Assembly: GCF_900163655.1 (NCBI RefSeq)
Contig: NZ_FWFG01000068.1
Coordinates: forward strand, 1 to 64,000
Source: Brachybacterium nesterenkovii
GTDB lineage: Bacteria; Actinomycetota; Actinomycetes; Actinomycetales; Dermabacteraceae
Reading direction: 5' to 3'
Length of the DNA stretch: 64,000 bases
Position numbers and translations under genes: made by a program. Under the pieces are notes generated by a model. The model was not told the DNA's origin, searched no databases, and was given only the letters and a program-made list of their open reading frames with translations. Every line of letters starts with the position of its first letter. The stretch's first letter is position 1. Below are positions 1-64,000 of the stretch, piece after piece.

Positions 1-353
1 GGGGAGAACGGCGCCGGGTCGGGGGCGAGGGTGCCGTCGGGGGCGATGTGCTCGAAGATCTGCTCGACGAGTCCGACGACGTGCGGGTCGCGGACCTCGT
101 AGAACGCATGCCGACCCTCGCGGGTGGCCGCGACGATCCCCGCCAGGCGCAGGCGGGAGAGGTGCTGGCTGGTGGTGGGGAGGCTCAGGCCCACGCGCTC
201 GGCCAGGGCGCCGACGTCGTGGCGGCCGTGGGTCATCAGCCAGACGAGGTGGAGGCGCGCCGGGCTCGCGAGCAGGGCGAACGTGTCGGCCGCGGAGGCG
301 AGCTGCGGCTCGGTGGGCTCTTTGTGCACGACCTTAGCTTCCCAGCGGTTCAT
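1..353 (-). CDS. ArsR-family HTH regulator, 3' end beyond window
   Basis: The gene begins with ATG at 353 and runs off the left edge, so 117 codons are visible. The product starts MNRWEAKVVHKEP and carries a winged helix-turn-helix: residues about 20-95 include LLASPARLHLVWLM, LAERVGLSLPTTSQHLSRL (recognition helix) and a wing EGRHAFYEV. This is the ArsR/SmtB fold. The classic metal-binding ELCVCDL motif is absent and no cysteine is visible, so the ligand cannot be predicted. A TTGCGCAA palindrome lies at 357-364, immediately before the start, and could be its own operator. Heptamer repeats (393-434, 526-588) lie just further upstream. The nearby rhodanese gene on the same strand is a possible regulatory partner, since ArsR proteins often control sulfurtransferases; this is inference. 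Confidence 0.85.
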   Translation of the reverse strand, partial: MNRWEAKVVHKEPTEPQLASAADTFALLASPARLHLVWLMTHGRHDVGALAERVGLSLPTTSQHLSRLRLAGIVAATREGRHAFYEVRDPHVVGLVEQIFEHIAPDGTLAPDPAPFS

Positions 354-392
354 CGCTTGCGCAATCGACGAAACGGCGGTGTGGGCAAGGTC

Positions 393-434
393 GCCGGGTG
401 CCGGGTGCCGGGTGCCGGGTGCCGGGTGCCGGGG
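393..434. repeat. Heptamer tandem repeat GCCGGGT, 5 perfect units plus 1
   Basis: Five perfect GCCGGGT units at 393-427, followed by GCCGGGG. Rotated, the unit is GGTGCCG, one base away from the second array at 526-588. The array begins 40 bp upstream of the ArsR start codon at 353, so it lies in the likely promoter region of that gene. Confidence 0.9.
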
Positions 435-525
435 TCGCGGGTACCGGGAGCTGGGCGCGGGCGCCGGGTACCTGGGTGCGGGTACCGGGAGCTGGGCGCG
501 GGCGCCGGGGAGATGGTTGAGCTGG

Positions 526-588
526 GGTGCCAGGTGCCAGGTGCCAGGTGCCAGGTGCCAGGTGCCAGGTGCCTGGTGCGAGGTGCCG
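526..588. repeat. Heptamer tandem repeat GGTGCCA, 6 perfect units plus 3 degenerate
   Basis: Six perfect GGTGCCA units at 526-567 are followed by GGTGCCT, GGTGCGA and GGTGCCG. The same repeat family as the array at 393-434. GGTGCCGGG doublets also occur near 8145-8172 in another spacer. Confidence 0.9.
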
Positions 589-752
589 GGCGCCGGGGGA
601 GCTGGGCGCGGAGGAGGTGGTCGAGCGAGGTTCCCGGGAGTCAGCCGCGGGAAGCGGGACTCAGGCGAACGTCTGCCGACCATATGGGCCTCACCTCCCC
701 ACAGGAGTCCCGCTTCTCGAACGGGCGATGCCGGATGCGAGGGGCGCGTCGC

Positions 753-820
753 AGAACTGGTAGCCATACGTGCAGACGGCGCCCGTAGAGGTGGTGTCTG
801 CACGCATGGCTACCAGTTCT
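753..820. repeat. 68-nt hairpin element, copy 1
   Basis: Two 25-nt arms (753-777 and 796-820) flank an 18-nt loop and pair at 24 of 25 positions; the left arm starts AGAACTGGTAGCCATACG and the right arm ends GGCTACCAGTTCT. A second copy with the same geometry is at 51059-51126. The element lies 68 bp past the stop codon of the minus-strand rhodanese gene. It may be a terminator, a REP-like element or a binding site. Confidence 0.8.
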
Positions 821-888
821 GTCAGCCGTGTGGCGTGCCGTGGTACCGGGGTGACGGTCGAGGCGGGAGCCGTCGGCGCTGACCCCGG

Positions 889-1410
889 TCAGGTGATGTA
901 GCGCGTGGGCTCCGCCTGGATCGGCAGCCCTGCCTCGGCCCAGGCGCGGAAGCCGCCGATCACGTCGGTCGCGCGGGCGAAGCCCAGTTCCCGCAGGTCC
1001 CGGGCCGCGAGCGTCGAGGAGTAGCCCTCGTTGCACATGGTGATCACGAGATCGTCATAGCCGGGGCCGTCGGACAGTCGGCTGCCGCTCAGGGGATCCA
1101 GGCGCCACAGGAAGACGGTCGGCTCGATGACGACGCCGCCGGGGACATGTCCCTCGAAATCCCGCGTCCACGGGGTGCGCAGGTCGATGAGCCACGCCCC
1201 CTGGTCCAGCAGTCGGGGGAGGTCGTCGGCGTCGACGCGCTCCCGGCCTTCGCGCGCAGCGGCGACGATCTCGTCGATGCCGCGCGGCGCGGTGTCGGCC
1301 GGTGGCGCCGCTGGGGGACGAGAGGTGCCCGCAGCGTCGGTGTCGACAGCCGGGGCGTCGGCGGTGCTGGCCCCGTCAGCGGACAAGCGGCTGTCATCGA
1401 GGGTGTTCAT
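889..1410 (-). CDS. Rhodanese-like sulfurtransferase
   Basis: A 173-residue protein with one rhodanese domain from about residue 40 to the end. The active-site loop is CNEGYSS with the catalytic cysteine near residue 126, matching the CxxGxS/T rule, and it is preceded by DLVITM. DARLPxLL, LIDLRTPWTRDFEGHVPG and GGFRAWAEAGLP are further family marks. The first 40 residues are an Ala/Asp-rich, probably disordered extension. The family moves sulfane sulfur from thiosulfate or a persulfide to an acceptor. An upstream ATG at 1461 is in frame, but neither start has a ribosome site. I chose 1410 because GACAAT sits exactly 6 nt before it, the same arrangement as moeA here, which suggests a leaderless message. 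Confidence 0.85.
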   Translation of the reverse strand: MNTLDDSRLSADGASTADAPAVDTDAAGTSRPPAAPPADTAPRGIDEIVAAAREGRERVDADDLPRLLDQGAWLIDLRTPWTRDFEGHVPGGVVIEPTVFLWRLDPLSGSRLSDGPGYDDLVITMCNEGYSSTLAARDLRELGFARATDVIGGFRAWAEAGLPIQAEPTRYIT

Positions 1411-1416
1411 GGAGAC

Positions 1417-1422
1417 ATTGTC
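1417..1422 (-). promoter_or_regulatory. Candidate leaderless -10 hexamer for the rhodanese gene
   Basis: GACAAT on the minus strand ends 6 nt before the ATG at 1410, which would place transcription start on the A of the start codon. No Shine-Dalgarno sequence is present. Identical hexamer and spacing occur before moeA at 62631. Confidence 0.45.
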
Positions 1423-1503
1423 GCGTGCGCGTCCGCCTCGGGGTCGACGCGAAGAGGACATCGGTTCTGCTGTCTCGGGGGCGACACCGCGCTGTCCTCG
1501 TCA

Positions 1504-1585
1504 CGAGTACGAAGAACCTGCGGCTTCCGCGGCCGGATTCCCGCACTTCCTTCGTACTCGACTACCCGCACGTCCTTCGTACTCG
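1504..1585. repeat. Three copies of a 20-nt motif, forward-reverse-reverse
   Basis: The motif CGAGTACGAAGRA followed by a variable base pair and TGCGG occurs forward at about 1504-1523 and reversed at 1541-1560 and 1566-1585. The reverse copies are 25 bp apart. The cluster is about 95-175 bp upstream of the rhodanese start and also downstream of the helicase gene, so it could be an operator array or a terminator. Confidence 0.7.
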
Positions 1586-1643
1586 ACGTAGGTCGGTCAG
1601 AGGTGGCGGCGGCCGAGTGCATGTGACGGCAAGCGACCCTCCG

Positions 1644-1745
1644 CGTCGTCAGCGTTGTCCGCAACCCCAACGTCGTCCGCAGACCCAGCATCGTCTGCAG
1701 TCCCAGCGTCGTCAGCGTTGTCCGCAACCCCAGCGTCGTCCGAGT
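1644..1745. repeat. Degenerate 18/27-bp direct repeats
   Basis: Units of the form CGTCGTCCGCAACCCCAG, some extended by CAGCGTTGT, are repeated about five times with substitutions. They lie immediately downstream of the DEAD-box helicase stop codon. Confidence 0.7.
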
Positions 1746-1773
1746 CGTCAGCGTGTCAGCGGCCCCGGAGTCG

Positions 1774-3423
1774 TCAGCGGCCGCGGCGTCCTGCGGAGAA
1801 CGCCGCGAGGCCGCCCGTGCGCGAGGCGCCCGCACCGCTCGAGGACGTCGAGTACGCGGTGGACGTGCCGCCGCGACGCCCTGCGCCGGAGCGCGACCCG
1901 CCCTGGCCGCCGCCGGAGACTCCCTGGCCCCCGGCGGACCGGCCGTCGCGCTGGCCCTGACCGCGGGAGCCGGAGGCGCTGCCGCCCTGGCCGCCGCGCC
2001 CACCGCGCGCACCGCCGCCCGCCGCGCCGCCGCGACCGCGGGCGCCGCCCTGGGCGCCCCGGCCCTGGCTGTCGCGACCGTCGAGAGCCTGGCCGCCCTC
2101 GCTGCGGCTGCCGCGCCCACGCCCCTGGCCGCCGCCCGCGCCGCGACCGCCCTGCCCGGTTCCGCGACCACCGCGCCCGCCGCCGTTGCCGCGCCCGCCG
2201 CCCTGGCCCTGCTGCTGCGCCGGAGCGCGGTCGGGGACCTCGCCGAAGACGCGCTCGCCGGGAGCCAGCTCGGTCAGGATCGCGGCACCCCGGCGCACGC
2301 CCGTGTGGTGGTGCGGGCGGATCTTCGCCGCGCGCATCAGCCCGTGGACGTCATGGCGCTGCTCGGGGGTCTGCACGGTGATGACGGTGCCGGACTCGCC
2401 GGCGCGGGCCGTGCGGCCGCTGCGGTGCAGGTACGCCTTGTGCTCGACGGGCGGATCGGCGTGGACCACGAGGGCCACCTCGTCGACGTGGATGCCGCGG
2501 GCGGCGATGTCGGTCGACACCAGCGTGGTGGACCCGCCGCCGCCGAAGGCCTCGAGGTTGCGGGTGCGGGCGCCCTGGGACAGGTTGCCGTGCAGCTCGA
2601 CGGCGTCGACGCCCTGCGCGCGCAGCTTCTTGGCCAGGCCCTTCGCGCCGTGCTTGGTGCGCGTGAACATGATGGTGCGGCCAGGAGCGGCGGCGAGGTC
2701 CAGGAGCACCTCGAAGCGGTCGGAGCCGGCGACCTCGAGCACGTGGTGGGTCATCGTCCCCACCGGCGAGGACGCGGGATCGGCCTCGTGCGTGACGGGG
2801 GAGTGCAGGAACTGCTTGACGATCTTGGCCACGCCCTCGTCGAGGGTCGCCGAGAACAGCATCCGCTGGCCGCGCTGAGGGGTCTTCTCCATGATCCGGC
2901 GGACCATCGGCAGGAAGCCCATATCGGCCATGTGGTCGGCCTCGTCGAGCACGGTGACCTCGATCGCGGAGAGGTCGCAGAACCCCTGGCCCATGAGGTC
3001 CAGGAGGCGGCCCGGGCAGGCGACGAGCACGTCGACGCCCGCGGTGAGCGCATCGGTCTGGGGCTTCTGGCCCACGCCGCCGAAGACGACGGCGGTGCGC
3101 AGGTTCGCGGCCTTCGCGAGCGGCTCGAGGGAGGTGGCGATCTGCGAGGCCAGCTCACGGGTCGGCGCGAGGATCAGCGAGCGCGGGCGCTTGGGCGCTC
3201 GGCGGGTGCCGGAGGCCTCCAGGCGCGCGACCAGCGGCAGCAGGAACGCGTAGGTCTTGCCGGAGCCGGTGCGGCCGCGGCCCAGGACGTCGCGGCCGGC
3301 GAGCGAGTCCGGGAGGGTCGCGTGCTGGATCGGGGTGGGGGTGGTGATGCCCTGCGGGGCGAGGGCATCGGCGAGGGGGGCGGGCACGCCGAGGCGCGCG
3401 AAAGTGGGCACAGAGGTGGTCAC
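1774..3423 (-). CDS. DEAD-box ATP-dependent RNA helicase
   Basis: A 549-residue cytoplasmic RNA helicase that would unwind RNA duplexes. The RecA-like core shows the Q-motif region PTPIQHATLP, motif I GRGRTGSGKT (Lys56), Ia PTRELA, CPGR (a variant of the usual TPGR), DEAD at 160-163 and SAT at 191-193. The second core domain shows TDIAARGIHVDEV and HRSGRTARAGESG. From about residue 375 a long Arg/Gly-rich tail follows, with many RGG, GGR and GQG repeats, as in RhlE/DeaD-type proteins that bind RNA non-specifically. The start is GTG at 3423. No obvious ribosome site is visible; TTGAAC is present upstream. It is transcribed alone, with a 274-bp spacer to the GH2 gene on the other strand. Confidence 0.95.
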   Translation of the reverse strand: MTTSVPTFARLGVPAPLADALAPQGITTPTPIQHATLPDSLAGRDVLGRGRTGSGKTYAFLLPLVARLEASGTRRAPKRPRSLILAPTRELASQIATSLEPLAKAANLRTAVVFGGVGQKPQTDALTAGVDVLVACPGRLLDLMGQGFCDLSAIEVTVLDEADHMADMGFLPMVRRIMEKTPQRGQRMLFSATLDEGVAKIVKQFLHSPVTHEADPASSPVGTMTHHVLEVAGSDRFEVLLDLAAAPGRTIMFTRTKHGAKGLAKKLRAQGVDAVELHGNLSQGARTRNLEAFGGGGSTTLVSTDIAARGIHVDEVALVVHADPPVEHKAYLHRSGRTARAGESGTVITVQTPEQRHDVHGLMRAAKIRPHHHTGVRRGAAILTELAPGERVFGEVPDRAPAQQQGQGGGRGNGGGRGGRGTGQGGRGAGGGQGRGRGSRSEGGQALDGRDSQGRGAQGGARGRGGAAGGGARGGRGGQGGSASGSRGQGQRDGRSAGGQGVSGGGQGGSRSGAGRRGGTSTAYSTSSSGAGASRTGGLAAFSAGRRGR

Positions 3424-3751
3424 GAGGACTGTTCCGTTCGTTCAAGGGGGGTCACCGGGGCGCGGGGTCGTGCGCGGCCGAACGATTCGGCGGGCGGCGC
3501 GGACCTGCGCGGCCGACGGATCCCGGATCGCGGCCGCCGCGGCTCCGCCGAGAGGCGATGCGTCAGGTGGGGCCGGATGCGCCGCATCGGGCGGCGAGGG
3601 GACTCCGTGGCAGGTCGTCGCGGTGATGTTCGACGGCGACCGTCGCGTGCCACTGTAGAGGTGCGGCCCCCGCCCGGCGAGGAGCGGAGCCGCGGATGTG
3701 AGAAGGTCGTCCGCTCAAGCGAAACCGGAACAGCGTCGGATGGAGTCGCAG

Positions 3752-5770
3752 ATGTCCCACAACCCGCCCGCCCGTCTCACCGCTCTCGCGGCCCGTGCCG
3801 ACGCGCTCGCCGCCGCGCTCGAGCCTCCGCTGTCGAGGGCCGCAGACGTCCCGCGGCCCGAGCATCCGAGCCCGCAGCTGTGGCGCGAGGCGTGGCTGAA
3901 CCTCAACGGGACCTGGCAGTTCGAGATCGACCGCTCGGACTCCGGCATCGACCGCGGCCTGCCCGACCGCGAGCTCGACGGCACGATCACGGTGCCCTTC
4001 GCGCCCGAGTCCGAGGCCTCCGGCATCGGCGACACCGACTTCCTCGAGGCCGTCTGGTACCGCCGCGAGATCGACATCCCCGCCGACTGGCAGGGCCTGC
4101 GCCCGGTGCTGCGCTTCGGCGCCGTGGACCACGACGCGACGGTGTGGGCGAACGGGATCGAGGTGGCCCGGCACCGCGGCGGCTTCACCCCGTTCTCCGC
4201 GGACCTCGGCGATATCGCCCGCGCCGGCGAGCGGGTGACGATCGTCGTGCGCGCCCGCGACCCGCGCGACAGCGCCCAGGCGCGCGGCAAGCAGGCCACG
4301 TGGCATGCGAACACGCACTGCCACTACACGCGCACCACCGGCATCTGGCAGACGGTGTGGCTCGAGGGCGTGCCGGAGACGTCGATCCGGGGCCTGCGGA
4401 TCGCCCCCCAGCTGAGCGCGGGGGCGTTCGGCATCGACGTGGAGCTGAGCGCGAACCGGCCCGGCACCGTCCTCGAGGTCGAGGCCCGGCACCTGGAGGT
4501 CGCGCCCGACACCCCTGCCGCCGCCCTGCGCGCCGTCCCCGGCGCCCCGGTCACGGCATCGGCTCGCGCCGACCTCGACCTCGCTCCCCACCTCCACCTC
4601 GCCCTCCCTCCCGAGGGCGTGCACGTGTGGGGGCCCGGCTCGCCCGAGCTCTACGCCCTCGTGGTGCGGCTGCGCGATGCCGACGGGACCGTGCTCGACG
4701 AGGTCCGCTCCTATGCGGGACTGCGCTCGACCTCGCTCGACGGCCGCGCCTTCCGCATCAATGGCGAGAGGGTCTTCCAGCGCCTGGTCCTCGACCAGGG
4801 GTACTGGCCGCGCTCGCTCATGACCGCACCCGACGACGCCGCGATGGTCGCGGACATCCGCCTCGCCCTGGAGGCCGGGTTCACCGGCGCCCGTCTGCAC
4901 CAGAAGGTCTTCGAGGAGCGGATGCTGTTCTGGTCCGACGTCCACGGCTACCTCACGTGGGGCGAGTTCGGTGACTGGGGCATCTCCGGGATGGGCCCCA
5001 TCGGCCACAACCAGCAGCCGACCGCGAGCTTCGTCGCCCAGTGGCTCGAGGCTCTGCGGCGCGACCGCAACCACCCGAGCATCGTCGGGTGGTGCCCCCT
5101 GAACGAGACCCATCAGGTGCTGCACGACCGCATCACCGTGCTCGACGACGTCACGCACGCGATGTACGACGCGACCGAGCTGGCGGATCCGACGCGCCCG
5201 GTCCTCGACGCCTCCGGGTACTCGCACCGGGTCCGCGGCGCGGATATCTACGACTCCCACTCCTACGAGCAGGACCCGGAGGCCTTCCGCGCCCAGCAGG
5301 CCGGCCTCGCCGAGGGGGCCCCGTACGTCAATCGGGTCGAGCTCGCGCCCGAGCAGATGCCCCACGCCGACGGCACCTGGTCGCTGCCGTATGCGGGCCA
5401 GCCGTATTTCGTCTCCGAGTACGGGGGCATCTGGTGGAATGCGGAGGAGGCGGCCCGCGTCGAGGCCGAGCGCGTCGAGGCCGAGCGCGCCGCCCGCGAG
5501 GCGGGCGGGGAGGCCGGCAGCGATCAGGCGGTCTCCTGGGGCTACGGGGAGCGCGTGCGCGATGAGGACGAGGTGTACGCGCGCTTCGAGGGCCTCACGC
5601 GCGTGCTGCTCGAGGACCCGGAGATGTTCGGCTACTGCTACACGCAACTCACCGACGTGTTCCAGGAGAAGAACGGGGTGGTCGACTTCGAGCGCGGCCG
5701 CAAGCTCGATCTCGCGCGCCTGCGCGCCGTGCAGGAGCGTGCGGCGGCCTACGAGCAGCGGGAGGACTGA
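3752..5770 (+). CDS. Glycoside hydrolase family 2 (beta-galactosidase/glucuronidase-like)
   Basis: A 672-residue GH2 enzyme. The jelly-roll N-terminal domain includes LNLNGTWQFEIDRS and VWYRREIDIPADWQG, followed by an immunoglobulin-like domain and a TIM barrel. The acid/base glutamate is in WCPLNETH (Glu452) and the nucleophile in FVSEYGGIWW (Glu556). No signal peptide is seen, so it should act in the cytoplasm on imported oligosaccharides. Substrate cannot be assigned: GH2 covers beta-galactosidase, glucuronidase and mannosidase activities. The start at 3752 is preceded by GGAG with 6 nt spacing; earlier in-frame ATGs at 3698 and 3740 lack one. No sugar transporter adjoins it; the next gene is convergent. 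Confidence 0.9.
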   Translation: MSHNPPARLTALAARADALAAALEPPLSRAADVPRPEHPSPQLWREAWLNLNGTWQFEIDRSDSGIDRGLPDRELDGTITVPFAPESEASGIGDTDFLEAVWYRREIDIPADWQGLRPVLRFGAVDHDATVWANGIEVARHRGGFTPFSADLGDIARAGERVTIVVRARDPRDSAQARGKQATWHANTHCHYTRTTGIWQTVWLEGVPETSIRGLRIAPQLSAGAFGIDVELSANRPGTVLEVEARHLEVAPDTPAAALRAVPGAPVTASARADLDLAPHLHLALPPEGVHVWGPGSPELYALVVRLRDADGTVLDEVRSYAGLRSTSLDGRAFRINGERVFQRLVLDQGYWPRSLMTAPDDAAMVADIRLALEAGFTGARLHQKVFEERMLFWSDVHGYLTWGEFGDWGISGMGPIGHNQQPTASFVAQWLEALRRDRNHPSIVGWCPLNETHQVLHDRITVLDDVTHAMYDATELADPTRPVLDASGYSHRVRGADIYDSHSYEQDPEAFRAQQAGLAEGAPYVNRVELAPEQMPHADGTWSLPYAGQPYFVSEYGGIWWNAEEAARVEAERVEAERAAREAGGEAGSDQAVSWGYGERVRDEDEVYARFEGLTRVLLEDPEMFGYCYTQLTDVFQEKNGVVDFERGRKLDLARLRAVQERAAAYEQRED

Positions 5771-5788
5771 GCCCTCCGCGAGGTGGGC

Positions 5789-5863
5789 GTCCAGAAAGTG
5801 CATCCCAGCGGCATCTGCCCTGGACTATCCAGGGCTTCTGCCGTGGGGATGCAGATTCTGGAC
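5789..5863. terminator. Imperfect 36-bp hairpin between convergent genes
   Basis: Two 36-nt arms (5789-5824 and 5828-5863) around a 3-nt loop pair at 29 of 36 positions; mismatches fall in three small internal loops. Arms begin GTCCAGAA and end with TTCTGGAC. It lies 18 bp after the GH2 stop and about 100 bp after the convergent OPT stop. A bidirectional terminator is the simplest reading, although no T-tract follows. Confidence 0.6.
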
Positions 5864-5962
5864 GGGGCGGATGGGCTGGACGGGTGGCCCGGGCAGGACC
5901 GGCCGGGTGGCGGAGCGGGCGGGACGGGCGGAGCCGCTCAGCCCGCGTCCGTCCCGCGGCGG

Positions 5963-7987
5963 TCAGCCCTCGGCGGTGACGGGGGAGTCCTGCGCCTCCG
6001 CCTTCGTCGACTGCCCGGCGACCCACCGGTACAGCCCCGCGACGACGCCGACGAACAGGATCACGCCGATCACCTGGGCGGCGCCCTCGAAGCCGTCGCC
6101 CATGATCGCCAGCGGCGCGTCGTCGCCGACCGCGGCGATGATGCCCGCGTTGAGCACCCCGAAGAGGCTCTCGCCGACGATCAGGCCGGTGGCCATGAGC
6201 ACCCCCAGGCGCTTCGACCGCTCGGGGTCCGCGGTCCGCGCGGCCCAGCGGTCGTAGAGGAGGCCGATCAGGGCGCCGAGCGGGATCACGAGCGACAGCG
6301 ACATCGGCAGGTACATGCCCATGCCGACGGCCAGCGGCGGCAGCGCGAGCGTGCGCGCTGAGCTCTTGGTCATCGCGCGCAGGATCTCGTCGACGACGAT
6401 CGCGCCGATGCCGATCAGGGCGCCGATGCCGATGAGGTTCCACTGCAGGTCGCCGCCCATGACGCCCTGGACGAGCGAGGAGATGAGCGAGGCCTGCGGC
6501 GCGGCGAGGGCGTCGGGCCCCGCGCCGGGGGCGCCGGCGAAGCCGAAGGCGGAGCCCATCAGCGTGAGGACCGGCGGGATGATGATCGACCCGAAGACGA
6601 CGCCGATGACGAGCGCGACCTGCTGCTTCCACGGGGTGGCGCCGACGAGCTGGCCCGTCTTGAGGTCCTGCAAGTTGTCGTTGGAGATGGTGGCGATGCC
6701 GAACACGACGGCCGAGACGAACAGGGTGAAGGCCACCAGGGCGGCGGTCTCCTCGGCGGACCCGCCGTGGACGGCCTTGACCACGAGCGCGGCGGTGATG
6801 GCCACGAGGATGCCGACGCCGGAGATCGGGGAGTTGGAGGCGCCGATGAGGCCGGCCATGTACCCGCAGACGGCGGCGATGACCAGGCCGGTCACGAGCA
6901 CGAACACGATGGCGATCGCGATCAGGGCGGTGGTGTTGTGCGCGAGCGGCGTGCCCTGCACGAACAGCCACAGCAGCACGCCGATGGGCAGCATCGACGC
7001 CAGGGTCACACCGGCGACGACGCCGAAGGGGATGTCGCGCTCGGTCAGCGGCACCTCGCCGCCCGCATGGCGGGAGCGGGAGGAGGCCAGGGACTCGCGG
7101 ATGCCGCGGATGATCGGGAGGATCAGCTTGATGAGGGTCCAGATGGCGGCGATGCCGATCGCGCCGGCGCCCATGAAGCGGATGTCGGATGCGAAGACGC
7201 CCTGGACCGCGTCGGCGATGTCCCCGGAGACGGGGACCAGGCCCTGCGAGAGCATCGGCAGCAGCACGATGTAGGAGATGATCACGCCGACGACCATGGC
7301 GACGCCGACGGTGATGCCCACGAGGTGGCCCACGCCGATGAGGGCCAGCGACAGGCTGGCGCCGAACATGCCGCCGCCGGCGCCGACGCGGAAGAACTTC
7401 TCGACGGCGCCCGTGGTGACCTTCAGCGCGGTGAGCAGGGCCATGCCTGCGGAGGCGAGGCCGCCGGCGATGATGACGGCGAGGCCGCGGCGGTTCTCGT
7501 CGGCCGCGCCCTGGCTGTCGCCCACGCGCAGCACCTCGGCGGCGGCGACGCCCTCGGGGTAGGGGAGGTCGGAGCCGGTCACGAGCGCGCGGCGCAGGGG
7601 GATGGAGTACATGACGCCGAGGGTGCCGCCGATGGCGCACAGGGCGACGGTGGTCCAGTAGGGGAAGCCCGTCCACCAGCCGACGATCACGAGGCCGGGC
7701 AGGACGAAGATGATCGCCGAGAGGGTGCCGGCGGCCGAGGCGATCGTCTGCACGATGTTGTTCTCGACGACGGTGTGGTCCGTGAAGAACCGCAGGATCG
7801 CCATGGAGATCACCGCGGCGGGGATCGAGGTGGCGAACGTGAGGCCGACCTTGAGGCCGAGGTACACGTTGGCGGCGGTGAAGACGAGGGTGATGATGCC
7901 GCCGAGGATGACGGCGCGGAGCGTGAGCTCCTTGACGGGCGACGTGCGGCGCGCCGGGGCCGCGGCGCTCTCGGGTGTGCTGGACAC
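5963..7987 (-). CDS. OPT-superfamily oligopeptide transporter
   Basis: A 674-residue polytopic membrane protein with about 14-16 hydrophobic segments. It begins VSSTPESAAAPARRTSPVKELTLRAVILGG. Family marks include VYLGLKVGLTFATSIPAAVI, NNIVQTIASAAGTLS and SDLPYPEGVAAAEVLRVG (the YPEG signature), and SNSPISGVGIL. OPT proteins are proton-coupled secondary transporters of oligopeptides or metal chelates; the substrate cannot be read from sequence. The frame stays open upstream into the RNase H gene. I chose GTG at 7987 because GGAG lies 6 nt before it. Monocistronic, convergent with the GH2 gene and divergent from RNase H. Confidence 0.9.
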   Translation of the reverse strand: MSSTPESAAAPARRTSPVKELTLRAVILGGIITLVFTAANVYLGLKVGLTFATSIPAAVISMAILRFFTDHTVVENNIVQTIASAAGTLSAIIFVLPGLVIVGWWTGFPYWTTVALCAIGGTLGVMYSIPLRRALVTGSDLPYPEGVAAAEVLRVGDSQGAADENRRGLAVIIAGGLASAGMALLTALKVTTGAVEKFFRVGAGGGMFGASLSLALIGVGHLVGITVGVAMVVGVIISYIVLLPMLSQGLVPVSGDIADAVQGVFASDIRFMGAGAIGIAAIWTLIKLILPIIRGIRESLASSRSRHAGGEVPLTERDIPFGVVAGVTLASMLPIGVLLWLFVQGTPLAHNTTALIAIAIVFVLVTGLVIAAVCGYMAGLIGASNSPISGVGILVAITAALVVKAVHGGSAEETAALVAFTLFVSAVVFGIATISNDNLQDLKTGQLVGATPWKQQVALVIGVVFGSIIIPPVLTLMGSAFGFAGAPGAGPDALAAPQASLISSLVQGVMGGDLQWNLIGIGALIGIGAIVVDEILRAMTKSSARTLALPPLAVGMGMYLPMSLSLVIPLGALIGLLYDRWAARTADPERSKRLGVLMATGLIVGESLFGVLNAGIIAAVGDDAPLAIMGDGFEGAAQVIGVILFVGVVAGLYRWVAGQSTKAEAQDSPVTAEG

Positions 7988-8386
7988 GATGGTCTCCAGG
8001 TCCTGTGGGAGGTGATGGATGGCTCGGCGCGTCGGCGCGACGAGCCCGTCCACGGTACGCGCCGGTAACCTCCGCGGCGGGGGACATGGGGCCCGCAGGC
8101 GGCGGATTGCGACATGCGCGACACGTGACGGAGGCGGCGGGTCGGGTGCCGGGGACGGCGGTCGGGTGCCGGGCCGGGAGGCGAGAGTCGGCGCCTGCGC
8201 AGCACGATCTGCGAGAACGTCGAAACAAGCCATATCTGCGGCTCGTTTCGGTGATCTCGCGGGCCGAAGCGGCTCGTTCTTGCGTTCTCGCGATCTCGGC
8301 TGCGGGCAGCGGGCGCCCGCCTCAGGGTCCTCGGCGGCCGACCGGCGCGTGCTGGTCCGTCGGCCCCCTGTGGAAGCATGGCGCCC
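7988..8386. other. Divergent control region between OPT transporter and RNase H
   Basis: No gene. It contains a doublet of GGTCGGGTGCCGGG-like sequence at about 8143-8174 and the three-copy motif cluster at 8211-8291. No convincing -35/-10 pair could be picked for either direction. Confidence 0.5.
8211..8291. promoter_or_regulatory. Three 21-nt motif copies, possible operator array
   Basis: The motif begins GCGAGA and ends GAAAC(A/G)AGCC (third copy AGAACGAGCC). It occurs forward at 8211-8231 and reversed at 8240-8260 and 8271-8291. The first two form an imperfect hairpin (17 of 21 pairs, 8-nt loop). The starts are spaced 29 and 31 bp, about three helical turns. It sits between divergent promoters, which suits an operator better than a terminator. 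Confidence 0.55.
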
Positions 8387-9529
8387 ATGACGATCATCGC
8401 TGCCGCCGACGGCTCCGCCCTCGGCAATCCCGGGCCCGCGGGCTGGGCCTGGTACATCGACGAGGACTCCTGGCGCGCCGGCGGCTGGCCCCATGGCACT
8501 AACAACATGGGCGAGCTCAAGGCCGTGCTGGACCTCCTGGAGGCGACGGCGGTCGATGCCGATCAGCACCTGCACATCCTGTGCGACTCGCAGTACGTCA
8601 TCAACTCGGTCACGAAGTGGATGCCGGGCTGGAAGCGCAAGGGCTGGCGCAAGAAGGACGGCAAGCCCGTGCTGAACGTGGAGCTGCTCAAGGCCATCGA
8701 TGCGGCCCTGGCCGGGCGCAGCGTCGAGTTCGAGTGGGTCAAGGGCCATGCCGGGCACGCGATGAACGAGGCCGCGGACCGGCGCGCGAACGCCGCCGCG
8801 ACCGCGTTCCAGCGCAAGCAGGACCCGCAGGTGGGGCCCGGGTATCGGGGGAGCGGGGAGTCGGTCGCGGCGTCCGGACCCGCCCTCGCGCGCTCGTCGG
8901 CCGATGCCCCGGTCTCGCGCCCCGTCTCCGGGCCGGTCGATACCCCGATCCTCCGCCCGGCCGACGCGCCATCGGCTCGCGCTCGCACCGACGCCGCATC
9001 GCCGGTCGCTGTGCGCTCGTCGGCCGATGCCCCGGTCGACCGCCCGGCCGATGACCTGCTCGCGATGCTCGACGAGCTGGCCCCGGAGGACATCGCCTCC
9101 TCGACTTCGGCGAGCTCGGGCGGCGGGTCGGCCTTCTCGTCCCCCTCCTCGTCGGCCTCATCCGGGGCGGGCGATGCGAGCGGCGCCGCGTTCGAGGACG
9201 TCGTGACCCGCGAGCTCGCCCTGCTCACCGACGCCCTGCGCGCGGATCCGCCGAGCGCCGCCCAGCTGCTGCACCCGTCCTTCACGGAGGTCGGAGCCTC
9301 GGGCCGCACGTACGACCGCGACGAGATCCTCGGCGTCCTCGCCCCGATCCCCGGGGGCGTCGACGCGAGCGACATCGTGGCCGACGAGATCGCCCCGGGC
9401 GTCGTCCTGCTGCGCTACACCGCCCAGGACGGTGCGGGGGAGCGCGCCGAGCGCAGCTCGATCTGGGTGCGCGAGCGCGGGCAGTGGCTGCTGCGCCACC
9501 ACCAGGGCACACCCGTCACGGGCGCGTGA
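8387..9529 (+). CDS. rnhA: Ribonuclease HI fused to a C-terminal NTF2/SnoaL-like domain
   Basis: A 380-residue protein. Residues 1-140 are RNase HI, which cuts the RNA strand of RNA-DNA hybrids. Carboxylate residues are visible: Asp8 in AADGSALGNPG, Glu43 in NNMGELKAV, Asp67 in CDSQYVINS and Asp131 in NEAADRRAN. The basic protrusion WMPGWKRKGWRKKDG is present. Residues about 145-270 are a low-complexity Ser/Ala/Pro linker with SSADAPV repeats. The last 110 residues (FEDVVTRELALLTDALR to WVRERGQWLLRHHQGTPV) look like a DUF4440/SnoaL-type NTF2-like domain. That fusion is unusual. The ATG at 8378, three codons earlier, is possible; neither start has a strong ribosome site. The DUF4031 gene follows 10 bp downstream. 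Confidence 0.9.
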   Translation: MTIIAAADGSALGNPGPAGWAWYIDEDSWRAGGWPHGTNNMGELKAVLDLLEATAVDADQHLHILCDSQYVINSVTKWMPGWKRKGWRKKDGKPVLNVELLKAIDAALAGRSVEFEWVKGHAGHAMNEAADRRANAAATAFQRKQDPQVGPGYRGSGESVAASGPALARSSADAPVSRPVSGPVDTPILRPADAPSARARTDAASPVAVRSSADAPVDRPADDLLAMLDELAPEDIASSTSASSGGGSAFSSPSSSASSGAGDASGAAFEDVVTRELALLTDALRADPPSAAQLLHPSFTEVGASGRTYDRDEILGVLAPIPGGVDASDIVADEIAPGVVLLRYTAQDGAGERAERSSIWVRERGQWLLRHHQGTPVTGA

Positions 9530-9539
9530 GCCGGATGTC

Positions 9540-10100
9540 GTGACCGTCTACGCCGATACCCCGCGCTGGCCCCGCCACGGGCTCCTGTGGGGGCACATGA
9601 TCTCCGACCGCTCCCTCGCCGAGCTGCACGAGAGGGCCCGCGAGGCCGGTCTGCACCCGCGGTCCTTCGACCTCGATCACTACGACTGGCCCGAGCATGC
9701 GCGCGCCGACCTCGTGGCCGCGGGCGTGGTGATGGTGGGGAACAAGGAGCTCACCCGGCGCCTGATCGCCGGCGGCCTGCGCATCCCCGCCGCGCGCCGT
9801 GCGGCCGCCCGCCGCGAGCGCACCGAAGCCGCGGCCCGTGACCTCGGCCTGGACCGTGTGCCGCTGGACCTCATCACCGGACCCGTCGGGCACGTCGACC
9901 CGCTGCCGCAGCGCCCCGGCGCCTTCCGCCTGACACGGGACGAGGCGGGCGCCCCGCCGCGCATCGAGGCGCAGGACGCGGACGGCCGTCGCGCCGCCGA
10001 GCGCTTCCTCGCCGCCGTCGACGATGCGTCGTGGACCCGTACGGGGGCGCTGTGGATCGGGCAGGTCGTGGACGCGCCGGAGAGCGGTCGCCCCTCCTGA
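9540..10100 (+). CDS. DUF4031 domain-containing protein
   Basis: A 186-residue soluble protein starting with GTG at 9540 ([20 protein letters not shown]). The N-terminal 85 residues match DUF4031: WGHMISD, the [16 protein letters not shown] stretch and the [17 protein letters not shown] stretch. The function of this family is not known. The C-terminal half is less conserved, ending in a Trp-rich segment [14 protein letters not shown]. It begins 10 bp after the RNase H stop, so the two are probably co-transcribed; the link of DUF4031 to nucleic-acid enzymes is only contextual. Confidence 0.85.
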
Positions 10101-10240
10101 CCGGCAGCGGCGGAATCCGAGCCGCCCCGCAGGGCACGCCGCGCCTGCCTCTGCTCGTGGACGCGGGACCGCTGACCCCGGGTGCGCTCTTGTCGCATCC
10201 CATGTTCGGTGAATCACGCGAACCCCTGCCGCGGAGCCGA

Positions 10241-12187
10241 GTGAGCGTATACGATCGGGAGGGTCAAAGGCTGGTACGACGAGGTGCCCCGCCGCGATCA
10301 TCCACAGGCCCGGAAACCCCGCCCGGTGCCATCGGCCCGATCGCATCCGCCGCCTCCGCCGGCACCGGACCGCGCGCACCCCGCACCGGCCGCGGCCGCG
10401 CGGCCCTGGACCGCTGGGTCGCCGACGTCGCCGCCCTCACCCGCCCCGACGAGGTCGTCTGGTGCGACGGCTCCGAGGAGGAGAACGAGCGCCTGCTCGC
10501 CCAGATGGTCGAGGCCGGCTCGCTCATCGCCCTCGACGACGACCTGCGGCCCGGCAGCTTCCTGGCCCGCTCCGACCCGGCGGACGTCGCGCGCGTCGAG
10601 GACCGCACCTTCATCTGCTCCGAGCGCGAGGAGGACGCGGGCCCGACCAACAACTGGCACGACCCGGTCGACGCGAAGCGGCGGCTCCTGGCGCGCTTCG
10701 ACGGCGCGATGGCCGGCCGCACCATGTACGTGCTGCCGTTCTCGATGGGCCCCGTCGGGGGCGCGATCTCCCAGATCGGCGTGCAGGTCACCGACTCGCC
10801 GTACGTGGTCGTCTCGATGCGGATCATGACGCGGATGGGGGCCGACGCGCTCGCGCAGATCGGGGAGGACACCTTCTGGGTCCCCGCCCTGCACTCGGTC
10901 GGCCAGCCCCTCATCGACGCCGACGGCACCCGCCGCGCGGACGTCGCCTGGCCCGCCTGCGAGAACAAGACGATCGACCACTTCCCCGAGACCCGCGAGA
11001 TCTGGTCGTTCGGCTCCGGCTACGGCGGCAACGCCCTGCTGGCCAAGAAGTGCTTCGCCCTGCGCATCGCCTCGGTCATGGCCCGCGAGGAGGGCTGGCT
11101 GGCCGAGCACATGCTCCTGGTGCGCGTGACCAATCCGCAGGGCCGGGCGATGCACATCGCCGCCGCGTTCTCCTCGGCCTGCGGCAAGACCAACTTCGCG
11201 ATGATGATGCCCTCGCTGCCGGGATGGAGGGTCGAGACCATCGGCGACGACATCGCCTGGCTGCGCCCCGGCGCGGACGGCCGCCTGCGCGCCATCAACC
11301 CCGAGGCCGGGTTCTTCGGGGTGGCCCCCGGGACCGGGCGCTCGACCAACCCGGTGGCGATGGACACCATCGCCCGCGACACGATCTTCACCAACGTCGC
11401 GCTCACCGAGGATGGCGACGTCTGGTGGGAGGGCATGACGACGGAGCCGCCGGCGCGCCTGACCGACTGGCGCGGCGAGCCCTGGACGCCCGATGCGGGC
11501 CGCCCGGCCGCCCACCCCAACGCCCGCTTCACCGTCGGTGCCGCCCAGTGCCCGTCGATCTCCGAGGACTGGGACGATCCCGATGGCGTGCCGATCGACG
11601 CGATCGTCTTCGGCGGCCGCCGCGCCACCAACGTGCCCCTCGTCTCCGAGGCCGAGGACTGGGGCCACGGCGTATTCTTCGGCGCCACCATCTCCTCGGA
11701 GCAGACCGCCGCGGCGGAGGGCCCCGTCGGCGAGCTGCGCCTGGACCCGTTCGCGATGCTCCCCTTCTGCGGCTACAACATGGCCGATCACTGGGCGCAC
11801 TGGCTGCGGATGGGGGAGACGCTGGGCGAGGGCGCGCCGCGGGTATTCCGCGTCAACTGGTTCCGCAAGTCCCCCGAGGGGAAGTTCCTCTGGCCGGGCT
11901 TCGGGGAGAACGCCCGGGTGCTCGAGTGGATCGATGCGCGCCTGCACGGCGAGGTCGAGGCGGAGGCCTCACCCGTCGGCCTGCTGCCGCGGCTCGAGGA
12001 CGTCGACCGCGAGGGCGTCGACCTCGATGATGAGACGCTCGCGCAGATCTTCGCCGTCGACCCGGACTCGTGGCTGGCAGAGGCCGAGCGGCTGCGCGAG
12101 GGGCTCGACCGCTACGGCGACCGCGTGCCCCCGCGTCTCGTCGAGCTGCTCGACGAGCTGGAGGAGCGCCTGCGCGCCCGCGCCTGA
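10241..12187 (+). CDS. pckG: Phosphoenolpyruvate carboxykinase (GTP)
   Basis: This enzyme converts oxaloacetate plus GTP to PEP, CO2 and GDP, the entry to gluconeogenesis. Motifs: [57 protein letters not shown], the P-loop [14 protein letters not shown], the kinase-2 aspartates in [20 protein letters not shown] and RVNWFRKS. With GTG at 10241 the protein has 648 residues, about 30-40 longer than typical because of an Ala/Pro-rich N-terminus. CGGAG stands 4 nt before that GTG. The alternative ATG at 10202 has no ribosome site. A TATACGAT sequence at 10248-10255 looks like a -10 element but would lie inside the gene, so the true 5' end is uncertain. Confidence 0.93.
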
Positions 12188-12269
12188 CGCGTGCGCCCCT
12201 GACGCGCCCGCGCCTGACATGTGCCTGTGCTGCCCGGTCGCCTGCCAGCCTCAGCGCCGGTGCGCCAGC

Positions 12270-12325
12270 TTTGTGTCCATTTCCGTGTACATCCAGGCCG
12301 CCATGTACACGGGAATGGACACAAA
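12270..12325. terminator. 23-bp hairpin between convergent genes
   Basis: Arms at 12270-12292 (TTTGTGTCCATTTCC then GTGTACAT) and 12303-12325 pair at 22 of 23 positions; the one mismatch is a G-U pair in plus-strand RNA. The loop is 10 nt. It lies between the convergent pckG and histidine kinase genes, and is much richer in AT than its surroundings. Probably a bidirectional terminator. Confidence 0.65.
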
Positions 12326-12375
12326 TTATGGTGCGGTGCGGTGCTTCAGGCGTCGGCCCCGCCTCAGCCCCCGGC

Positions 12376-13950
12376 TCAGCCCTCGGTCTCGGTATCGGGG
12401 GTGGCGACCCCGCCGATCGCCCGCGTCTGGTCGGGCATGACGGCGTCCTCGGGGGCCACCTCTGCGGCGACCAGCTCGACGCGGAACGTCGCTCCGCCGC
12501 CCGGCGTCTGGTGCACCGAGATGCGCCCGTGATGCTGCTCGACGATCGTCGCCGCGATCGACAGGCCCAGGCCGGCGCCGCCGCCCTGCGTCGCCGAGCG
12601 CTGGCGCGACTCGTCGGTGCGGTAGAAGCGCTCGAACACCTTCTCGCGCTGCTCGGGCGGGATGCCCTCGCCGTGGTCGCGGACCTCCACGATCACGGAG
12701 CCGTCGCGGGAGTGCCCGACGGCCAGCTCGACCGGTGAGCCCTTGGGGGTGTGGCGGTTCGTGTTGCCCACGAGGTTCAGGATCACCTGGCGCAGGGACG
12801 GCTCGTCGCCGAGGACGCCGATGGGGGCGTGCGGCTGCACGGCCAGCGGCGTGCCTGACAGGTTGACCACCTGCACGCGCCGCTCGGGGTCGAGAGCGCG
12901 CAGGTCCTGGGCGGCGTCGAACACGGCGTCGGTGATGTCCACGGGGGCCAGGTCCGGCTCGGGGTTCTCGTCGAGGCGGGCCAGGCGCAGCAGGTTCTCC
13001 ACCAGGGAGCCCATGCGGCGGGCCTCGTCCTCGATGCGGCGCATCACCTGGGCCACATCCTCGTCCTTGCGCAGGGCACCCATGCGGTACAGCTCGCCGA
13101 AGCCGCGGATCGCGGCCAGCGGGGTCCGCAGCTCATGGGACGCGTCGCCGACGAAGCGGCGCATGCGGGCCTCCGACGCGGTCGCGCGGGCCTCCGACGT
13201 CGACTGCGCCTCGAAGGACTCCTCGATGCGGACGAGCATCTCGTTGAGGGAGACGGCGAGGTCGTGGACCTCCTGGGAGGTGGAGGAGACGGGGACGCGG
13301 CGCGAGAGCTCGCCGCCGACGATCTCGCGGGCGGTCGCCTCGACGTCCCGCAGGGGCTCGAGGGCGCGGTGGGCGACGTAGCCGCCGATGCTCATGCCGC
13401 CGAGCACGACGGCGGTGCCGACCAGCACGATGATGAGCGCCATCTCGTGCATCGTCGTGTCGACGTTCTGCAGGGGCAGGGCGATGTACACGGAGCCGCC
13501 CGAGGCGGGATCGGGCACCGCGAGCACGCGCCAGCGCTGCTGATGCGCGTCCAGCAGGGTGAAGGGCTCGCCGTCCAGGGCCCGGATCTGGGAGGAGGTG
13601 AGCTCGGGGAAGTCGAGCGCGGGGTCGCCGGCCCCGTGGTTCTGCTCGACGCGGCGCAGGGTCTCGCCCGCGTCGTCGCGGTACTCGACGACGAAGTCGA
13701 CGGGGGCGAACGAGCCGCCGTCGACGCCGTCGACCCCCTCGGCGGCCACGGCGTCGGGCCCCTGGGACACGACCTGGGCCTGGGCGTCGTGGAGGTCCTC
13801 GTCGACGGAGCTCAGCAGCGTCCGGTTCAGGAGGTACAGCGAGAGCGCGCCGGTGATGATGGTCCCGGCGACGAGGACCGCGGAGATGACGGCGACGACC
13901 CGTGTCCACAGGGAGACGGGTCGGTCGGAGCGCCGGGGGCGGCGAGCCAC
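12376..13950 (-). CDS. Sensor histidine kinase (HAMP, HisKA, HATPase)
   Basis: A 524-residue membrane kinase. TM1 is at about 17-41, an extracytoplasmic sensor loop at 42-168, and TM2 at 170-195. A HAMP linker follows (ALEPLRDVEATAREI, residues 196-245). The dimerisation/phosphoacceptor box is FVGDASHELRTPLAAIRGF with His272. ATP-binding motifs are N box NLVGNTNRHTP, G1 DHGEGIPP, F box FERFYR and G2 GAGLGLSIA. The C-terminal 35 residues are an acidic tail. It follows the response regulator gene by 10 bp in one operon. The sensor loop has no recognisable ligand domain. Confidence 0.93.
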   Translation of the reverse strand: MARRPRRSDRPVSLWTRVVAVISAVLVAGTIITGALSLYLLNRTLLSSVDEDLHDAQAQVVSQGPDAVAAEGVDGVDGGSFAPVDFVVEYRDDAGETLRRVEQNHGAGDPALDFPELTSSQIRALDGEPFTLLDAHQQRWRVLAVPDPASGGSVYIALPLQNVDTTMHEMALIIVLVGTAVVLGGMSIGGYVAHRALEPLRDVEATAREIVGGELSRRVPVSSTSQEVHDLAVSLNEMLVRIEESFEAQSTSEARATASEARMRRFVGDASHELRTPLAAIRGFGELYRMGALRKDEDVAQVMRRIEDEARRMGSLVENLLRLARLDENPEPDLAPVDITDAVFDAAQDLRALDPERRVQVVNLSGTPLAVQPHAPIGVLGDEPSLRQVILNLVGNTNRHTPKGSPVELAVGHSRDGSVIVEVRDHGEGIPPEQREKVFERFYRTDESRQRSATQGGGAGLGLSIAATIVEQHHGRISVHQTPGGGATFRVELVAAEVAPEDAVMPDQTRAIGGVATPDTETEG

Positions 13951-13960
13951 GAAGCGGGCG

Positions 13961-14680
13961 TCAGTGCGAGTCGGCGGCGCGCAGGACGTAGCCGATGCCG
14001 CGCTTGGTGTGGATCATCGGCTCGCCCACGACATCGATCTTGCGACGCAGGTAGGAGATGTACGACTCGACGATGCCGACCTCGCCCGACCAGTCGTAGT
14101 CCCACACGTGGTCGAGGATCTGCGTCTTGGAGACGACGCGGCCCGCGTTCAGCATGAGGTAGCGCAGGAGCTTGAACTCGGTGGGGGACAGGTCGATGGG
14201 GGAGTCGGCGCGCGTGACCTCGTGGGAGTCCTCGTCCAGGCGCAGGTCGCCGACGACGAGGGCGGAGTCGCTGGGCGCCTCGTGGCCGCCGTGGGTGCGG
14301 CGTAGCACGGCGCGGATGCGGGCCACGACCTCCTCGAGGCTGAACGGCTTGGTGACGTAGTCGTCGCCGCCGACGGTGAGGCCCGCGACCTTGTCCTTCG
14401 TCTCGTCGCGCGCGGTGAGGAACAGGATCGGGTAGTGCTCGCCGCGGTCGCGCAGGCGCCGGGTCACGGTGAAGCCGTCCATGTCGGGCAGCATCACGTC
14501 GAGGACCACGAGGTCCGGGGTGTGCTCGGTGGCCTCGCGGATCGCCTCGTTGCCCGTCGACGCCGTGAAGACCTCGAAGCCGGCGAAGCGCAGCGAGGTG
14601 GCGAGCAGGTCGCGGATGTTGGGCTCGTCGTCGACGACCAGCAGCCGCGCCTCGAAATCCTGGTCGGTGTCAGCACTCAT
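13961..14680 (-). CDS. OmpR/PhoB-family response regulator
   Basis: A 239-residue transcription factor partnered with the adjacent kinase. The receiver domain (12-125) has the acidic pair VVDDEP (17-18), phosphoacceptor Asp61 in LVVLDVMLPDMDGF, LFLTARD and the Lys of DDYVTKPFSLEE. The winged-helix DNA-binding domain (140-235) has PIDLSPTEFKLLRYLM, RVVSKTQILDHVWDYD and VESYISYLRRKID. Regulated genes cannot be told from this window. No Shine-Dalgarno sequence precedes the ATG. CAGACT ends 6 nt before it, suggesting a leaderless transcript. Confidence 0.94.
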   Translation of the reverse strand: MSADTDQDFEARLLVVDDEPNIRDLLATSLRFAGFEVFTASTGNEAIREATEHTPDLVVLDVMLPDMDGFTVTRRLRDRGEHYPILFLTARDETKDKVAGLTVGGDDYVTKPFSLEEVVARIRAVLRRTHGGHEAPSDSALVVGDLRLDEDSHEVTRADSPIDLSPTEFKLLRYLMLNAGRVVSKTQILDHVWDYDWSGEVGIVESYISYLRRKIDVVGEPMIHTKRGIGYVLRAADSH

Positions 14681-14686
14681 GCCACC

Positions 14687-14692
14687 AGTCTG
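14687..14692 (-). promoter_or_regulatory. Candidate leaderless -10 hexamer for the response regulator
   Basis: CAGACT on the minus strand, 6 nt before the ATG at 14680. The GH3 gene at 36747 has the same hexamer at the same distance. Confidence 0.35.
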
Positions 14693-14761
14693 GGGACAGC
14701 GCGTGGGAATTGCCTGGACGCGCGCTGTGAGCGCGCGAAGCCGTGCAGCGGCGTCCGGGGC

Positions 14762-15175
14762 TCAGTCGCCCTGGACCAGGTTGCGGAAGGCCTTCTGGTT
14801 CTTGCGCAGGCGGCGCATCTCCCAGGACATCTGGATGATCCGCACGGTCCCGACGAGCGCCATGACCAGCGCGCCGGCGATCGCGGCCAGCAGCATCGCC
14901 ACGCCGAGCGGGAGCTGGAAGGTCGCGCCGAAGTACTCGAACTGCGTCGAGGCGGAGTTCTGGATCACGAAGATCAGCAGCAGGACCAGTACGATCGCGC
15001 CGAGGATGAGGGCGATCCAGATGCCCGCGGTGCGGGATCCGCCCTTCTTGGCGTCGTCGGGCAGCTGCTGGGAGAGCTCGCGGTCTCGCTGGGCGCGGGC
15101 GTCGCGACCGGCGTCGTGCGCGGGATCGGCGGGGGCGTCGGAGACGGGGGCCTGGCGGTCGTCGAACTCGGTCAT
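14762..15175 (-). CDS. LapA/DUF1049-like two-TM membrane protein
   Basis: A 137-residue protein with a charged N-terminus (MTEFDDRQAPVSDAPADPAH), TM1 at about 50-72 (IWIALILGAIVLVLLLIFVI), a short loop QNSASTQFEYFGATFQLP and TM2 at about 88-112, then a basic helix MRRLRKNQKAFRNLVQ. The QN...F...F pattern between two TM segments is that of LapA (DUF1049). In proteobacteria LapA is involved in envelope lipid assembly; its actinobacterial role is not established. AGGAG lies 8 nt before the ATG at 15175. The frame is open far upstream, antisense to nothing but sharing the XPB strand in another frame. Confidence 0.8.
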   Translation of the reverse strand: MTEFDDRQAPVSDAPADPAHDAGRDARAQRDRELSQQLPDDAKKGGSRTAGIWIALILGAIVLVLLLIFVIQNSASTQFEYFGATFQLPLGVAMLLAAIAGALVMALVGTVRIIQMSWEMRRLRKNQKAFRNLVQGD

Positions 15176-15291
15176 CGTGCTTCTCCTTGGGGAAGGGACG
15201 GCGCGGGCGCCGGGTGACGGGCCCACACTACTCACGGTGCGGCGCACCGGGGAGAAAGCGGACAGCGCCCGGGCGCGGCGCTTGCGCGGCG

Positions 15292-16935
15292 TCACGCCGC
15301 GGCGAGGTCCTCCGCGTCGAGGATCGAGTAGGCGTACCCCTGCTCGGCGAGAAAGCGCTGGCGGTGCGCCGCGAACTCCTGGTCCTGGGTGTCTCGCGTG
15401 ACCACGGTGTAGAAGTGCGCGGCCCGCCCGTCGGCCTTGGGACGCAGCAGGCGGCCCAGGCGCTGGGCCTCCTCCTGGCGCGAGCCGAAGGCCCCGGAGA
15501 CCTGCACGGCGACGGAGGCCTCGGGCAGGTCGATCGAGAAGTTCGCGACCTTGGAGACCACGAGGCGGCTGATCTCGCCGGCGCGGAACGCGTCGAACAG
15601 CTCCTGCCGCTTCCTCACGGGGGTCTTCCCGGTGATGAGGTCGCAGCCCAGGCGCTGCGAGATCTCCTCGAGCTGGTCGATGTACTGGCCGATCACCAGC
15701 ATCGGCTCGCCCTCGTGCCGGGCGGCGATCTGCTCGACGACGGCGGTCTTGGCGGGGTGGGTCGCCGCCAGGCGGTGGCGGTCGCCGGCCTCCGCGGTCG
15801 CGTAGACCATGCGATCGGACTCCGGCAGGGCCACGCGCACCTCGGTGCACTCGGCCGGGGCGATGTACCCCTGGGACTCGATGTCCTTCCACGGGGCGTC
15901 GTAGCGCTTGGGGCCGATGAGCGAGAACACCTCGTCCTCGCGGCTGTCCTCGCGCACGAGGGTCGCGGTCAGTCCCAGGCGGCGGCGCGCCTGGAGGTCC
16001 GCGGTCATGCGGAACACGGGCGCCGGCAGCAGGTGCACCTCGTCGTACACGATGAGGCCCCAGTCGCGGGCGCTCATGAGCTCGAGGTGCGGATGCACGC
16101 CGCCGCGCTTGGTGGTCAGCACCTGGTAGGTGGCGATGGTGACCGGGCGGACCTCCTTGGAGGTGCCCGAGTACTCGCCGATCTCGTCCTCGGTGAGGGA
16201 GGTGCGGCGCACCAGCTCGGCCTTCCACTGCCGGGCCGAGACCGTCGAGGTCACGAGGATCAGCGTGGTGCGGGAGGTGCGGGCCATGGCTCCGGCGCCC
16301 ACGAGCGTCTTGCCCGCGCCGCAGGGGAGGACCACCACGCCGCTGCCGCCCAGGTGGAAGCCCTCGACGGCCTCCCGCTGGTAGGGGCGCAGCGCCCAGC
16401 CGTCCTCGATGAGCGCGATGTCGTGCTGCTCGCCGTCGACGTATCCGGCGAGGTCCTCGGCGGGCCAGCCGAGCTTCAGCAGCGCCTGCTTGAGGTTGCC
16501 GCGCTCGGAGGGATGGACCGCCACGTGGGTCTCGTCGAGGCGCTCGCCCAGCATCCCGGCCACGCGCTTGGCGCGCACGACCTCCTCGAGCACGGCGCGA
16601 TCCAGGGCATGCAGGACGAGACCGTGGCTCGGATCGGAGACGAGCTGCAGGCGCCCGTAGCGATCCATCGTGTCGGCCACGTCGACCAGCAGGGAGTGGG
16701 GGACCGGGTAGCGGGAGTTCTCCACCAGCGCCGCGATCACGGTCTCCGCGTCGTACCCGGCGGCGCGGGCGTTCCACAGGCCCAGGCTGGTGATCCGGTA
16801 GGTGTGGATGTGCTCCGGGGCGCGCTCGAGCTCCGCGAACGGGGCGATCGCCGCGCGCGCGGCGGCAGCGGCGGGGTGCCCCACCTCGAGGAGGAGGGAC
16901 TTGTCGCTCTGGACGATGAGGGGGCCGTCGGTCAC
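15292..16935 (-). CDS. XPB/ERCC3-type DNA helicase
   Basis: A 547-residue superfamily 2 3'-5' DNA helicase/translocase. The N-terminal 170 residues form a domain that starts GPLIVQSDKSLLLEV. Core motifs: LRPYQREAVEGF, Walker A VLPCGAGKT (Lys209), YDEVHLL (298-301), GLTATL and the XPB-specific RED motif at 328-330. The second RecA domain has LVIGQYIDQLEEI and RQEEAQRLGRLLRPK. Mycobacterial relatives belong to a conserved pair with a helicase-associated protein, whose homologue is at 20891-23062 here. A role in DNA repair is inferred from the family. The start is GTG at 16935, with TAGCCT 6 nt before it and no ribosome site. Confidence 0.93.
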   Translation of the reverse strand: MTDGPLIVQSDKSLLLEVGHPAAAAARAAIAPFAELERAPEHIHTYRITSLGLWNARAAGYDAETVIAALVENSRYPVPHSLLVDVADTMDRYGRLQLVSDPSHGLVLHALDRAVLEEVVRAKRVAGMLGERLDETHVAVHPSERGNLKQALLKLGWPAEDLAGYVDGEQHDIALIEDGWALRPYQREAVEGFHLGGSGVVVLPCGAGKTLVGAGAMARTSRTTLILVTSTVSARQWKAELVRRTSLTEDEIGEYSGTSKEVRPVTIATYQVLTTKRGGVHPHLELMSARDWGLIVYDEVHLLPAPVFRMTADLQARRRLGLTATLVREDSREDEVFSLIGPKRYDAPWKDIESQGYIAPAECTEVRVALPESDRMVYATAEAGDRHRLAATHPAKTAVVEQIAARHEGEPMLVIGQYIDQLEEISQRLGCDLITGKTPVRKRQELFDAFRAGEISRLVVSKVANFSIDLPEASVAVQVSGAFGSRQEEAQRLGRLLRPKADGRAAHFYTVVTRDTQDQEFAAHRQRFLAEQGYAYSILDAEDLAAA

Positions 16936-16941
16936 CGCGAC

Positions 16942-16947
16942 AGGCTA
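16942..16947 (-). promoter_or_regulatory. Candidate leaderless -10 hexamer for the XPB helicase
   Basis: TAGCCT on the minus strand, fitting TANNNT, ends 6 nt before the GTG start at 16935. No Shine-Dalgarno sequence lies between them. Confidence 0.5.
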
Positions 16948-17037
16948 CGCGCGGTGGCCGACGGCCGGGAGGGACGGGAGGCGCCGATCACGCCTCGGCG
17001 GCGGCGCGGGGCGTCAGGCGCCTGCCGGCCGGGGCTC

Positions 17038-17985
17038 TCAGGCGGCCTGGGGCTCGACGAGCTCGCGACCGTTCAGGCGCTCGTACATCCCGCGCAGGAA
17101 CAGCGCCGTCAGCGCCGGCAGCACGACCAGCGGCAGCAGGAACGTCCCGCCGATGGAGGAGGCGGCGTAGATGATCAGCATGGTCACGATCGAGGTGGCC
17201 ACGTTCTCCTTGGCCAGGCGCGCGCTCTCCTTGAGCGCCTCGATCGGGGTGGCACCGTGCGTGGAGGCGGGGATCGCCCACAGGAAGAAGAAGGCCGCGA
17301 GGATGCCGGGCAGGTAGCACAGCAGGGAGCCGATGAACGTGATGACCGCGACGAGCAGGGCGGTCGTGATCACGCGCCCGGGGCCGGTGAAGGCCTCGCC
17401 GGTGCTCGGGCGCCTGCCGTCCACGATCGTCGCGGCGGCGCGCGCCGATCCCGACTGCCACAGCAGGCTCGGGATCATGGTGAGGAGCGACAGCCCCGTG
17501 AAGATGCCCAGGCCGATGAGCAGGCGCTCGAGGTTCGGGGTGTACTCGCCGGCGACGGGGTCGTACTGCATGTCCGAGACGAAGCCCCAGACGTACGCCG
17601 CGATCGCGCCGCCGATGAGGACCAGCATCAGCAGCCCGTAGACGATGCCGGGCACGAGGAAGGCACTGAGGTTGCGCGTGAAGGACTGCCACATCCAGCG
17701 CATCGCCGCGGAGATGTCGGAGCCGAGGTCGGTGCCCGGAGAACGCTGACCGGCGGGGGCGTACGGCGCGGAGTCAATCGCGGGCGCGCCGGGCTGCTCC
17801 GCCTGCGGCGCGGGCTGCCCCCACTGGCCGCGGCTCGGCTGGGACGGGGTCTGGTCGGCCGACGGCTGTCCCCACGGCGTCCGCCCGGGCGCGGGCGGGG
17901 CATCGTGCTGCGGCTCGGACGGAGCGACGGGCTCCGGGGGCGAGGCCTGCCAGGGCTGCTGCGGGTTCTCGGGCGTGGTGCTCAT
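17038..17985 (-). CDS. Proline-rich multi-TM membrane protein, function unknown
   Basis: A 315-residue protein. The first 90 residues are rich in Pro, Gln, Ala and Gly (PQQPWQASPPEPVAP, RTPWGQPSADQ) and probably cytoplasmic and disordered. Five or so membrane segments follow, starting at LVPGIVYGLLMLVLIGGAIAAYVW. Between them are amphipathic pieces such as ATIVDGRRPSTGEAFTGPG and AIPASTHGATPIEALKESARL. That last pattern, a helix with Ala/Glu/Ser before the final TM pair, resembles DUF975/DUF4013-type membrane proteins. I cannot give a function. GAGG stands 7 nt before the ATG at 17985. It is divergent from gnd. Confidence 0.75.
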   Translation of the reverse strand: MSTTPENPQQPWQASPPEPVAPSEPQHDAPPAPGRTPWGQPSADQTPSQPSRGQWGQPAPQAEQPGAPAIDSAPYAPAGQRSPGTDLGSDISAAMRWMWQSFTRNLSAFLVPGIVYGLLMLVLIGGAIAAYVWGFVSDMQYDPVAGEYTPNLERLLIGLGIFTGLSLLTMIPSLLWQSGSARAAATIVDGRRPSTGEAFTGPGRVITTALLVAVITFIGSLLCYLPGILAAFFFLWAIPASTHGATPIEALKESARLAKENVATSIVTMLIIYAASSIGGTFLLPLVVLPALTALFLRGMYERLNGRELVEPQAA

Positions 17986-18373
17986 CGTGACCTCGGAATG
18001 TCGGGAAGCGCTGCGGGTCGACGGGGGCGGATGCCGCAGCCTGTGCGGCCCGCACCTCGACGTCTCCTCCACGGTAGGCACCGTCGTGCCCGGGCGCACC
18101 CTCCGGCGGCCGCGTCGATACCTGGGACGGCGAGATGTCGACCTTCGTCGGAGCCTCCGCGGTCTGCCCCTCGGCGGCGGGAACGGATACGCATGCCGTC
18201 CCCGTCTCCGTGCCTGTCGCCCCGGCGCCGCTCGCCGCCGCCCGCCCCAGGGGCAACTGCTGGCACGGGCGACCGTCCGTCCAGGCGTGATCCCTAGAAT
18301 GACAACGACGCCGAGGGCGCCCGCCGTGCGCGGCGCACCCGGCCCCGACGCCCACGACCAGAGGAGCATGCAC
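17986..18373. other. Divergent spacer upstream of gnd
   Basis: A 388-bp spacer without a gene. The open frames through it are compositional. The only signal I would point to is a -10-like TAGAAT at 18295-18300, serving gnd. Confidence 0.5.
18271..18300 (+). promoter_or_regulatory. Candidate sigma-A promoter of gnd
   Basis: TAGAAT at 18295-18300 with GACCGT at 18271-18276, 18 bp apart. The -10 is good and the -35 weak. Transcription would start near 18307, giving a leader of about 67 nt. Confidence 0.4.
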
Positions 18374-19915
18374 ATGGCCACCTTCGAACCCTCCCCCCGG
18401 GACTCCGCCGACATCGGCGTGACCGGCATGGCCGTGATGGGGTCCAACCTCGCGCGGAACCTCGCCCGTCACGGCTACAAGGTCGCGATCCACAACCGCT
18501 CCGTCGCCAAGACGGAGGCCGTCATCGCCGAGCACGGCTCCGAGGGCGCGTTCTTCCCCTCCGAGTCCATCGCGGACTTCGTGGCCTCGCTGAAGGCGCC
18601 GCGCGTCGCGATCATCATGGTCAAGGCCGGCGGCCCCACCGACGCCGTGATCGAGGAGCTCGCCGAGCACATGGAGCCGGGCGACATCATCGTCGACGGC
18701 GGCAACGCACTGTACACCGACACCCGCCGTCGCGAGGCGGCGCTCAAGGAGCGCGGCCTGAACTTCGTGGGCATGGGCGTCTCCGGCGGCGAGGAGGGCG
18801 CGCTCAACGGCCCCTCGATCATGCCGGGCGGCTCGCCCGAGGCCTGGGAGCGCCTGTCCCCGATACTGCGGGACATCGCCGCCAAGGCCGATGAGGACGG
18901 CGAGCCCTGCACCACGTACGTGGGCGCGGACGGCGCCGGGCACTTCGTGAAGATGGTCCACAACGGCATCGAGTACGCGGACATGCAGGTCATCTCCGAG
19001 GCCTACGACATGATGTCGAAGGCCCTGGGCATGAGCGCCGCGGAGATCGGCGACCGCTTCGCCCAGTGGAACGAGGGGGACCTCGAGTCCTTCCTCATCG
19101 ACGTGACCGCGACCGTGCTCAAGCACGTCGACGCCCGCACCGGCAAGCCCTTCGTCGACATCATCCTCGACCGCGCCGCCCAGAAGGGCACCGGCGCCTG
19201 GACCGTGCAGACCGCGCTCGACCTGGGCGTCCCGGTCACCGGCATCGCCGAGGCCACGTTCGCCCGCTTTGTCTCCGGCGACATCGCCCAGCGCGAGGCG
19301 GCGCAGAAGACGCTGCAGGCGCATACGGCCGATGAGCAGATCACCGATCCCGAGCAGTTCATCGACGACCTCCAGAAGGCGCTGTACGCCTCCAAGCTCG
19401 TCGCCTACGCGCAGGGCTTCGAGGAGATCGCCAAGGGTGCCGAGGTCTACGGCTGGGACATCGACCTGGGCGCGATGGCCCGGATCTGGCGCGCGGGCTG
19501 CATCATCCGCGCGAAGTTCCTCGACCGCATCACCGAGGCGTACGAGCGCGACGCGAACCTGACCCTGCTGCTCGCGGACCCGTACTTCGCCGAGGCGATC
19601 AACGACTGCGTGCCCGCGTGGCGCCGCGTCGTCGCCTTCGCCGCGGCCAACGGCTTCCCGGTCCCGGTGTTCGCCTCGAGCCTGTCGTACTACGACGCGA
19701 TCCGCGCCGAGCGCCTGCCGGCGGCGCTCGTGCAGGCCCAGCGCGACTACTTCGGCGCGCACACCTACCAGCGCGTGGACGCCGAGGGCTCCTACCACGT
19801 CGAGTGGACCCGCGATCGCTCCGAGACCCGCACGGACGGCGGCGAGGGCGGCGTGACCCACGGCGCCGTCGACCCGCAGGCGGGGGAGAAGATGCAGGAG
19901 GCGACGACGAGCTGA
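18374..19915 (+). CDS. gnd: 6-phosphogluconate dehydrogenase (decarboxylating)
   Basis: A 513-residue enzyme of the oxidative pentose phosphate pathway: 6-phosphogluconate plus NADP+ gives ribulose 5-phosphate, CO2 and NADPH. The Rossmann region is IGVTGMAVMGSNLARNLA with HNRSVAKTE for the cofactor phosphate. Substrate motifs are GMGVSGGEEGALNGPSIMPG and GHFVKMVHNGIEYADMQ (catalytic Lys and Asn). RIWRAGCIIRAKFLDRI closes the all-helical domain. Length matches the long homodimeric class. Start chosen at 18374, 7 nt after GGAG, rather than at 18368, where the spacing is 1 nt. A strong terminator hairpin follows 15 bp after the stop. Confidence 0.95.
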   Translation: MATFEPSPRDSADIGVTGMAVMGSNLARNLARHGYKVAIHNRSVAKTEAVIAEHGSEGAFFPSESIADFVASLKAPRVAIIMVKAGGPTDAVIEELAEHMEPGDIIVDGGNALYTDTRRREAALKERGLNFVGMGVSGGEEGALNGPSIMPGGSPEAWERLSPILRDIAAKADEDGEPCTTYVGADGAGHFVKMVHNGIEYADMQVISEAYDMMSKALGMSAAEIGDRFAQWNEGDLESFLIDVTATVLKHVDARTGKPFVDIILDRAAQKGTGAWTVQTALDLGVPVTGIAEATFARFVSGDIAQREAAQKTLQAHTADEQITDPEQFIDDLQKALYASKLVAYAQGFEEIAKGAEVYGWDIDLGAMARIWRAGCIIRAKFLDRITEAYERDANLTLLLADPYFAEAINDCVPAWRRVVAFAAANGFPVPVFASSLSYYDAIRAERLPAALVQAQRDYFGAHTYQRVDAEGSYHVEWTRDRSETRTDGGEGGVTHGAVDPQAGEKMQEATTS

Positions 19916-19930
19916 CGTCGCCCCGAGCAC

Positions 19931-19970
19931 GGCGAAGGCCCGGAGCCCCGCAGGGTTCCGGGCCTTCGCC
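19931..19970. terminator. Bidirectional terminator after gnd
   Basis: An 18-bp stem (19931-19948 with 19953-19970) with one G-U pair and a 4-nt loop CGCA; the arms begin GGCGAAGGCCCGG. It lies between the convergent gnd and the small membrane protein gene ending at 20001. Confidence 0.85.
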
Positions 19971-20000
19971 ATGCCCTGTGCGCTGGTGCGCACAGAGATG

Positions 20001-20285
20001 TCACACGCCGGTCGTCGACATCGATGCGGAGAACATGCCGGTCGCGATCGCGATGACGATCCACAGGATGTTCAGGACCCAGATGATCGCGAAGACGATC
20101 CACGCCCACTTGGTGAACATCTTCGCGGTCTCGGGCTCGGTGTCCGCCTTGAGGTAGCCGAGGAGGCCGAGGACGCCCGGGATGACGCCGCCGCAGAGGA
20201 AGCCGACGATCATCGCGATGAGAGCGTTCTTCTTGATCGCCGCCTTGGCGGGGTTCGCGGCGGGCTGGTTCTGGTACTCGGTCAT
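20001..20285 (-). CDS. Small two-TM membrane protein, paralogue 1 (CD225/DUF4190-like layout)
   Basis: A 94-residue protein. After a short polar N-terminus (MTEYQNQPAANPAKAAIKK) it has TM1 with NALIAMIVGFLCGGVIPGVLGLLGYL broken by the GG-IPG turn, a conserved loop KADTEPETAKMFTKWAW, and TM2. The layout resembles CD225/dispanin or DUF4190 two-TM proteins; function unknown. AGGAG lies 7 nt before the ATG. The gene directly upstream (20380-20700) is a paralogue with nearly the same core, so this is a tandem duplication. Confidence 0.8.
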   Translation of the reverse strand: MTEYQNQPAANPAKAAIKKNALIAMIVGFLCGGVIPGVLGLLGYLKADTEPETAKMFTKWAWIVFAIIWVLNILWIVIAIATGMFSASMSTTGV

Positions 20286-20379
20286 GATGCTCTCCTGAGG
20301 AGGTCTCGGTGCCCGCCGGGCGGCGGGACGGGATCGGGATGAGGCGCTGCGGGGCGGGTGCCCGGCAGCGATCGAGCGG

Positions 20380-20700
20380 TCAGTGGGTGGTCGTCGTCGT
20401 GCCGACGGCGGCGAAGACGAAGATGTTCAAGAGGATCACGGCGACCCAGGTGAGGATCATGAGCGCCCACATGATGCCGAAGGCGATCCAGGCCCACTTC
20501 GTGAACTTCTTGGCGGTCTCGGTCTCGGTGTCCGCCTTGAGGTAGCCGAGCAGCCCCAGGATGCCGGGGATCATGCCGCCGCACAGGAAGCCGACGATCA
20601 TCGCGATGAGAGCGTTCTGCTTCACCTTCTCGACGTCGAGTCCGCCGACGGGGCCGCCCGCCGGGGCGCTGCCGTAGGGCTGGTTCGGGTACTGCGTCAT
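20380..20700 (-). CDS. Small two-TM membrane protein, paralogue 2 (CD225/DUF4190-like layout)
   Basis: A 106-residue paralogue of the 20001-20285 product. The shared core reads NALIAMIVGFLCGG, IPG, LGLLGYLKADTE, ETAK and FTKWAWI. The N-terminus is Gly/Pro-rich (MTQYPNQPYGSAPAGGPVGG) and the C-terminus ends in a Thr run. GGGAG lies 8 nt before the ATG at 20700. The 94-bp gap to the downstream paralogue has no terminator, so they are probably one operon. Confidence 0.8.
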   Translation of the reverse strand: MTQYPNQPYGSAPAGGPVGGLDVEKVKQNALIAMIVGFLCGGMIPGILGLLGYLKADTETETAKKFTKWAWIAFGIMWALMILTWVAVILLNIFVFAAVGTTTTTH

Positions 20701-20890
20701 GGAAGCTTCTCCCCTGATTCGTCGAGGCCGCGGCATGTGCGGTCCGGATCTGTCGGCCGGATCGGTGCCCTTGTGATCCGCCGTGCCCAGACTTTATCCC
20801 AGGGTGTACCAAGGAAGGCGATGGGGAGAGCTCCCCATGAGACGAGTCGTCCGTTGCGCGCGCGTTCGTCCCGGCCTCGTCGCCGGCCGT

Positions 20891-23062
20891 TCAGCCGAGC
20901 GTCACCCGGTGGACGAGAACGGTGAACTCCTCAGCTCCGCGCGCATCCCGGGCGCGCAGGCGCCCTCCCTCGAGCGATAGGGGCACGGCGTCGCGGGCGA
21001 TGATGCCGCCGCGGCCGTCGACGATCCCCAGGCGCAGCTCCTGGCCGTGGGCGATGGCCTCGAGGAGGCGGTCCGTCACCGAGAGGTCCTCGCCGTCCCC
21101 GGCATCGGCCTGGCGGATGCGGGAGACGGCCTCGGCGGCGGGCAGGCGGAGCTCGGGGCCCTCGACGGTCTCGAGCTCGGGCTCGACGGGGCCGCCGTGC
21201 AGGCTGTGGTCGCGCTCGTCGCGTGCGGTCAGCCCGTCGGGCCCGACGGCGATCGCCGACAGCCCCGAGCGCCGCACCATCTGCAGCACGAAGCCGGGGT
21301 CGGAGGCGGTGATCGCGACCGTCGGCGCGAGGCGCTGCAGGTGCAGGGCCTCGGCGTGCGGCGTGCCCTGGAAGAGCGTGAGGACGTCCTCGTCGGCGGT
21401 GAGGTAGGCGGCGGCGCGGCCGATGCGGATCTGCCCGTGGCGCCGGGCCTCGTCCCGCAGCAGGTACTCGAGCGTCTGGGGGACGGGGGTGCGGGAGGCA
21501 TCGCGCAGCAGGGCCAGGAGGTCGTCGCCGTCGAGGCCCGCCCCCATGGCGCGGCGGATGGTCGCCGCCGTGAAGCGCAGCGTCATCGCACCGCCGCGGG
21601 AGACGACGTCGGTCCACGGCAGGAGCGCGAGGAGGCGCTCGGAGGGGCGCCCGGGGATCGTCGCGGTGAGGTCCGCGTCCAGCAGCAGCTCATCGACCGG
21701 AGGCGGGGCCAGGGCTCTCAGCACATCGGCAAGATGCCCGTCGGCGCTCTCGACGTCCTCCTCGAGCGCGTCGACCAGGGCGGTGCCGAGCGTGGTCAGC
21801 GCTCCGTCGAGGACCACGCCCAGAGCGGTGCCCTCGACCAGCGCCGCATGCACCTCCTCGGCGAGGAGGGTGGGCGCGACCAGCGGGAACGCCCAGCCGA
21901 GGGAGGCGGCGAGCGACGCCTCGGTGGCATGGATCCCCGTCGCGGGGCGCAGCGCGCGCAGGATGCTCAGGCGCCGCGTGCGCAGGCCGTCGCGCGCGCT
22001 CGCGCTCGACAGCGCCGCGCGCGCCTGTCCGTGCTGGGGATCGGCCGGGGCCGAGGCCACGGCGAGGTGGCGGCAGCGCGCCCAGGTGAGCGCGAGCTCG
22101 GCCCAGCGCTGCTCGAGGCCGCGGGTGCGGAAGGCGTCCCAGTCGGCGGTCGGCTGCCAGGACTCGCCGTCGTGGCCCAGCAGGCCCGCGCACCAGGCCG
22201 TCTGGATCACGGTCGTGTACGTGTCGAGCGGGGCGTCGGCCTGCTGCGCCAGGCGGCGCAGGTCCCGCTGGGGGATGCCGCCGCGGCGCAGCACCGCGGG
22301 CGGGTCGTCGTCCCAGGCGCGGACCGTCCCGACCAGGCGCACGGCCTCGAACGCGGCCTCGACGGACTGGGCGTCGCGGGTCCCGGGGATGCGCTCGCGG
22401 ATCGCCTCGCCCTCCGGGAGGGGCCGGGTGATCGTGATCGCGGGGCAGACGCGGCCGCCGCGCAGGGCCAGATGCACGGGGCGGGGGATCAGGTGCAGGT
22501 CGCCGCGGCGCACCAGCACGCCGGCCTCGCCCAGGACCCGCGCGGCGGCGGAGCCCTCGGCGGCGTCGACCTTCGCAGGTCCCCAGGCGAGGCGCTCGAA
22601 CAGGGGCTCGAGCTCCGGCGGTGCCTCTCGCAGACGGCGTGCGGCCTCGGCGGGGGAGGGGTCGTCGTCGGCCTCGGGGGCCAGGCCCGCCGGGGTGCGC
22701 AGCACCTCGCGGACCGTCCGCACCGCCCGCAGCTCGCTCTGGCCCCACACCAGGGCCAGGGTGCGCAGGCGGTCGAGCACGCCGGCGATCTCCGCGGGCG
22801 TCGCGCCGACGGCCGCGGCGACATCCGCCGGGCAGGTCGGGTCCTCCAGCACGGCGAGGGCCTCGAGGACCGACAGCTCTGGGCGGGTCAGCGCACCGAG
22901 CGCCCGCTGCACGGAGGCGGCGCCGGCGGCGCGGGCGGCGAGGGGGCCGATGCCGCGGGGCACGGGCGCGGAGAGGTCCGGCCGGGCGAGGAGGAGCTCG
23001 GTGAGGCGCTCGTCGTCGAACCGGCGCAGCTCGTCCGCGAGGGACCGGGTGGGCTCGGACAT
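20891..23062 (-). CDS. Helicase-associated domain protein (partner of XPB helicase)
   Basis: A 723-residue soluble protein starting MSEPTRSLADELRRFDDERL. It has no Walker motifs. The region LTELLLARPDLSAPVPRGI, repeated winged-helix-like segments (RPELSVLEALAVLEDPTCPADVAAAVG) and a C-terminal domain with GQIRIGRAAAYLTADEDVL match the helicase-C-terminal/helicase-associated family that pairs with bacterial XPB in actinobacteria (the neighbour of ercc3 in mycobacteria). Here the two genes are about 4 kb apart with gnd and the small membrane proteins between. GGAG lies 6 nt before the ATG at 23062; TATGCT at 23072-23077 is a plausible -10, giving a very short leader. Confidence 0.85.
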   Translation of the reverse strand: MSEPTRSLADELRRFDDERLTELLLARPDLSAPVPRGIGPLAARAAGAASVQRALGALTRPELSVLEALAVLEDPTCPADVAAAVGATPAEIAGVLDRLRTLALVWGQSELRAVRTVREVLRTPAGLAPEADDDPSPAEAARRLREAPPELEPLFERLAWGPAKVDAAEGSAAARVLGEAGVLVRRGDLHLIPRPVHLALRGGRVCPAITITRPLPEGEAIRERIPGTRDAQSVEAAFEAVRLVGTVRAWDDDPPAVLRRGGIPQRDLRRLAQQADAPLDTYTTVIQTAWCAGLLGHDGESWQPTADWDAFRTRGLEQRWAELALTWARCRHLAVASAPADPQHGQARAALSSASARDGLRTRRLSILRALRPATGIHATEASLAASLGWAFPLVAPTLLAEEVHAALVEGTALGVVLDGALTTLGTALVDALEEDVESADGHLADVLRALAPPPVDELLLDADLTATIPGRPSERLLALLPWTDVVSRGGAMTLRFTAATIRRAMGAGLDGDDLLALLRDASRTPVPQTLEYLLRDEARRHGQIRIGRAAAYLTADEDVLTLFQGTPHAEALHLQRLAPTVAITASDPGFVLQMVRRSGLSAIAVGPDGLTARDERDHSLHGGPVEPELETVEGPELRLPAAEAVSRIRQADAGDGEDLSVTDRLLEAIAHGQELRLGIVDGRGGIIARDAVPLSLEGGRLRARDARGAEEFTVLVHRVTLG

Positions 23063-23107
23063 GACTGCTCCAGCATAGGCTGACGGCCGTCGCCCGGTGA
23101 TCCGAGT

Positions 23108-23145
23108 GCACGGCGGTCCGAGCTCGCGTCCGAGGACCGCCGTGC
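23108..23145. other. 12-bp perfect hairpin upstream of the tRNA gene
   Basis: GCACGGCGGTCC at 23108-23119 pairs with 23134-23145 across a 14-nt loop. It lies between the helicase-associated gene start and the tRNA. It could terminate minus-strand transcription coming from the SMR pair, or be part of the tRNA control region. Confidence 0.5.
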
Positions 23146-23164
23146 CGTAGGACCGTCCGGGCGC

Positions 23165-23238
23165 GCCCCCATAGCCCAATCGGCAGAGGCGGCCGCCTTA
23201 AAAGCGGCGCAGTCCGGGTTCGAGTCCCGGTGGGGGCA
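23165..23238 (+). tRNA. tRNA with anticodon UAA (Leu by codon), short variable loop
   Basis: A 74-nt cloverleaf: acceptor GCCCCCA with TGGGGGC, D arm GCC/GGC with GG in the loop, anticodon stem GCCGC/GCGGC with loop CTTAAAA, variable loop GCAGT and T arm CCGGG-TTCGAGT-CCCGG. The anticodon at 23199-23201 is TAA, which reads the rare codon UUA. Discriminator base A73; CCA is not encoded. All stems are perfect. A bacterial tRNA-Leu should have a long variable arm, but here it is 5 nt, so this is a class I body with a leucine anticodon. Which amino acid it carries is not clear from sequence. Confidence 0.9.
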
Positions 23239-23284
23239 CGCACCGGGCCAAAGATAGGGGCGCGTGCGCGTGGGCGGCGCGGCC

Positions 23285-23608
23285 TCAGGGCGCGCCGCCG
23301 ACCTCCACAAGGACGACGCCGACGATGATGAGCGCGATGCCCGCGACCATCCGCGTCGTGAGCGGATCGCGCCAGATCGCCCGCGCGAGCACCGCGACCG
23401 CGGCGATCCCCGTGGCCGTCCAGATGCCGTAGGCGACGCCGACGGGCATGCCGGATGCGAGCGCGCGCTGCAGAGCGGCGAAGGCCGCGAGGTAGCCGAG
23501 CACGACGACGATGAGCCAGCCGCGTCGCCGCAGCCCGTCGCTCGCCCGCAGCGCCAGGGTTCCGCTGATCTCGCTCGCGATCGCGGCGGCGAGCCACAGC
23601 CCGCTCAT
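23285..23608 (-). CDS. SMR-family efflux subunit, second of pair
   Basis: A 107-residue four-TM small multidrug resistance protein. The membrane-embedded proton/substrate glutamate is Glu13 in AAIASEISGTLALR. GMPVGVAYGIWTATG in TM3 and GIALIIVGVVLVEVG in TM4 are family marks. SMR proteins export cationic compounds in exchange for protons. Its ATG overlaps the stop of the upstream SMR gene by 4 bp, so the two are translationally coupled and probably form a heterodimer as in EbrAB/YkkCD-type pairs. Substrate unknown. Confidence 0.9.
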   Translation of the reverse strand: MSGLWLAAAIASEISGTLALRASDGLRRRGWLIVVVLGYLAAFAALQRALASGMPVGVAYGIWTATGIAAVAVLARAIWRDPLTTRMVAGIALIIVGVVLVEVGGAP

Positions 23609-23952
23609 GCCGCATCCGCCCGGGCGGCGGTGCGCTCGCCGGAGCCGGTCTCGACGAGCACGACGCCTGCGATGATCAGCGCGATGCCTCCGATCGCGGT
23701 CGCCCCCAGGCGCTCGTCGAACAGGACGGCGCCGAGGGCGGCGGTCAGCGCGACCCCGCTGGCGCCCCAGATGCCGTAGGCGACGCCGATGGGCATGCCG
23801 CCGCGCAGGGCGATGCCCAGCAGCGCGAACGCGGCGGTGTAGCCGAGGGCGACGACGGCCAGCCAGGCGGGGGCGTCGATGCTCGCGCGCAGGGCGAGGG
23901 TCGCGGTGGTCTCGGCGAGGATCGCGACGACAAGGGCGATCGAGGGGCGCAT
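23605..23952 (-). CDS. SMR-family efflux subunit, first of pair
   Basis: A 115-residue four-TM protein with the essential Glu14 in AILAETTATLALR, GMPIGVAYGIWGASG in TM3 and GIALIIAGVVLVETG in TM4, plus a short charged tail (GERTAARADAA). It is the promoter-proximal member of the pair. TAGCGT ends 6 nt before the ATG at 23952 and there is no ribosome site, suggesting leaderless translation of this gene and coupled translation of the next. Confidence 0.9.
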   Translation of the reverse strand: MRPSIALVVAILAETTATLALRASIDAPAWLAVVALGYTAAFALLGIALRGGMPIGVAYGIWGASGVALTAALGAVLFDERLGATAIGGIALIIAGVVLVETGSGERTAARADAA

Positions 23953-23958
23953 GCCGCG

Positions 23959-23964
23959 ACGCTA
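23959..23964 (-). promoter_or_regulatory. Candidate leaderless -10 hexamer for the SMR pair
   Basis: TAGCGT on the minus strand (fits TANNNT) ends 6 nt before the ATG at 23952. Confidence 0.5.
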
Positions 23965-24074
23965 TCGACTCCGGATCCGCCCGAGCACGCGGTCGGTGAC
24001 GCACGGCACGGACGACCTGCGCCCCCTACACTCGCCGCGGACGCGAGCCGCCGAGCAGGGAGACCGAACGCAGC

Positions 24075-24761
24075 ATGACCGATGCCCAGCCCACTGTTCC
24101 CGGCGCGGCCCCCGACGATCGCCTGGCCGCGCTCCCCGTCGAGCGCTTCTGCACCGAGCTCGCCGCCCGCCGGCCCGCTCCGGGAGGCGGTGGCGTCGCG
24201 GCGCTCGAGGCGGCGCTGGCCGCCTCGCTCGTCGCGATGGCCGCCCGCTTCACGACCGGGGAGCAGGACCCGGACTGCGCCGACGAGCGAGGCCGCATCA
24301 CCGAGGCCGCCGACCGCATCCGTACCCGCGCGCTCGAGGCGGTGCAGGAGGATGCCGACGCTTTCGAGCAGGTCTCCGCGGCCTACGCCCTGCCCCGTGA
24401 GAGCGACGAGGAGCAGGCGCGGCGCCGACAGGCCCTGGCCGCGCGCACCGCGACCGCGGCGCGGACGCCTGCCGCCGTGATCGGTCTCGCCGGTGAGCTT
24501 CTCGACCTCGTCGAGGGTCTCCTGCCCCGCGTCAAGCCACTGCTGGTCTCCGACCTCGCCATCGCCGCGTCCTCCGCGCGCGCCGCCGCGGTCGCCGGCC
24601 GCATCAGCCTGCACGCGACCCTCCCGGACATGGACGACGGCGGCCGTCATGCCGCCCTCGAGGCGTCGACGCGGGTGGAGGAGATCGCCGCACGCGCCGA
24701 CGCGATCGAGCGACAGATCAGGGCGCGCACCCTCGCCGCCGCGGACCGACGGGCGGACTGA
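24075..24761 (+). CDS. Cyclodeaminase/cyclohydrolase family protein (FTCD-like)
   Basis: A 228-residue helical protein. RRPAPGGGGVAALEAALAASLVAMAARFT near residues 31-60 is the hallmark of the formiminotransferase-cyclodeaminase C-terminal fold, and LLVSDLAIAASSARAAAVAG (residues about 155-175) the second conserved segment. Characterised relatives act on formimino- or methenyl-tetrahydrofolate. No formiminotransferase domain or histidine-utilisation genes are next to it, so the substrate is open. TACACT at 24027-24032 may be a -10. The YggS gene starts 12 bp downstream. Confidence 0.85.
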   Translation: MTDAQPTVPGAAPDDRLAALPVERFCTELAARRPAPGGGGVAALEAALAASLVAMAARFTTGEQDPDCADERGRITEAADRIRTRALEAVQEDADAFEQVSAAYALPRESDEEQARRRQALAARTATAARTPAAVIGLAGELLDLVEGLLPRVKPLLVSDLAIAASSARAAAVAGRISLHATLPDMDDGGRHAALEASTRVEEIAARADAIERQIRARTLAAADRRAD

Positions 24762-24773
24762 GAGGATGGCGGC

Positions 24774-25526
24774 ATGGATGATCGGACGGCGATGAGAGCG
24801 CACGATGGCGCGGGACAGGGCGGGCAGGGACTCGAGGGCCGCATCGACGCGATCCTCGCGCGGATCGACGCCGCCGCCGAGCGCGCCGGTCGCGCCCCCG
24901 CGGACGTGACGATCCTGCTGGCCACCAAGACCCGCACGGCCGATGAGATCCTCGCGGCCGTCACGGCCCTGCGCGAGCGCGGGCGGCGTGTGGCGGTGGG
25001 GGAGAACCGCATGCAGGAGGCCGCCAAGCACGAGGATCCGCGCCTGCTGGCCCTCGACATCCCGCGCCACGTGATCGGCCGCCTGCAGACCAACAAGGCC
25101 AAGGACGCCGTGGCCTTCGCGAGCGTGATCCACAGCGTCGACCGCGATGACCTGATCGAGGCCCTCGAGCGGCGCTGCGCGCTCGCCGACGTGCAGCGGG
25201 ACGTGATGGTGCAGGTCAACACGTCGGGGGAGGAGTCGAAGGCGGGCTATGCCCCCGACATCGAGGCCGTCCGCGGCGCCCTCGAGCGGATCCGGGCGAC
25301 CGAGCGCCTGCGGTGCATCGGCCTGATGACGATCGGGGCGAACACCGCCGAGGAGACAGCGGTGCGGGCATCGCTGTCGCGGCTGCGGGAGCTGCGCGAC
25401 GAGCTGGGCGAGGTCGAGGTCCGGGAGCTGTCGATGGGTATGAGCGGCGACCTCGAGATCGCCGTCGAGGAGGGCGCGACGATCGTGCGCCTGGGCTCGG
25501 CCGTGTTCGGTCCGCGCGAAGCCTGA
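24774..25526 (+). CDS. YggS/PROSC-family PLP homeostasis protein
   Basis: A 250-residue single-barrel PLP-binding protein. PLP would bind Lys52 in LLATKTRTADE. GENRMQEAAK, HVIGRLQTNKAKD, HSVDRDDLIEAL, VQVNTSGEESKAG, GLMTIG and SMGMSGDLEIAVEEGATIVRLGSAVFG are all present, in order. The family buffers pyridoxal phosphate and has no known catalytic activity. The first 20 residues (Gln/Gly-rich) are extra; the in-frame ATG at 24792 is an alternative. GAGG lies 8 nt before 24774. In actinobacteria yggS is often near cell-division genes; that is not so here. Confidence 0.92.
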   Translation: MDDRTAMRAHDGAGQGGQGLEGRIDAILARIDAAAERAGRAPADVTILLATKTRTADEILAAVTALRERGRRVAVGENRMQEAAKHEDPRLLALDIPRHVIGRLQTNKAKDAVAFASVIHSVDRDDLIEALERRCALADVQRDVMVQVNTSGEESKAGYAPDIEAVRGALERIRATERLRCIGLMTIGANTAEETAVRASLSRLRELRDELGEVEVRELSMGMSGDLEIAVEEGATIVRLGSAVFGPREA

Positions 25527-25575
25527 CAGGCGGCCATCCCTTCGCGGTCGGCGGTGCTCTCTGCCCGTGCCCCTG

Positions 25576-26166
<591 letters not shown>

Positions 26167-26285
26167 GGGATCCAGCCTCCTCCTCGCATCCCCGAGCGTC
26201 ACCCCCGGTGCGGGGGAGGCCCCGTAGCGGGTTCGTGAAGACGGTGCGAAGGTGACGACTCGGGCGTCAGGCGCGATGCGAGCCG

Positions 26286-26313
26286 TCACATTCGGACACA
26301 TGTGGTTATGTGA
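26286..26313. promoter_or_regulatory. Nested inverted repeat, candidate operator
   Basis: TCACAT (26286-26291) and ATGTGA (26308-26313) flank a perfect CACATGTG palindrome (26297-26304). It lies in the divergent region 63 bp before the PLP enzyme start at 26376, in a locally AT-rich patch. A repressor or activator site for the sulfur amino acid genes is possible. Confidence 0.4.
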
Positions 26314-26375
26314 GACCAAAGGCAGGCTTTATGGTGGTCGGCATCCGCTCGCCCGATCGCCTTCCCGGAGGACCC

Positions 26376-27509
26376 GTGCACATCGACACCATCGCCGTCC
26401 AGACGCTCCGCGACCACGAGCACGGCGCCGTCGTCCCGCCCGTGCACCTCGCCTCCACCTTCGAGCTCGACCCCGCCACCGGGGAGGGCGCCTACGCCTA
26501 CCAGCGCGGCTCCAACCCCACCCGCGCCCAGCTCGAGACCGTGCTCGCCGCGCTCGACGGCGCGGAGCACGCCTTCGCCTTCGCGACCGGCATGGCCGCC
26601 ACGGGCGCCGCCTTCGGCCTGCTCGCAGCGGGCGATGAGGTCATCGCCTCGGCGAGCGTCTACGGGGGCACCTACCGCTTCATCGACCGGATCTTCCCCG
26701 CCCGCGACCTGACCGGACGCTTCGTCGACGACCTCGACGCGCTCACGGATGCGGACTTCTCCGAGCGCACCCGCATGGTCTTCATCGAGACCCCGGCCAA
26801 CCCGACGCTGAGCATCACCGACTTGCGCCGCGTGATCGCCCTGGCGCACGACCACGGCGCCCTCGTCGTCGTCGACAACACGTTCATGACGCCCGTGCTG
26901 CAGAAGCCCCTCGCGCTCGGCGCCGACGTCGTCGTGCAGTCCGCGACCAAGTACCTCGCCGGGCACTCCGATCTCCTGGCCGGCGTCGTGACCACGGACG
27001 ACGACGCGATCGCCGAGCAGATCGCGCTCGCGCAGAAGGCCCTGGGCGGCGTCCTCGCCCCCTTCGACGCCTACCGCCTGATCCAGGACATCAAGACCCT
27101 GCCGCTGCGCCTCGAGCGCCAGCAGGCGAGCGCCGTCGCGATCGCCGAGCACCTGCGCTCCCACGAGGCGATCTCCGCGGTGCTCACGCCCGGCTCCGCG
27201 AGCGAGGAGCAGGCCGTCGTCCACGCCTCCCAGGCCTCCGGCCCCGGTGCCGTGCTCTCCTTCGAGCTCGCCGACGGCGTCGACCGCGTCGCCTTCCTCC
27301 GCGCCCTGCGCATCCCCGTCTACGCGGTGAGCCTCGGCGGCGTCGAGTCGCTCATCTGCCACCCCGCGACCATGACGCACGAGGCCATGACCCCCGCGGC
27401 GCGCGCCGCCGCCGGGATCTCCGACGAGCTGCTGCGCCTGTCCGTCGGCATCGAGCACATCGATGACCTCATCGCCGACCTCGACCAGGCGCTCGCCGCC
27501 GCCCGCTGA
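26376..27509 (+). CDS. Cys/Met metabolism PLP-dependent enzyme (cystathionine gamma-lyase/synthase family)
   Basis: A 377-residue fold-type I PLP enzyme. Motifs: PPVHLASTFELDP, YAYQRGSNPTRAQLE, FATGMAA, SVYGGTYR, ETPANPTLSI, VVDNTFMTP and the PLP lysine Lys192 in QSATKYLAGHSDLLAG; SLGGVESLICHPATMTHEAM near the end. The family includes cystathionine gamma-synthase, gamma-lyase and methionine gamma-lyase, which motifs alone do not separate. The polar amino acid ABC genes directly downstream favour use of an imported sulfur amino acid, perhaps cystine. The start is GTG at 26376, with GGAGGA just before it; an in-frame ATG at 26310 has no ribosome site. Confidence 0.9.
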   Translation: MHIDTIAVQTLRDHEHGAVVPPVHLASTFELDPATGEGAYAYQRGSNPTRAQLETVLAALDGAEHAFAFATGMAATGAAFGLLAAGDEVIASASVYGGTYRFIDRIFPARDLTGRFVDDLDALTDADFSERTRMVFIETPANPTLSITDLRRVIALAHDHGALVVVDNTFMTPVLQKPLALGADVVVQSATKYLAGHSDLLAGVVTTDDDAIAEQIALAQKALGGVLAPFDAYRLIQDIKTLPLRLERQQASAVAIAEHLRSHEAISAVLTPGSASEEQAVVHASQASGPGAVLSFELADGVDRVAFLRALRIPVYAVSLGGVESLICHPATMTHEAMTPAARAAAGISDELLRLSVGIEHIDDLIADLDQALAAAR

Positions 27510-27510
27510 C

Positions 27511-27562
27511 CCGGCGCCCGAAGACCCGGCGCCCGAAGACCCCGCGCCCGAAGACCCCGCGC
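27511..27562. repeat. 15-bp tandem repeat, about 3.4 units
   Basis: CCGGCGCCCGAAGAC is repeated at 27511-27525 and 27526-27540, then as CCCGCGCCCGAAGAC at 27541-27555 and a partial unit. It lies just after the PLP enzyme stop codon. In one frame it would read PAPED repeats, but there is no start signal. Confidence 0.9.
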
Positions 27563-27639
27563 CGCCTGCTGGCCCGGCGCCGCCCGTCACCGCTGCACCC
27601 ATCGCCCCGCCGCATCCGCCTCGCACCCCTGGAGCCATC

Positions 27640-28506
27640 ATGACCCCCGCACGCCACCTCGCCCGCCGCACCGCCGTCGCCCGCCGCACCGCATTGGCCC
27701 TCGGGCCCGCCGCCGTGCTCGCGACCCTCGCCGCCTGCGGCCCGTCCCAGAACCGGGATGCGAGCGGATCCGCCGCATCCGGCACGCCCGCCGCGGAGGA
27801 CCTGCTCGAGCGCATCCGCGCCGACAAGAAGGTCCGCATCGGCATCGAGGGCACCTACAAGCCCTACGCCTTCCACGACGACTCCGGCGCCCTCGTCGGC
27901 TTCGAGAAGGAGATCGCGGACGCGATCGCCGCAGGCCTGGGCGCCGAGCCCGAGTACATCGAGACCGAGTGGGACTCGCTGATCGCAGGCCTCGACGTCG
28001 ACAAGTACGACCTCGTCATCAACAACGTCGGCATCACCGACGAGCGCAAGAAGAAGTACCTGTTCTCCCAGCCCTACGCGCAGACCGCCGGGCGCATCGC
28101 CGTCGCCGAGGACTCCGACATCCAGACCCTCGCCGACGTCTCCGGCCGCACCGCGGCGCAGACCGCGACGAGCAACTGGGCCCAGGCCATGACCGACCTC
28201 GGTGCCCAGATCCTCCCCGTCCAGGGCTTCGCCGAGGGCATCGAGCTCGTGCTGCAAGGCCGCGCGGACGCGATCGGCAACGACCTCGTCTCCTTCAACA
28301 CCTACCGCGAGGAGCAGCCGGACGCCGCTTTCCGCCTGCTCGAGGAGCCGCTGCCGACGAACGCGACCGTGGGCGTCATCATGCCGTCGGGCCAGGAGGC
28401 GCTGCGGGGCGCGGTCGACGAGGTCATCACGCGCATGAAGGACGACGGCTCGCTGGCGGCGATCTACCAGCAGTGGGTGGGGCTGGACCTCACCCCGCAG
28501 GGCTGA
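27640..28506 (+). CDS. Amino acid ABC transporter substrate-binding lipoprotein
   Basis: A 288-residue family 3 solute-binding protein. The signal peptide ends in the lipobox LAAC (Cys near residue 32), so it is anchored to the outer face of the membrane. The mature domain starts with VRIGIEGTYKPYAFHDDSGALVGFEKEIADAIA, then TEWDSLIAGLDVDKYDLVINNVGITDERKKKYLFSQPY, the usual two-lobe layout, and ends LAAIYQQWVGLDLTPQG. TEWDSLIAGLDVDKYD and the N-lobe resemble cystine-binding proteins (TcyA/FliY). GGAG lies 5 nt before the ATG. It is 4 bp from the permease gene, in one operon. Confidence 0.9.
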   Translation: MTPARHLARRTAVARRTALALGPAAVLATLAACGPSQNRDASGSAASGTPAAEDLLERIRADKKVRIGIEGTYKPYAFHDDSGALVGFEKEIADAIAAGLGAEPEYIETEWDSLIAGLDVDKYDLVINNVGITDERKKKYLFSQPYAQTAGRIAVAEDSDIQTLADVSGRTAAQTATSNWAQAMTDLGAQILPVQGFAEGIELVLQGRADAIGNDLVSFNTYREEQPDAAFRLLEEPLPTNATVGVIMPSGQEALRGAVDEVITRMKDDGSLAAIYQQWVGLDLTPQG

Positions 28507-28510
28507 GCGA

Positions 28511-29179
28511 ATGGGACGCGCCCTCGAGCTGTGGACCAGCTCGCTGCCCCGCCTCCTCGAGGCCACCATCGCCGTCACGATCCCCCTCTCGCTCGCGGCC
28601 TTCGCCCTGGCCCTCGTGATCGCCGCCGCGGTCGCGCTCGTGCGCCTGTACGCGCCCGCCCCGCTGCGGGCCCTGGCCTCGGCGTACGTGTGGGTCTTCC
28701 GCGGCACGCCGCTGGTGGTGCAGCTGTTCATCGTGTTCTTCGGGCTGCCGAACGTCGGCATCGTGCTGCCCGCCTTCGCAGCGGCCGTCGTCACGCTGGC
28801 CCTGAACACGGGCGCCTACGCCTCCGAGGCGATCCGCGCGGCGATCCTGTCGATCCCGCGCGGCCAGTTCGAGGCGGCGCAGACGCTGAACCTCTCGCGC
28901 CGCGACACGTTCCGGCGGGTCGTCGCGCCGCAGGGGCTGCGCATCGCGCTGCCGCCGCTGGCCAACGACTTCATCGACCTGGTCAAGGGGACGAGCCTGG
29001 TCTTCGCGATCACCCTCGTCGACGTGTTCCAGGTGGGCCGCCAGATCGCGGCGACCACGTTCGAGCCGCTCGTCCTGTACGTCGAGGTCGCCGCGATCTA
29101 CCTCGTCATCGTGTCCCTGCTGAGCCTCGCGCAGTCCCAGCTCGAGAAGAGGGTGTCCCGCCATGTCCGCAGCAGCTGA
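28511..29179 (+). CDS. Polar amino acid ABC transporter permease
   Basis: A 222-residue HisM/GlnP-type membrane subunit with about five TM segments. The EAA loop is EAAQTLNLSRRDTFRRVVAPQGLRIALPPLAND. VFRGTPLVVQLFIVFFGLP is a typical family segment, as is ALNTGAYASEAIRAAILSIPRGQ. It overlaps the ATPase gene by 17 bp, so translation is coupled. A homodimer of this subunit would form the channel, since only one permease gene is present. Confidence 0.93.
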   Translation: MGRALELWTSSLPRLLEATIAVTIPLSLAAFALALVIAAAVALVRLYAPAPLRALASAYVWVFRGTPLVVQLFIVFFGLPNVGIVLPAFAAAVVTLALNTGAYASEAIRAAILSIPRGQFEAAQTLNLSRRDTFRRVVAPQGLRIALPPLANDFIDLVKGTSLVFAITLVDVFQVGRQIAATTFEPLVLYVEVAAIYLVIVSLLSLAQSQLEKRVSRHVRSS

Positions 29180-29960
29180 GCCCGGAAGCGCCGCGCCCTC
29201 AGACCCCGCCGCGTCGGCGCCCGCCGTCAGGATCCGCGGCCTGCGCGCCGAGTTCGGGAGCCTCGTGGCCCTCGACGACGTCTCCCTCGACATCCCGCGC
29301 TCGCGCACGACGGTGCTGCTGGGGCCGTCGGGCTCGGGCAAGTCCACCCTCCTGCGCTCGATCAACCTCCTCGAGCGCCCGAGCGCCGGCACGATCGACC
29401 TGGGCGACGGGCCGGTCGAGCTCGGCGGGCGCCTGAGCCGCCGCACGGTCCGGGCGGTGCGGGCCCGCTCGACGATGGTCTTCCAGCAGTTCAACCTCTT
29501 CGCCCACCTGACGGCGCTCGGCAACGTGACGCTCGCGCCGATCGCGACCCGCGGTCTGGGGCGCGCCGAGGCGGAGGCGCGCGGGCAGGAGCTGCTGGCG
29601 AAGGTGGGGCTGGCCGACAAGGCCGACGCCTACCCCGATCGCCTCTCCGGCGGGCAGCAGCAGCGCGTCGCGATCGCCCGGGCGCTCGCGATGGAGCCCG
29701 ATGTGCTCCTGTTCGACGAGCCCACCTCGGCGCTCGACCCGGAGCTCGCCGCCGAGGTCGTCGCCGTGCTGGCGGACCTCGCCCGCGAGGATCGCACCCT
29801 CGTGGTCGTCACCCACTCGCTCGCCTTCGCGCAGCGCGTGGCGGACAAGGTGGTGTTCCTCGAGGGCGGGCGCGTGCTGCTCGACGACGAGCCCGGCGCG
29901 TTCTTCGACAGCGACGATGAGCGCCTGGTGCGCTTCCGGGACGTCATCGGCTCCGTCTGA
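29163..29960 (+). CDS. Polar amino acid ABC transporter ATP-binding protein
   Basis: A 265-residue ATPase that powers the importer. Walker A is GPSGSGKST (Lys60), Q loop FQQFNLF, signature LSGGQQQRVAIARALA, Walker B LLFDEPTSALDPE and H loop VVTHS. The first 22 residues are an Ala/Pro/Ser-rich extension before the nucleotide-binding domain. Last gene of the binding protein-permease-ATPase set, and similar to TcyC/GlnQ. A candidate promoter for the next gene follows at 30025, so the unit probably ends here. Confidence 0.93.
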   Translation: MSAAAEPGSAAPSDPAASAPAVRIRGLRAEFGSLVALDDVSLDIPRSRTTVLLGPSGSGKSTLLRSINLLERPSAGTIDLGDGPVELGGRLSRRTVRAVRARSTMVFQQFNLFAHLTALGNVTLAPIATRGLGRAEAEARGQELLAKVGLADKADAYPDRLSGGQQQRVAIARALAMEPDVLLFDEPTSALDPELAAEVVAVLADLAREDRTLVVVTHSLAFAQRVADKVVFLEGGRVLLDDEPGAFFDSDDERLVRFRDVIGSV

Positions 29961-30024
29961 GCCGACCGCGCGATCCGGCGCGGTGCGCCCTGAGCGGAAC
30001 CGGCGCTCCGGCGCGCCCCAGGCA

Positions 30025-30054
30025 CAGACAGTCCTCATCGCCCGCCGATATGGT
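30025..30054 (+). promoter_or_regulatory. Candidate sigma-A promoter of the Bax1-I gene
   Basis: CAGACA at 30025-30030 and TATGGT at 30049-30054, 18 bp apart. The leader to the ATG at 30117 would be about 55 nt. Confidence 0.5.
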
Positions 30055-30116
30055 GGTGCGTGCCGGTGCGTCGCCCGAGCGCGTTCCCGGACCCGTCCGG
30101 CCCTGAAGGAGGAGCC

Positions 30117-31082
30117 ATGGCTCGTCACAATCTCATCCTCGGCAACGACCGAGCGTTCACCGGCACGTACGCCGGATTCGACGGCGGTCGCGTCGACGAC
30201 CGCCAGGCCCCACGTGACCCCTACGGCGGCGCGCAGGGCTACGCCTCGCCCCAGTACGGCCAGTCGGCGCAGTACGGCCAGCCCGCGCAGGGCCAGCACG
30301 GCCAGGCGACCGAGTACGGTCAGCAGGCCCCGCGCCGCGAGGACCTCGAGGCGATGTACGCGCGCCCGTCGGCTACCGGGCACGACACCGGCCGCATGAC
30401 CATGCGCGACGCCCTCAACGCGATCACCGCGACGCTGGGCGTCGTCGTCCTCGTCGGTGCCGCCGTCATGGCCGCACCGATCGCCCTGGGCCTGGCCCTG
30501 GGCACGCAGGGCGCGGAGCTCGGCTACGGCCTGGCGATGATCGCGACCCTCGTAGGCCTCGTCGGCGGTCTCGTCCTCGGCCTCGTCAACGCCTTCAAGA
30601 AGCAGCCGTCGGCGTTCCTCGTGCTCGCCTACGCCGTCTTCGAGGGCCTGCTGCTGGGCGGCATCTCCACGAGCTTCGAGGTGATCTACCCGGGCATCGT
30701 GCTGCAGGCCGTCATGGGCACCCTCGCCGTCGCGACCACCATCCTGGTGCTGTTCCGCGTGGGCGTGCTGCGCACCTCGCCCCGCCTGACGAAGATCTTC
30801 ATGGTCGCGATGCTCGCCTACCTGGGCTTCTGCCTCGTGAACATCGGCATGCTGGCCATCACGGGCACGGACCTGCGCAGAGGGATGCTGGGTCTGGCGA
30901 TCGGAGCCCTCGCCGTGCTCATGGCCTCGTACTCGCTGGTCATGGACTTCGAGGACGTCCAGCGCGGCGTCTCCAACGGCGTCCCGCGGGTCTTCGCCTG
31001 GCGCTGCGCCTTCGGCCTTGCCGCGACGCTCGTGTGGATGTACATTGAGATCCTGCGCATCTTCTCGATCTTCCGCGACTGA
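30117..31082 (+). CDS. Bax inhibitor-1/YccA family membrane protein
   Basis: A 321-residue protein. Residues 1-95 are a cytoplasmic, Gln/Tyr/Gly-rich segment with YGQ repeats (SPQYGQSAQYGQPAQGQ). About seven TM segments follow. Family marks include the stretch PSAFLVLAYAVFEGLLLGGIS and near the end ASYSLVMDFEDVQRGVSNGVP, which carries the aspartates typical of the family's di-aspartyl pH sensor. YccA/YetJ relatives behave as pH-sensitive calcium leak channels or FtsH modulators; the role here is not known. AAGGAGGAG precedes the ATG. The neighbour cls is separated by a terminator. Confidence 0.9.
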   Translation: MARHNLILGNDRAFTGTYAGFDGGRVDDRQAPRDPYGGAQGYASPQYGQSAQYGQPAQGQHGQATEYGQQAPRREDLEAMYARPSATGHDTGRMTMRDALNAITATLGVVVLVGAAVMAAPIALGLALGTQGAELGYGLAMIATLVGLVGGLVLGLVNAFKKQPSAFLVLAYAVFEGLLLGGISTSFEVIYPGIVLQAVMGTLAVATTILVLFRVGVLRTSPRLTKIFMVAMLAYLGFCLVNIGMLAITGTDLRRGMLGLAIGALAVLMASYSLVMDFEDVQRGVSNGVPRVFAWRCAFGLAATLVWMYIEILRIFSIFRD

Positions 31083-31119
31083 CGGAGCGCCGCCCCGCTC
31101 ATCGGGGCGCGCATCGACG

Positions 31120-31152
31120 ACGGGTCCGGCACCGCTGCGGTGCCGGACCCGT
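31120..31152 (+). terminator. Strong hairpin terminator after the Bax1-I gene
   Basis: A perfect 15-bp stem (31120-31134, ACGGGTCCGGCACCG, with 31138-31152) closed by loop CTG. A smaller GCCCCG/CGGGGC hairpin at 31092-31108 precedes it. No T-tract, as is usual in high-GC actinobacteria. Confidence 0.8.
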
Positions 31153-31159
31153 CTCCGCA

Positions 31160-31210
31160 GGGCACCGGGGTAACGAGGGCACCAGGTAACGAGGGCACCG
31201 GGGAATCGGA
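31160..31210. repeat. Three imperfect 16-18-bp direct repeats before cls
   Basis: Units begin GGGCACC(G/A)GG and end TAACGA or AATCGGA, at 31160-31176, 31177-31192 and 31193-31210. They lie just upstream of the cardiolipin synthase ribosome site. Confidence 0.8.
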
Positions 31211-31224
31211 GGGGGAAGCAGGGC

Positions 31225-32712
31225 ATGGACAGCATGTGGGCGTGGATCGTCGCGCACTGGCCGGTGGCCTCGACGACGCTCTACACGCTCGTCGACGTGG
31301 TCCTGCGCCTGGTCGCGATCGTCGTCGTCCCCCGCAACCGGCGTCCCGCCTCCGCGATCGCGTGGCTGCTGGCGATCATGGCGCTGCCGATCGTCGGCTT
31401 CCCCCTGTACTTGATGCTGGGCAAGGCGCAGTTGCCGCGGCGGCGCCGCGAGAAGCAGCGCGTGGTCAACCGCCTCATGCGCGGGCGCGCCCAGGACATC
31501 CCGGACTCCGAGCTCGACGACGACAGCCCCAGCTGGCTGCAGAGCGCCGTCCAGCTCAACCGCGAGCTCGGCGCCTACCCGCTCACCGGCAACAACTCCG
31601 CGGACCTCGAGACCGACTACGAGCGCACCCTCGCGCGCATGGCCGCGGACATCCGCTCCGCCCGCGACAGCGTCCACGCGCTCTTCTACACGATGGGCCT
31701 CGATGAGGTGACCGAGGACTTCTTCGCAGCCCTCGGGGAGGCGGCCGAGCGCGGCGTGACGGTGCGCGTGCTCTACGACCACTTCGGCTCCGCGACCCAC
31801 CGCCGGGTCTACCGGGCCATGAAGCACCACCTGGACGCCTGCGGCATCGAGCACTACCCGATGATGCCGATCAAGCCGTTCCACGACGGCGCCCTCCAGC
31901 GCCCGGACCTGCGCAACCACCGCAAGGTGCTCGTCGTCGACGGCGAGGTCGCCTGGATGGGCAGCCAGAACATCATCGCCCGCCACTACGACAAGCGCGC
32001 GAACATCCGCCGCGGACTGCGCTGGCAGGAGACGATGGTGCGTCTGCGCGGCCCGATCGTCTCCGAGCTCAACCTGCTGTTCGCGACCGACTGGTTCTTC
32101 GAGTCCGACGAGTTCCTCGCGGAGTCCGAGCTGGTGCGCCACTCGCCCGACACGTCCGGCTCCTTCGAGTGCCAGATCCTGCCCTCGGGCCCCGGCTTCG
32201 TGCTCGAGAACAACCTGCTGCTGTTCAACCAGCTGTTCTACAGCGCCCGCGAGCGGATCGTCGCGGTCTCCCCGTACTTCGTGCCCGACGAGACGATGCA
32301 CGCGGCCCTCATCACCGCCGCCAAGCGCGGGGTGCAGGTCCAGCTGCTCGTCTCCAAGGCCGCCGACCAGTTCATCGTCTCCCACGCCCAGCGCTCCTAC
32401 TACTCCCCGCTGCTCGAGGCTGGCGTCGAGATCTGGGAGTTCGAGGAGCCCTACATCCTGCACGCCAAGCACATCACCATCGACGACTCGGTGACGGTGA
32501 TCGGCTCCTCGAACATGGACATCCGCTCGTTCCTGCTGGACATGGAGTCCTCGCTGATGATCGGCGGCTGCGACTTCATCGAGCGGATGCGCGAGATCGA
32601 GGACGGCTACCGCGCGCGCTCGACCCGTCTGGATCCGTCCGAGTGGGCGCAGCGCTCCTTCCCGCGCCGCACGCTCGACAACCTCTGCCGCCTGGCTTCC
32701 GCGATCGTCTGA
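31225..32712 (+). CDS. cls: Cardiolipin synthase, phospholipase D type
   Basis: A 495-residue membrane enzyme that joins two phosphatidylglycerols (or a related pair of phospholipids) into cardiolipin. Two N-terminal TM segments (about 17-36 and 43-65) are followed by two PLD domains. The HKD motifs are complete: His232, Lys234, Asp239 in NHRKVLVVDGEVAWMGSQN, and His413, Lys415, Asp420 in LHAKHITIDDSVTVIGSSN. YSPYFVPDE and ADQFIVSHAQRSYY lie in between. A purine-rich GGAGGGGGAAG lies before the ATG. The gene is transcribed alone. Confidence 0.93.
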   Translation: MDSMWAWIVAHWPVASTTLYTLVDVVLRLVAIVVVPRNRRPASAIAWLLAIMALPIVGFPLYLMLGKAQLPRRRREKQRVVNRLMRGRAQDIPDSELDDDSPSWLQSAVQLNRELGAYPLTGNNSADLETDYERTLARMAADIRSARDSVHALFYTMGLDEVTEDFFAALGEAAERGVTVRVLYDHFGSATHRRVYRAMKHHLDACGIEHYPMMPIKPFHDGALQRPDLRNHRKVLVVDGEVAWMGSQNIIARHYDKRANIRRGLRWQETMVRLRGPIVSELNLLFATDWFFESDEFLAESELVRHSPDTSGSFECQILPSGPGFVLENNLLLFNQLFYSARERIVAVSPYFVPDETMHAALITAAKRGVQVQLLVSKAADQFIVSHAQRSYYSPLLEAGVEIWEFEEPYILHAKHITIDDSVTVIGSSNMDIRSFLLDMESSLMIGGCDFIERMREIEDGYRARSTRLDPSEWAQRSFPRRTLDNLCRLASAIV

Positions 32713-32793
32713 CCGCGCCGCTCAGCGGGTCGCAGAACGGGGGCGCAGGCGGCGCTCAGGGGTGCGGGCGGCGCCCACGGCTTACGGGGGCGC

Positions 32794-33564
32794 TCAGACC
32801 ACGACGAGGGTCTGGATCGCGGCGTCCCGCTTCGCCTGCAGGTCCGTGTTCTCCCGGGGGATGTCGGAGAAGAACAGGACCGGGCCGTCGGGGGCGTCCA
32901 GGACGATGGCGGTCAGGATCGTGCCCGAGGTCTTCGTGAGCTTGTGCTGGTCGAAGACCAGCACGGCGTCGGTGCGGTGCCCTGACAGGCCGCCGATCTC
33001 GACGGCCTCGGTGGTCCTGGACTCGACATGGCGCTTGGAGACCATCGAGTCCCACGGACCCGAGGACCCGGCGAAGCAGTCGACCACGCGCTGGGCCGCC
33101 TTCTCGGTGCCCGGGAACTCATAGCCCGGCTGCCAGACGACGCCGCCAACGGCCATGAGCGCCACCCAGTTCTCGTCGACGGGCGTCGTGATCACCGAGA
33201 CGTCGTCCAGGGCCGGCACGTACGGCAGGGACGTCTGGTGCTGCCAGTCGATGCCCTGGGGGACCGCCATCTGCAGCCCGCCGCCGGCGATGCGCCCGCT
33301 CGGGTCGACCGAGGTGCGCTTCTCCTCCGCGTTGTACCAGCAGAACTCCGCCTCCCCGGTCGGGGTGATCGCCGGGTCCGGGGTCGGCACCGGATCGGTC
33401 GCGGGCACGGTGGTGTCGATGCTCGTGGCCGACGCCGTCGGCGGATCACCGCCGCCCGCGCCCCCGCGGAGCACGAGGAAGGCGACCGTGCCGCCGATGA
33501 TGAGGGCGAACACGGCCGCGAAGGCGACGGCTCCGGCCAGCAGGATCTTCGTGCGGCTGCTCAT
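32794..33564 (-). CDS. Membrane-anchored protein of unknown function, second of paralogous pair
   Basis: A 256-residue protein with one N-terminal TM anchor (ILLAGAVAFAAVFALIIGGTVAFLVL), a Thr/Pro linker (residues about 38-70) and an extracytoplasmic domain of about 180 residues. It shares with the upstream product GGGLQ(M/Y), a W..V..VG.VVWP-like strand, YEFPGTEKAAQRVVDCFAGSSG versus AYPGSEQAAITIFQCYATSSG, and a domain end with Ile/Val strands. No known domain recognised. Its ATG overlaps the upstream stop by 4 bp. Perhaps a sensor or cell-wall-associated protein; this is a guess. Confidence 0.75.
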   Translation of the reverse strand: MSSRTKILLAGAVAFAAVFALIIGGTVAFLVLRGGAGGGDPPTASATSIDTTVPATDPVPTPDPAITPTGEAEFCWYNAEEKRTSVDPSGRIAGGGLQMAVPQGIDWQHQTSLPYVPALDDVSVITTPVDENWVALMAVGGVVWQPGYEFPGTEKAAQRVVDCFAGSSGPWDSMVSKRHVESRTTEAVEIGGLSGHRTDAVLVFDQHKLTKTSGTILTAIVLDAPDGPVLFFSDIPRENTDLQAKRDAAIQTLVVV

Positions 33565-34436
33565 GAAACGACCTCCAGGCTCGCGATGATGTCCTGCAGC
33601 TCCTGGACATGATCGGGGTGATCGGCGGCGACGTCGGAGACCAGGGCGCTGGGCCCGTTCGGCGTCTCCACGACGATGGACGTGACGATCGACTGGTCGG
33701 TCGTCGTCAGCTCGGGGCGGTCGAAGTGGTAGGTGGCCTGGACGATCCACGCGGGCGTGCCGTCGACCGTCGTCGCCTCGGTGCGGTAGTCCGTGACCAC
33801 GGGGGTCTCGCCGAAGTACTCGATGAGGCCCGAGGAGGTGGCGTAGCACTGGAAGATCGTGATCGCGGCCTGCTCGCTGCCGGGGTAGGCGCCCTCGCTC
33901 TCGGGCCAGACCACGCGGCCCACGCTCACGACCGAGTACCAGGAGTCCTCGACGTTGCGGGCGTAGCCGGAGACGTCCTCCATGTAGGAGAGGTTGCCGT
34001 TGCCCCAGGGGAAGCCCCAGGTGCTCGGGAGCGTGTACTGCAGGCCGCCGCCGCGGACCTTGCCGGGCGGCTGCTGGCTGACGGAGGCCTGCGGCAGCAC
34101 GCTGCAGCTGGCGCTGGGCGCCTGCGTGAAGATCGGCGGCGGCGGCGCCAGGTCGGGATCGTCCGGGTCGGGCACGTACTCCTTCTGCCCGGTCGCGGTG
34201 CCCGAGGGCGGGGCCGCCCAGTCCGTGTCGTCCCCCGGCTGCTTGAAGAGGGTCTGGCTCAGCACCAGGGCGACGACGGCGATGATCGCGACGCTCGCGC
34301 CGATCACGGTGAGGATCAGGGCCTTCGAGCGGGAGCGGGCGGCCTCGTCGGGCGGGCTGAGGGTCGGCGCCCCGGGCACGGGCTCGGCGAAGTCCGGCAG
34401 CGCACCGTCGTCGTGCGGATCATCGGCCAGCGTCAT
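33561..34436 (-). CDS. Membrane-anchored protein of unknown function, first of paralogous pair
   Basis: A 291-residue protein: an acidic cytoplasmic N-terminus (MTLADDPHDDGALPDFAEPV), one TM segment at about 39-60 (ALILTVIGASVAIIAVVALVL), a Pro/Asp-rich linker and an extracytoplasmic domain with Cys in ASCSVLP and QCYATSSG. It is paralogous to the 32794-33564 product, from which it differs by a longer N-terminus. GGAAGGAGG lies 5-10 nt before the ATG at 34436. The two genes form one operon with 4-bp overlap. Confidence 0.75.
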   Translation of the reverse strand: MTLADDPHDDGALPDFAEPVPGAPTLSPPDEAARSRSKALILTVIGASVAIIAVVALVLSQTLFKQPGDDTDWAAPPSGTATGQKEYVPDPDDPDLAPPPPIFTQAPSASCSVLPQASVSQQPPGKVRGGGLQYTLPSTWGFPWGNGNLSYMEDVSGYARNVEDSWYSVVSVGRVVWPESEGAYPGSEQAAITIFQCYATSSGLIEYFGETPVVTDYRTEATTVDGTPAWIVQATYHFDRPELTTTDQSIVTSIVVETPNGPSALVSDVAADHPDHVQELQDIIASLEVVS

Positions 34437-34623
34437 CGTCCCCTCCTTCCGGTCCCCACGCAGATTGTTCCACAGCGCACCTGCGTCCACAGAGCCCCGG
34501 GCGGACGGGGCTGGGGGCTCGGGAGCCGCGGCCTGGGAGACGCGGCGGCGCCGACGGGGCACAATCGCGGGGAGGGCCGCGACGGCGAGCGTCGGGTCCC
34601 GCCGCCGACTGGAGGAGACCCCG

Positions 34624-35523
34624 ATGCGACCGCCCACAGCCCTCTCGATCGCCGCGACCGACCCGAGCGGGGCCGATGGCCTCTCCGCGGACCTCAAGAC
34701 GTTCACCGCCCTGGGCGTCTACGGCGCCGCGGCCGTCACCGCGCTGATGCTCCCGGACGACGACGGGGACGTGCGGCCGCGGACGCTCGGCGCGGACCTG
34801 GTGCGCGGCCAGGTCGAGGCGGTCCTCGACGAGGTCGAGATCGACGCGACGCGGATCGGCCTGCTGCCGACGGCCGCCGCGGCCGAGACGGTCGCGGACC
34901 TCGTCGAGACCCGTGCCGACGAGCTGGGCCGGATCGTCCTGGACGTCGTGATGGTGAACGAGGAGCAGACCGTGCTCGTGACCGCCGAGGCCGCGGCGGC
35001 GCTGCGCACCCGCCTCCTGCCGTGCGCCCATGTGCTCGTGGCCGGACCCCTCGAGGCGGCGCAGCTGCTCGGGGAGGTGGTCGCCCGCGACGAGTTCGCC
35101 CTGCGCGACCAGGCCGAGCGCCTGCGCGCCCTGGGCCCGGCGGCCGTGGTGCTGCGCGGCGAGCTCGGCGACGTCGAGGCCGACGATGCCGAGGACGCGG
35201 ACGACGAACCCGAGACGCACGTGGTCATCGCGCACCCCGGGGGAGCCGATGCCCTGCAGGCCGACGGCGGCATCGAGCTGGGGCTGCGGGGGACCGCGGC
35301 GACGCTGTCCGCGGCCATCGCGGCGCAATACGCCCGCATCGCCCAGTTCGATCGCGAGGGCGAGCTCGGGGAGATCGGCCGCCGCGGCGCGACGGACGAC
35401 GACCTCACCGTCATCGGCTCCGCGCAGGAGTTCCTGGCGAGCGCCGTCGACAACGCCGAGGAGTGGGAGGTGTTCCACGGCGGCGCCGGCCCCGTGAACC
35501 ACCTCATCACCCTCGCGGAATGA
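34624..35523 (+). CDS. ThiD-like ribokinase-fold protein with degenerate active site
   Basis: A 299-residue protein clearly related to hydroxymethylpyrimidine (phosphate) kinase ThiD: ALSIAATDPSGADGLSADLKTFTALGVYGAAAVTAL matches its N-terminus. Two functional sites have changed. The catalytic anion hole, normally (D)xxGTGC, reads LRGTAATLSAAIAA, so the Cys and the glycine run are gone, as is the preceding Asp. The GGAG of the substrate site reads GADG. It may be a non-catalytic paralogue or act on another substrate. An acidic insertion (DVEADDAEDADDEPE) is also present. No other thiamine genes are nearby. GGAGGAG precedes the ATG. Confidence 0.8.
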   Translation: MRPPTALSIAATDPSGADGLSADLKTFTALGVYGAAAVTALMLPDDDGDVRPRTLGADLVRGQVEAVLDEVEIDATRIGLLPTAAAAETVADLVETRADELGRIVLDVVMVNEEQTVLVTAEAAAALRTRLLPCAHVLVAGPLEAAQLLGEVVARDEFALRDQAERLRALGPAAVVLRGELGDVEADDAEDADDEPETHVVIAHPGGADALQADGGIELGLRGTAATLSAAIAAQYARIAQFDREGELGEIGRRGATDDDLTVIGSAQEFLASAVDNAEEWEVFHGGAGPVNHLITLAE

Positions 35524-35535
35524 CGGCGGGCGAGG

Positions 35536-36747
35536 TCAGGGCAGCAGGTCCTGCCCGGCCTTGACGTCGAGCAGGCGGGCGACCGACTCGCGCACGCGCT
35601 CGGCGTTGGCGGGCGAGGCCGCGGCCCAGTCGGCGATCGCCGCGGCGAGCTCGGGCCCCAGCGAGGGATCGGCGGTGAGCACCACGTCCCCACCGGCCTT
35701 GAGGAAGCGGGTCGCGCGCTCGCCGACGGGCACGTCGCTCACCGCGGCGGCCGCGCCGATGTCGTCGGTCATCGCCAGGCCCGCGAAGCCGAGGCGCCCG
35801 CGCAGCAGGTCGGTGACGACGGCGCGCGAGAACATCGCGGGGGAGTCCGGGTCGATCGCCGGGTACGTGGCGCTCGCGAGCATGACCCCGACGGCCCCGG
35901 CATCGACGCCGCGCGTGAACGTCGCCAGGGCAGGGTCCTCCGGGTGCGTGGAATCGTCGGTGATCCCGTCGGCGGAGAAGTCGGTGTTCTCGCGGATGCG
36001 GCCCAGTCCGGGGAAGTGCTTGACGACGGCGGCGACGCGGTGCTCGGCCAGCCCCGTGACGGCGGCCTCGACGCAGGCGCCGACCGCCTCGGGATCGGTG
36101 CCGAAGCCGCGCTCGACCTTCCCGACGGGGGCGTTGTCGCGTCCGAGCTCCGGATCGACGACATCGGCGACGGGCGCGAGGGCCATCGCGAAGCCGAGGT
36201 CGGCGAGGTCCGCGCCGATCGTCGCGTAGGCGGCGCGCACGGCCTCGGGGCCCTCGGCGCCGAGGTCCGCGGCCGACGCCGTCTTCTCGGCGGCGTCGCC
36301 CCGCAGCACCCGCACCTGCCCGCCCTCCTGGTCGACCGAGGCGAGCGGCGCGATCCCCACGGCCGCCGCGGCCGTCGCCCGGGCGTCGTCCAGGACGGAG
36401 CGGACGTCCTCGGCGCTCTCCCAGCGGCCCAGCAGGAACAGCCCGCCGCAGCCGGTCTCCTCGAAGGACGCGTGATCGGGCCGCGTGCCCGCGGGCACGC
36501 CGATCCACACGAGCTGGCCGGCGAGCTGCGCGGGGGAGAGGGCGTCGAGCAGGGCGGCATGGCGCTCGGCGGCGGGAGGGACGGGCGTCGCGGTGGACTC
36601 CTGCGCACCGCTCGCGCCCTCGGACGCCCCGCCGCCGGAGCCGCCGGCATCGGACGGCGCCGACCCCGATCCGCCCGCCGAGCACCCTGCCAGCACGGGC
36701 ACGGCAGCGGCGGCGGGCAGGGCGCTGAGCACGGTTCGGCGTCGCAT
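35536..36747 (-). CDS. Glycoside hydrolase family 3 lipoprotein
   Basis: A 403-residue secreted lipoprotein. The signal peptide MRRRTVLSALPAAAAVPVLAGC ends in lipobox LAGC (Cys22), followed by a Gly/Ser linker and a GH3 barrel: GVPAGTRPDHASFEETGCGGLFLLG, SVDQEGGQVRVL, FAMALAPVADV, VKHFPGLG (243-250) and the nucleophile region AMTDDIG (Asp328/329). NagZ-type enzymes have KHFPGHG plus a DSH dyad; here the loop reads GRIRENTDFS, without that histidine. It may cut beta-linked N-acetylhexosamine in peptidoglycan, or another glycan, or be inactive. CAGACT ends 6 nt before the ATG. Confidence 0.85.
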   Translation of the reverse strand: MRRRTVLSALPAAAAVPVLAGCSAGGSGSAPSDAGGSGGGASEGASGAQESTATPVPPAAERHAALLDALSPAQLAGQLVWIGVPAGTRPDHASFEETGCGGLFLLGRWESAEDVRSVLDDARATAAAAVGIAPLASVDQEGGQVRVLRGDAAEKTASAADLGAEGPEAVRAAYATIGADLADLGFAMALAPVADVVDPELGRDNAPVGKVERGFGTDPEAVGACVEAAVTGLAEHRVAAVVKHFPGLGRIRENTDFSADGITDDSTHPEDPALATFTRGVDAGAVGVMLASATYPAIDPDSPAMFSRAVVTDLLRGRLGFAGLAMTDDIGAAAAVSDVPVGERATRFLKAGGDVVLTADPSLGPELAAAIADWAAASPANAERVRESVARLLDVKAGQDLLP

Positions 36748-36753
36748 GCGGCC

Positions 36754-36759
36754 AGTCTG
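36754..36759 (-). promoter_or_regulatory. Candidate leaderless -10 hexamer for the GH3 gene
   Basis: CAGACT on the minus strand, 6 nt before the ATG at 36747. Same arrangement as the response regulator gene. Confidence 0.35.
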
Positions 36760-36798
36760 GCACGGCGGTCGCCCCGCTGCTCCGTCGCCCCCGGCCGC

Positions 36799-36804
36799 TA
36801 GGGT
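36799..36804 (+). promoter_or_regulatory. Candidate leaderless -10 hexamer for the 36811 operon
   Basis: TAGGGT ends 6 nt before the ATG at 36811, with no Shine-Dalgarno sequence. It would drive the four-gene operon 36811-41727. Confidence 0.5.
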
Positions 36805-36810
36805 GGCGCC

Positions 36811-37443
36811 ATGGCGTCACCGTCGAAGTCCGCGTCCAGTGATCCTGTGCCTCCCAGTGATCCCGCGCCGTCCGTCGCAGCCCCGACGCCCTCGGGGCCC
36901 GCGCCCGCGGGTCCGCCGCCCGCCCGCGCCGCCGCGATCGAGGCGTGGACCGGCACGACGTTCGAGCGCTGGGTCGAGATCCTCGATGCGGCAGGCGCCC
37001 GCACCATGGAGCACCGCGCGATCGCGCGCCGGCTAGGCGATGAGCACGGCGTCGAGCCCTGGTGGGCGCAGGGCGTGACGGTCGCCTACGAGCAGCGGAT
37101 CGGTCGCCGCGTCGAGGGCCAGAGCTGCGCGGGGACGTTCACCGCGAACATCTCGCGCACGCTTCCGGGCGCGCCCGAGGAGGTCCTGGAGCGCTGGGAG
37201 GCCTTCATCGCTCCGCGCCTGGCGGGACTGGGGCTCGAGAACCCCCGGACCTCGCGGACCGAGCGCTGGCTGTACTGGCGCGCCGGCGGCATCGACGGCA
37301 CCCGGGTGGCCGGCACCCTGCAGGTCAAGGGCGATGACCGCACCGTGCTCGCGATCGGACACGAGAAGCTGGCCGACGCCGATGACCGCGCCGCGCGCAA
37401 GGCGGCCTGGACGCAGACCATGAAGGAGTTCACGGCCCCATGA
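36811..37443 (+). CDS. DUF4287-like domain protein
   Basis: A 210-residue soluble protein. After a 40-residue Pro/Ser/Ala-rich start, residues 43-105 (WTGTTFERWVEILDAAGARTMEHRAIARRLGDEHGVEPWWAQGVTVAYEQRIG) match the DUF4287 pattern. The second half (TFTANISRTLPGAPEEVLERW, GRTVLAIGHEKL-like DRTVLAIGHEKLAD) resembles an SRPBCC/AHSA1-type fold that often follows DUF4287. Function unknown. The last four bases overlap the start of the S9 peptidase gene (ATGA), so the two are coupled. Confidence 0.8.
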   Translation: MASPSKSASSDPVPPSDPAPSVAAPTPSGPAPAGPPPARAAAIEAWTGTTFERWVEILDAAGARTMEHRAIARRLGDEHGVEPWWAQGVTVAYEQRIGRRVEGQSCAGTFTANISRTLPGAPEEVLERWEAFIAPRLAGLGLENPRTSRTERWLYWRAGGIDGTRVAGTLQVKGDDRTVLAIGHEKLADADDRAARKAAWTQTMKEFTAP

Positions 37444-39662
37444 CCGCGCAGACCACCCCCGCGCCGGAAGCGCCCGACGACCAGCCCGCTGCGGGTGACC
37501 TCCCCGCCGCTGATGGCGTGCCCGGCACCGACGGCCTGCCCGCCCCCGACGGCTCCGCCGACCCGTGGCTGTGGCTCGAGGACGTCGACGGCGAGCGCGC
37601 GCTGGACTGGGTGCGCGAGCGCACCGCCCGCGCCGAGGAGGAGCTGGACGCGGACGGCCTGTCGGCCGTGCTCGAGCGCGAGATCCTCGAGATCCTCGAC
37701 GCCCCCGACCGCATCCCCGGCGTCACGGCGCGCGGCGCGCACCTGTACAACGTGTGGACCGACGCCGAGCACGAGCGCGGCCTGTGGCGCCGCACCACGC
37801 TGGACTCCTTCCGCACGGACGATCCCGCCTGGGAGGTGCTGCTGGACGTCGACGCCCTGAACGAGGCCGAGGGCGAGGACTGGGTGTGGCACGGCGCGCG
37901 CCTGCTGCGGCCCGCGGAGGGCGAGCCGTACCGGCGGGCGCTCGTGAGCCTGTCCCACGGCGGCTCCGACGCGGACACGACCCGCGAGTTCGACCTGGAG
38001 ACCCGTGCGTTCGTCCCGGAGTCCGAGGGCGGCTTCGTGCGGCCCGCGGCCAAGGGGTCGATGTCGTGGATCGACGAGGACACCGTGTGGGTGGCCACGG
38101 ACCTGGGCGAGGGGACGATGACCACGTCGGGCTACCCGCGCCAGGTGCGGCGCTGGCGCCGCGGCCAGGCGCTCGCCGACGCGGAGCTGGTGTTCGAGGC
38201 CGATGCGACCGACATGGTCGCGGCGGGCGTCCACGACGCGACGCCGGGCTGGGAGCGCGACTGGATCGTGCGGGCCCGCGCCTTCTACGATGACGACCTG
38301 ATCCTGGTGCGGGAGGACGGCGAGCTGGTGACGGTCGAGGCCCCGCGCGACTGCGAGGTGGGCGCCCACCGCGACCTCGTGACGTTCCTGCCCCGCAGCG
38401 ACTGGAGCGTCGGCGACGACGTCTTCCCCGCCGGGTCCCTCGTCGTCGGCGACCTCGAGCAGCACCTCGCGGGCACGGGCCGCCTGACGATGCTGTTCGA
38501 GCCGACGCCCTCGACCTCGCTCGCGGGTCTCACGATCACCCAGAACCTGCTGGTGCTGACGATCCTCGAGGACGTCGTGCACCGCCTCGAGGTGCACCGC
38601 CGCGACAGCGACGGCCGCTGGATCAGCGAGGACCTGTTCCCGCAGCTCACGGGCTCGATCGGCGTCGCGGCCGTCGACGCGGACGCATCCGATGAGGTGT
38701 GGCTGAGCACCACCGACTTCCTGCGCCCGGCGGCCCTGCAGCTGGCGGACCTGGCCCCGATCGCCCGCGGCGAGGCGCCGGGCGAGCCCGAGACGCTGAA
38801 GTCGGCCCCCGAGCGCTTCGACGCGAGCGGCCTCGTGGCCACCCAGCACTTCGCGACCTCCGCCGACGGCACGAGCATCCCCTATTTCCTCGTCGGCCCC
38901 GAGGAGCCGACCGCGCCGGGGGAGCAGCCGACGCTGCTGTACGGCTACGGCGGCTTCGAGATCTCGATGACCCCCGGATACCTGGGGGCGACCGGCAAGG
39001 CCTGGCTGGAGCGCGGCGGCACCTACGCGGTCGCGTGCATCCGCGGAGGCGGCGAGTACGGCCCCGCCTGGCATCAGGCGGCGCTCACCGAGAACCGTCA
39101 CCGCGCCTACGAGGACTTCGAGGCCGTCGCGGCCGACCTCATCGAGCGGGGCGTCACCTCGCCCTCCCATCTGGCGGTGCGCGGCGGCTCGAACGGCGGC
39201 CTGCTGACGGGGAACATGCTGGTGCGCAGCCCCGAGCTGTTCGGCGCGATCGTGATCCAGGTGCCGCTGCTGGACATGAAGCGCTACTCCCACCTGCTCG
39301 CCGGCGCGAGCTGGATGGCCGAGTACGGGGACCCCGACACCGACGACTGGGACTTCCTCCGCTCCTTCAGCCCGTACCACCTGCTCGATCCCGACGCCGA
39401 GTACCCGCCGACCTTCCTGCTGACCTCCACACGGGACGACCGCGTGCACCCCGGCCACGCCCGCAAGATGACCGCGGCGCTGGAGTCCCTGGGCGCGGAC
39501 GTGCGGCTGTGGGAGAACATCGAGGGCGGACACGGCGGCGCGGCCAGCAACCAGCAGGCCGCCCGCATGAGCGCCCTCGTCCACGCGTTCCTGTGGCGGA
39601 CGATCGGCGCCGATGCCGCGGTCGCACGCGACGTGCAGGACTCGCCGGGGGAGGCGCCGTGA
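37440..39662 (+). CDS. S9 prolyl oligopeptidase family serine peptidase
   Basis: A 740-residue peptidase with an N-terminal beta-propeller and a C-terminal alpha/beta hydrolase domain. The propeller starts DPWLWLEDVDGERALDWV. The catalytic triad is visible: Ser584 in GGSNGGLL, the Asp pair 666-667 in TSTRDDRVHPGHARKM and His698 in EGGHGG. No signal peptide, so it probably cuts short peptides in the cytoplasm. The first 40 residues are a Pro/Ala-rich extension. It is the second gene of an operon with overlaps on both sides (ATGA with DUF4287, GTGA with DinB). Confidence 0.93.
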   Translation: MTAQTTPAPEAPDDQPAAGDLPAADGVPGTDGLPAPDGSADPWLWLEDVDGERALDWVRERTARAEEELDADGLSAVLEREILEILDAPDRIPGVTARGAHLYNVWTDAEHERGLWRRTTLDSFRTDDPAWEVLLDVDALNEAEGEDWVWHGARLLRPAEGEPYRRALVSLSHGGSDADTTREFDLETRAFVPESEGGFVRPAAKGSMSWIDEDTVWVATDLGEGTMTTSGYPRQVRRWRRGQALADAELVFEADATDMVAAGVHDATPGWERDWIVRARAFYDDDLILVREDGELVTVEAPRDCEVGAHRDLVTFLPRSDWSVGDDVFPAGSLVVGDLEQHLAGTGRLTMLFEPTPSTSLAGLTITQNLLVLTILEDVVHRLEVHRRDSDGRWISEDLFPQLTGSIGVAAVDADASDEVWLSTTDFLRPAALQLADLAPIARGEAPGEPETLKSAPERFDASGLVATQHFATSADGTSIPYFLVGPEEPTAPGEQPTLLYGYGGFEISMTPGYLGATGKAWLERGGTYAVACIRGGGEYGPAWHQAALTENRHRAYEDFEAVAADLIERGVTSPSHLAVRGGSNGGLLTGNMLVRSPELFGAIVIQVPLLDMKRYSHLLAGASWMAEYGDPDTDDWDFLRSFSPYHLLDPDAEYPPTFLLTSTRDDRVHPGHARKMTAALESLGADVRLWENIEGGHGGAASNQQAARMSALVHAFLWRTIGADAAVARDVQDSPGEAP

Positions 39663-40318
39663 CCCCGACCCACCGCGCCGACGGCGCGGCTGCCGACGGC
39701 GCGACTTCCGCCGACGACGGCGCCTTCGACGACTTCATGGACCGCATGGCCGCCGAGCAGGCCGCCGCCGCACCGCCGGAGCCGGAGACGGTCGAGGAGG
39801 ATCCGCGCGACGACCGGCCGGACCCGCCGCTCCTGGGCGGCGAGATGGAGACGCTCGGCGGCTTCCTCGACTTCCTGCGCGCGACCGTCCACCACAAGTG
39901 CGCGGGGCTGACCGACGAGCAGGCCGCGGAGTCCCCGCTCGGCTCCCTCACGAGCCCGATCGGCCTGGTCCGCCACCTCGCGGACGTCGAGCGCTACTGG
40001 TTCGGGGCCGTGATCGGCGCCGTCCCGTCCGAGGAGGTCGGCTACCGCTGGAGCGCAGGTCCGGGCGCGGGGGAGGACGGCGCCGAGTTCCGGCTCGAGC
40101 GCGGGGCGTCGCTGGACGCGGCGCTCGAGGACTACGCCGCCGCCTGCGCGTCCTCGCGGGCGATCCTCGCCGGTCGGGAGGGCGATGACGAGGCCCGCGG
40201 CGCGCGTGAGAGGCGCAGCGTCCGCTGGGTGCTGATCCATATGGTGGAGGAGACGGGGCGCCACCTGGGGCATCTCGATGCCGTGACCGAGCTGATCGAC
40301 GGAAGGACCGGGGAATGA
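39659..40318 (+). CDS. DinB/DUF664 family protein
   Basis: A 219-residue four-helix-bundle protein starting with GTG at 39659. The N-terminal 60 residues are acidic and low complexity. The DinB/DUF664 core has GGFLDFLRATVHHKCAGLTDEQA, SPIGLVRHLADVERYWF and WVLIHMVEETGRHLGHLDAVTE, whose histidines (HL...H, ETGRH) would bind a metal. DUF664 members act as thiol (often mycothiol)-dependent transferases in actinobacteria; the substrate is not known here. The stop of the S9 gene and the start overlap (GTGA), and its own stop overlaps the next start (ATGA). Confidence 0.88.
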   Translation: MTPTHRADGAAADGATSADDGAFDDFMDRMAAEQAAAAPPEPETVEEDPRDDRPDPPLLGGEMETLGGFLDFLRATVHHKCAGLTDEQAAESPLGSLTSPIGLVRHLADVERYWFGAVIGAVPSEEVGYRWSAGPGAGEDGAEFRLERGASLDAALEDYAAACASSRAILAGREGDDEARGARERRSVRWVLIHMVEETGRHLGHLDAVTELIDGRTGE

Positions 40319-41727
40319 GCCAGGCCGACGCGACCCGCCGTGCGAACGACGCCGACGACGCCGCGACGCTCGAGCCGCGGGGCGTGCGCCCGCCGCTCGT
40401 GGACATCGCCGACCGCCGCGGCCAGGACGAGCTGCTGCAGATCCGCAACGACCTCATGACCGTCTACCGGCCCGTGAGCGCCGACGACCCGCGGCTGTTC
40501 CCCCTCCGCTACGCGCGGGCGGGGGCCGGGCGCGACGGCAGGCGCAGCGGCCTGCCGCCCATCGTGATCCTCCCCGACGGCCCCGAGCTCGCCTCCGTGC
40601 TGCCCTACGACGTGCTGCGCCGCATGATGACCATGCGCGGGCTGGACGTGATCATGGTCGAGCACCGCGGGGTGGGCCTGTCCCGCCTGGACGCGGAGGG
40701 TCGCGACCTGCCCGCGGACGCCATGCGCCTGGCGGAAGTGGTCGGTGACGTCCTGGCCGTCCTCAACCGCTCGGGCGTGGAGCGCGCGGTGCTGTACGGC
40801 GTCGGGTACGGCGCCGCCCTCGCTCAGATCCTCGCCGCCGAGCATCCCGAGCGCGTGCACTCCCTCGTGCTCGATTCCCCGCTGACCTCCGCCGACGACG
40901 AGGCGGTGGGCCAGCGCCGCTTCCGCGAGCTGTACTGGGAGGGCGCTGACCCGCAGACGGCGTCGATCGCCTCGGTGCTGCGGGGCCTCGTCGAGGACGG
41001 CGTGCTCGACGGCCCGAGTGCGGGACCGGTCCTGGCGGCCGTCCACGAGTACGGCGGCCCGGATGCCGTCGGCGACCTCGTCGATCTGCTCGCCCAGGGC
41101 CGCGGCGCCCTCACCTGGCGCTCGATCCGCGAGGTGCTCACGCGCGAGTGGCTGCAGTCCACGCCCTACGTCTTCGAGAACGACCTGGTGGCGCGCATCG
41201 CCCGCACCGAGCTGGGGATGGGCTCGCACGCCGACGGGGGAGACCTCGACCCGCTCGCGCTGCTGGCCGAGCAGGTGGCGGACGCGGCGCCGTTCGCGGG
41301 GGAGCCGTTCGACCTGCACGCCCTGAGCCGCCGGATCACCGCGCCGACGCTCGTGCTCGCCGGGGCCGAGGATCTGGTGTCGCCGCCGGAGATCGCCCGG
41401 GACCTCGCCGGGCGCATCCCCGGTGCGCATCTGCTGGAGCTGCCGGGGCTGGGCCACTCCATCCTCGATGCGCACCCGAACGTCGCGATCGTCGCCGCCT
41501 GGTGGTCGGCCGCGGGCTGCGCGGATCAGCTCGCGGGCCGGGAGCGGGAGCTCGCGGCGATCCCGCGGGCCTCGCTGAACCGGGCGCTCGGGCACACCCT
41601 GCGCATCGCCCTGCTCGCCGAGCGGATCTCGCCGTGGAAGCTGCGCCTGGAGTCGGCGCGGATGCGGCGCGAGGGCGCCGGGGAGAACGCGACGGGCCGC
41701 CGGGCGCGCCGCGCCAGCGCGCTGTGA
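40315..41727 (+). CDS. Alpha/beta hydrolase-fold protein lacking the nucleophile serine
   Basis: A 470-residue protein with an alpha/beta hydrolase core: PPIVILPDGPELASVLPYDVLR, VIMVEHRGVGLSRL and LVLAGAEDLVSPPE (charge-relay Asp) and LPGLGHSILDAHP (His). The nucleophile elbow, normally GxSxG, reads YGVGYGAALAQ, so Gly164 replaces serine. The Asp and His positions remain. Either it is not a hydrolase or another residue serves. The C-terminal 60 residues form a basic helix (RISPWKLRLESARMRR). Last gene of the operon DUF4287-S9-DinB-hydrolase, overlapping DinB by 4 bp. Confidence 0.82.
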   Translation: MSQADATRRANDADDAATLEPRGVRPPLVDIADRRGQDELLQIRNDLMTVYRPVSADDPRLFPLRYARAGAGRDGRRSGLPPIVILPDGPELASVLPYDVLRRMMTMRGLDVIMVEHRGVGLSRLDAEGRDLPADAMRLAEVVGDVLAVLNRSGVERAVLYGVGYGAALAQILAAEHPERVHSLVLDSPLTSADDEAVGQRRFRELYWEGADPQTASIASVLRGLVEDGVLDGPSAGPVLAAVHEYGGPDAVGDLVDLLAQGRGALTWRSIREVLTREWLQSTPYVFENDLVARIARTELGMGSHADGGDLDPLALLAEQVADAAPFAGEPFDLHALSRRITAPTLVLAGAEDLVSPPEIARDLAGRIPGAHLLELPGLGHSILDAHPNVAIVAAWWSAAGCADQLAGRERELAAIPRASLNRALGHTLRIALLAERISPWKLRLESARMRREGAGENATGRRARRASAL

Positions 41728-41740
41728 GGGAGGGATTCCG

Positions 41741-43162
41741 CTACCGGCACGCGACCGCGAAGCCCCCGTCGGCGAAGGTCTCGGTGAACGTGCCCGGTGC
41801 CTGGCCGTAGTGCTCGTCGGCCCAGGCCGCCGTCGACGTCGGCGGGGCCGTGCCCCAGGAGAACGCGTACTGGTCGGTCAGCACGCACTGCGGGACGCGG
41901 CGGTTGGGGCCGTGGGTCCACTGGACGTCGTGGTCTGTCACCAGCGGCGACATCAGCGTGATGTCGGTGGCGACGGTCGCGCCGTCCGGCACGGCCTCCA
42001 TCGCGGCCCGCGCGGGCTCGGCGCGCCACGTCGGCTCCCAGCTGGCCGGCCGCACGAGATCGGCCAGCGGCATCGACCCGGCCAGCATCGCCGTCACGCC
42101 GAGGCTCGCGATGACCGCGACCGCCCGGTTCCAGGGACGCAGGCGCGGGGCGACGTCCAGCAGGGACGCGAGCGCGATCGGCATCAGCACGGCGTTGTAG
42201 TGCCAGTACCAGTCCCAGTAGAACTCGACGGTGCCGGTGAAGCGCCACGCGAGCGTGGGCAGCATGAGCGCCATGAGCGGGGAGCGCAGGCCGACGCAGC
42301 CCGCCAGCAGGATCAGCATCACCACCGTCTGCCACTTGTCGAGAGGGACGAAGACCTCCCACAGCGAGCCGAGGTTGTCGGTGTAGTCGTACTGCCCGGC
42401 CGTGTTCAGCAGCGGCAGGATCACGAACATCGACAGCACGAACCAGCCGCCGCCCCACAGGGCCAGCCCGATGCCCTCGAGCCGGTGCGCGCGGCCGCGC
42501 AGGGCGATGACAAGGCCGAGCATGAGCACCGTGAGGCCCAGGTCCTCCTTCACGAACACCAGCAGGCCACCCCAGATGCAGGCGGACAGCACCCTCCCGC
42601 GCAGCAGGCGCGTGAGCGACATCGCCAGGATCGGGACGCCGAAGGCGATCTCGTGGAACTGCACGTCCTGGGCGCTCTGCAGGCCGAAGGAGAAGGCGTA
42701 GGCGATGCCCGCGAGGGTGCCGGTCACGGTGCCCAGGCGCTCGATCGCAAGGCGGGCGAGGGGGATCGCGGAGACGCCGAACAGCGCGGCCTGGGTCCAC
42801 AGCAGGGCCAGGCCCGAGGGCCAGATCGCCCAGATCGGCCCCAGGAGCACGAGGATCGGGTGGAAGTGGTCTCCCAGCAGGTTCACGTCGTCGCCCTTGA
42901 TGGGGACGATCGGCGCCTCGAGCCGGGAGTACGCCTTCGCGAGCTCGGAGAAGATGCCCGGGTCCCAGCTGGGGGCCTGCAATGTGCGCCACTGCAGCGT
43001 CGACAGCGTCCCGTAGGCGGCGGTCGCGGCGACGGCGATCAGGACGGGGATGATCCAGGAGACGGCGCTGCGAGGGGTGCCGTCAGCGGTGTCGTCGCGG
43101 TCGGCGCGAGCGATGTCTGCTGCGGTGTCGTCGCGGGCGGCGACAGGGCGGGGCTCGGGCAC
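41741..43162 (-). CDS. DUF2079 family multi-TM membrane protein
   Basis: A 473-residue membrane protein with about 10 TM segments. The first loop carries SWDPGIFSELAKAYSRLEAPIVPIKGDDVNLLGDHFHPILVL, the DUF2079 signature in which a WDxGIF and DHF.P motif are conserved; the layout resembles GT-C type glycosyltransferases. Soluble C-terminal domain (residues about 385-473) has PDGATVATDITLMSPLVTDHDVQW. Biochemical function is not established. The start is GTG at 43162, with TAGGCT 6 nt before it. Convergent with the operon ending at 41727. Confidence 0.88.
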   Translation of the reverse strand: MPEPRPVAARDDTAADIARADRDDTADGTPRSAVSWIIPVLIAVAATAAYGTLSTLQWRTLQAPSWDPGIFSELAKAYSRLEAPIVPIKGDDVNLLGDHFHPILVLLGPIWAIWPSGLALLWTQAALFGVSAIPLARLAIERLGTVTGTLAGIAYAFSFGLQSAQDVQFHEIAFGVPILAMSLTRLLRGRVLSACIWGGLLVFVKEDLGLTVLMLGLVIALRGRAHRLEGIGLALWGGGWFVLSMFVILPLLNTAGQYDYTDNLGSLWEVFVPLDKWQTVVMLILLAGCVGLRSPLMALMLPTLAWRFTGTVEFYWDWYWHYNAVLMPIALASLLDVAPRLRPWNRAVAVIASLGVTAMLAGSMPLADLVRPASWEPTWRAEPARAAMEAVPDGATVATDITLMSPLVTDHDVQWTHGPNRRVPQCVLTDQYAFSWGTAPPTSTAAWADEHYGQAPGTFTETFADGGFAVACR

Positions 43163-43168
43163 CCGCCG

Positions 43169-43174
43169 AGCCTA
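43169..43174 (-). promoter_or_regulatory. Candidate leaderless -10 hexamer for the DUF2079 gene
   Basis: TAGGCT on the minus strand (fits TANNNT) ends 6 nt before the GTG at 43162. Confidence 0.5.
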
Positions 43175-43227
43175 TCGGGCCGGGGCGAGCCCGTGATCGT
43201 GCGCCCTTGCTCTCAGCTCTCGCGCTC

Positions 43228-44094
43228 TCAGTTCTCGCGACGGTCCGATGCGAGCGGCCAGCCGCGCGCCGCGAGCCGTGCGGCGACCCGCTCGAGCTCG
43301 TGCGGCGTCGCGCCGTCGTGGGTGACCTCGTCGATGAGGGCCTCGGCGGCGGATGCCGCGACCGGCTGCCCGTCGGCCTCGCGCTCGAGGCGCCGGGCGA
43401 TCTGCTCGGCCTCCTCGTCCGTGAGGCGGCGGCGCAGCAGGGCCATGATCGGCACCCGATCGGTCGCGGGCACGCCCTCGGGGAAGCCGACGTCGAACCA
43501 GTCGGAGATGCGCTGGACCAGCCCGGGAGCGGGGTTCTCCGCCGGGCCGGCGCCTGCTGCGCCAGCGGTGCCGGTGACGATTCCGTCTGCACCGTCGTCG
43601 CCGTCAGCGTCCGCTGTGCTCGATGCGGCCCCTGCGCGCGATGTGCCCACCGCGCTCGGTGCATCCGCCGCGGCCCCTGTGCTCGATGCATCTGGCGCGG
43701 CCACCGTGCTCGATGCATCCGGTACGGCCTCCGCGTCCTCGACGCTGCGGCCGAAGGCGCCCGCCGCGGCAGGGCTGCGCTCGCCGAGCCGCGGGGCGTC
43801 GGGGTCCCCGAGGGGCCAGCCTGCGGCGGCGAGGCGCGCGGCCACGTCGCGGACGTCGGACTGGTTGGGCGGCGCCTGCTTGACCTGCTCGATCGCCTGG
43901 TGGACGTCGCGCTCGTGGATCGGCCCGTCGGTGCTCTCGTCGATGAGCGTGGCGACGATCTCGTCGAGCTCCTCGTCGCTCAGCGTGCGCGCGAGCAGCG
44001 CGAGCAGGGGATAGAAGTCCTTGGGCGGGACCCCCTCGGGGTAGCCCTTATGGAGCCAGCCGAGGACCGGGGCCAGGGGATTGCTCGTCGGCAT
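43228..44094 (-). CDS. Protein with two DUF3349 domains
   Basis: A 288-residue protein with the same small helical domain at both ends. Copy 1 (residues 7-97): LGWLHKGYPEGVPPKDFYPLLALLARTLSDEELDEIVATL, ending VRDVAARLAAAGWPL. Copy 2 (about 198-283): ISDWFDVGFPEGVPATDRVPIMALLRRRLTDEEAEQIARRL, ending LERVAARLAARGWPL. This is DUF3349, usually a single-domain protein in mycobacteria, function unknown. The linker (residues 100-195) is Ala/Ser/Asp-rich with DASST(V/G)AA repeats. GAGG precedes the ATG at 44094 by 8-9 nt. Stands alone between DUF2079 and msrA on the same strand. Confidence 0.85.
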   Translation of the reverse strand: MPTSNPLAPVLGWLHKGYPEGVPPKDFYPLLALLARTLSDEELDEIVATLIDESTDGPIHERDVHQAIEQVKQAPPNQSDVRDVAARLAAAGWPLGDPDAPRLGERSPAAAGAFGRSVEDAEAVPDASSTVAAPDASSTGAAADAPSAVGTSRAGAASSTADADGDDGADGIVTGTAGAAGAGPAENPAPGLVQRISDWFDVGFPEGVPATDRVPIMALLRRRLTDEEAEQIARRLEREADGQPVAASAAEALIDEVTHDGATPHELERVAARLAARGWPLASDRREN

Positions 44095-44237
44095 GTCAGC
44101 GACCTCTCGAACGGGCGGGCAGGGGAAGGGTGGGGCGTCCAGGATGCCGCGCGCCCGTCGCATCATCGCGGCGGCGCGTCACCTGTTCACCGATTGTCCA
44201 CCCGGGGAGGGGCCGAAGGAGCCGGGCGAGGCGGACG

Positions 44238-44933
44238 TCACCCCATCGAGCACGCCACCCCGTTGAACCCGTGGTTGCAGTAGCCGCCCGGGTTCTTGGC
44301 GAGGTACTGCTGATGCTCGGCCTCCGCGGTGAAGTACCGGCCGCAGCCCGCTTCGGCCAGCGGCAGGAGCTCCGTCGTGATCGCGCCGCGACCGGCGCCG
44401 TCCAGCGCCTCCTGGTAGCGCCGGGCGCTCTCGCGGACGATATCGCCCTGCACGGGGCCGGTCCAGTAGACGGCAGAGCGGTACTCGGTGCCCACGTCGT
44501 TGCCCTGGCGCATCGCGGTCGTCGGATCATGCTGGGACCAGAACTGCTCCAGCAGCGCGCGCAGCGTCGCCTCCCCGCCGCGGTAGATCACCCGCACGGC
44601 CTCCGCGTGACCGGTCTGCGCGGAGAACACCTCCTCGTACGTGGGGTGGGGCGTCCAGCCGCCCGCGTAGCCCGCCGACGTCGTGTGCACGCCCGGCACC
44701 TGCCAGGCGATGCGCTCGATGCCCCAGAAGCAGCCCCCGGCCAGCACGATCTCCTCCGTGTCGGCGGGCCAGGGCATCGGGTCCGTCGGAGCGTCGGGGC
44801 CCAGCATGTCCGTGCCCAGCACGGCGTGCTCGCGCGCGAGGGGGTACGGGTAGGCGTCGCGCCCGGGCAGGGCGTCCTCGCGCGCGACCATCTCCTTCTT
44901 GTGCCCGTTGATCAGGTCCATGAGTTGCCACAT
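44238..44933 (-). CDS. msrA: Peptide methionine (S)-S-oxide reductase
   Basis: A 231-residue enzyme that reduces methionine-S-sulfoxide in oxidised proteins. The catalytic cysteine is Cys68 in LAGGCFWGIERIAWQVPGV. GYAGGWTPHPTYEEV, VIYRGGE, FWSQHDPTTAMRQGNDVGTEYRSAVYW and AEHQQYLAKNPGGYCNHGF are family marks. Resolving cysteines are likely those in GGYCNHG and GVACSMG at the C-terminus. The N-terminus is about 60 residues longer than the minimal form, as in the E. coli class. TACCGT ends 7 nt before the ATG at 44933. Confidence 0.93.
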   Translation of the reverse strand: MWQLMDLINGHKKEMVAREDALPGRDAYPYPLAREHAVLGTDMLGPDAPTDPMPWPADTEEIVLAGGCFWGIERIAWQVPGVHTTSAGYAGGWTPHPTYEEVFSAQTGHAEAVRVIYRGGEATLRALLEQFWSQHDPTTAMRQGNDVGTEYRSAVYWTGPVQGDIVRESARRYQEALDGAGRGAITTELLPLAEAGCGRYFTAEAEHQQYLAKNPGGYCNHGFNGVACSMG

Positions 44934-44940
44934 GGGCGTC

Positions 44941-44946
44941 ACGGTA
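44941..44946 (-). promoter_or_regulatory. Candidate leaderless -10 hexamer for msrA
   Basis: TACCGT on the minus strand (fits TANNNT) ends 7 nt before the ATG at 44933. No ribosome site is present. Confidence 0.45.
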
Positions 44947-45057
44947 GCGAGGGGGGCTGACAGTCGACGGGGCGGCGCTCGTGCGGTCGGCTCGTCGCTC
45001 GACCGGCGCGGGCGCTCGGCTCGACCGGCCTGTGCGCCGGGCCGACCCGTGACGCGA

Positions 45058-45501
45058 TCAGGCGCGTCGCCCGAACAGCCCCCGCAGTCCGCGACGCGGC
45101 ACGGCGATCGGCGCATCGGAGCCGGCCCCTGCAGCGCCCGCGGAGCCCTGTGTGCCCGTGGAGCACGTCGCGCCCGGAGCATCGGCCCCCGGCGTCGCGC
45201 GCTGCGCGGCCCGCTTCCGCGCGGCCTTCGCATCGACGGGCCGCTCGCCCACCTCGATGAGGAAGCTCATGCGGGCGCCCTCGCGGATCGGCTCGCCGAT
45301 CATCCGGCTGCCGTAGGCGACGGCCTCGTCGGGGATGTTGCGGAAGGACTGCGGGCAGTCGGTCGCGACCTCGAGCAGCGCACCGGGCTCGAGCGCGTCG
45401 ATCGCCTCGAGCGTGCGGATCACGGGGTACGGGCAGGACTCCCCGCACAGGTCGACCTCGAACTCGGGGGCGGGGCGGGCGGTGTCGTCGGTGGTGCTCA
45501 T
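45058..45501 (-). CDS. TusA-family sulfur carrier protein
   Basis: A 147-residue protein. The TusA domain (residues 14-87) has DLCGESCPYPVIRTLEAI with the CPxP sulfur-carrying Cys23, then ATDCPQSFRNIPDEA and GEPIREGARMSFLIEV. A 60-residue tail rich in Ala/Arg with an extra Cys follows (ATCSTGTQGS, RRGLRGLFGRRA). Its ATG overlaps the stop of the YeeE/YedE gene by 4 bp. Characterised YeeE-YeeD (TsuA-TsuB) pairs take up thiosulfate, with the TusA-like protein as intracellular acceptor; this is the favoured reading. A selenium role (YedE/YedF) is the alternative. Confidence 0.88.
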   Translation of the reverse strand: MSTTDDTARPAPEFEVDLCGESCPYPVIRTLEAIDALEPGALLEVATDCPQSFRNIPDEAVAYGSRMIGEPIREGARMSFLIEVGERPVDAKAARKRAAQRATPGADAPGATCSTGTQGSAGAAGAGSDAPIAVPRRGLRGLFGRRA

Positions 45502-46811
45502 CGTGCTCCTTCGATGCTGATCAGTCGTGCGCGTCGGCGAGTGCGGATCCCTCGCATGGCGAGGGACCAGGCGCCGAGCGCGGCCAGAGAGAGGGCGAGG
45601 GCGGGCCAGGGCCCGAACGTCGTCAGGAGGTCGATCTTGGGGGCGCCCGCGACGAGGGTGCGCTGGATGCCCCAGTGGTCCCAGCCGTAGGCCAGGACGG
45701 TCGCGCCGACGATGTTGCCGATGAACGCGAGCCACGCGGACGTCTGCCCCTCCGTCGCGCGGTACATCATCCCGGTCTCGCAGGCGCCCGCCATCACGAT
45801 GCCCAGGCCGAACAGGACGCCGCCGATCACGGTGTGCCAGCCGACGGGCTTGGTCAGCGGTGCGGTGCCGGTGACCTGCAGGACGATGAACGTCGCGACG
45901 GTCGCGACCACAAGGCCGAGCACGAGGGCGTCGGCCAGCTTGGTCTTGCCCGTGACCCACAGGTCGCGGAAGGCGGCGGTGAAGCAGATCTGCCCGCGCT
46001 GGATGAGCGCGCCGAACGCGGTGCCGAAGACGACGGCGACGGCGAGCATCGGGCGCCCCGTCAGCGCGTAGCCGACGGTCGCGGCGAGCAGCCCCAGGCC
46101 GATGATCGCCGCGGTCGCCCGGTGGCGGCGCAGGCGACGGGCCTTGGCCTCGGGCGTCATCGCCGTGCGGGCCACCGCGGGCCGGGGGATCGTCGGCCCC
46201 TGCCACCAGCGCAGGCGGATCAGCCGCACGCCCAGCCAGGTGCCGAGCGCGGTCATCGCCGTGAACACCCAGGCGTGCAGGGAGAACTGCGGGATGCCCG
46301 TGAACATCGCGGCGAGGTTGCAGCCGAAGGCCATGCGGGCGCCGAAGCCGGCGACGATGCCGCCCACGAACGCCTGGACCAGGCGCCGCCGCAGCTCGGG
46401 CACGCGCAGGCGGAAGTCGCCCGCGGCGAGGGCGGCGACGAGGGAGCCGCCGAGCATCGCCACGACGATCCAGCCGTCCGTGCGCGAGAGCGGGTCGCCC
46501 TCGAGGTGCACGACGTCCGCGAAGTACGCCCACTGCGGCACGGTCGGGTCGAACAGCTCGACCACGTGCCCGCCCAGGCGCGTGAACTCACCGGTCACGG
46601 CCCAGACCGTGCCGGTGATCGCGAAGTAGAGGGCGCTCAGGAGGCCGAGGGCCGCGAACACCGGGCCGGGCGGGAGGCCCACGCGCGAGCGGAACGGCGT
46701 GTCCGTGGAGACGTGGGTCGATGAGGCGGATGCGGCTGCGGTGGCCGCGGCGACGTCGGGCGCGGTCGCCACGGGCGCGGCTGCGGCGGTGCTGTCGGGT
46801 TCTGGGTGCAC
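45498..46811 (-). CDS. YeeE/YedE-family membrane transporter (probable thiosulfate uptake)
   Basis: A 437-residue membrane protein with about 11 TM segments. Conserved Cys/Gly loops line the family's pore: GARMAFGCNLAAMFTGI, RGQICFTAAFRDLW and AGACETGMMYRATEG. These three cysteines are those used for thiosulfate passage in TsuA. The N-terminal 45 residues are Ala/Thr-rich. The start is GTG at 46811, with GGAG 5 nt before it. It forms a two-gene operon with the TusA-like gene. The repeat-rich region 46812-47675 lies upstream. Confidence 0.9.
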   Translation of the reverse strand: MHPEPDSTAAAAPVATAPDVAAATAAASASSTHVSTDTPFRSRVGLPPGPVFAALGLLSALYFAITGTVWAVTGEFTRLGGHVVELFDPTVPQWAYFADVVHLEGDPLSRTDGWIVVAMLGGSLVAALAAGDFRLRVPELRRRLVQAFVGGIVAGFGARMAFGCNLAAMFTGIPQFSLHAWVFTAMTALGTWLGVRLIRLRWWQGPTIPRPAVARTAMTPEAKARRLRRHRATAAIIGLGLLAATVGYALTGRPMLAVAVVFGTAFGALIQRGQICFTAAFRDLWVTGKTKLADALVLGLVVATVATFIVLQVTGTAPLTKPVGWHTVIGGVLFGLGIVMAGACETGMMYRATEGQTSAWLAFIGNIVGATVLAYGWDHWGIQRTLVAGAPKIDLLTTFGPWPALALSLAALGAWSLAMRGIRTRRRARLISIEGAR

Positions 46812-47675
46812 GTCTGCTCCTGCTCGACCGGCGCATGAGGCGGGGTCGTTCGTGAGGAGGCGCCGGACGCTCAGTCTATTCGGACCGGGGCGTGCCGTCG
46901 GGGTCTGGTCGGTGCTCGGGAAGCGGGGCGGTGCTCGGGACACGAGGGGCGACGCTCGGGACACGGGGCGGCATCGGGGCGCAACGGCGGTGCTCGGGGC
47001 AGGGGTGCGGACCTCGGAATGCGGGACTCGCGGCGCTCGGGACACGGGAGTGGCGCTGGCGCCCGACGGCCCCTGCGTGCGGGTTGGTGCTCGGGGCACG
47101 GGTGCGGCGCTGGTACCCGACAGCCCCTGCATGTTCGCTGGCGCTCGGGACGCAGTGGTGGCCGCTGTCGCTGGTCATGCACTTCGCGCTCGCTGGCGCT
47201 GCGCTCGGCGTGTGCACTGCAAGTGCGTCAGGTGGTCGTCGCGTGACCGTTGCTCGCGTAGCCATCGCTCGCGTGGCCGTTGCTCGTGTGGCTGTTGCTC
47301 GCATGATCGTCGCGTGGCCATTGCGGGGATGCCGCGAGCGCCGAGGTCGATATATCCCTGGCTCCCTCGAGGGAAACCGGCGGCCTTTCCTCCACATTCC
47401 CAGTTTTCCACACCGGGAATGCCGAGCAGGAGATATGGAACCGGAGGGTGTGCGAGCGCAGTTACGCCGTCTGCCTGCGAGGATGCATGCAGCCGCATTC
47501 GCGCTGAGGGCCAGATGAAACCGCGAGGCAAAAGACATTCTGTGGAAAAGTCTGCAGTTCCGTCGCATGGGCTTCGTTCGTCAGTGGGGTCGAATACGGT
47601 CAATGCATTGCTGGACGGGAATGGCGGGCGCGGCAGGTGTGTCGGCGCAGGACACAGGAGAGGAGGTGCAGACCG
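46812..47675. other. 864-bp repeat-rich spacer without a supported gene
   Basis: ORFs of 60-326 codons cross this region on both strands, but none has a ribosome site, domain or normal codon use. The left part (46910-47180) is built of GGTGCTCGGGACACGGG-like units, seen about six times, and a GCGCTGG(C/T)RCCCGAC block seen twice. A 15-bp tandem array is at 47243-47302. The right part (47340-47640) is much richer in AT, with an inverted repeat CATTCCC (47395-47401) / GGGAATG (47415-47421), and probably holds the promoter of the HNH gene. Confidence 0.65.
47243..47302. repeat. 15-bp tandem repeat, 4 imperfect units
   Basis: Units GTGACCGTTGCTCGC, GTAGCCATCGCTCGC, GTGGCCGTTGCTCGT and GTGGCTGTTGCTCGC follow each other without spacers. 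Read on the minus strand, one frame would give a pentapeptide repeat of the SNGHA type. Confidence 0.9.
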
Positions 47676-49358
47676 ATGATGCTGATGAGGGGTTCAGGAG
47701 ACGGGGCGACCTCGTCCCTTCCAGGGGAGCTGGAGGACTCCGTGCCGGACACGGTGACCGGCCTGGTCGCCCGTGCCCTTGCGGCCGTGGAGGCCCTGTG
47801 CCGGTCGAATCTGCCGTGTCCCGGCCGTGAGCCCGATGCGCCGGGGCAGGCTGATAGCTGTGGTGCCGTCAGCGACGCCGACCGTGGTGCCGTCAGCGAC
47901 GCCGACCGGATCGACGCCATCGCCGCCCTCGAGCGGATGAAGGGCATGATCGCGGCGGCCCAGGCGCGCCTCGAGGTCGACTTCCGCGACTCCCAGATCG
48001 CCGCCCAGCGTGCGGCCGGCGTCCCCCGCGAGGACCTGGGCAGGGGAGTCGCTGATCAGATCGCGCTCGCCCGCCGTATGAGCCCCAAGACCGCCGCCGA
48101 TCAGCTGGCCCTGCGTCGCGTCGTCGTCGAGACGCTGCCGTGCACCTTCGCCCACCTGGCGGCCGGGCGGATCAGCGAATGGTCGGCGCATGAGGTCGCC
48201 AAGGCCGTGATCGTCCTCGACGACGAGGACCGCGCCCGGGTCGATACGGATATCGCCGACCGCCTGCCGGAGGTGACCGCGCAGCGCGCGGGGCGCCTCG
48301 CCCGGGCTCGCGCGAACGAGCTCGACCAGCTCGCGGCCCTGCGCCGCAATGAGCGAGCGAAATCGCAGCGGTGCGTCTCGGTGCGACCCGCGGCCGACGG
48401 GATGGTGCGTCTGTCCGCCCTGCTGCCCACGCGGGACGGCGTGGGCGTGTACGCGGCCCTGCACCGGGACGCGAAGGCGCTGCGCACCGCGGGTGATCCC
48501 CGCAGCATGGGTCAGATCATGGCGGATGCTCTCGTCGCGCGGGCCACCGGTCTCGAGAACCCTGAGCGCATCGGTGTCGAGGTGCAGCTGCTCATGACGG
48601 ATACGGCCCTGCTCGCCGGTGCCTCCGATGCCGCGAGCATCGACGGCTTCCCGATCCCCGCCGTCGTCGCGCGGCGCATCGCCCTGGGACGCGACACGGC
48701 CTGCGGTGACGGAAGCGACGGCAGTGTCCTCGGCGGTGTCGACGGCTCCGCTGCTCGCTGGATCCGCCGTCTCTACACCGACCCGGCGTCCGGACGGCTC
48801 ACGGGGGCCGAGCCGCGCCGACGGCTCTTCACCGGCGAGGTGCGGCGCTTCATCCGGCTCCGCGACCAGCACTGCCGGGGCCCGTTCTGCGATGCGCCCG
48901 TCCGGGACATCGACCACGTCCACCGTCACGCGGACGGCGGCGAGACGAGCGCGGAGAACGGGGCCGGTGTGTGCCAGCGGTGGAACCTGGCCGTCGAGAT
49001 GCCGGGCTGGAGCACCCGAACGATGCCCGAGCCGGTGCCTCCGGGACAGCCATCGGATGCCGCGGCGTCGCGGTCAGGACCCGACATAGCACCTGGTCAG
49101 GCCGATGATCAGGGTGCGCAGACTTCTGTCGGCGCGGGTGCGGAACCCGGCATCGACGACGCACGCCCGCCTGGCCCGCCTGGCACGCATGGCGTCCCGC
49201 CCATCCTCGTCGTCACCACCCCGACGGGCCACACCTACACGTCACGGGCGCCTGTCCTCCGGCGCCCGCACCCGATGCGCGGCGAACCGGACGGCGCCGA
49301 TGACGAGTCTGATGGGAACGCACGCAATGGGGACGGCACCGGAGCCGCGGGCATCTGA
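47676..49358 (+). CDS. DUF222/HNH endonuclease domain protein
   Basis: A 560-residue protein of a multicopy actinobacterial family. The helical DUF222 domain spans about residues 35-370 (RIDAIAALERMKGMIAAAQARLEVDF, LPCTFAHLAAGRISEWSAHEVAKAV, RSMGQIMADALVARATG). The HNH domain follows: FIRLRDQHCRGPFCDAPVRDIDHVHRHADGGETSAENGAGVCQRWN. Relatives usually have CxxCN at its end to complete the zinc site; here CQRWN has Trp for the second Cys. A 120-residue Pro/Asp-rich tail ends the protein. Relatives are tied to mobile or intron-like elements, but no element ends are seen here. AGGAGG lies 9 nt before the ATG at 47676. A 21-bp CGTCAGCGACGCCGACCG-type duplication occurs near residue 80. Confidence 0.85.
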   Translation: MMLMRGSGDGATSSLPGELEDSVPDTVTGLVARALAAVEALCRSNLPCPGREPDAPGQADSCGAVSDADRGAVSDADRIDAIAALERMKGMIAAAQARLEVDFRDSQIAAQRAAGVPREDLGRGVADQIALARRMSPKTAADQLALRRVVVETLPCTFAHLAAGRISEWSAHEVAKAVIVLDDEDRARVDTDIADRLPEVTAQRAGRLARARANELDQLAALRRNERAKSQRCVSVRPAADGMVRLSALLPTRDGVGVYAALHRDAKALRTAGDPRSMGQIMADALVARATGLENPERIGVEVQLLMTDTALLAGASDAASIDGFPIPAVVARRIALGRDTACGDGSDGSVLGGVDGSAARWIRRLYTDPASGRLTGAEPRRRLFTGEVRRFIRLRDQHCRGPFCDAPVRDIDHVHRHADGGETSAENGAGVCQRWNLAVEMPGWSTRTMPEPVPPGQPSDAAASRSGPDIAPGQADDQGAQTSVGAGAEPGIDDARPPGPPGTHGVPPILVVTTPTGHTYTSRAPVLRRPHPMRGEPDGADDESDGNARNGDGTGAAGI

Positions 49359-49503
49359 TCGGGGGAGTCCATCGCCGGTGGAGCTGGGCGCCTGAGGCTG
49401 CCTGCGACCGACGCGGCGAGCGCCCCACGCGGCGCGTGCCCGATACAGCGCGCATCCGATGCGGCCAGCACCCAGGGGAAGCGCGCCGAGCCCGCGATGC
49501 TCG

Positions 49504-50946
49504 TCAGGCGCCGAGCTCTCGGTGCGGCGTCGCGACGATCACGGACTGCTCCCCGGCGATGCGGGTGAGGATCAGCGTGGCCGACTCGTCCCCGAACCGC
49601 TTCGGGCGCAGACGCCGACGCAGCTCCTCAGGCTCCACCGCGGTGCCGCGCTTCTTGATCTCCAGGCGACCGATGCGATGCTCCCGCAGATAGGACGACA
49701 GACGCTTCATCCCGAACGGCATCACGTCCCGCACCGCATATCCGTGCGCGAATGGTGTGGACACCCGCGTGTCGGTGGTGAGGTAGGCGATGGTCGGGTC
49801 GATCGTCAGGGCACTGGCACTGGCACTGGCACTGGCACTGGCACTGGCACTGGCACTGGCACTGGCACTGGCACTGGCACTGGCACTGGCGCCGGCACCA
49901 TTCCCCAACTGCGCCGCGAGCACGCCGAGCAGGCCGGCGCGGATCACGGCGCCGTCGGGCTCGTACAGGTGGTCGCCCAGAGGACCCGTGGGCACGGAAG
50001 ATCCCTCGGCCGCGTCGCCAACGGCAGCACCTGCTCCGGCGTTCGTCAGCAGATGCGCGCCGTCGACCCCGATCACGAGGGCGCTGCGCGAGACGCCCGG
50101 CGTGGCGAGCGGGCCGAACCAGCAGTCGGCCTCGAGCACCTGGCCGTGCCAGGAGATCCACTGCGTCTCCGTGCCCGCGGGCAGGGCGACATGCTCGATG
50201 CCGGGACCGAGCTTGACGCCCACAGGACCGAAGCCGCTGGTGGGCTCCGCTCCGCCGTCCGCCCGCTCAGCCAGACGCCGCGCGATCCGCACCACGGTCG
50301 ACAACGGCGGCGAGTACTCCTCGGGATCGTGCAGACGCCGCGCGGGCCCCCGAACGGTGCGCCGCGCAGGGTCCATCCAGACCCCGTCGACCCGATCGAG
50401 GTCGAAGGCCTCCGCGTCCCCGAGCTCCGCCGCCGACCCCGGGAACGCCGACAGATTCATGGTCGCGACGGCCACCGTCACCGGATCCCGGTCCACCGCG
50501 ATCACGTCGAGCCCCAGCGCCGAGGCCGCCATCGCGTCACCGCCGATGCCGCAGCCGAGGTCGGCGATCGTCGCGACGCCGGCATCGAGGAAGCGCCGCG
50601 CGTGCAGCGCCGCGATCGGCAGACGCGTGGCCTGCTCGAGCCCGCGGGGCGTCAGCAGCATCCGGTCCGCGAACTCGCCGAACTTCTCGCGCCCTTTGGC
50701 TCGCAGCCGGGACTGGGTGAGCACCGCGGAGACCAGCTCCGGATCGTGCCCCGCCGCCCGCAGCGTCGCCCCGAGCTTCAGGGCATCCGCCTCGACGTAC
50801 GGGGGCAGGGTCTGCAGCAGATCCCAGCCCTCGGGCACCAGCACGCGCTCGAGACCCGCGGCGAAAGCGGTATCGGCGGGGTCGGTCGACGCAGGGCCGG
50901 AGTGCGCAGGGGAGCCGGACGGGGCGGACTGCTGATCCGAGGCCAT
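49504..50946 (-). CDS. Class I SAM-dependent methyltransferase with THUMP-like domain
   Basis: A 480-residue protein. The Rossmann methyltransferase domain has IADLGCGIGGDAMAAS (motif I), VIAVDRDPVTVAVATMN (motif II) and VWMDPARR (motif IV, DPAR). The N-terminal helical part starts with a disordered stretch and then FAAGLERVLVPEGWDLLQTLPPY. The C-terminal THUMP-like part has MPFGMKRLSSYLREHRIGRLEIKKRG and RFGDESATLILTRIAGEQSV, hinting at an RNA substrate. An (SA)13 dipeptide run, about residues 354-379, interrupts the two and comes from a hexamer repeat. ATG at 50946. A hairpin pair lies upstream at 51009-51126. Confidence 0.88.
   Translation of the reverse strand: MASDQQSAPSGSPAHSGPASTDPADTAFAAGLERVLVPEGWDLLQTLPPYVEADALKLGATLRAAGHDPELVSAVLTQSRLRAKGREKFGEFADRMLLTPRGLEQATRLPIAALHARRFLDAGVATIADLGCGIGGDAMAASALGLDVIAVDRDPVTVAVATMNLSAFPGSAAELGDAEAFDLDRVDGVWMDPARRTVRGPARRLHDPEEYSPPLSTVVRIARRLAERADGGAEPTSGFGPVGVKLGPGIEHVALPAGTETQWISWHGQVLEADCWFGPLATPGVSRSALVIGVDGAHLLTNAGAGAAVGDAAEGSSVPTGPLGDHLYEPDGAVIRAGLLGVLAAQLGNGAGASASASASASASASASASASASASASALTIDPTIAYLTTDTRVSTPFAHGYAVRDVMPFGMKRLSSYLREHRIGRLEIKKRGTAVEPEELRRRLRPKRFGDESATLILTRIAGEQSVIVATPHRELGA
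49810..49887. repeat. Perfect hexamer tandem repeat GGCACT x13, inside the methyltransferase gene
   Basis: Thirteen uninterrupted GGCACT units (78 bp). On the coding strand each is a Ser-Ala pair, so changes in unit number would alter the length of the linker without shifting the frame. Confidence 0.95.
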
Positions 50947-51008
50947 GGAGGGCTCCTGAGGTCTGGAGGTCGAGTGGGTGGGAAATCGAGAGTGCAGAGG
51001 TCGAGAGT

Positions 51009-51050
51009 GCGGACGGGCACCTCACCGTAGCCGGTGAGGTGCCCGTCCGC
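51009..51050. terminator. Perfect 19-bp hairpin after the sialidase gene
   Basis: The arm GCGGACGGGCACCTCACCG (51009-51027) pairs perfectly with 51032-51050 around loop TAGC. It lies between the sialidase stop and the methyltransferase start on the same strand, downstream of the 68-nt hairpin copy 2, and probably ends the nan operon transcript. Confidence 0.75.
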
Positions 51051-51058
51051 CTCCTGGC

Positions 51059-51126
51059 AGAACTGGTCGTCATACATGCGCACGCCCGCTTCGCAGGCGG
51101 TGTCCGCACGTATGACGACCGGTTCT
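51059..51126. repeat. 68-nt hairpin element, copy 2
   Basis: Same geometry as 753-820: 25-nt arms (51059-51083 and 51102-51126) around an 18-nt loop. The left arm begins AGAACTGGTCGTCATAC and the right arm ends ATGACGACCGGTTCT. Each arm matches copy 1 at 20 of 25 positions, and three of the differences are paired compensatory changes. It lies 38 bp past the sialidase stop codon. Confidence 0.8.
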
Positions 51127-51164
51127 CGCAGCCAGCACCGTGTCCGGCGCGGCATCGAGAAGCG

Positions 51165-52391
51165 TCAGCGCGACAGGATCCAGTTCATGTCGAGCGACGC
51201 GACCATGATCGTCTCGCCCGCCCCCTCGTACGCCAGCGCGTAGGTGCCGCGCCCTGTCGGCACGATCACGGAGTACTGGCAGGCGCCGGGCTGGAACACG
51301 CGCTTGCGGATCCAGGTCCGGCCGTCGTCCTCCGAGTACTCGATCGTGCCGTTGACGCGGGCGGAGGGCTGAGCGTCGGCGTGAGAGAACAGCAGGACCT
51401 TGGCCTTCGCCGACCCCTGCGGGGCGTCCGGGTACGCGCGCGTGATGTGCGCGTTGTTCCCGGGATCCACGAGATGGGGATCGCGGTGCAGGTCCTCCCA
51501 CGTCTCGCCCCCGTCGCGGCTGTACGCGATCCAGCGGTGGCCCGTGCGCCTGTTCTCGCGCGAGTTCATCATGAGGGTGCCGTCGGACAGCTCGGCCACC
51601 TTGTTCTCGTCCATGCTCTCGCCGACGGGCTGGCCCATCGTCCAGCTCTCGCCGTGGTCGTCGGAGAACACGGAGTACGCCTGGACCAGCTGGCTGCCGT
51701 CGTTCTGCCGGAACCATCCGGCGAACTGCTGGACGAGGCGACCGGCATGGGGCCCGTACCGCAGCTGGATCCCCGCGCCCGATGACGCGAACATCGCCCG
51801 GCAGCTCTCCGGCTTGACGACCGAGGTGATCAGGCGGGTCGTCCACGTCTGCCCGTCGTCCTCGCTGCACGAGACGGCGGCGGAGATGATGCCGCGGTCC
51901 GCGTCGTCATCGCCGTAGCCGCTGTTCCAGACGCCGACGTCCTTGGAGAACACATGGAAGCAGAAGATCATCCCGGTCTTGCGGTCGACCACGTAGGAGG
52001 GGTCCGAGTATCCGGTCCTCGCGCCGGTCTCGGTGCCGGCGGCTATGACGGTCGGCTCCTCCCAGGTCGCGCCGCCGTCGCGGGAGCGGCGCTGCCAGAT
52101 CGAGTTCGGCGCCGGAGCGTCGCCTCCCACCGGGCGCTTGTCGAAGGCGGCGACGAGGTCGCCGCCGGGCGTGACGGCCAGCGCGGGGATGCGGAAGTTC
52201 CTCACCCCCTGGTACCCGGCCCAGGCGAGCTCCTGCTCGCGGTAGGTGCCGTGCCGGCGCCCGTGGTCCTTGGGCGGGGGAGCCGCCTGCGCCGCGGGCG
52301 CCAGGAGGCCGAGTCCCGTCAGCGCGGCGGTGCCGGTGAGGGCGGCGGTGCCGGTGAGCATTCCTCGTCGGGTCGGTGCGGTCATTTCCAT
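51165..52391 (-). CDS. Secreted exo-alpha-sialidase (GH33-like)
   Basis: A 408-residue secreted sialidase that would release terminal sialic acid from host or environmental glycans. The Tat-like signal (TRRGMLTGTAALTGTAAL, ending near AAQA) contains an LTGTAA duplication. The six-bladed propeller has FRIPALAV (66-73, arginine of the triad) and five Asp boxes: SRDGGATWEEP, SEDDGQTWTT, SDDHGESWTMG, SRDGGETWED and SEDDGRTWIRK. No carbohydrate-binding module or cell-wall anchor is present. GGAG lies 7 nt before the ATG at 52391. Last gene of the nan operon, 69 bp after nanE; two hairpins follow. Confidence 0.93.
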   Translation of the reverse strand: MEMTAPTRRGMLTGTAALTGTAALTGLGLLAPAAQAAPPPKDHGRRHGTYREQELAWAGYQGVRNFRIPALAVTPGGDLVAAFDKRPVGGDAPAPNSIWQRRSRDGGATWEEPTVIAAGTETGARTGYSDPSYVVDRKTGMIFCFHVFSKDVGVWNSGYGDDDADRGIISAAVSCSEDDGQTWTTRLITSVVKPESCRAMFASSGAGIQLRYGPHAGRLVQQFAGWFRQNDGSQLVQAYSVFSDDHGESWTMGQPVGESMDENKVAELSDGTLMMNSRENRRTGHRWIAYSRDGGETWEDLHRDPHLVDPGNNAHITRAYPDAPQGSAKAKVLLFSHADAQPSARVNGTIEYSEDDGRTWIRKRVFQPGACQYSVIVPTGRGTYALAYEGAGETIMVASLDMNWILSR

Positions 52392-52460
52392 GGGTCGTCT
52401 CCTTCGTCGACATGGGTCCGCGCGCCGGGTCGGCGTGCGGGAGGCACGGGCGGTCCCCGC

Positions 52461-53144
52461 TCAGCTCTCCGTGAGCGCCTCGCGGAACCAGCCGGTGATG
52501 GTGGCCGGGTGGGTGATGGCGGTGCCGACGACGACGGCGTGGGCGCCGGTGTCGCGGCAGGAGGCGGCGTGGGAGGGGGTGTGGACGCGGCCTTCGGCGA
52601 TGAGGGCCGCAGTGTCGGGGAGACGGTCGGCGAGCTCGGCGAGCAGCTCGAGGTCGGGGCCGCTGGTCTTGGGGCGGGCTGGGGTGTAGCCGGCGAGGGT
52701 GGTGCCGATGATGTCGATGCCGAGGTCGGCGGCTGCGAGGGCCGCGTCGAGGCTGTCGCAGTCGGCCATGATGGGGCCGTCGAAGCGCTCCCGGACCGCG
52801 GTGATGGTCTCGGCCAGGGTGCGGCCGTCGGGGCGAGGGCGGAGCGTTCCGTCGAGGGCGAGGATGTCGGCTCCGGCGTCGATCACGGCGAGGCAGTGGT
52901 TGAGGGTGGGGGTGATGAACACGCCCTCGGTGCCGTCCTTCCAGATGCCGATGACGGGGATGGTGACGGCGTCCTTGACGGCGCGGATGTCCTCGAGGCC
53001 CTGGGCGCGAACGGCGGAGGCCCCGCCTCGCTGCACGGAGGCGGCGATCTGGGCCATGGTCTCGGGGTGGCGCATGGGCTCGCCGGGGTAGGCCTGGCAG
53101 GAGACAATGAGGGTGTCGCGGAGGGACTCGACGATCGGGTGCAT
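52461..53144 (-). CDS. nanE: N-acetylmannosamine-6-phosphate 2-epimerase
   Basis: A 227-residue TIM-barrel enzyme that converts ManNAc-6-P to GlcNAc-6-P in sialic acid breakdown. It starts with LRDTLIVSCQAYPGEPMRHPETMAQIA. GGASAVRAQGLEDIRAVK, IPVIGIWKDGTEGVFITPT, ADILALDGTLRPRPDG, MADCDSLDAALAAADLGIDIIGTTLAGYT and IAEGRVHTPSHAASCRDTGAHAVVVGTAITHP are clear NanE motifs (catalytic Lys in IWKDG). AGGAG lies before the ATG at 53144. The 101-bp gap to the kinase gene upstream contains no recognised feature. Confidence 0.94.
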   Translation of the reverse strand: MHPIVESLRDTLIVSCQAYPGEPMRHPETMAQIAASVQRGGASAVRAQGLEDIRAVKDAVTIPVIGIWKDGTEGVFITPTLNHCLAVIDAGADILALDGTLRPRPDGRTLAETITAVRERFDGPIMADCDSLDAALAAADLGIDIIGTTLAGYTPARPKTSGPDLELLAELADRLPDTAALIAEGRVHTPSHAASCRDTGAHAVVVGTAITHPATITGWFREALTES

Positions 53145-53245
53145 GAGGAGCTCCTGAGGTGGTCGGACGGTCGAACGGACCGCGGGGGTCGGAGGGACGA
53201 CGGTGATGCGGGACGGGGCGCCGGAGCGTGAGGGGTGTGACCTGG

Positions 53246-54220
53246 TCAGAGGCCGTCGAGGGTCCAGGCGGCCGCCCCGAGCAGGGCGGCATGTGTGCCC
53301 GCCGCGGCGGGCAGGAGCGGGGTCGCGGCCACGACGTCCATCGCCTCGGCCGCGATGCCCTCGGCGAGGGCCGACGTCCACGGCTCGCCGACGGCGGCGA
53401 CCCCGCCCGTGAGCGCGACCGCGTCGACGTCGAGGACGTTCAGCAGACCGCCGAGCATGCGCCCTGTGGCCCGGCCGGCGAGACGGTAGGCCTCGGCGGC
53501 CGGGGATCCCGGGGCCCGTGCCGCCCGGGCCGCGAGGTCCGCGCCGCGGGACACGGGAGCGCCGTCCTCGCCGACGGCTCCGAGGCGCGCGGCGAGCGCG
53601 AGGATCCCCGGTCCGGAGGCGAGGCCCTCCAGGTGCCCGGTCCGCCCGCAGGTGCAGGCGATGCCGTCGGCCTCGGGCACGGTCACGTGGCCGATATGCC
53701 CCGCCGCGCCGTGCGCCCCGGTCACGGGTGCGCCGTCGACGAGGTGGCAGCCGCCGATCCCCGTGCCGATGGCCGCGAGCAGGAGCGAGGAGCGGCCGCG
53801 TCCCACGCCGAAGCGTGCCTCGCCGACACCGTGGCCGTGGACATCGTTGAGCACCGACACGGGCACGCCGAAGCGCTCGCGCGCCGGACCTGCGATATCG
53901 GTCCCGGCCCAGCCGGGTAGGGCGTCGGTCGCATGGGTGATCGCTCCGCGCACGGTGTCGACGACCCCGGCGCTCGCGATGCCCAGCGCCTCGATGTGCC
54001 CGCCGGCCGCCCCCTCGCCCAGGCTGGTATCGGCGGCCTCGGCGCGCACGCAATCGGCGAGATCGAGCGCCCCGGTCAGCACCGCGTCGGAGCCCTCCCG
54101 GGCGGGGGTCGGCGCCGTGCGGACGGCGAGTACGCGCGCGTCGTCCGCACCGACGGCGACGAGGGCCGCCGCGGTCTTCGTCCCGCCGATGTCGACGGCG
54201 AGCGCGAGGCGGGACGGCAT
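53246..54220 (-). CDS. nanK: ROK-family sugar kinase (N-acetylmannosamine kinase)
   Basis: A 324-residue ROK kinase, assigned as ManNAc kinase by its place between NanA and NanE genes. ATP-binding motif LAVDIGGTKTAAALVAV, catalytic Asp in VLNDVHGHGVGEARFG, AIGTGIGGCHLVDG, and the zinc-site region ACTCGRTGHLEGLAS, in which the usual third cysteine of CxCGxxGCxE is His. SGPGILALAARLG and ALTGGVAAVGEPW complete the fold. Sequence alone could not exclude glucokinase. One base separates its ATG from the stop of the lyase gene (TGACATG), so translation is coupled. Confidence 0.88.
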   Translation of the reverse strand: MPSRLALAVDIGGTKTAAALVAVGADDARVLAVRTAPTPAREGSDAVLTGALDLADCVRAEAADTSLGEGAAGGHIEALGIASAGVVDTVRGAITHATDALPGWAGTDIAGPARERFGVPVSVLNDVHGHGVGEARFGVGRGRSSLLLAAIGTGIGGCHLVDGAPVTGAHGAAGHIGHVTVPEADGIACTCGRTGHLEGLASGPGILALAARLGAVGEDGAPVSRGADLAARAARAPGSPAAEAYRLAGRATGRMLGGLLNVLDVDAVALTGGVAAVGEPWTSALAEGIAAEAMDVVAATPLLPAAAGTHAALLGAAAWTLDGL

Positions 54221-54221
54221 G

Positions 54222-55166
54222 TCAGGCCTCCAGCAGGGAGGCCTCGGCCAGCACGGCGCGGATGTGCGCGGCATCCTCATCGCCGAGCGCGGCCATCGGC
54301 GTGCTCATCGTGTTCGTGGTGAACACGCCCAGCTCCCGCAGCGCGGTCTTGAAGGCGCCCACTCCGGCGGCCGGCCCCACCTTCCCGACGGGCTGGAAGA
54401 CGATCTCGAACAGCGCCGCGAGGCGGTCCTGCTCGGTGCGCACCGTCTCCCAGTCCTCGGCCATGGCCGCACGGTGCATGCGCACGTACCCGGCGGGCTC
54501 GACGTTGGCCAGGCCCGGCACGGAGCCATGGGCCCCGGCCAGGTAGGCGCCGTCGACGACCACCTCGTGGCCCGTCAGCAGCGCCAGGCCGGTGCCGGCG
54601 GCGCGGTCCATCGCGACCAGACGGCGGAACGAGACGTCGTCCCCGCTGGAGTCCTTGACGCCGGCGAGCACGCCGTCGGCCCCGAGGTGCACCAGGTGGG
54701 CGGGGGAGAGCTTCGTGTGCACGCACACCGGGATGTCGTAGGCCCACAGGGGAGCGGGGGAGGCGGCGGCGAGCGCTCGGAAGTGGGTGTCGATCTCATC
54801 GGGTCCGGTGATCGCGTAGAACGGGGCGGTCGCGACGATGCCGGCGGGGGAGAACCGCTCGGCCGTGCGCACGTGCTGGATCGCCCGGGAGGTCTGCATG
54901 TCGATCACGCCGATCAGCAGCGGCACCTGGCCCGCGACGATCCCGGTGACGGCCCCGAGCACCCGCTCGCGCATGGCGTCGTCGAAGAACGCGGCCTCGC
55001 CGCTCGAGCCGAGCACGAACAGGCCGTCGACACCGGCATCGAGGTGGCGGGCCACCAGACGCTCGAGCGAGGGGATGTCGAGCTCGCCGTCGGCGGTGAG
55101 CGGGGTCAGCAGCGGCGGGATGACGCCCGTGGGGGTTCCCTCGCGGACAGCTGCGGTGGCGGTCAT
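54222..55166 (-). CDS. nanA: N-acetylneuraminate lyase (DHDPS/NAL family)
   Basis: A 314-residue class I aldolase that splits sialic acid to ManNAc and pyruvate. Motifs: GVIPPLLTPLTADGELD, FVLGSSGEAAF (53-57, GSSGE), the catalytic Tyr143 in LWAYDIPVCVHTKL and the Schiff-base Lys171 in LAGVKDSSGDD. The assignment to sialic acid lyase and not dihydrodipicolinate synthase comes from context: transporter upstream, kinase and epimerase downstream. Ends DAAHIRAVLAEASLLEA. ATG at 55166, 50 bp after the ATPase gene. Confidence 0.88.
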   Translation of the reverse strand: MTATAAVREGTPTGVIPPLLTPLTADGELDIPSLERLVARHLDAGVDGLFVLGSSGEAAFFDDAMRERVLGAVTGIVAGQVPLLIGVIDMQTSRAIQHVRTAERFSPAGIVATAPFYAITGPDEIDTHFRALAAASPAPLWAYDIPVCVHTKLSPAHLVHLGADGVLAGVKDSSGDDVSFRRLVAMDRAAGTGLALLTGHEVVVDGAYLAGAHGSVPGLANVEPAGYVRMHRAAMAEDWETVRTEQDRLAALFEIVFQPVGKVGPAAGVGAFKTALRELGVFTTNTMSTPMAALGDEDAAHIRAVLAEASLLEA

Positions 55167-55216
55167 GATCTCTTCTTCCGGGTGGGGTGCGGGGTCGTGG
55201 TGCGCGGGGCGCCGGG

Positions 55217-56029
55217 TCACAGCAGGCGGGGCGCGGCGGCCAGGAGGGTGCGGGTGTACTCGTCGTCGGCGCCGCCGAAGATCTGCTCGACGGTCCCGTG
55301 CTCGACCACGCGGCCGCGGTTCATCACGATGATCTCGTCGGACACGAAGCGCACCGTTGAGATGTCGTGGGAGATGAACACGAGGCCCAGGCCCAGCTCG
55401 CGGCGCAGGTCCATGAGCAGGTTGAGCACCTGCGCGCGGACCGAGACGTCCAGGGCGCTGGTGGGCTCGTCGGCGACGATGATCTCGGGCTCGAGCGTGA
55501 GGGCGCGGGCGATCGCGACGCGCTGGCGCTGGCCGCCGGAGATCTGCCGGGGCAGGACGTCGAGGGCCGACTGCGGGAGGCCCACCAGGTGCAGCAGCTC
55601 CCGCACCCGGGCCAGGCGTGACTCCTCGGAGCCGATGCCGTGCACGCGCAGCGGGTCCAGCAGGGTCTCGCGCACCGTCAGGCGCGGGTTGAGCGCGGTC
55701 GCCGGGTCCTGGAAGACGACCGACACGGTGCGTCCGAGGTCGCGCCGGGCGGCCTTCGAGCGGGAGTGGCGGCTGCCGTGGAACAGCACCTCGCCCTGCG
55801 TCACGGGCTGCAGGCCGATCATCACGCGGGCCAGGGTCGACTTGCCCGAGCCGGACTCCCCGACGATGCCCAGGACGCGGCCGCGGTGGACGTCGACGGA
55901 GACGCCGTCGACGGCGCGGATGGTGTCCGGGTGCAGCAGGCTGCCGGTGCGCAGGCGGTGCACGACATGGACGTCGCGCAGGGTGATGACGGGCTCGTCA
56001 CCGGTCGCGGTGGTCGGCTGCGTGCTCAT
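55217..56029 (-). CDS. Peptide/sialic-acid-type ABC transporter ATP-binding protein (DppF/OppF-like)
   Basis: A 270-residue ATPase. Walker A is VGESGSGKSTLARVM, Q loop VFQDPATALNPRLTVRETLLDPL, signature ISGGQRQRVAIARAL, Walker B EIIVADEPTSALDVSVR and switch histidine in FISHD. The short GRVVEHGTVEQIFGGADDEYTRTLL end is typical of OppF. Its ATG overlaps the stop of the fused permease-ATPase gene by 4 bp. With the ATPase half of that fusion it would form the nucleotide-binding pair. Confidence 0.93.
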   Translation of the reverse strand: MSTQPTTATGDEPVITLRDVHVVHRLRTGSLLHPDTIRAVDGVSVDVHRGRVLGIVGESGSGKSTLARVMIGLQPVTQGEVLFHGSRHSRSKAARRDLGRTVSVVFQDPATALNPRLTVRETLLDPLRVHGIGSEESRLARVRELLHLVGLPQSALDVLPRQISGGQRQRVAIARALTLEPEIIVADEPTSALDVSVRAQVLNLLMDLRRELGLGLVFISHDISTVRFVSDEIIVMNRGRVVEHGTVEQIFGGADDEYTRTLLAAAPRLL

Positions 56030-58023
56030 CGGAGGGCTCCTTCCAGAGCGGCGGGGACGTCGCCGGTGCTCGCGACCTCGTGGTCGGCATCGCCGACTCT
56101 CAGCAGGCGCAGCGGGGCTGCAGGGTCCGCGTCCGGGTCCTGGGAGCGCGGCGCGAAGCGGTCGCCGACGGCGAACTCCCGAGGGGAGGGGACCGTCCCG
56201 GGCACCTGGTGCAGGCGCTCGGCTCCGGCCTCGATCGACAGGACCGAGCCGAGCAGGCCGCGCGTGTACTCGTGGCGCGGGTCGAGTAGCAGCTCGCGGG
56301 TGTCGGCGCGCTCGACCACCTGTCCGGCGTACATGACGGTGATGCGGTGGGCCAGCGCCGCCACGAGCGCGAGGTCGTGACTGACGAACACCATCGCAAA
56401 GCCGAGCTCGCGGCGCAGCCGGTCGAGCAGCTCCACCACCTGCTTCTGCACGGTCACGTCGAGGGCGGTGGTGGGCTCGTCGGCGATCACCAGCTTGGGG
56501 TCGCGGGTGAGGGCCATCGCGATGAGCACGCGCTGGCGCTGACCGCCGGAGAGCTCATGCGGGTAGGAGGCCAGGGTCCGCTGCGGGTCGAGGCCCACCA
56601 GCTCGAGGAGCTCCTCGGCGCTGCGGGTGCCCCCGCGCCGGGTCAGCTGCGCCATCTGCGAGCGGATCAGCATCGACGGGTTCAGCGAGCTCAGGGCGTC
56701 CTGGTAGATCATCGCGATCTCGTTGCCTCGCAGGGCGTTGAGCTCGCGCGCCGACATGCTCAGCAGGTCCCGCCCGTCCAGCAGCACCTCGCCGCTGATC
56801 CGTGCGGTGCGGGGCAGCAGGCCCATGATCGCCAGGGCCGTCACGGACTTGCCGGAGCCGGACTCGCCCACCAGGCCCATGGTCTCGCCGGCGCGGACGG
56901 TGAAGGAGACCCCGTCGACGATGTCCACGTCGCCGTGGGCCTCGGGGAAGGCGACGCGCAGGTCGCGGACCTCCAGGACGGCGGGCGCCTCGGCATCGAC
57001 GAGCTCGCGCGGGGCGCGCTCGGTCTCGGCCCGGCGCAGGTGCGCGAGCGACGTGCGCAGCACCTCGCGCGCCGTCTCATCGTCGGTCGCGCCGAGGACC
57101 TCGGCGGGGTGATCGTCCTCGCGCATCGCCTGCTCATCGGCCTCGACATCGGCGCGCGAGCGCACCCGGGGGGAGGCGAAGGCGTCGGTCAGGCCCTCGG
57201 AGAGGATGTTCAGGCTGAGCACGGTCAGCAGGATCATCAGGCCCGGGAAGAACGTGGGCCACCAGTACCCGCCCAGCAGCACCTCTTTGCCGCCGGCGAG
57301 GATGTTGCCCCAGGAGGGCTCGGGCGGCTGCACGCCGGCGTTGATGAACGAAAGCGAGGCCTCGAAGACGATCGCATCGGCCACCAGCACGGTCGCGAAC
57401 ACCATGATCGGGGCCATGCAGTTGCGCGCCACGTGCTTGAGCAGGATCCACGGCGTGGACGCGCCCATCACCTTGGAGGCGGCCACGTAGTCCTCGCCGA
57501 ACTGGGCGAGCACGTTGGCGCGGATCACGCGGGAGAGCTGCGGGACGTACAGGAAGCCGATCGCGAAGACGATCACCGGCAGGCTGGTGCCGAACACGGC
57601 GATGAACACCGCGGCGAGCGCGATCCCGGGGAACGACATGATCACGTCGAGGACGCGCATGAGGATCTCGGATCCCCACTTCGAGGCGGTCGCGGCGATC
57701 GAGCCGAGGACGGCGGCGGCGGCGAGGGCGCCGGCGGTGGCCATCAGGCCGATCAGCAGCGAGGCGCGGGCACCGCGGAGGACGCGGGCCAGGATGTCGC
57801 GCCCGTTGGCGTCCGTGCCGAACGGGTGGTCCGCGCTCGGCGGGCCGACAGGGGTGCCGGTGGTGAACGCGTCGTGGGGCACGAGGAAGGGGCCGATGGC
57901 GGCGGCCAGCACGAGCAGGGCGAGGAAGGCGATCGCGATGCGCGAGGGCCAGGGGAGAGAGCGGAACCCTCCGAGGCGGCCGCCGCTGGTGGCGCGGAGC
58001 CGGGAGCCGAGTGCGGGGCGCAT
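56026..58023 (-). CDS. Fused ABC permease and ATP-binding protein (DppC-DppD type)
   Basis: A 665-residue fusion. Residues 1-300 are a permease with about six TM segments: VPHDAFTTGTPVGPPSADHPFGTDANGRDILARVLRGAR is the DppC start, and the EAA loop is DYVAASKVMGASTPWILLKHVARN. Residues 350-610 are an ATPase: VGESGSGKSVTALAI (Walker A), IYQDALSSLNP (Q loop), LSGGQRQRVLIAMALT (signature) and LVIADEPTTALDVTV (Walker B). The C-terminal 60 residues are the oligopeptide/dipeptide extension. One base lies between its start and the stop of the permease gene upstream. Such fusions are known in actinobacterial peptide-type importers. Confidence 0.93.
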   Translation of the reverse strand: MRPALGSRLRATSGGRLGGFRSLPWPSRIAIAFLALLVLAAAIGPFLVPHDAFTTGTPVGPPSADHPFGTDANGRDILARVLRGARASLLIGLMATAGALAAAAVLGSIAATASKWGSEILMRVLDVIMSFPGIALAAVFIAVFGTSLPVIVFAIGFLYVPQLSRVIRANVLAQFGEDYVAASKVMGASTPWILLKHVARNCMAPIMVFATVLVADAIVFEASLSFINAGVQPPEPSWGNILAGGKEVLLGGYWWPTFFPGLMILLTVLSLNILSEGLTDAFASPRVRSRADVEADEQAMREDDHPAEVLGATDDETAREVLRTSLAHLRRAETERAPRELVDAEAPAVLEVRDLRVAFPEAHGDVDIVDGVSFTVRAGETMGLVGESGSGKSVTALAIMGLLPRTARISGEVLLDGRDLLSMSARELNALRGNEIAMIYQDALSSLNPSMLIRSQMAQLTRRGGTRSAEELLELVGLDPQRTLASYPHELSGGQRQRVLIAMALTRDPKLVIADEPTTALDVTVQKQVVELLDRLRRELGFAMVFVSHDLALVAALAHRITVMYAGQVVERADTRELLLDPRHEYTRGLLGSVLSIEAGAERLHQVPGTVPSPREFAVGDRFAPRSQDPDADPAAPLRLLRVGDADHEVASTGDVPAALEGALR

Positions 58024-58024
58024 G

Positions 58025-58990
58025 TCAGATGCTCCTGATCCGGGGGTTGACGAGGACGTAGAGGAGGTCGACGACGATGTTGACGACGATGAAGGCGATC
58101 GCCACGGTGAGCGTCACGCCCTGCACGAGGGCGACGTCGTTGCGGGTCACGCCGTCGAGGATCAGCTGGCCCATCGCCTGGATGTTGAAGATGATCTCGA
58201 TGATCACAGCGCCGCCCATGAGGTAGCCGACGCGCAGTCCGAGCACGGTGATCGGGGTGATCAGGGCGTTGCGCAGCACGTTGCGGGAGACGACGACCGG
58301 ATAGGGGACGCCCGCTCCGACGGCCGTGCGCACGTAGTCGCGGTCGAGCTCCTCGACCATGGCGGTGCGCACCACGCGGGTGAGCGAGCCGGCGACGGGG
58401 ACGCCGAGGGCCAGGGCCGGAAGGGCGATGTTGCGCAGGTATGTGCCGGGGTCCTCGAGGAACGGGACCCACGACGTCACGAGCGCGGGGAAGGCGTACC
58501 AGCCGCCGGGGACCTCGCCGAGCCACTGGATCAGCAGGATCGCCAGCCAGAACGACGGCGTCGCCAGCGCCGCGATGGACAGCACGCGGATGACCTGGTC
58601 GACCCAGCGATCGCGGAACAGGGCCGCGAGGACGCCGAGGACGGCGGCGAGCACGACGGCGATCGCCAGGCCGAGGAAGGTCAGCTGCAGCGTGATGGGG
58701 AACGCGCGTGCCACCACCTCCGTCACCGGGGTGTTCCCGCTGGTGGTTCCCAGATCGCCGTGGAGCATCCCGCCCAGGTAGGCGAGGAAACGCATCCAGA
58801 TCGGGTCGTCGAGCCCGTGGGCGTCGCGGTAGTTCGCGAGGGCCTCGGCCGACGCGGACTCGCCGAGGGCGAGGCGCGCCGGGTCGGCCGGCGAGAACGA
58901 CATGACGACGAACACGAGCAGGGTGACGCCGAGGATCATCAGCGGCAGCGCGACGAGACGCCGGCCGATGAGGCGGATCAGCTGGGACAC
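58025..58990 (-). CDS. ABC transporter permease (DppB-like)
   Basis: A 321-residue DppB-type membrane subunit with six TM segments. It starts MSQLIRLIGRRLVALPLMILGVTLLVFVVMSFSP and has the ADPARLALGESASAEALANY loop and the EAA region DYVRTAVGAGVPYPVVVSRNVLRNALITPITVLG. The end, VDLLYVLVNPRIRSI, is typical. It pairs with the permease half of the 56026-58023 fusion. It lies 37 bp after the solute-binding protein gene in the same operon. Confidence 0.94.
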   Translation of the reverse strand: MSQLIRLIGRRLVALPLMILGVTLLVFVVMSFSPADPARLALGESASAEALANYRDAHGLDDPIWMRFLAYLGGMLHGDLGTTSGNTPVTEVVARAFPITLQLTFLGLAIAVVLAAVLGVLAALFRDRWVDQVIRVLSIAALATPSFWLAILLIQWLGEVPGGWYAFPALVTSWVPFLEDPGTYLRNIALPALALGVPVAGSLTRVVRTAMVEELDRDYVRTAVGAGVPYPVVVSRNVLRNALITPITVLGLRVGYLMGGAVIIEIIFNIQAMGQLILDGVTRNDVALVQGVTLTVAIAFIVVNIVVDLLYVLVNPRIRSI

Positions 58991-59027
58991 GGGATGCTCC
59001 TGGGGGAGACGAAGGGGCGGCGCGGGG

Positions 59028-60632
59028 TCACTTCGTGGTGCCGACGTTCAGGAAGCTGAGGCCGGTCACGGAGATGGGCTTGAAGTCGACCAGCGAGGTC
59101 GAGTCGAAGGCCGTGGGCGACTTGCGATGGAACAGCGGGTACAGCGGCACGGTCTCGGAGGCGAGGTCGAACAGCTTCTTCCACGCGGCCTTCTGGTCGG
59201 CCTCCTCGACGGCGGACTGCGATGTCGCCAGCAGCTCCTGCATCTGGTCGTAGGAGTCCTGGCCCTTCCAGTGCATGCGCTTGTCCGTCCAGGTATCGGT
59301 CGCGTACCACCAGCGCAGCAGCAGGTCGGGGTCGTTGCCGAACACTGACGGATCGCCGGGCGCGATGACGACGTCGAAGGCCTCGGGCTTGCCGTCGATC
59401 GTGTTGTAGACGTCCGCGGACTTCTTCTGCTCGAAGGCGACCTCGATGCCTGCGGCCTGGAGGGACTCCTGGATCACCGGGGTGACCTTCTGGACCCAGT
59501 CGTGGTCGGTGCACAGCAGGCGGAAGGAGGTCAGCCCGGTCTCGCCGAACAGCGACGTGGCCTTCTCGACGTCGTGCGCGTACACGGTCGAGGCCTTCTG
59601 GTAGTCCGGGTGGTCCTTCTGGACGAAGCTCGTGGCGGCCTCGGCCTGGCCGAGCATGCCGGTCTCGATGACCTTGTCCATGTCGATCGCGTAGAGGAAC
59701 GCCTGACGGTTGCGGACGTCGGAGAACGGGTTGCCGTCGGCGCAGTTGAACATCGAGAACAGCAGACCGAAGCCCTGGACGGACTCGACGGTGCCGCCGC
59801 TCTTGAGCTGGTCGATCGAGAGGTAGGGCACCGAGTCGATGGCCTGGACGGTCTTGGACTGCAGCGCGTTGGTGCGAGTCGAGGCGTCGGGGATGATCTG
59901 CCAGGTCATCGTCTTGGCCTTGGCGGGGATGGGGCCGGTGTAGTCGTCGAAGCGCTCGAAGACGATCTGCTTGGAGGCCGCGCCGGAGTCGGTCATCCTC
60001 CACGGGCCGGAGCCGATGGGGGCGGCGTCGAAGGCCTTGGCGTCTTTCTCGACGGCGGCCTTCGGGACGATCTTGACGGTGGCCAGGCGCTCGGCGAGCA
60101 CGCCGGTGGGGGTCGAGAGCGTGAGGGTGACGGTGGTGTCGTCCTTCTTCGCGACCTCCGAGATGAACGGGATGAACGAGGCGTAGAGCGATGCGTTGGC
60201 CGGGTCCATGACGCGCTGGAAGGAGAAGACGACGTCGTCGGCGGTGACGGGGGAGCCGTCGTGGAAGACGGCGCCGTCGCGCAGGGCGACGTCGACGCTC
60301 GTGGAGTCTCCTGTCGGGAGCTCCTTCGCGAGCGCCGCGTACACCTGGCGGGTGGCCGGGTCGATCTCGGTCAGGCCCTCCATGGTGTGCCAGTTCGCGG
60401 CGACCGTGAGGGCGGCGCTCGTGGTCATGGGGTCGTAGCCGTTGGTGCCGAGCTCGTACGAGATGGCGGCGGTGATGGTGCCGTCCTTCTTGGCGTCGCC
60501 GCTCGGCGCGGGGGTGGAGCCGTCGGAGCCCGGGCTCTTGGGGGCGCAGGCGGAGACGGCGGTGATGATGCCGGCCGCGCTCGCGCTCAGCAGGAGGGTT
60601 CGACGGGAGAGGCGGGAAGCGTTGCTGGTCAC
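59028..60632 (-). CDS. ABC transporter solute-binding lipoprotein, probable sialic acid receptor
   Basis: A 534-residue family 5 (peptide/nickel type) solute-binding protein. Signal peptide LSRRTLLLSASAAGIITAVSAC ends in lipobox VSAC, with a twin-arginine-like SRR. The mature part has ISYELGTNGYDPMTTSAALTVAANWHTMEGLTEID, VALRDGAVFHDGSPVTADDVVFSFQRVMDP and RQAFLYAIDMDKVI, all typical of the family. Sialic acid is inferred from the operon: SatABCD/SiaEFGI-type sialic acid importers of other bacteria belong to this ABC class. The start is GTG at 60632 with AGGGA upstream. First gene of the operon, behind the promoter at 60736-60763. Confidence 0.9.
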   Translation of the reverse strand: MTSNASRLSRRTLLLSASAAGIITAVSACAPKSPGSDGSTPAPSGDAKKDGTITAAISYELGTNGYDPMTTSAALTVAANWHTMEGLTEIDPATRQVYAALAKELPTGDSTSVDVALRDGAVFHDGSPVTADDVVFSFQRVMDPANASLYASFIPFISEVAKKDDTTVTLTLSTPTGVLAERLATVKIVPKAAVEKDAKAFDAAPIGSGPWRMTDSGAASKQIVFERFDDYTGPIPAKAKTMTWQIIPDASTRTNALQSKTVQAIDSVPYLSIDQLKSGGTVESVQGFGLLFSMFNCADGNPFSDVRNRQAFLYAIDMDKVIETGMLGQAEAATSFVQKDHPDYQKASTVYAHDVEKATSLFGETGLTSFRLLCTDHDWVQKVTPVIQESLQAAGIEVAFEQKKSADVYNTIDGKPEAFDVVIAPGDPSVFGNDPDLLLRWWYATDTWTDKRMHWKGQDSYDQMQELLATSQSAVEEADQKAAWKKLFDLASETVPLYPLFHRKSPTAFDSTSLVDFKPISVTGLSFLNVGTTK

Positions 60633-60706
60633 CGGAGTGGTCCCTTCGTGGTCGCCGATCTGCGTTGATCGAGTGGACGAGCCGGGCCGGATCCACCGGC
60701 GCACGG

Positions 60707-60729
60707 CATCAGACGTCAGACGTCTGATG
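60707..60729. promoter_or_regulatory. Perfect inverted repeat, candidate NanR operator
   Basis: Arms CATCAGACGTC and GACGTCTGATG flank a central A. It begins 7 bp downstream of the minus-strand -10 at 60736-60741, so it overlaps the predicted transcription start of the nan operon, and lies 67 bp before the regulator start at 60796. A repressor bound here would block the operon and could autoregulate its gene. Confidence 0.75.
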
Positions 60730-60735
60730 TCCTGT

Positions 60736-60763
60736 ATGCTACACGAAGATCGAGGGTCGTCAA
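60736..60763 (-). promoter_or_regulatory. Candidate sigma-A promoter of the nan operon
   Basis: On the minus strand, TTGACG (60758-60763) and TAGCAT (60736-60741) are 16 bp apart. This is the best -35/-10 pair in the window. The leader to the GTG at 60632 would be about 98 nt. Confidence 0.65.
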
Positions 60764-60795
60764 AAGGCACGGCTCGTCATCGGAGGGAGATCCGC

Positions 60796-61572
60796 ATGAA
60801 CGCGGAGCGCATCTCGGGCCCGCGCGGCGGCGCGGCCGCCCGATCCATCCAGGAGCTGATCCTGGCCGAGGACCTCCGGCCGGGCGATCCGCTCCCCACC
60901 GAGAGCGAGCTGTGCGAGCGCCTCGGGGTCTCGCGCTCCTCGGTGCGCGAGGCCGTGCGCACGCTGTCCTCCCTCGACATCGTCGAGGTGCGCCACGGGC
61001 ACGGGACGTTCGTCGGTCGCCTGTCCCTCGCCCCGCTCGTCGACGGCCTGCTGTTCCGCGCCCGCCTCGGTGCGGCCGACGACACGCGGGTGCTGCGCGA
61101 GGTGGTGCAGATGCGCATCGGCCTGGACCTGTCGGTCGCCGAGGAGCTCGTCGCTGCCTACCGCGGCACCGACAACCCCGATCTGCGCAGCCTCGTCGAG
61201 GACATGCGCACCTGCGCGGCCCGCGGCGAGTCCTTCGCCGTCGCCGACCGCGCCTTCCACGAGTCCCTGCTCCGGCCGGTCGACAACGAGCTCATCCGCG
61301 AGCTCGTCTCCGCCTTCTGGGAGGTCCACACCGGGGCGCTGCCGCTGCTGGGCATCGCCCCCGATGCGGACATCCTCGACACCGTCGACGCGCACCAGGC
61401 GATGGTCGACGCCCTCGAGGCGGGGGACGTCGCCGGGTATCGCGAGGCCGTGATGGAGCACTATGCGCCGCTGCTGCGCGTGCTCGCGCGCGGGGCGGCC
61501 GCGGGCGCCGACGCAGGTGCTGGCACGGGCGTCGACGCCGACGCAGGCGCGGCGGAGCTGCGGGCCCGCTGA
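60796..61572 (+). CDS. nanR: GntR-family FCD-domain regulator (NanR-like)
   Basis: A 258-residue FadR-subfamily regulator. The winged helix (residues 8-75) has AARSIQELILAEDLRPGDPLPTESELCERLGVSRSSVREAVRTL and VEVRHGHGTFVG. The FCD ligand domain follows, with metal-binding candidates in ADRAFHESLL, DAHQAMVDALEAGD and MEHYAPLL. NanR regulators of this class control sialic acid genes and respond to sialic acid or a breakdown product; the divergent position supports that. It ends in an Ala/Gly/Asp-rich low-complexity tail. GGAGGGAGA lies 5 nt before the ATG at 60796. Confidence 0.88.
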   Translation: MNAERISGPRGGAAARSIQELILAEDLRPGDPLPTESELCERLGVSRSSVREAVRTLSSLDIVEVRHGHGTFVGRLSLAPLVDGLLFRARLGAADDTRVLREVVQMRIGLDLSVAEELVAAYRGTDNPDLRSLVEDMRTCAARGESFAVADRAFHESLLRPVDNELIRELVSAFWEVHTGALPLLGIAPDADILDTVDAHQAMVDALEAGDVAGYREAVMEHYAPLLRVLARGAAAGADAGAGTGVDADAGAAELRAR

Positions 61573-61592
61573 CTCGTTGCGCTGACCCGCCG

Positions 61593-62576
61593 TCAGCGCA
61601 GATCCACCAGCAGCTTCCCGCGGGTGTGGCCCGTCTCGAGCTGCTCGTGGCCGCGGGCGACGTCGTCCAGCGGGAGGATCTCCCCGACCTCGAGCGGGAG
61701 GGTGCCGTCGGCCCAGGCCGCTGCGAGGCGGTCCAGGCGCTCCCGGCTCGGCGCCAGAGAGGGGATGCGCGCGTCGATGCCGCGCGCGGTCGCGGGGGAG
61801 AGGTCCGCCAGCGACGGCAGGACGACGATGCGCCCGCCCTCGGCCAGGTGGTCCAGGCTGGGCGCGAAGGTCGTGAAGTAGTGGGTGTCGAGGATGACGT
61901 CGACGCCGCGGCCCTCGGTCGCCTCATCGATCGCCGCCTCCCAGTCGGTCTCGTCGTAGGCGATCGGCGCACCGCCCAGCTCGGCGATGCGCCCCGCATT
62001 GGCGGCGCGGCCCGTCGCCCACACGCGCGAGGCCCCGGCCTGCAGGGCGAGCGGGATCAGCAGCTGGCCGACGCCGCCGGTGCCGCCGTGGATCAGCACC
62101 GTGTCGCCCTCGCCGATCCGGGCGTCCTCGATGGTCACGAGCGCCGTCACCCCGGCCAGGGCGAGGCCGCCGGCGGCCAGGGGATCGGCCGTCGAGCTCT
62201 CCGGGACGGGAGCGAGCGCCGCGGCCGGCATCGCGATCACCTCGGCGTACGTGCCGCGCGGGTCGTCGAGGCCGCGGACGCCGAACACCTGCGCCCCGAT
62301 CGGCATGCCGAGGGCATCGAGGTCGACGTCCTCAGCCGCGCCCAGGACCGTCCCGGTCATCTCGCGGCCCAGCACGGCGGGCAGCGTCAGGAGCTTCGCC
62401 TTGCCGGACGATCCGTCGCGCATCTTGTAGTCCAGCGGGTTCAGGCCCGCGGCGAGCACGCGCACGAGCACCTCACCGGGTCCGGCCGTCGGCGCGGGGA
62501 TCTCCTCGACGCGCAGCTCCTCGGGGCCGCCGAAGGCGTGGATGCGGGCAGCGCGGATGGTGGTGGGAACAGACAT
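61593..62576 (-). CDS. Zinc-free quinone oxidoreductase-like NADP-dependent enzyme (MDR superfamily)
   Basis: A 327-residue medium-chain dehydrogenase/reductase of the quinone oxidoreductase (zeta-crystallin) class. N-terminal catalytic-domain marks are GPEELRVEEIPAPTAGPGEVLVRVLAAGLNPLDYKMRDG and LPAVLGREMTGTV; the cofactor-binding loop is VLIHGGTGGVGQLLIPLALQAGA. The structural-zinc cysteines are absent. It reduces quinones or enals with NADPH in relatives; the substrate here is unknown. It stands alone, divergent from moeA, with the 54-bp spacer 62577-62630 holding both control regions. An AGG lies before the ATG at 62576. Confidence 0.9.
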   Translation of the reverse strand: MSVPTTIRAARIHAFGGPEELRVEEIPAPTAGPGEVLVRVLAAGLNPLDYKMRDGSSGKAKLLTLPAVLGREMTGTVLGAAEDVDLDALGMPIGAQVFGVRGLDDPRGTYAEVIAMPAAALAPVPESSTADPLAAGGLALAGVTALVTIEDARIGEGDTVLIHGGTGGVGQLLIPLALQAGASRVWATGRAANAGRIAELGGAPIAYDETDWEAAIDEATEGRGVDVILDTHYFTTFAPSLDHLAEGGRIVVLPSLADLSPATARGIDARIPSLAPSRERLDRLAAAWADGTLPLEVGEILPLDDVARGHEQLETGHTRGKLLVDLR

Positions 62577-62618
62577 GGCAGGAACCTCCGTCGACGGGTG
62601 GTGCCAGCGTAACCAGGG

Positions 62619-62624
62619 GACAAT
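62619..62624 (+). promoter_or_regulatory. Candidate leaderless -10 hexamer for moeA
   Basis: GACAAT ends 6 nt before the ATG at 62631, as in the rhodanese gene at 1410. Confidence 0.45.
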
Positions 62625-62630
62625 GGACGG

Positions 62631-63935
62631 ATGAACCGCTCCCACGACGACGCCGCGACGGCCGCTGTCGCGCCCGATCCCGACGTCGCGACCTGGCGCG
62701 AGCACGTCCGCTGCGTGGTCGCCGCCTGCGCGGACGTCGCGACCGAGACGCTCTCGCCCTCGCTCGCGCTCGGGCGCCGCCTCGCCGCCCCCGTCATCGC
62801 CGCCGAGGACCTCCCGCCCGGACCCGTGAGCGCGATGGACGGCTTCGCCCTGCGCCTCGCGGATCTGCCGGAGGATGCCGACTCCCCGCTTCCCGTCGTG
62901 ACGGACCTTCCGGCGGCGCGCGGAGGCGTCCCGGAGCTCGCCGTCGGGACCGCCGCGCGCATCATGACCGGCGCGCCCGTCCCCGCGGGCGCGGACACCG
63001 TGATCGAGGTCGAACGCACCGACGCCGACCCCCACGCGCGGGCGCCCCGCTCGGTCCGCGTGCTCGACCGCGAGCGCCTCGCGGCAGGCCGCCACATCCG
63101 GCCCGCCGGGGACGAGGTTCCCCGTGGGAGCGTTCTCGCTGAGCCCGATGACGTGATCGGCCCCGGCCTGCTCGCCCTGCTGACCACCCTCGGGGTGCGC
63201 GCCGTCGACGTGCGCCGCCCCCTGCGCGCGGGCGTCCTGGTGACCGGGGACGAGCTCGTCGACCACGACGATGCGGAGGCCGCCGCCGAGGTCGGGGCCG
63301 TCCGCGAGTCCAACGGGACGATGCTCGCGGCCGCCCTCGCCGACCACGGCGCCGCGACCGAGGTGATCCGCTGCGGGGATGATCCCGCGGCCTTCTGCGC
63401 CCAGCTCGACGCCCTCGCCGCGCGCTGCGATCTGGTGCTCACCAGCGGCGGTATCGGCCACGGCGCCTACGACGTCGTCAAGGCGGCGCTCGGCCCGCGG
63501 GGCCGCGGCACCTCGGACTTCGCGCACGTGCATCTGCGCCCCGGCGGGCCCCAAGGGGTGGGGCTCGTCGACGTCGAGGGCCGCGGCGTCCCCGTCATCC
63601 ACCTGCCCGGCACCCCGGTCGGCGCGCTCGTCGGCTTCCACCTGTTCGTGCGCCCGCTGCTGACGGGCGGGGACGCGACGGCCGCCGCGCCGGTGCGCGC
63701 GATGATCGTCGCCGCCCCCGCGGACTTGGTCGCGGGGACCGCGCGCTCCTCGGGGCGCGGGCACGGCGCCCTGCGCGTCGGCCCCGGGCGCCTGACGCGC
63801 ACCGCCGACGGGGACCTCGCCGTGGAGATCGTGCCCGGGCACCGACTGGCGCCCTACGGCCGTGCCGACTGCCTCGTGCTCATGGAGGGGCCCCGCGCGG
63901 GCGTCGGAGATGCGGTGCGGGTCCTCCCGTTGTGA
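62631..63935 (+). CDS. moeA: Molybdopterin molybdotransferase
   Basis: A 434-residue enzyme that inserts molybdate into adenylated molybdopterin, the last step of molybdenum cofactor synthesis. Motifs: LPPGPVSAMDGFALRLAD, ARIMTGAPVPAGADTVIEVE, AGRHIRPAGDEVPRGSVL, VRRPLRAGVLVTGDELVD, RESNGTMLAAAL, CDLVLTSGGIGHGAYDVVKAAL and VIHLPGTPVGALVGFHLFVRPLL. The domain order I-IV is normal. GHGAYD replaces the more common G(V)SVGDYD at the active site. No other moa/mob genes are in the window. The 65 bp after the stop hold nothing recognisable. Confidence 0.92.
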   Translation: MNRSHDDAATAAVAPDPDVATWREHVRCVVAACADVATETLSPSLALGRRLAAPVIAAEDLPPGPVSAMDGFALRLADLPEDADSPLPVVTDLPAARGGVPELAVGTAARIMTGAPVPAGADTVIEVERTDADPHARAPRSVRVLDRERLAAGRHIRPAGDEVPRGSVLAEPDDVIGPGLLALLTTLGVRAVDVRRPLRAGVLVTGDELVDHDDAEAAAEVGAVRESNGTMLAAALADHGAATEVIRCGDDPAAFCAQLDALAARCDLVLTSGGIGHGAYDVVKAALGPRGRGTSDFAHVHLRPGGPQGVGLVDVEGRGVPVIHLPGTPVGALVGFHLFVRPLLTGGDATAAAPVRAMIVAAPADLVAGTARSSGRGHGALRVGPGRLTRTADGDLAVEIVPGHRLAPYGRADCLVLMEGPRAGVGDAVRVLPL

Positions 63936-64000
63936 ACGGGTCCTCCCGGTATGAACCGGTGCCGTGCGGGAATGCGGCCTCGGACCGGCCCGCGCCGGAT

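Follow-up and report, generated by a model that had tools for sequence, protein, structure and literature searches.

The window, meaning the whole 64,000-nucleotide stretch of Brachybacterium nesterenkovii DNA that was analysed, carries at positions 23165-23238 a tRNA gene that we regard with high confidence as a genuine, conserved tRNA-Leu: the sole UUA decoder of its genome, inserting leucine, and a member of a class I tRNA-Leu(UAA) lineage which is widespread and replaces the class II form in most of the Actinomycetes sampled. We infer that the gene is expressed and its product charged by LeuRS. Bacterial tRNA-Leu is by textbook account a class II tRNA with a long variable arm; the function of the present gene is ordinary, and the exception to the class II rule lies in its class I body.

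A class I cloverleaf with a UAA anticodon

The gene was called tRNA-Leu (taa) by ARAGORN (23165-23239, + strand), and Rfam RF00005 matched 23165-23238 along its whole length (58.2 bits; gathering score 29). The gene, its parts and its neighbours are as follows:

20891-23062, - strand: divergent neighbour with a Pfam Helicase_C_3 domain (Pfam; tblastn)
23165-23238, + strand: class I tRNA-Leu(UAA) gene, whole (ARAGORN, sequence, Rfam, genus conservation)
23165-23171 / 23231-23237, + strand: acceptor stem GCCCCCA/TGGGGGC, 7 bp (sequence)
23174-23190, + strand: D arm GCCCAATCGGCAGAGGC, with a 3-bp stem, A14, A15, G18G19 and A20a (sequence, own class II tRNA-Leu genes, 131 distinct genes)
23199-23201, + strand: anticodon TAA in the 7-nt loop CTTAAAA, loop 23197-23203 (ARAGORN, sequence)
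23209-23213, + strand: variable loop GCAGT, 5 nt, whose last base, U48, pairs with A15 (trans-Levitt pair)
23238, + strand: discriminator base A73 (sequence)
23285-23605 and 23605-23952, - strand: two small multidrug resistance (SMR) genes, convergent (Pfam Multi_Drug_Res)

ARAGORN, Rfam and the sequence itself confirm the original prediction of a class I body with a UAA anticodon, a 5-nt GCAGT variable loop and A73. Its statement that all stems are perfect holds for the acceptor, anticodon (GCCGC/GCGGC, 5 bp) and T stems (CCGGG/CCCGG, 5 bp), the last two by sequence reading, but not for the D stem, which has 3 bp (GCC/GGC) with C13/A22 unpaired, as in tRNA-Leu (D-arm positions 13-26 are numbered by our own assignment). 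The anticodon sits in a canonical 7-nt loop, as in a UUA isoacceptor, and the 5-nt variable loop falls short of the arm of at least 10 nt that defines a class II structure. CCA is not encoded in the gene; ACG follows the tRNA directly on its 3' side.

The only UUA decoder, conserved across the genus

The genome (3.02 Mb, 119 contigs, 99.98% complete) gave 49 tRNA matches, and the anticodons of all of them were read. Its class II tRNA-Leu genes have the anticodons CAA, TAG, GAG and CAG only; because class II Leu(TAA) was not found among the 49 tRNAs of this 99.98% complete genome, the gene at 23165-23238 is the only UUA decoder. A dedicated UAA tRNA had been proposed, and Leu(UAA) is indeed single-copy among the 49; the normal class II tRNA-Leu(UAA) that was to be sought alongside it is absent from the genome. 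Elsewhere in the assembly (G000:C97:900-1800, L059), four tandem tRNA-Glu(CTC) genes spaced by about 135 bp are followed by tRNA-Gln(CTG).

A DNA search recovered the gene, at 85-97% identity, from 33 of the 35 genomes of the genus, a degree of conservation well past what chance would give, and also from most of the order; every relative's copy that was fetched was called Leu(taa) by ARAGORN; the alignment across related genomes suggested earlier thus revealed conservation, not its absence. The helicase-domain gene lies next to the tRNA in each of the 19 loci fetched from the genus (tblastn), and also in a Brachybacterium paraconglomeratum locus (L157) and in MT836665.1 (L051). The latter, from human faeces and deposited as "Bacteriophage sp.", carries a Brachybacterium-type tRNA-Leu(UAA) and the chromosomal helicase neighbour, and is probably a bacterial contig. 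Its 96% match was at one point considered as phage carriage, a reading dropped on account of that neighbour. The SMR pair was not seen beside the tRNA in the related loci examined; as a tandem pair it could possibly encode a heterodimeric SMR pump.

Leucine determinants are kept

Leucylation in E. coli needs A73, the A15-U48 pair, G18G19, A20a and D/T-loop contacts, and neither the sequence nor the folding of the long arm of E. coli tRNA-Leu correlates with leucylation, armless variants being still active (review, PMC9976931). Compared with that review, the bacterial LeuRS determinants A73, A14, A15-U48, G18G19 and A20a are all present in 23165-23238, and its D loop AATNGGCAGA is common to the genome's own class II tRNA-Leu (TGGCGGAATAGGCAGACGC). 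Among 131 distinct class I Leu(UAA) genes compared, A73, which the original prediction had singled out, was found in 131 and U48 in 130, both positions lying outside the search pattern; all seven acceptor pairs were kept in 128, while the acceptor-stem sequence varies by clade (GCCCCCA, GGGGGCG, GCTCCTG, GCTGGTG), and every variable loop measures 5 or 6 nt. A14, A15, G18G19 and A20a are invariant in the 131 genes, but the search patterns preset them, so that independent confirmation comes from A73, U48 and the stems only. A bacterial LeuRS model found one leuS in the genome (G000:C94, three pieces, single open frame); weaker matches below the cut-off presumably represent the related synthetases for Ile, Val and Met.

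UUA is read as leucine

The genome itself has too few UUA codons for the strongest test of decoding, which comes from a natural experiment in a relative, Actinobacteria bacterium IMCC26103 (45% GC). This streamlined organism carries class I genes for Leu(UAA), in two copies, and for Leu(CAA), its Leu(TAG) and Leu(GAG) genes being class II; a class II UAA match was not found in it. Over 96 reciprocal best protein pairs between IMCC26103 and the present genome, TTA was aligned with Leu at 396 of 673 positions (59%), and the other Leu codons gave similar values (CTT 58%, CTC 65%, CTA 56%, CTG 58%, TTG 62%). Within the present genome, the TTA site of recO is Leu in 29 of 29 relatives (CTG or CTC), that of an MFS transporter gene is Leu in 5 of 6, and that of a Sir2-like gene is Leu in 12 of 24, with Gln in 11. 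Judged by this comparative decoding, UUA is leucine. The class I tRNA-Leu(CAA) of IMCC26103 (G349, L308:3207-3280) has a re-paired D stem (CTC/GAG), and the UUA and UUG decoders of that organism are both class I.

These data weigh heavily against a misassigning tRNA, for instance one of Phe or Arg origin, that brings another amino acid to UUA. Such a tRNA had been raised originally, and would fit the class I body, the CTTAAAA loop one base off that of the genome's own tRNA-Phe, and tRNA-Arg(TCT) as the closest other tRNA of the genome (73%). We consider it highly improbable: UUA aligns with Leu at the rate of the other Leu codons in IMCC26103, where UUA is common and its misreading would corrupt the proteome, and the recO site is uniformly leucine. 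G34 (Phe) and C35/A20 (Arg) are missing from the tRNA, which has the Leu determinants, and assignment to Phe, Arg or Lys was ruled out by the codon alignment and the determinants taken together. That the gene is a functionless decayed or mobile-element copy is scarcely credible. Similar class I Leu tRNAs are known in phages and tRNA clusters, but the stems are intact, the chromosomal synteny extends across the genus, and the genome would be left without another UUA decoder; the decayed copy named at the outset as a possible refutation fails on the same three grounds. A genuine tRNA-Leu is thus retained as our reading of the gene.

UUA rarity and comparison with bldA

As anticipated for a genome this rich in GC, UUA is rare: four TTA codons were counted in the 674 genes called (0.017 per 1000; 0.88 Mb, about 29% of the genome; the gene calls are our own and may miss atypical genes), and there are none among 43,043 homology-supported codons of this genome. 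The four lie in recO, an MFS transporter gene, a Sir2-like gene and a kinase/phosphotransferase-like gene (names partly assigned by eye). Rarity of this degree, together with a single-copy and strictly conserved tRNA, would suit a regulatory tRNA of the bldA kind, in which timed tRNA supply gates a small set of UUA genes. We find this improbable, however. A GC content of 72-73% alone predicts the rarity, and the genes concerned are the four just named. At the three of these four sites that were followed up, TTA itself was kept in none of the relatives checked, so that the retention of UUA between species that marks genes under bldA control is lacking there, and the tRNA lacks the class II body expected of an orthologue of Streptomyces bldA. 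The regulatory device suggested originally is accordingly unsupported, and a conserved tRNA that simply inserts leucine at UUA is preferred.

The gene shares with class II bacterial tRNA-Leu(UAA), including Streptomyces bldA, the UAA anticodon, A73, the D-loop AA-GG-AGA core with A15-U48, and leucine as the meaning of UUA; the class II form differs in its long variable arm and in its D stem, GCG/CGC (or GTG/CAC).

Class I and class II tRNA-Leu(UAA) exclude each other across Actinomycetota

Genomes were scanned with a class I pattern (D arm plus UAA anticodon arm) and its class II equivalent, both slightly relaxed for the class-level scan. Across the phylum (296 genomes), class I Leu(UAA) was matched in 44 genomes and class II in 112; within the gene's own class (148 genomes), the counts were 86 and 21. 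The two forms never co-occurred in either scan (Fisher tests of mutual exclusion: P = 1e-10 for the phylum and 1e-9 for the class, shared ancestry being ignored). Judged by these patterns, class I is the commonest form of Leu(UAA) in the class and the one carried by most Actinomycetes sampled. Most of the 21 class II carriers belong to one family with genomes of 6-10 Mb, and their sequences resemble Streptomyces bldA. Neither UAA pattern matched 140 of the 296 phylum genomes and 41 of the 148 class genomes; the 41, which include families f95, f96, f97 (part) and f98, might possess a third kind of D arm or be without a UUA decoder.

Both states occur, in different species, within families f34 and f63 and within genera g81, g128 and g135, which implies that the class I and class II forms have replaced each other several times. 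Class I Leu(UAA) was found, among the matches listed, in Mycobacterium, Nocardia, Rhodococcus, Gordonia, Corynebacterium, Microbacterium, relatives of Arthrobacter, Amycolatopsis, Pseudonocardia, Streptosporangium, Actinomadura and Acidimicrobiia; outside the phylum, the matches listed include isolated cases such as Cylindrospermum, Moorena and a Chloroflexaceae MAG. In these three the gene lies inside tRNA arrays (of 26 tRNAs in the Chloroflexaceae MAG, L174; 26 in Cylindrospermum, L188; and 12 in Moorena, L215), and array-borne copies hint at spread via mobile tRNA arrays. Plasmid matches were mixed, several being other isotypes (Thr, Arg, Trp), with Leu(taa) in Nocardia farcinica, Arthrobacter StoSoilB13, Mycolicibacterium TY66 and M. 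intracellulare.

A broader reading, which we hold tentatively and at slightly less than even chances, is that class I tRNA-Leu forms a separate bacterial lineage, with UAA in most Actinomycetes, CAA as well in a streamlined freshwater-type actinobacterium, and UAG/UAA in phages and tRNA arrays. It would have taken over from the class II UUA decoder on repeated occasions, in part through horizontal spread, leaving Streptomyces bldA as the exception in its class. At 75 nt the sequences are not long enough for a dependable tree of ancestry, one that would tell loss of the arm from a class II tRNA apart from the remodelling of a class I tRNA.

Relation to other short-armed tRNA-Leu

Other class I Leu tRNAs are on record. 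A tRNA-Leu(TAG) with a short variable loop has been reported in a mycobacterial tRNA cluster (PMC6582537) and is likewise a class I Leu tRNA, and the class I Leu(TAA) and Leu(TAG) genes of actinophages and of cyanophage P-RSM6 have the same D arm TAGCCCAATNGGCAGAGGC. Streptomyces phage JXY1 (L071, 494-568) carries, in a phage tRNA cluster, a class I tRNA-Leu with a UAG anticodon and the D arm of 23165-23238; because UAA and UAG anticodons share leucine alone as meaning, this body supports a leucine identity. Rhodococcus phage Trina has a class I Leu(TAA) alongside a Leu(CAA) of class II. These cluster and phage tRNAs are accessory copies, whereas the gene at 23165-23238 is chromosomal and the sole UUA decoder. 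Human mitochondrial tRNA-Leu(UUR) is also leucylated without a long arm, mitochondrial tRNA-Leu(UUR) relying mainly on A73 and A14 (PMC9976931); it differs in being organellar and served by its own mitochondrial LeuRS, and no descent from it is claimed.

In the literature, bacterial tRNA-Leu is listed as class II (review, PMC7609411), Leu-2, 3 and 5 especially were described as long-armed in a study of M. tuberculosis (PMC11541572), and a human class I 'Leu-CAA' was treated as an isotype conflict in the tRNAscan-SE 2.0 paper (PMC8450103). No account of class I tRNA-Leu(UAA) as the usual actinobacterial form was found in a search of open-licence papers, with the subscription literature and GtRNAdb outside its scope. 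Genome databases no doubt list the class I Leu(UAA) genes as tRNA-Leu. The class I Leu(UAA) body is apparently under-described; we make no claim to literature priority.

Implications

The gene encodes the cell's only tRNA for UUA, which would put in leucine wherever this rare codon occurs and perhaps help at UUG too; it is one of a class I tRNA-Leu(UAA) lineage which is widespread and stands in for the class II form. In a large part of Actinomycetota the tRNA for UUA is class I, against the class II listing. This bears on how LeuRS and SerRS distinguish their tRNAs, on isotype models and tRNA-seq pipelines, which flag genes of this kind, and on the evolution of the bldA switch; it may also bear on tRNA-targeting toxins that recognise the variable arm. 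Work on E. coli mutants led to the claim that leucylation can do without the long arm, and these bacteria offer a natural test of it.
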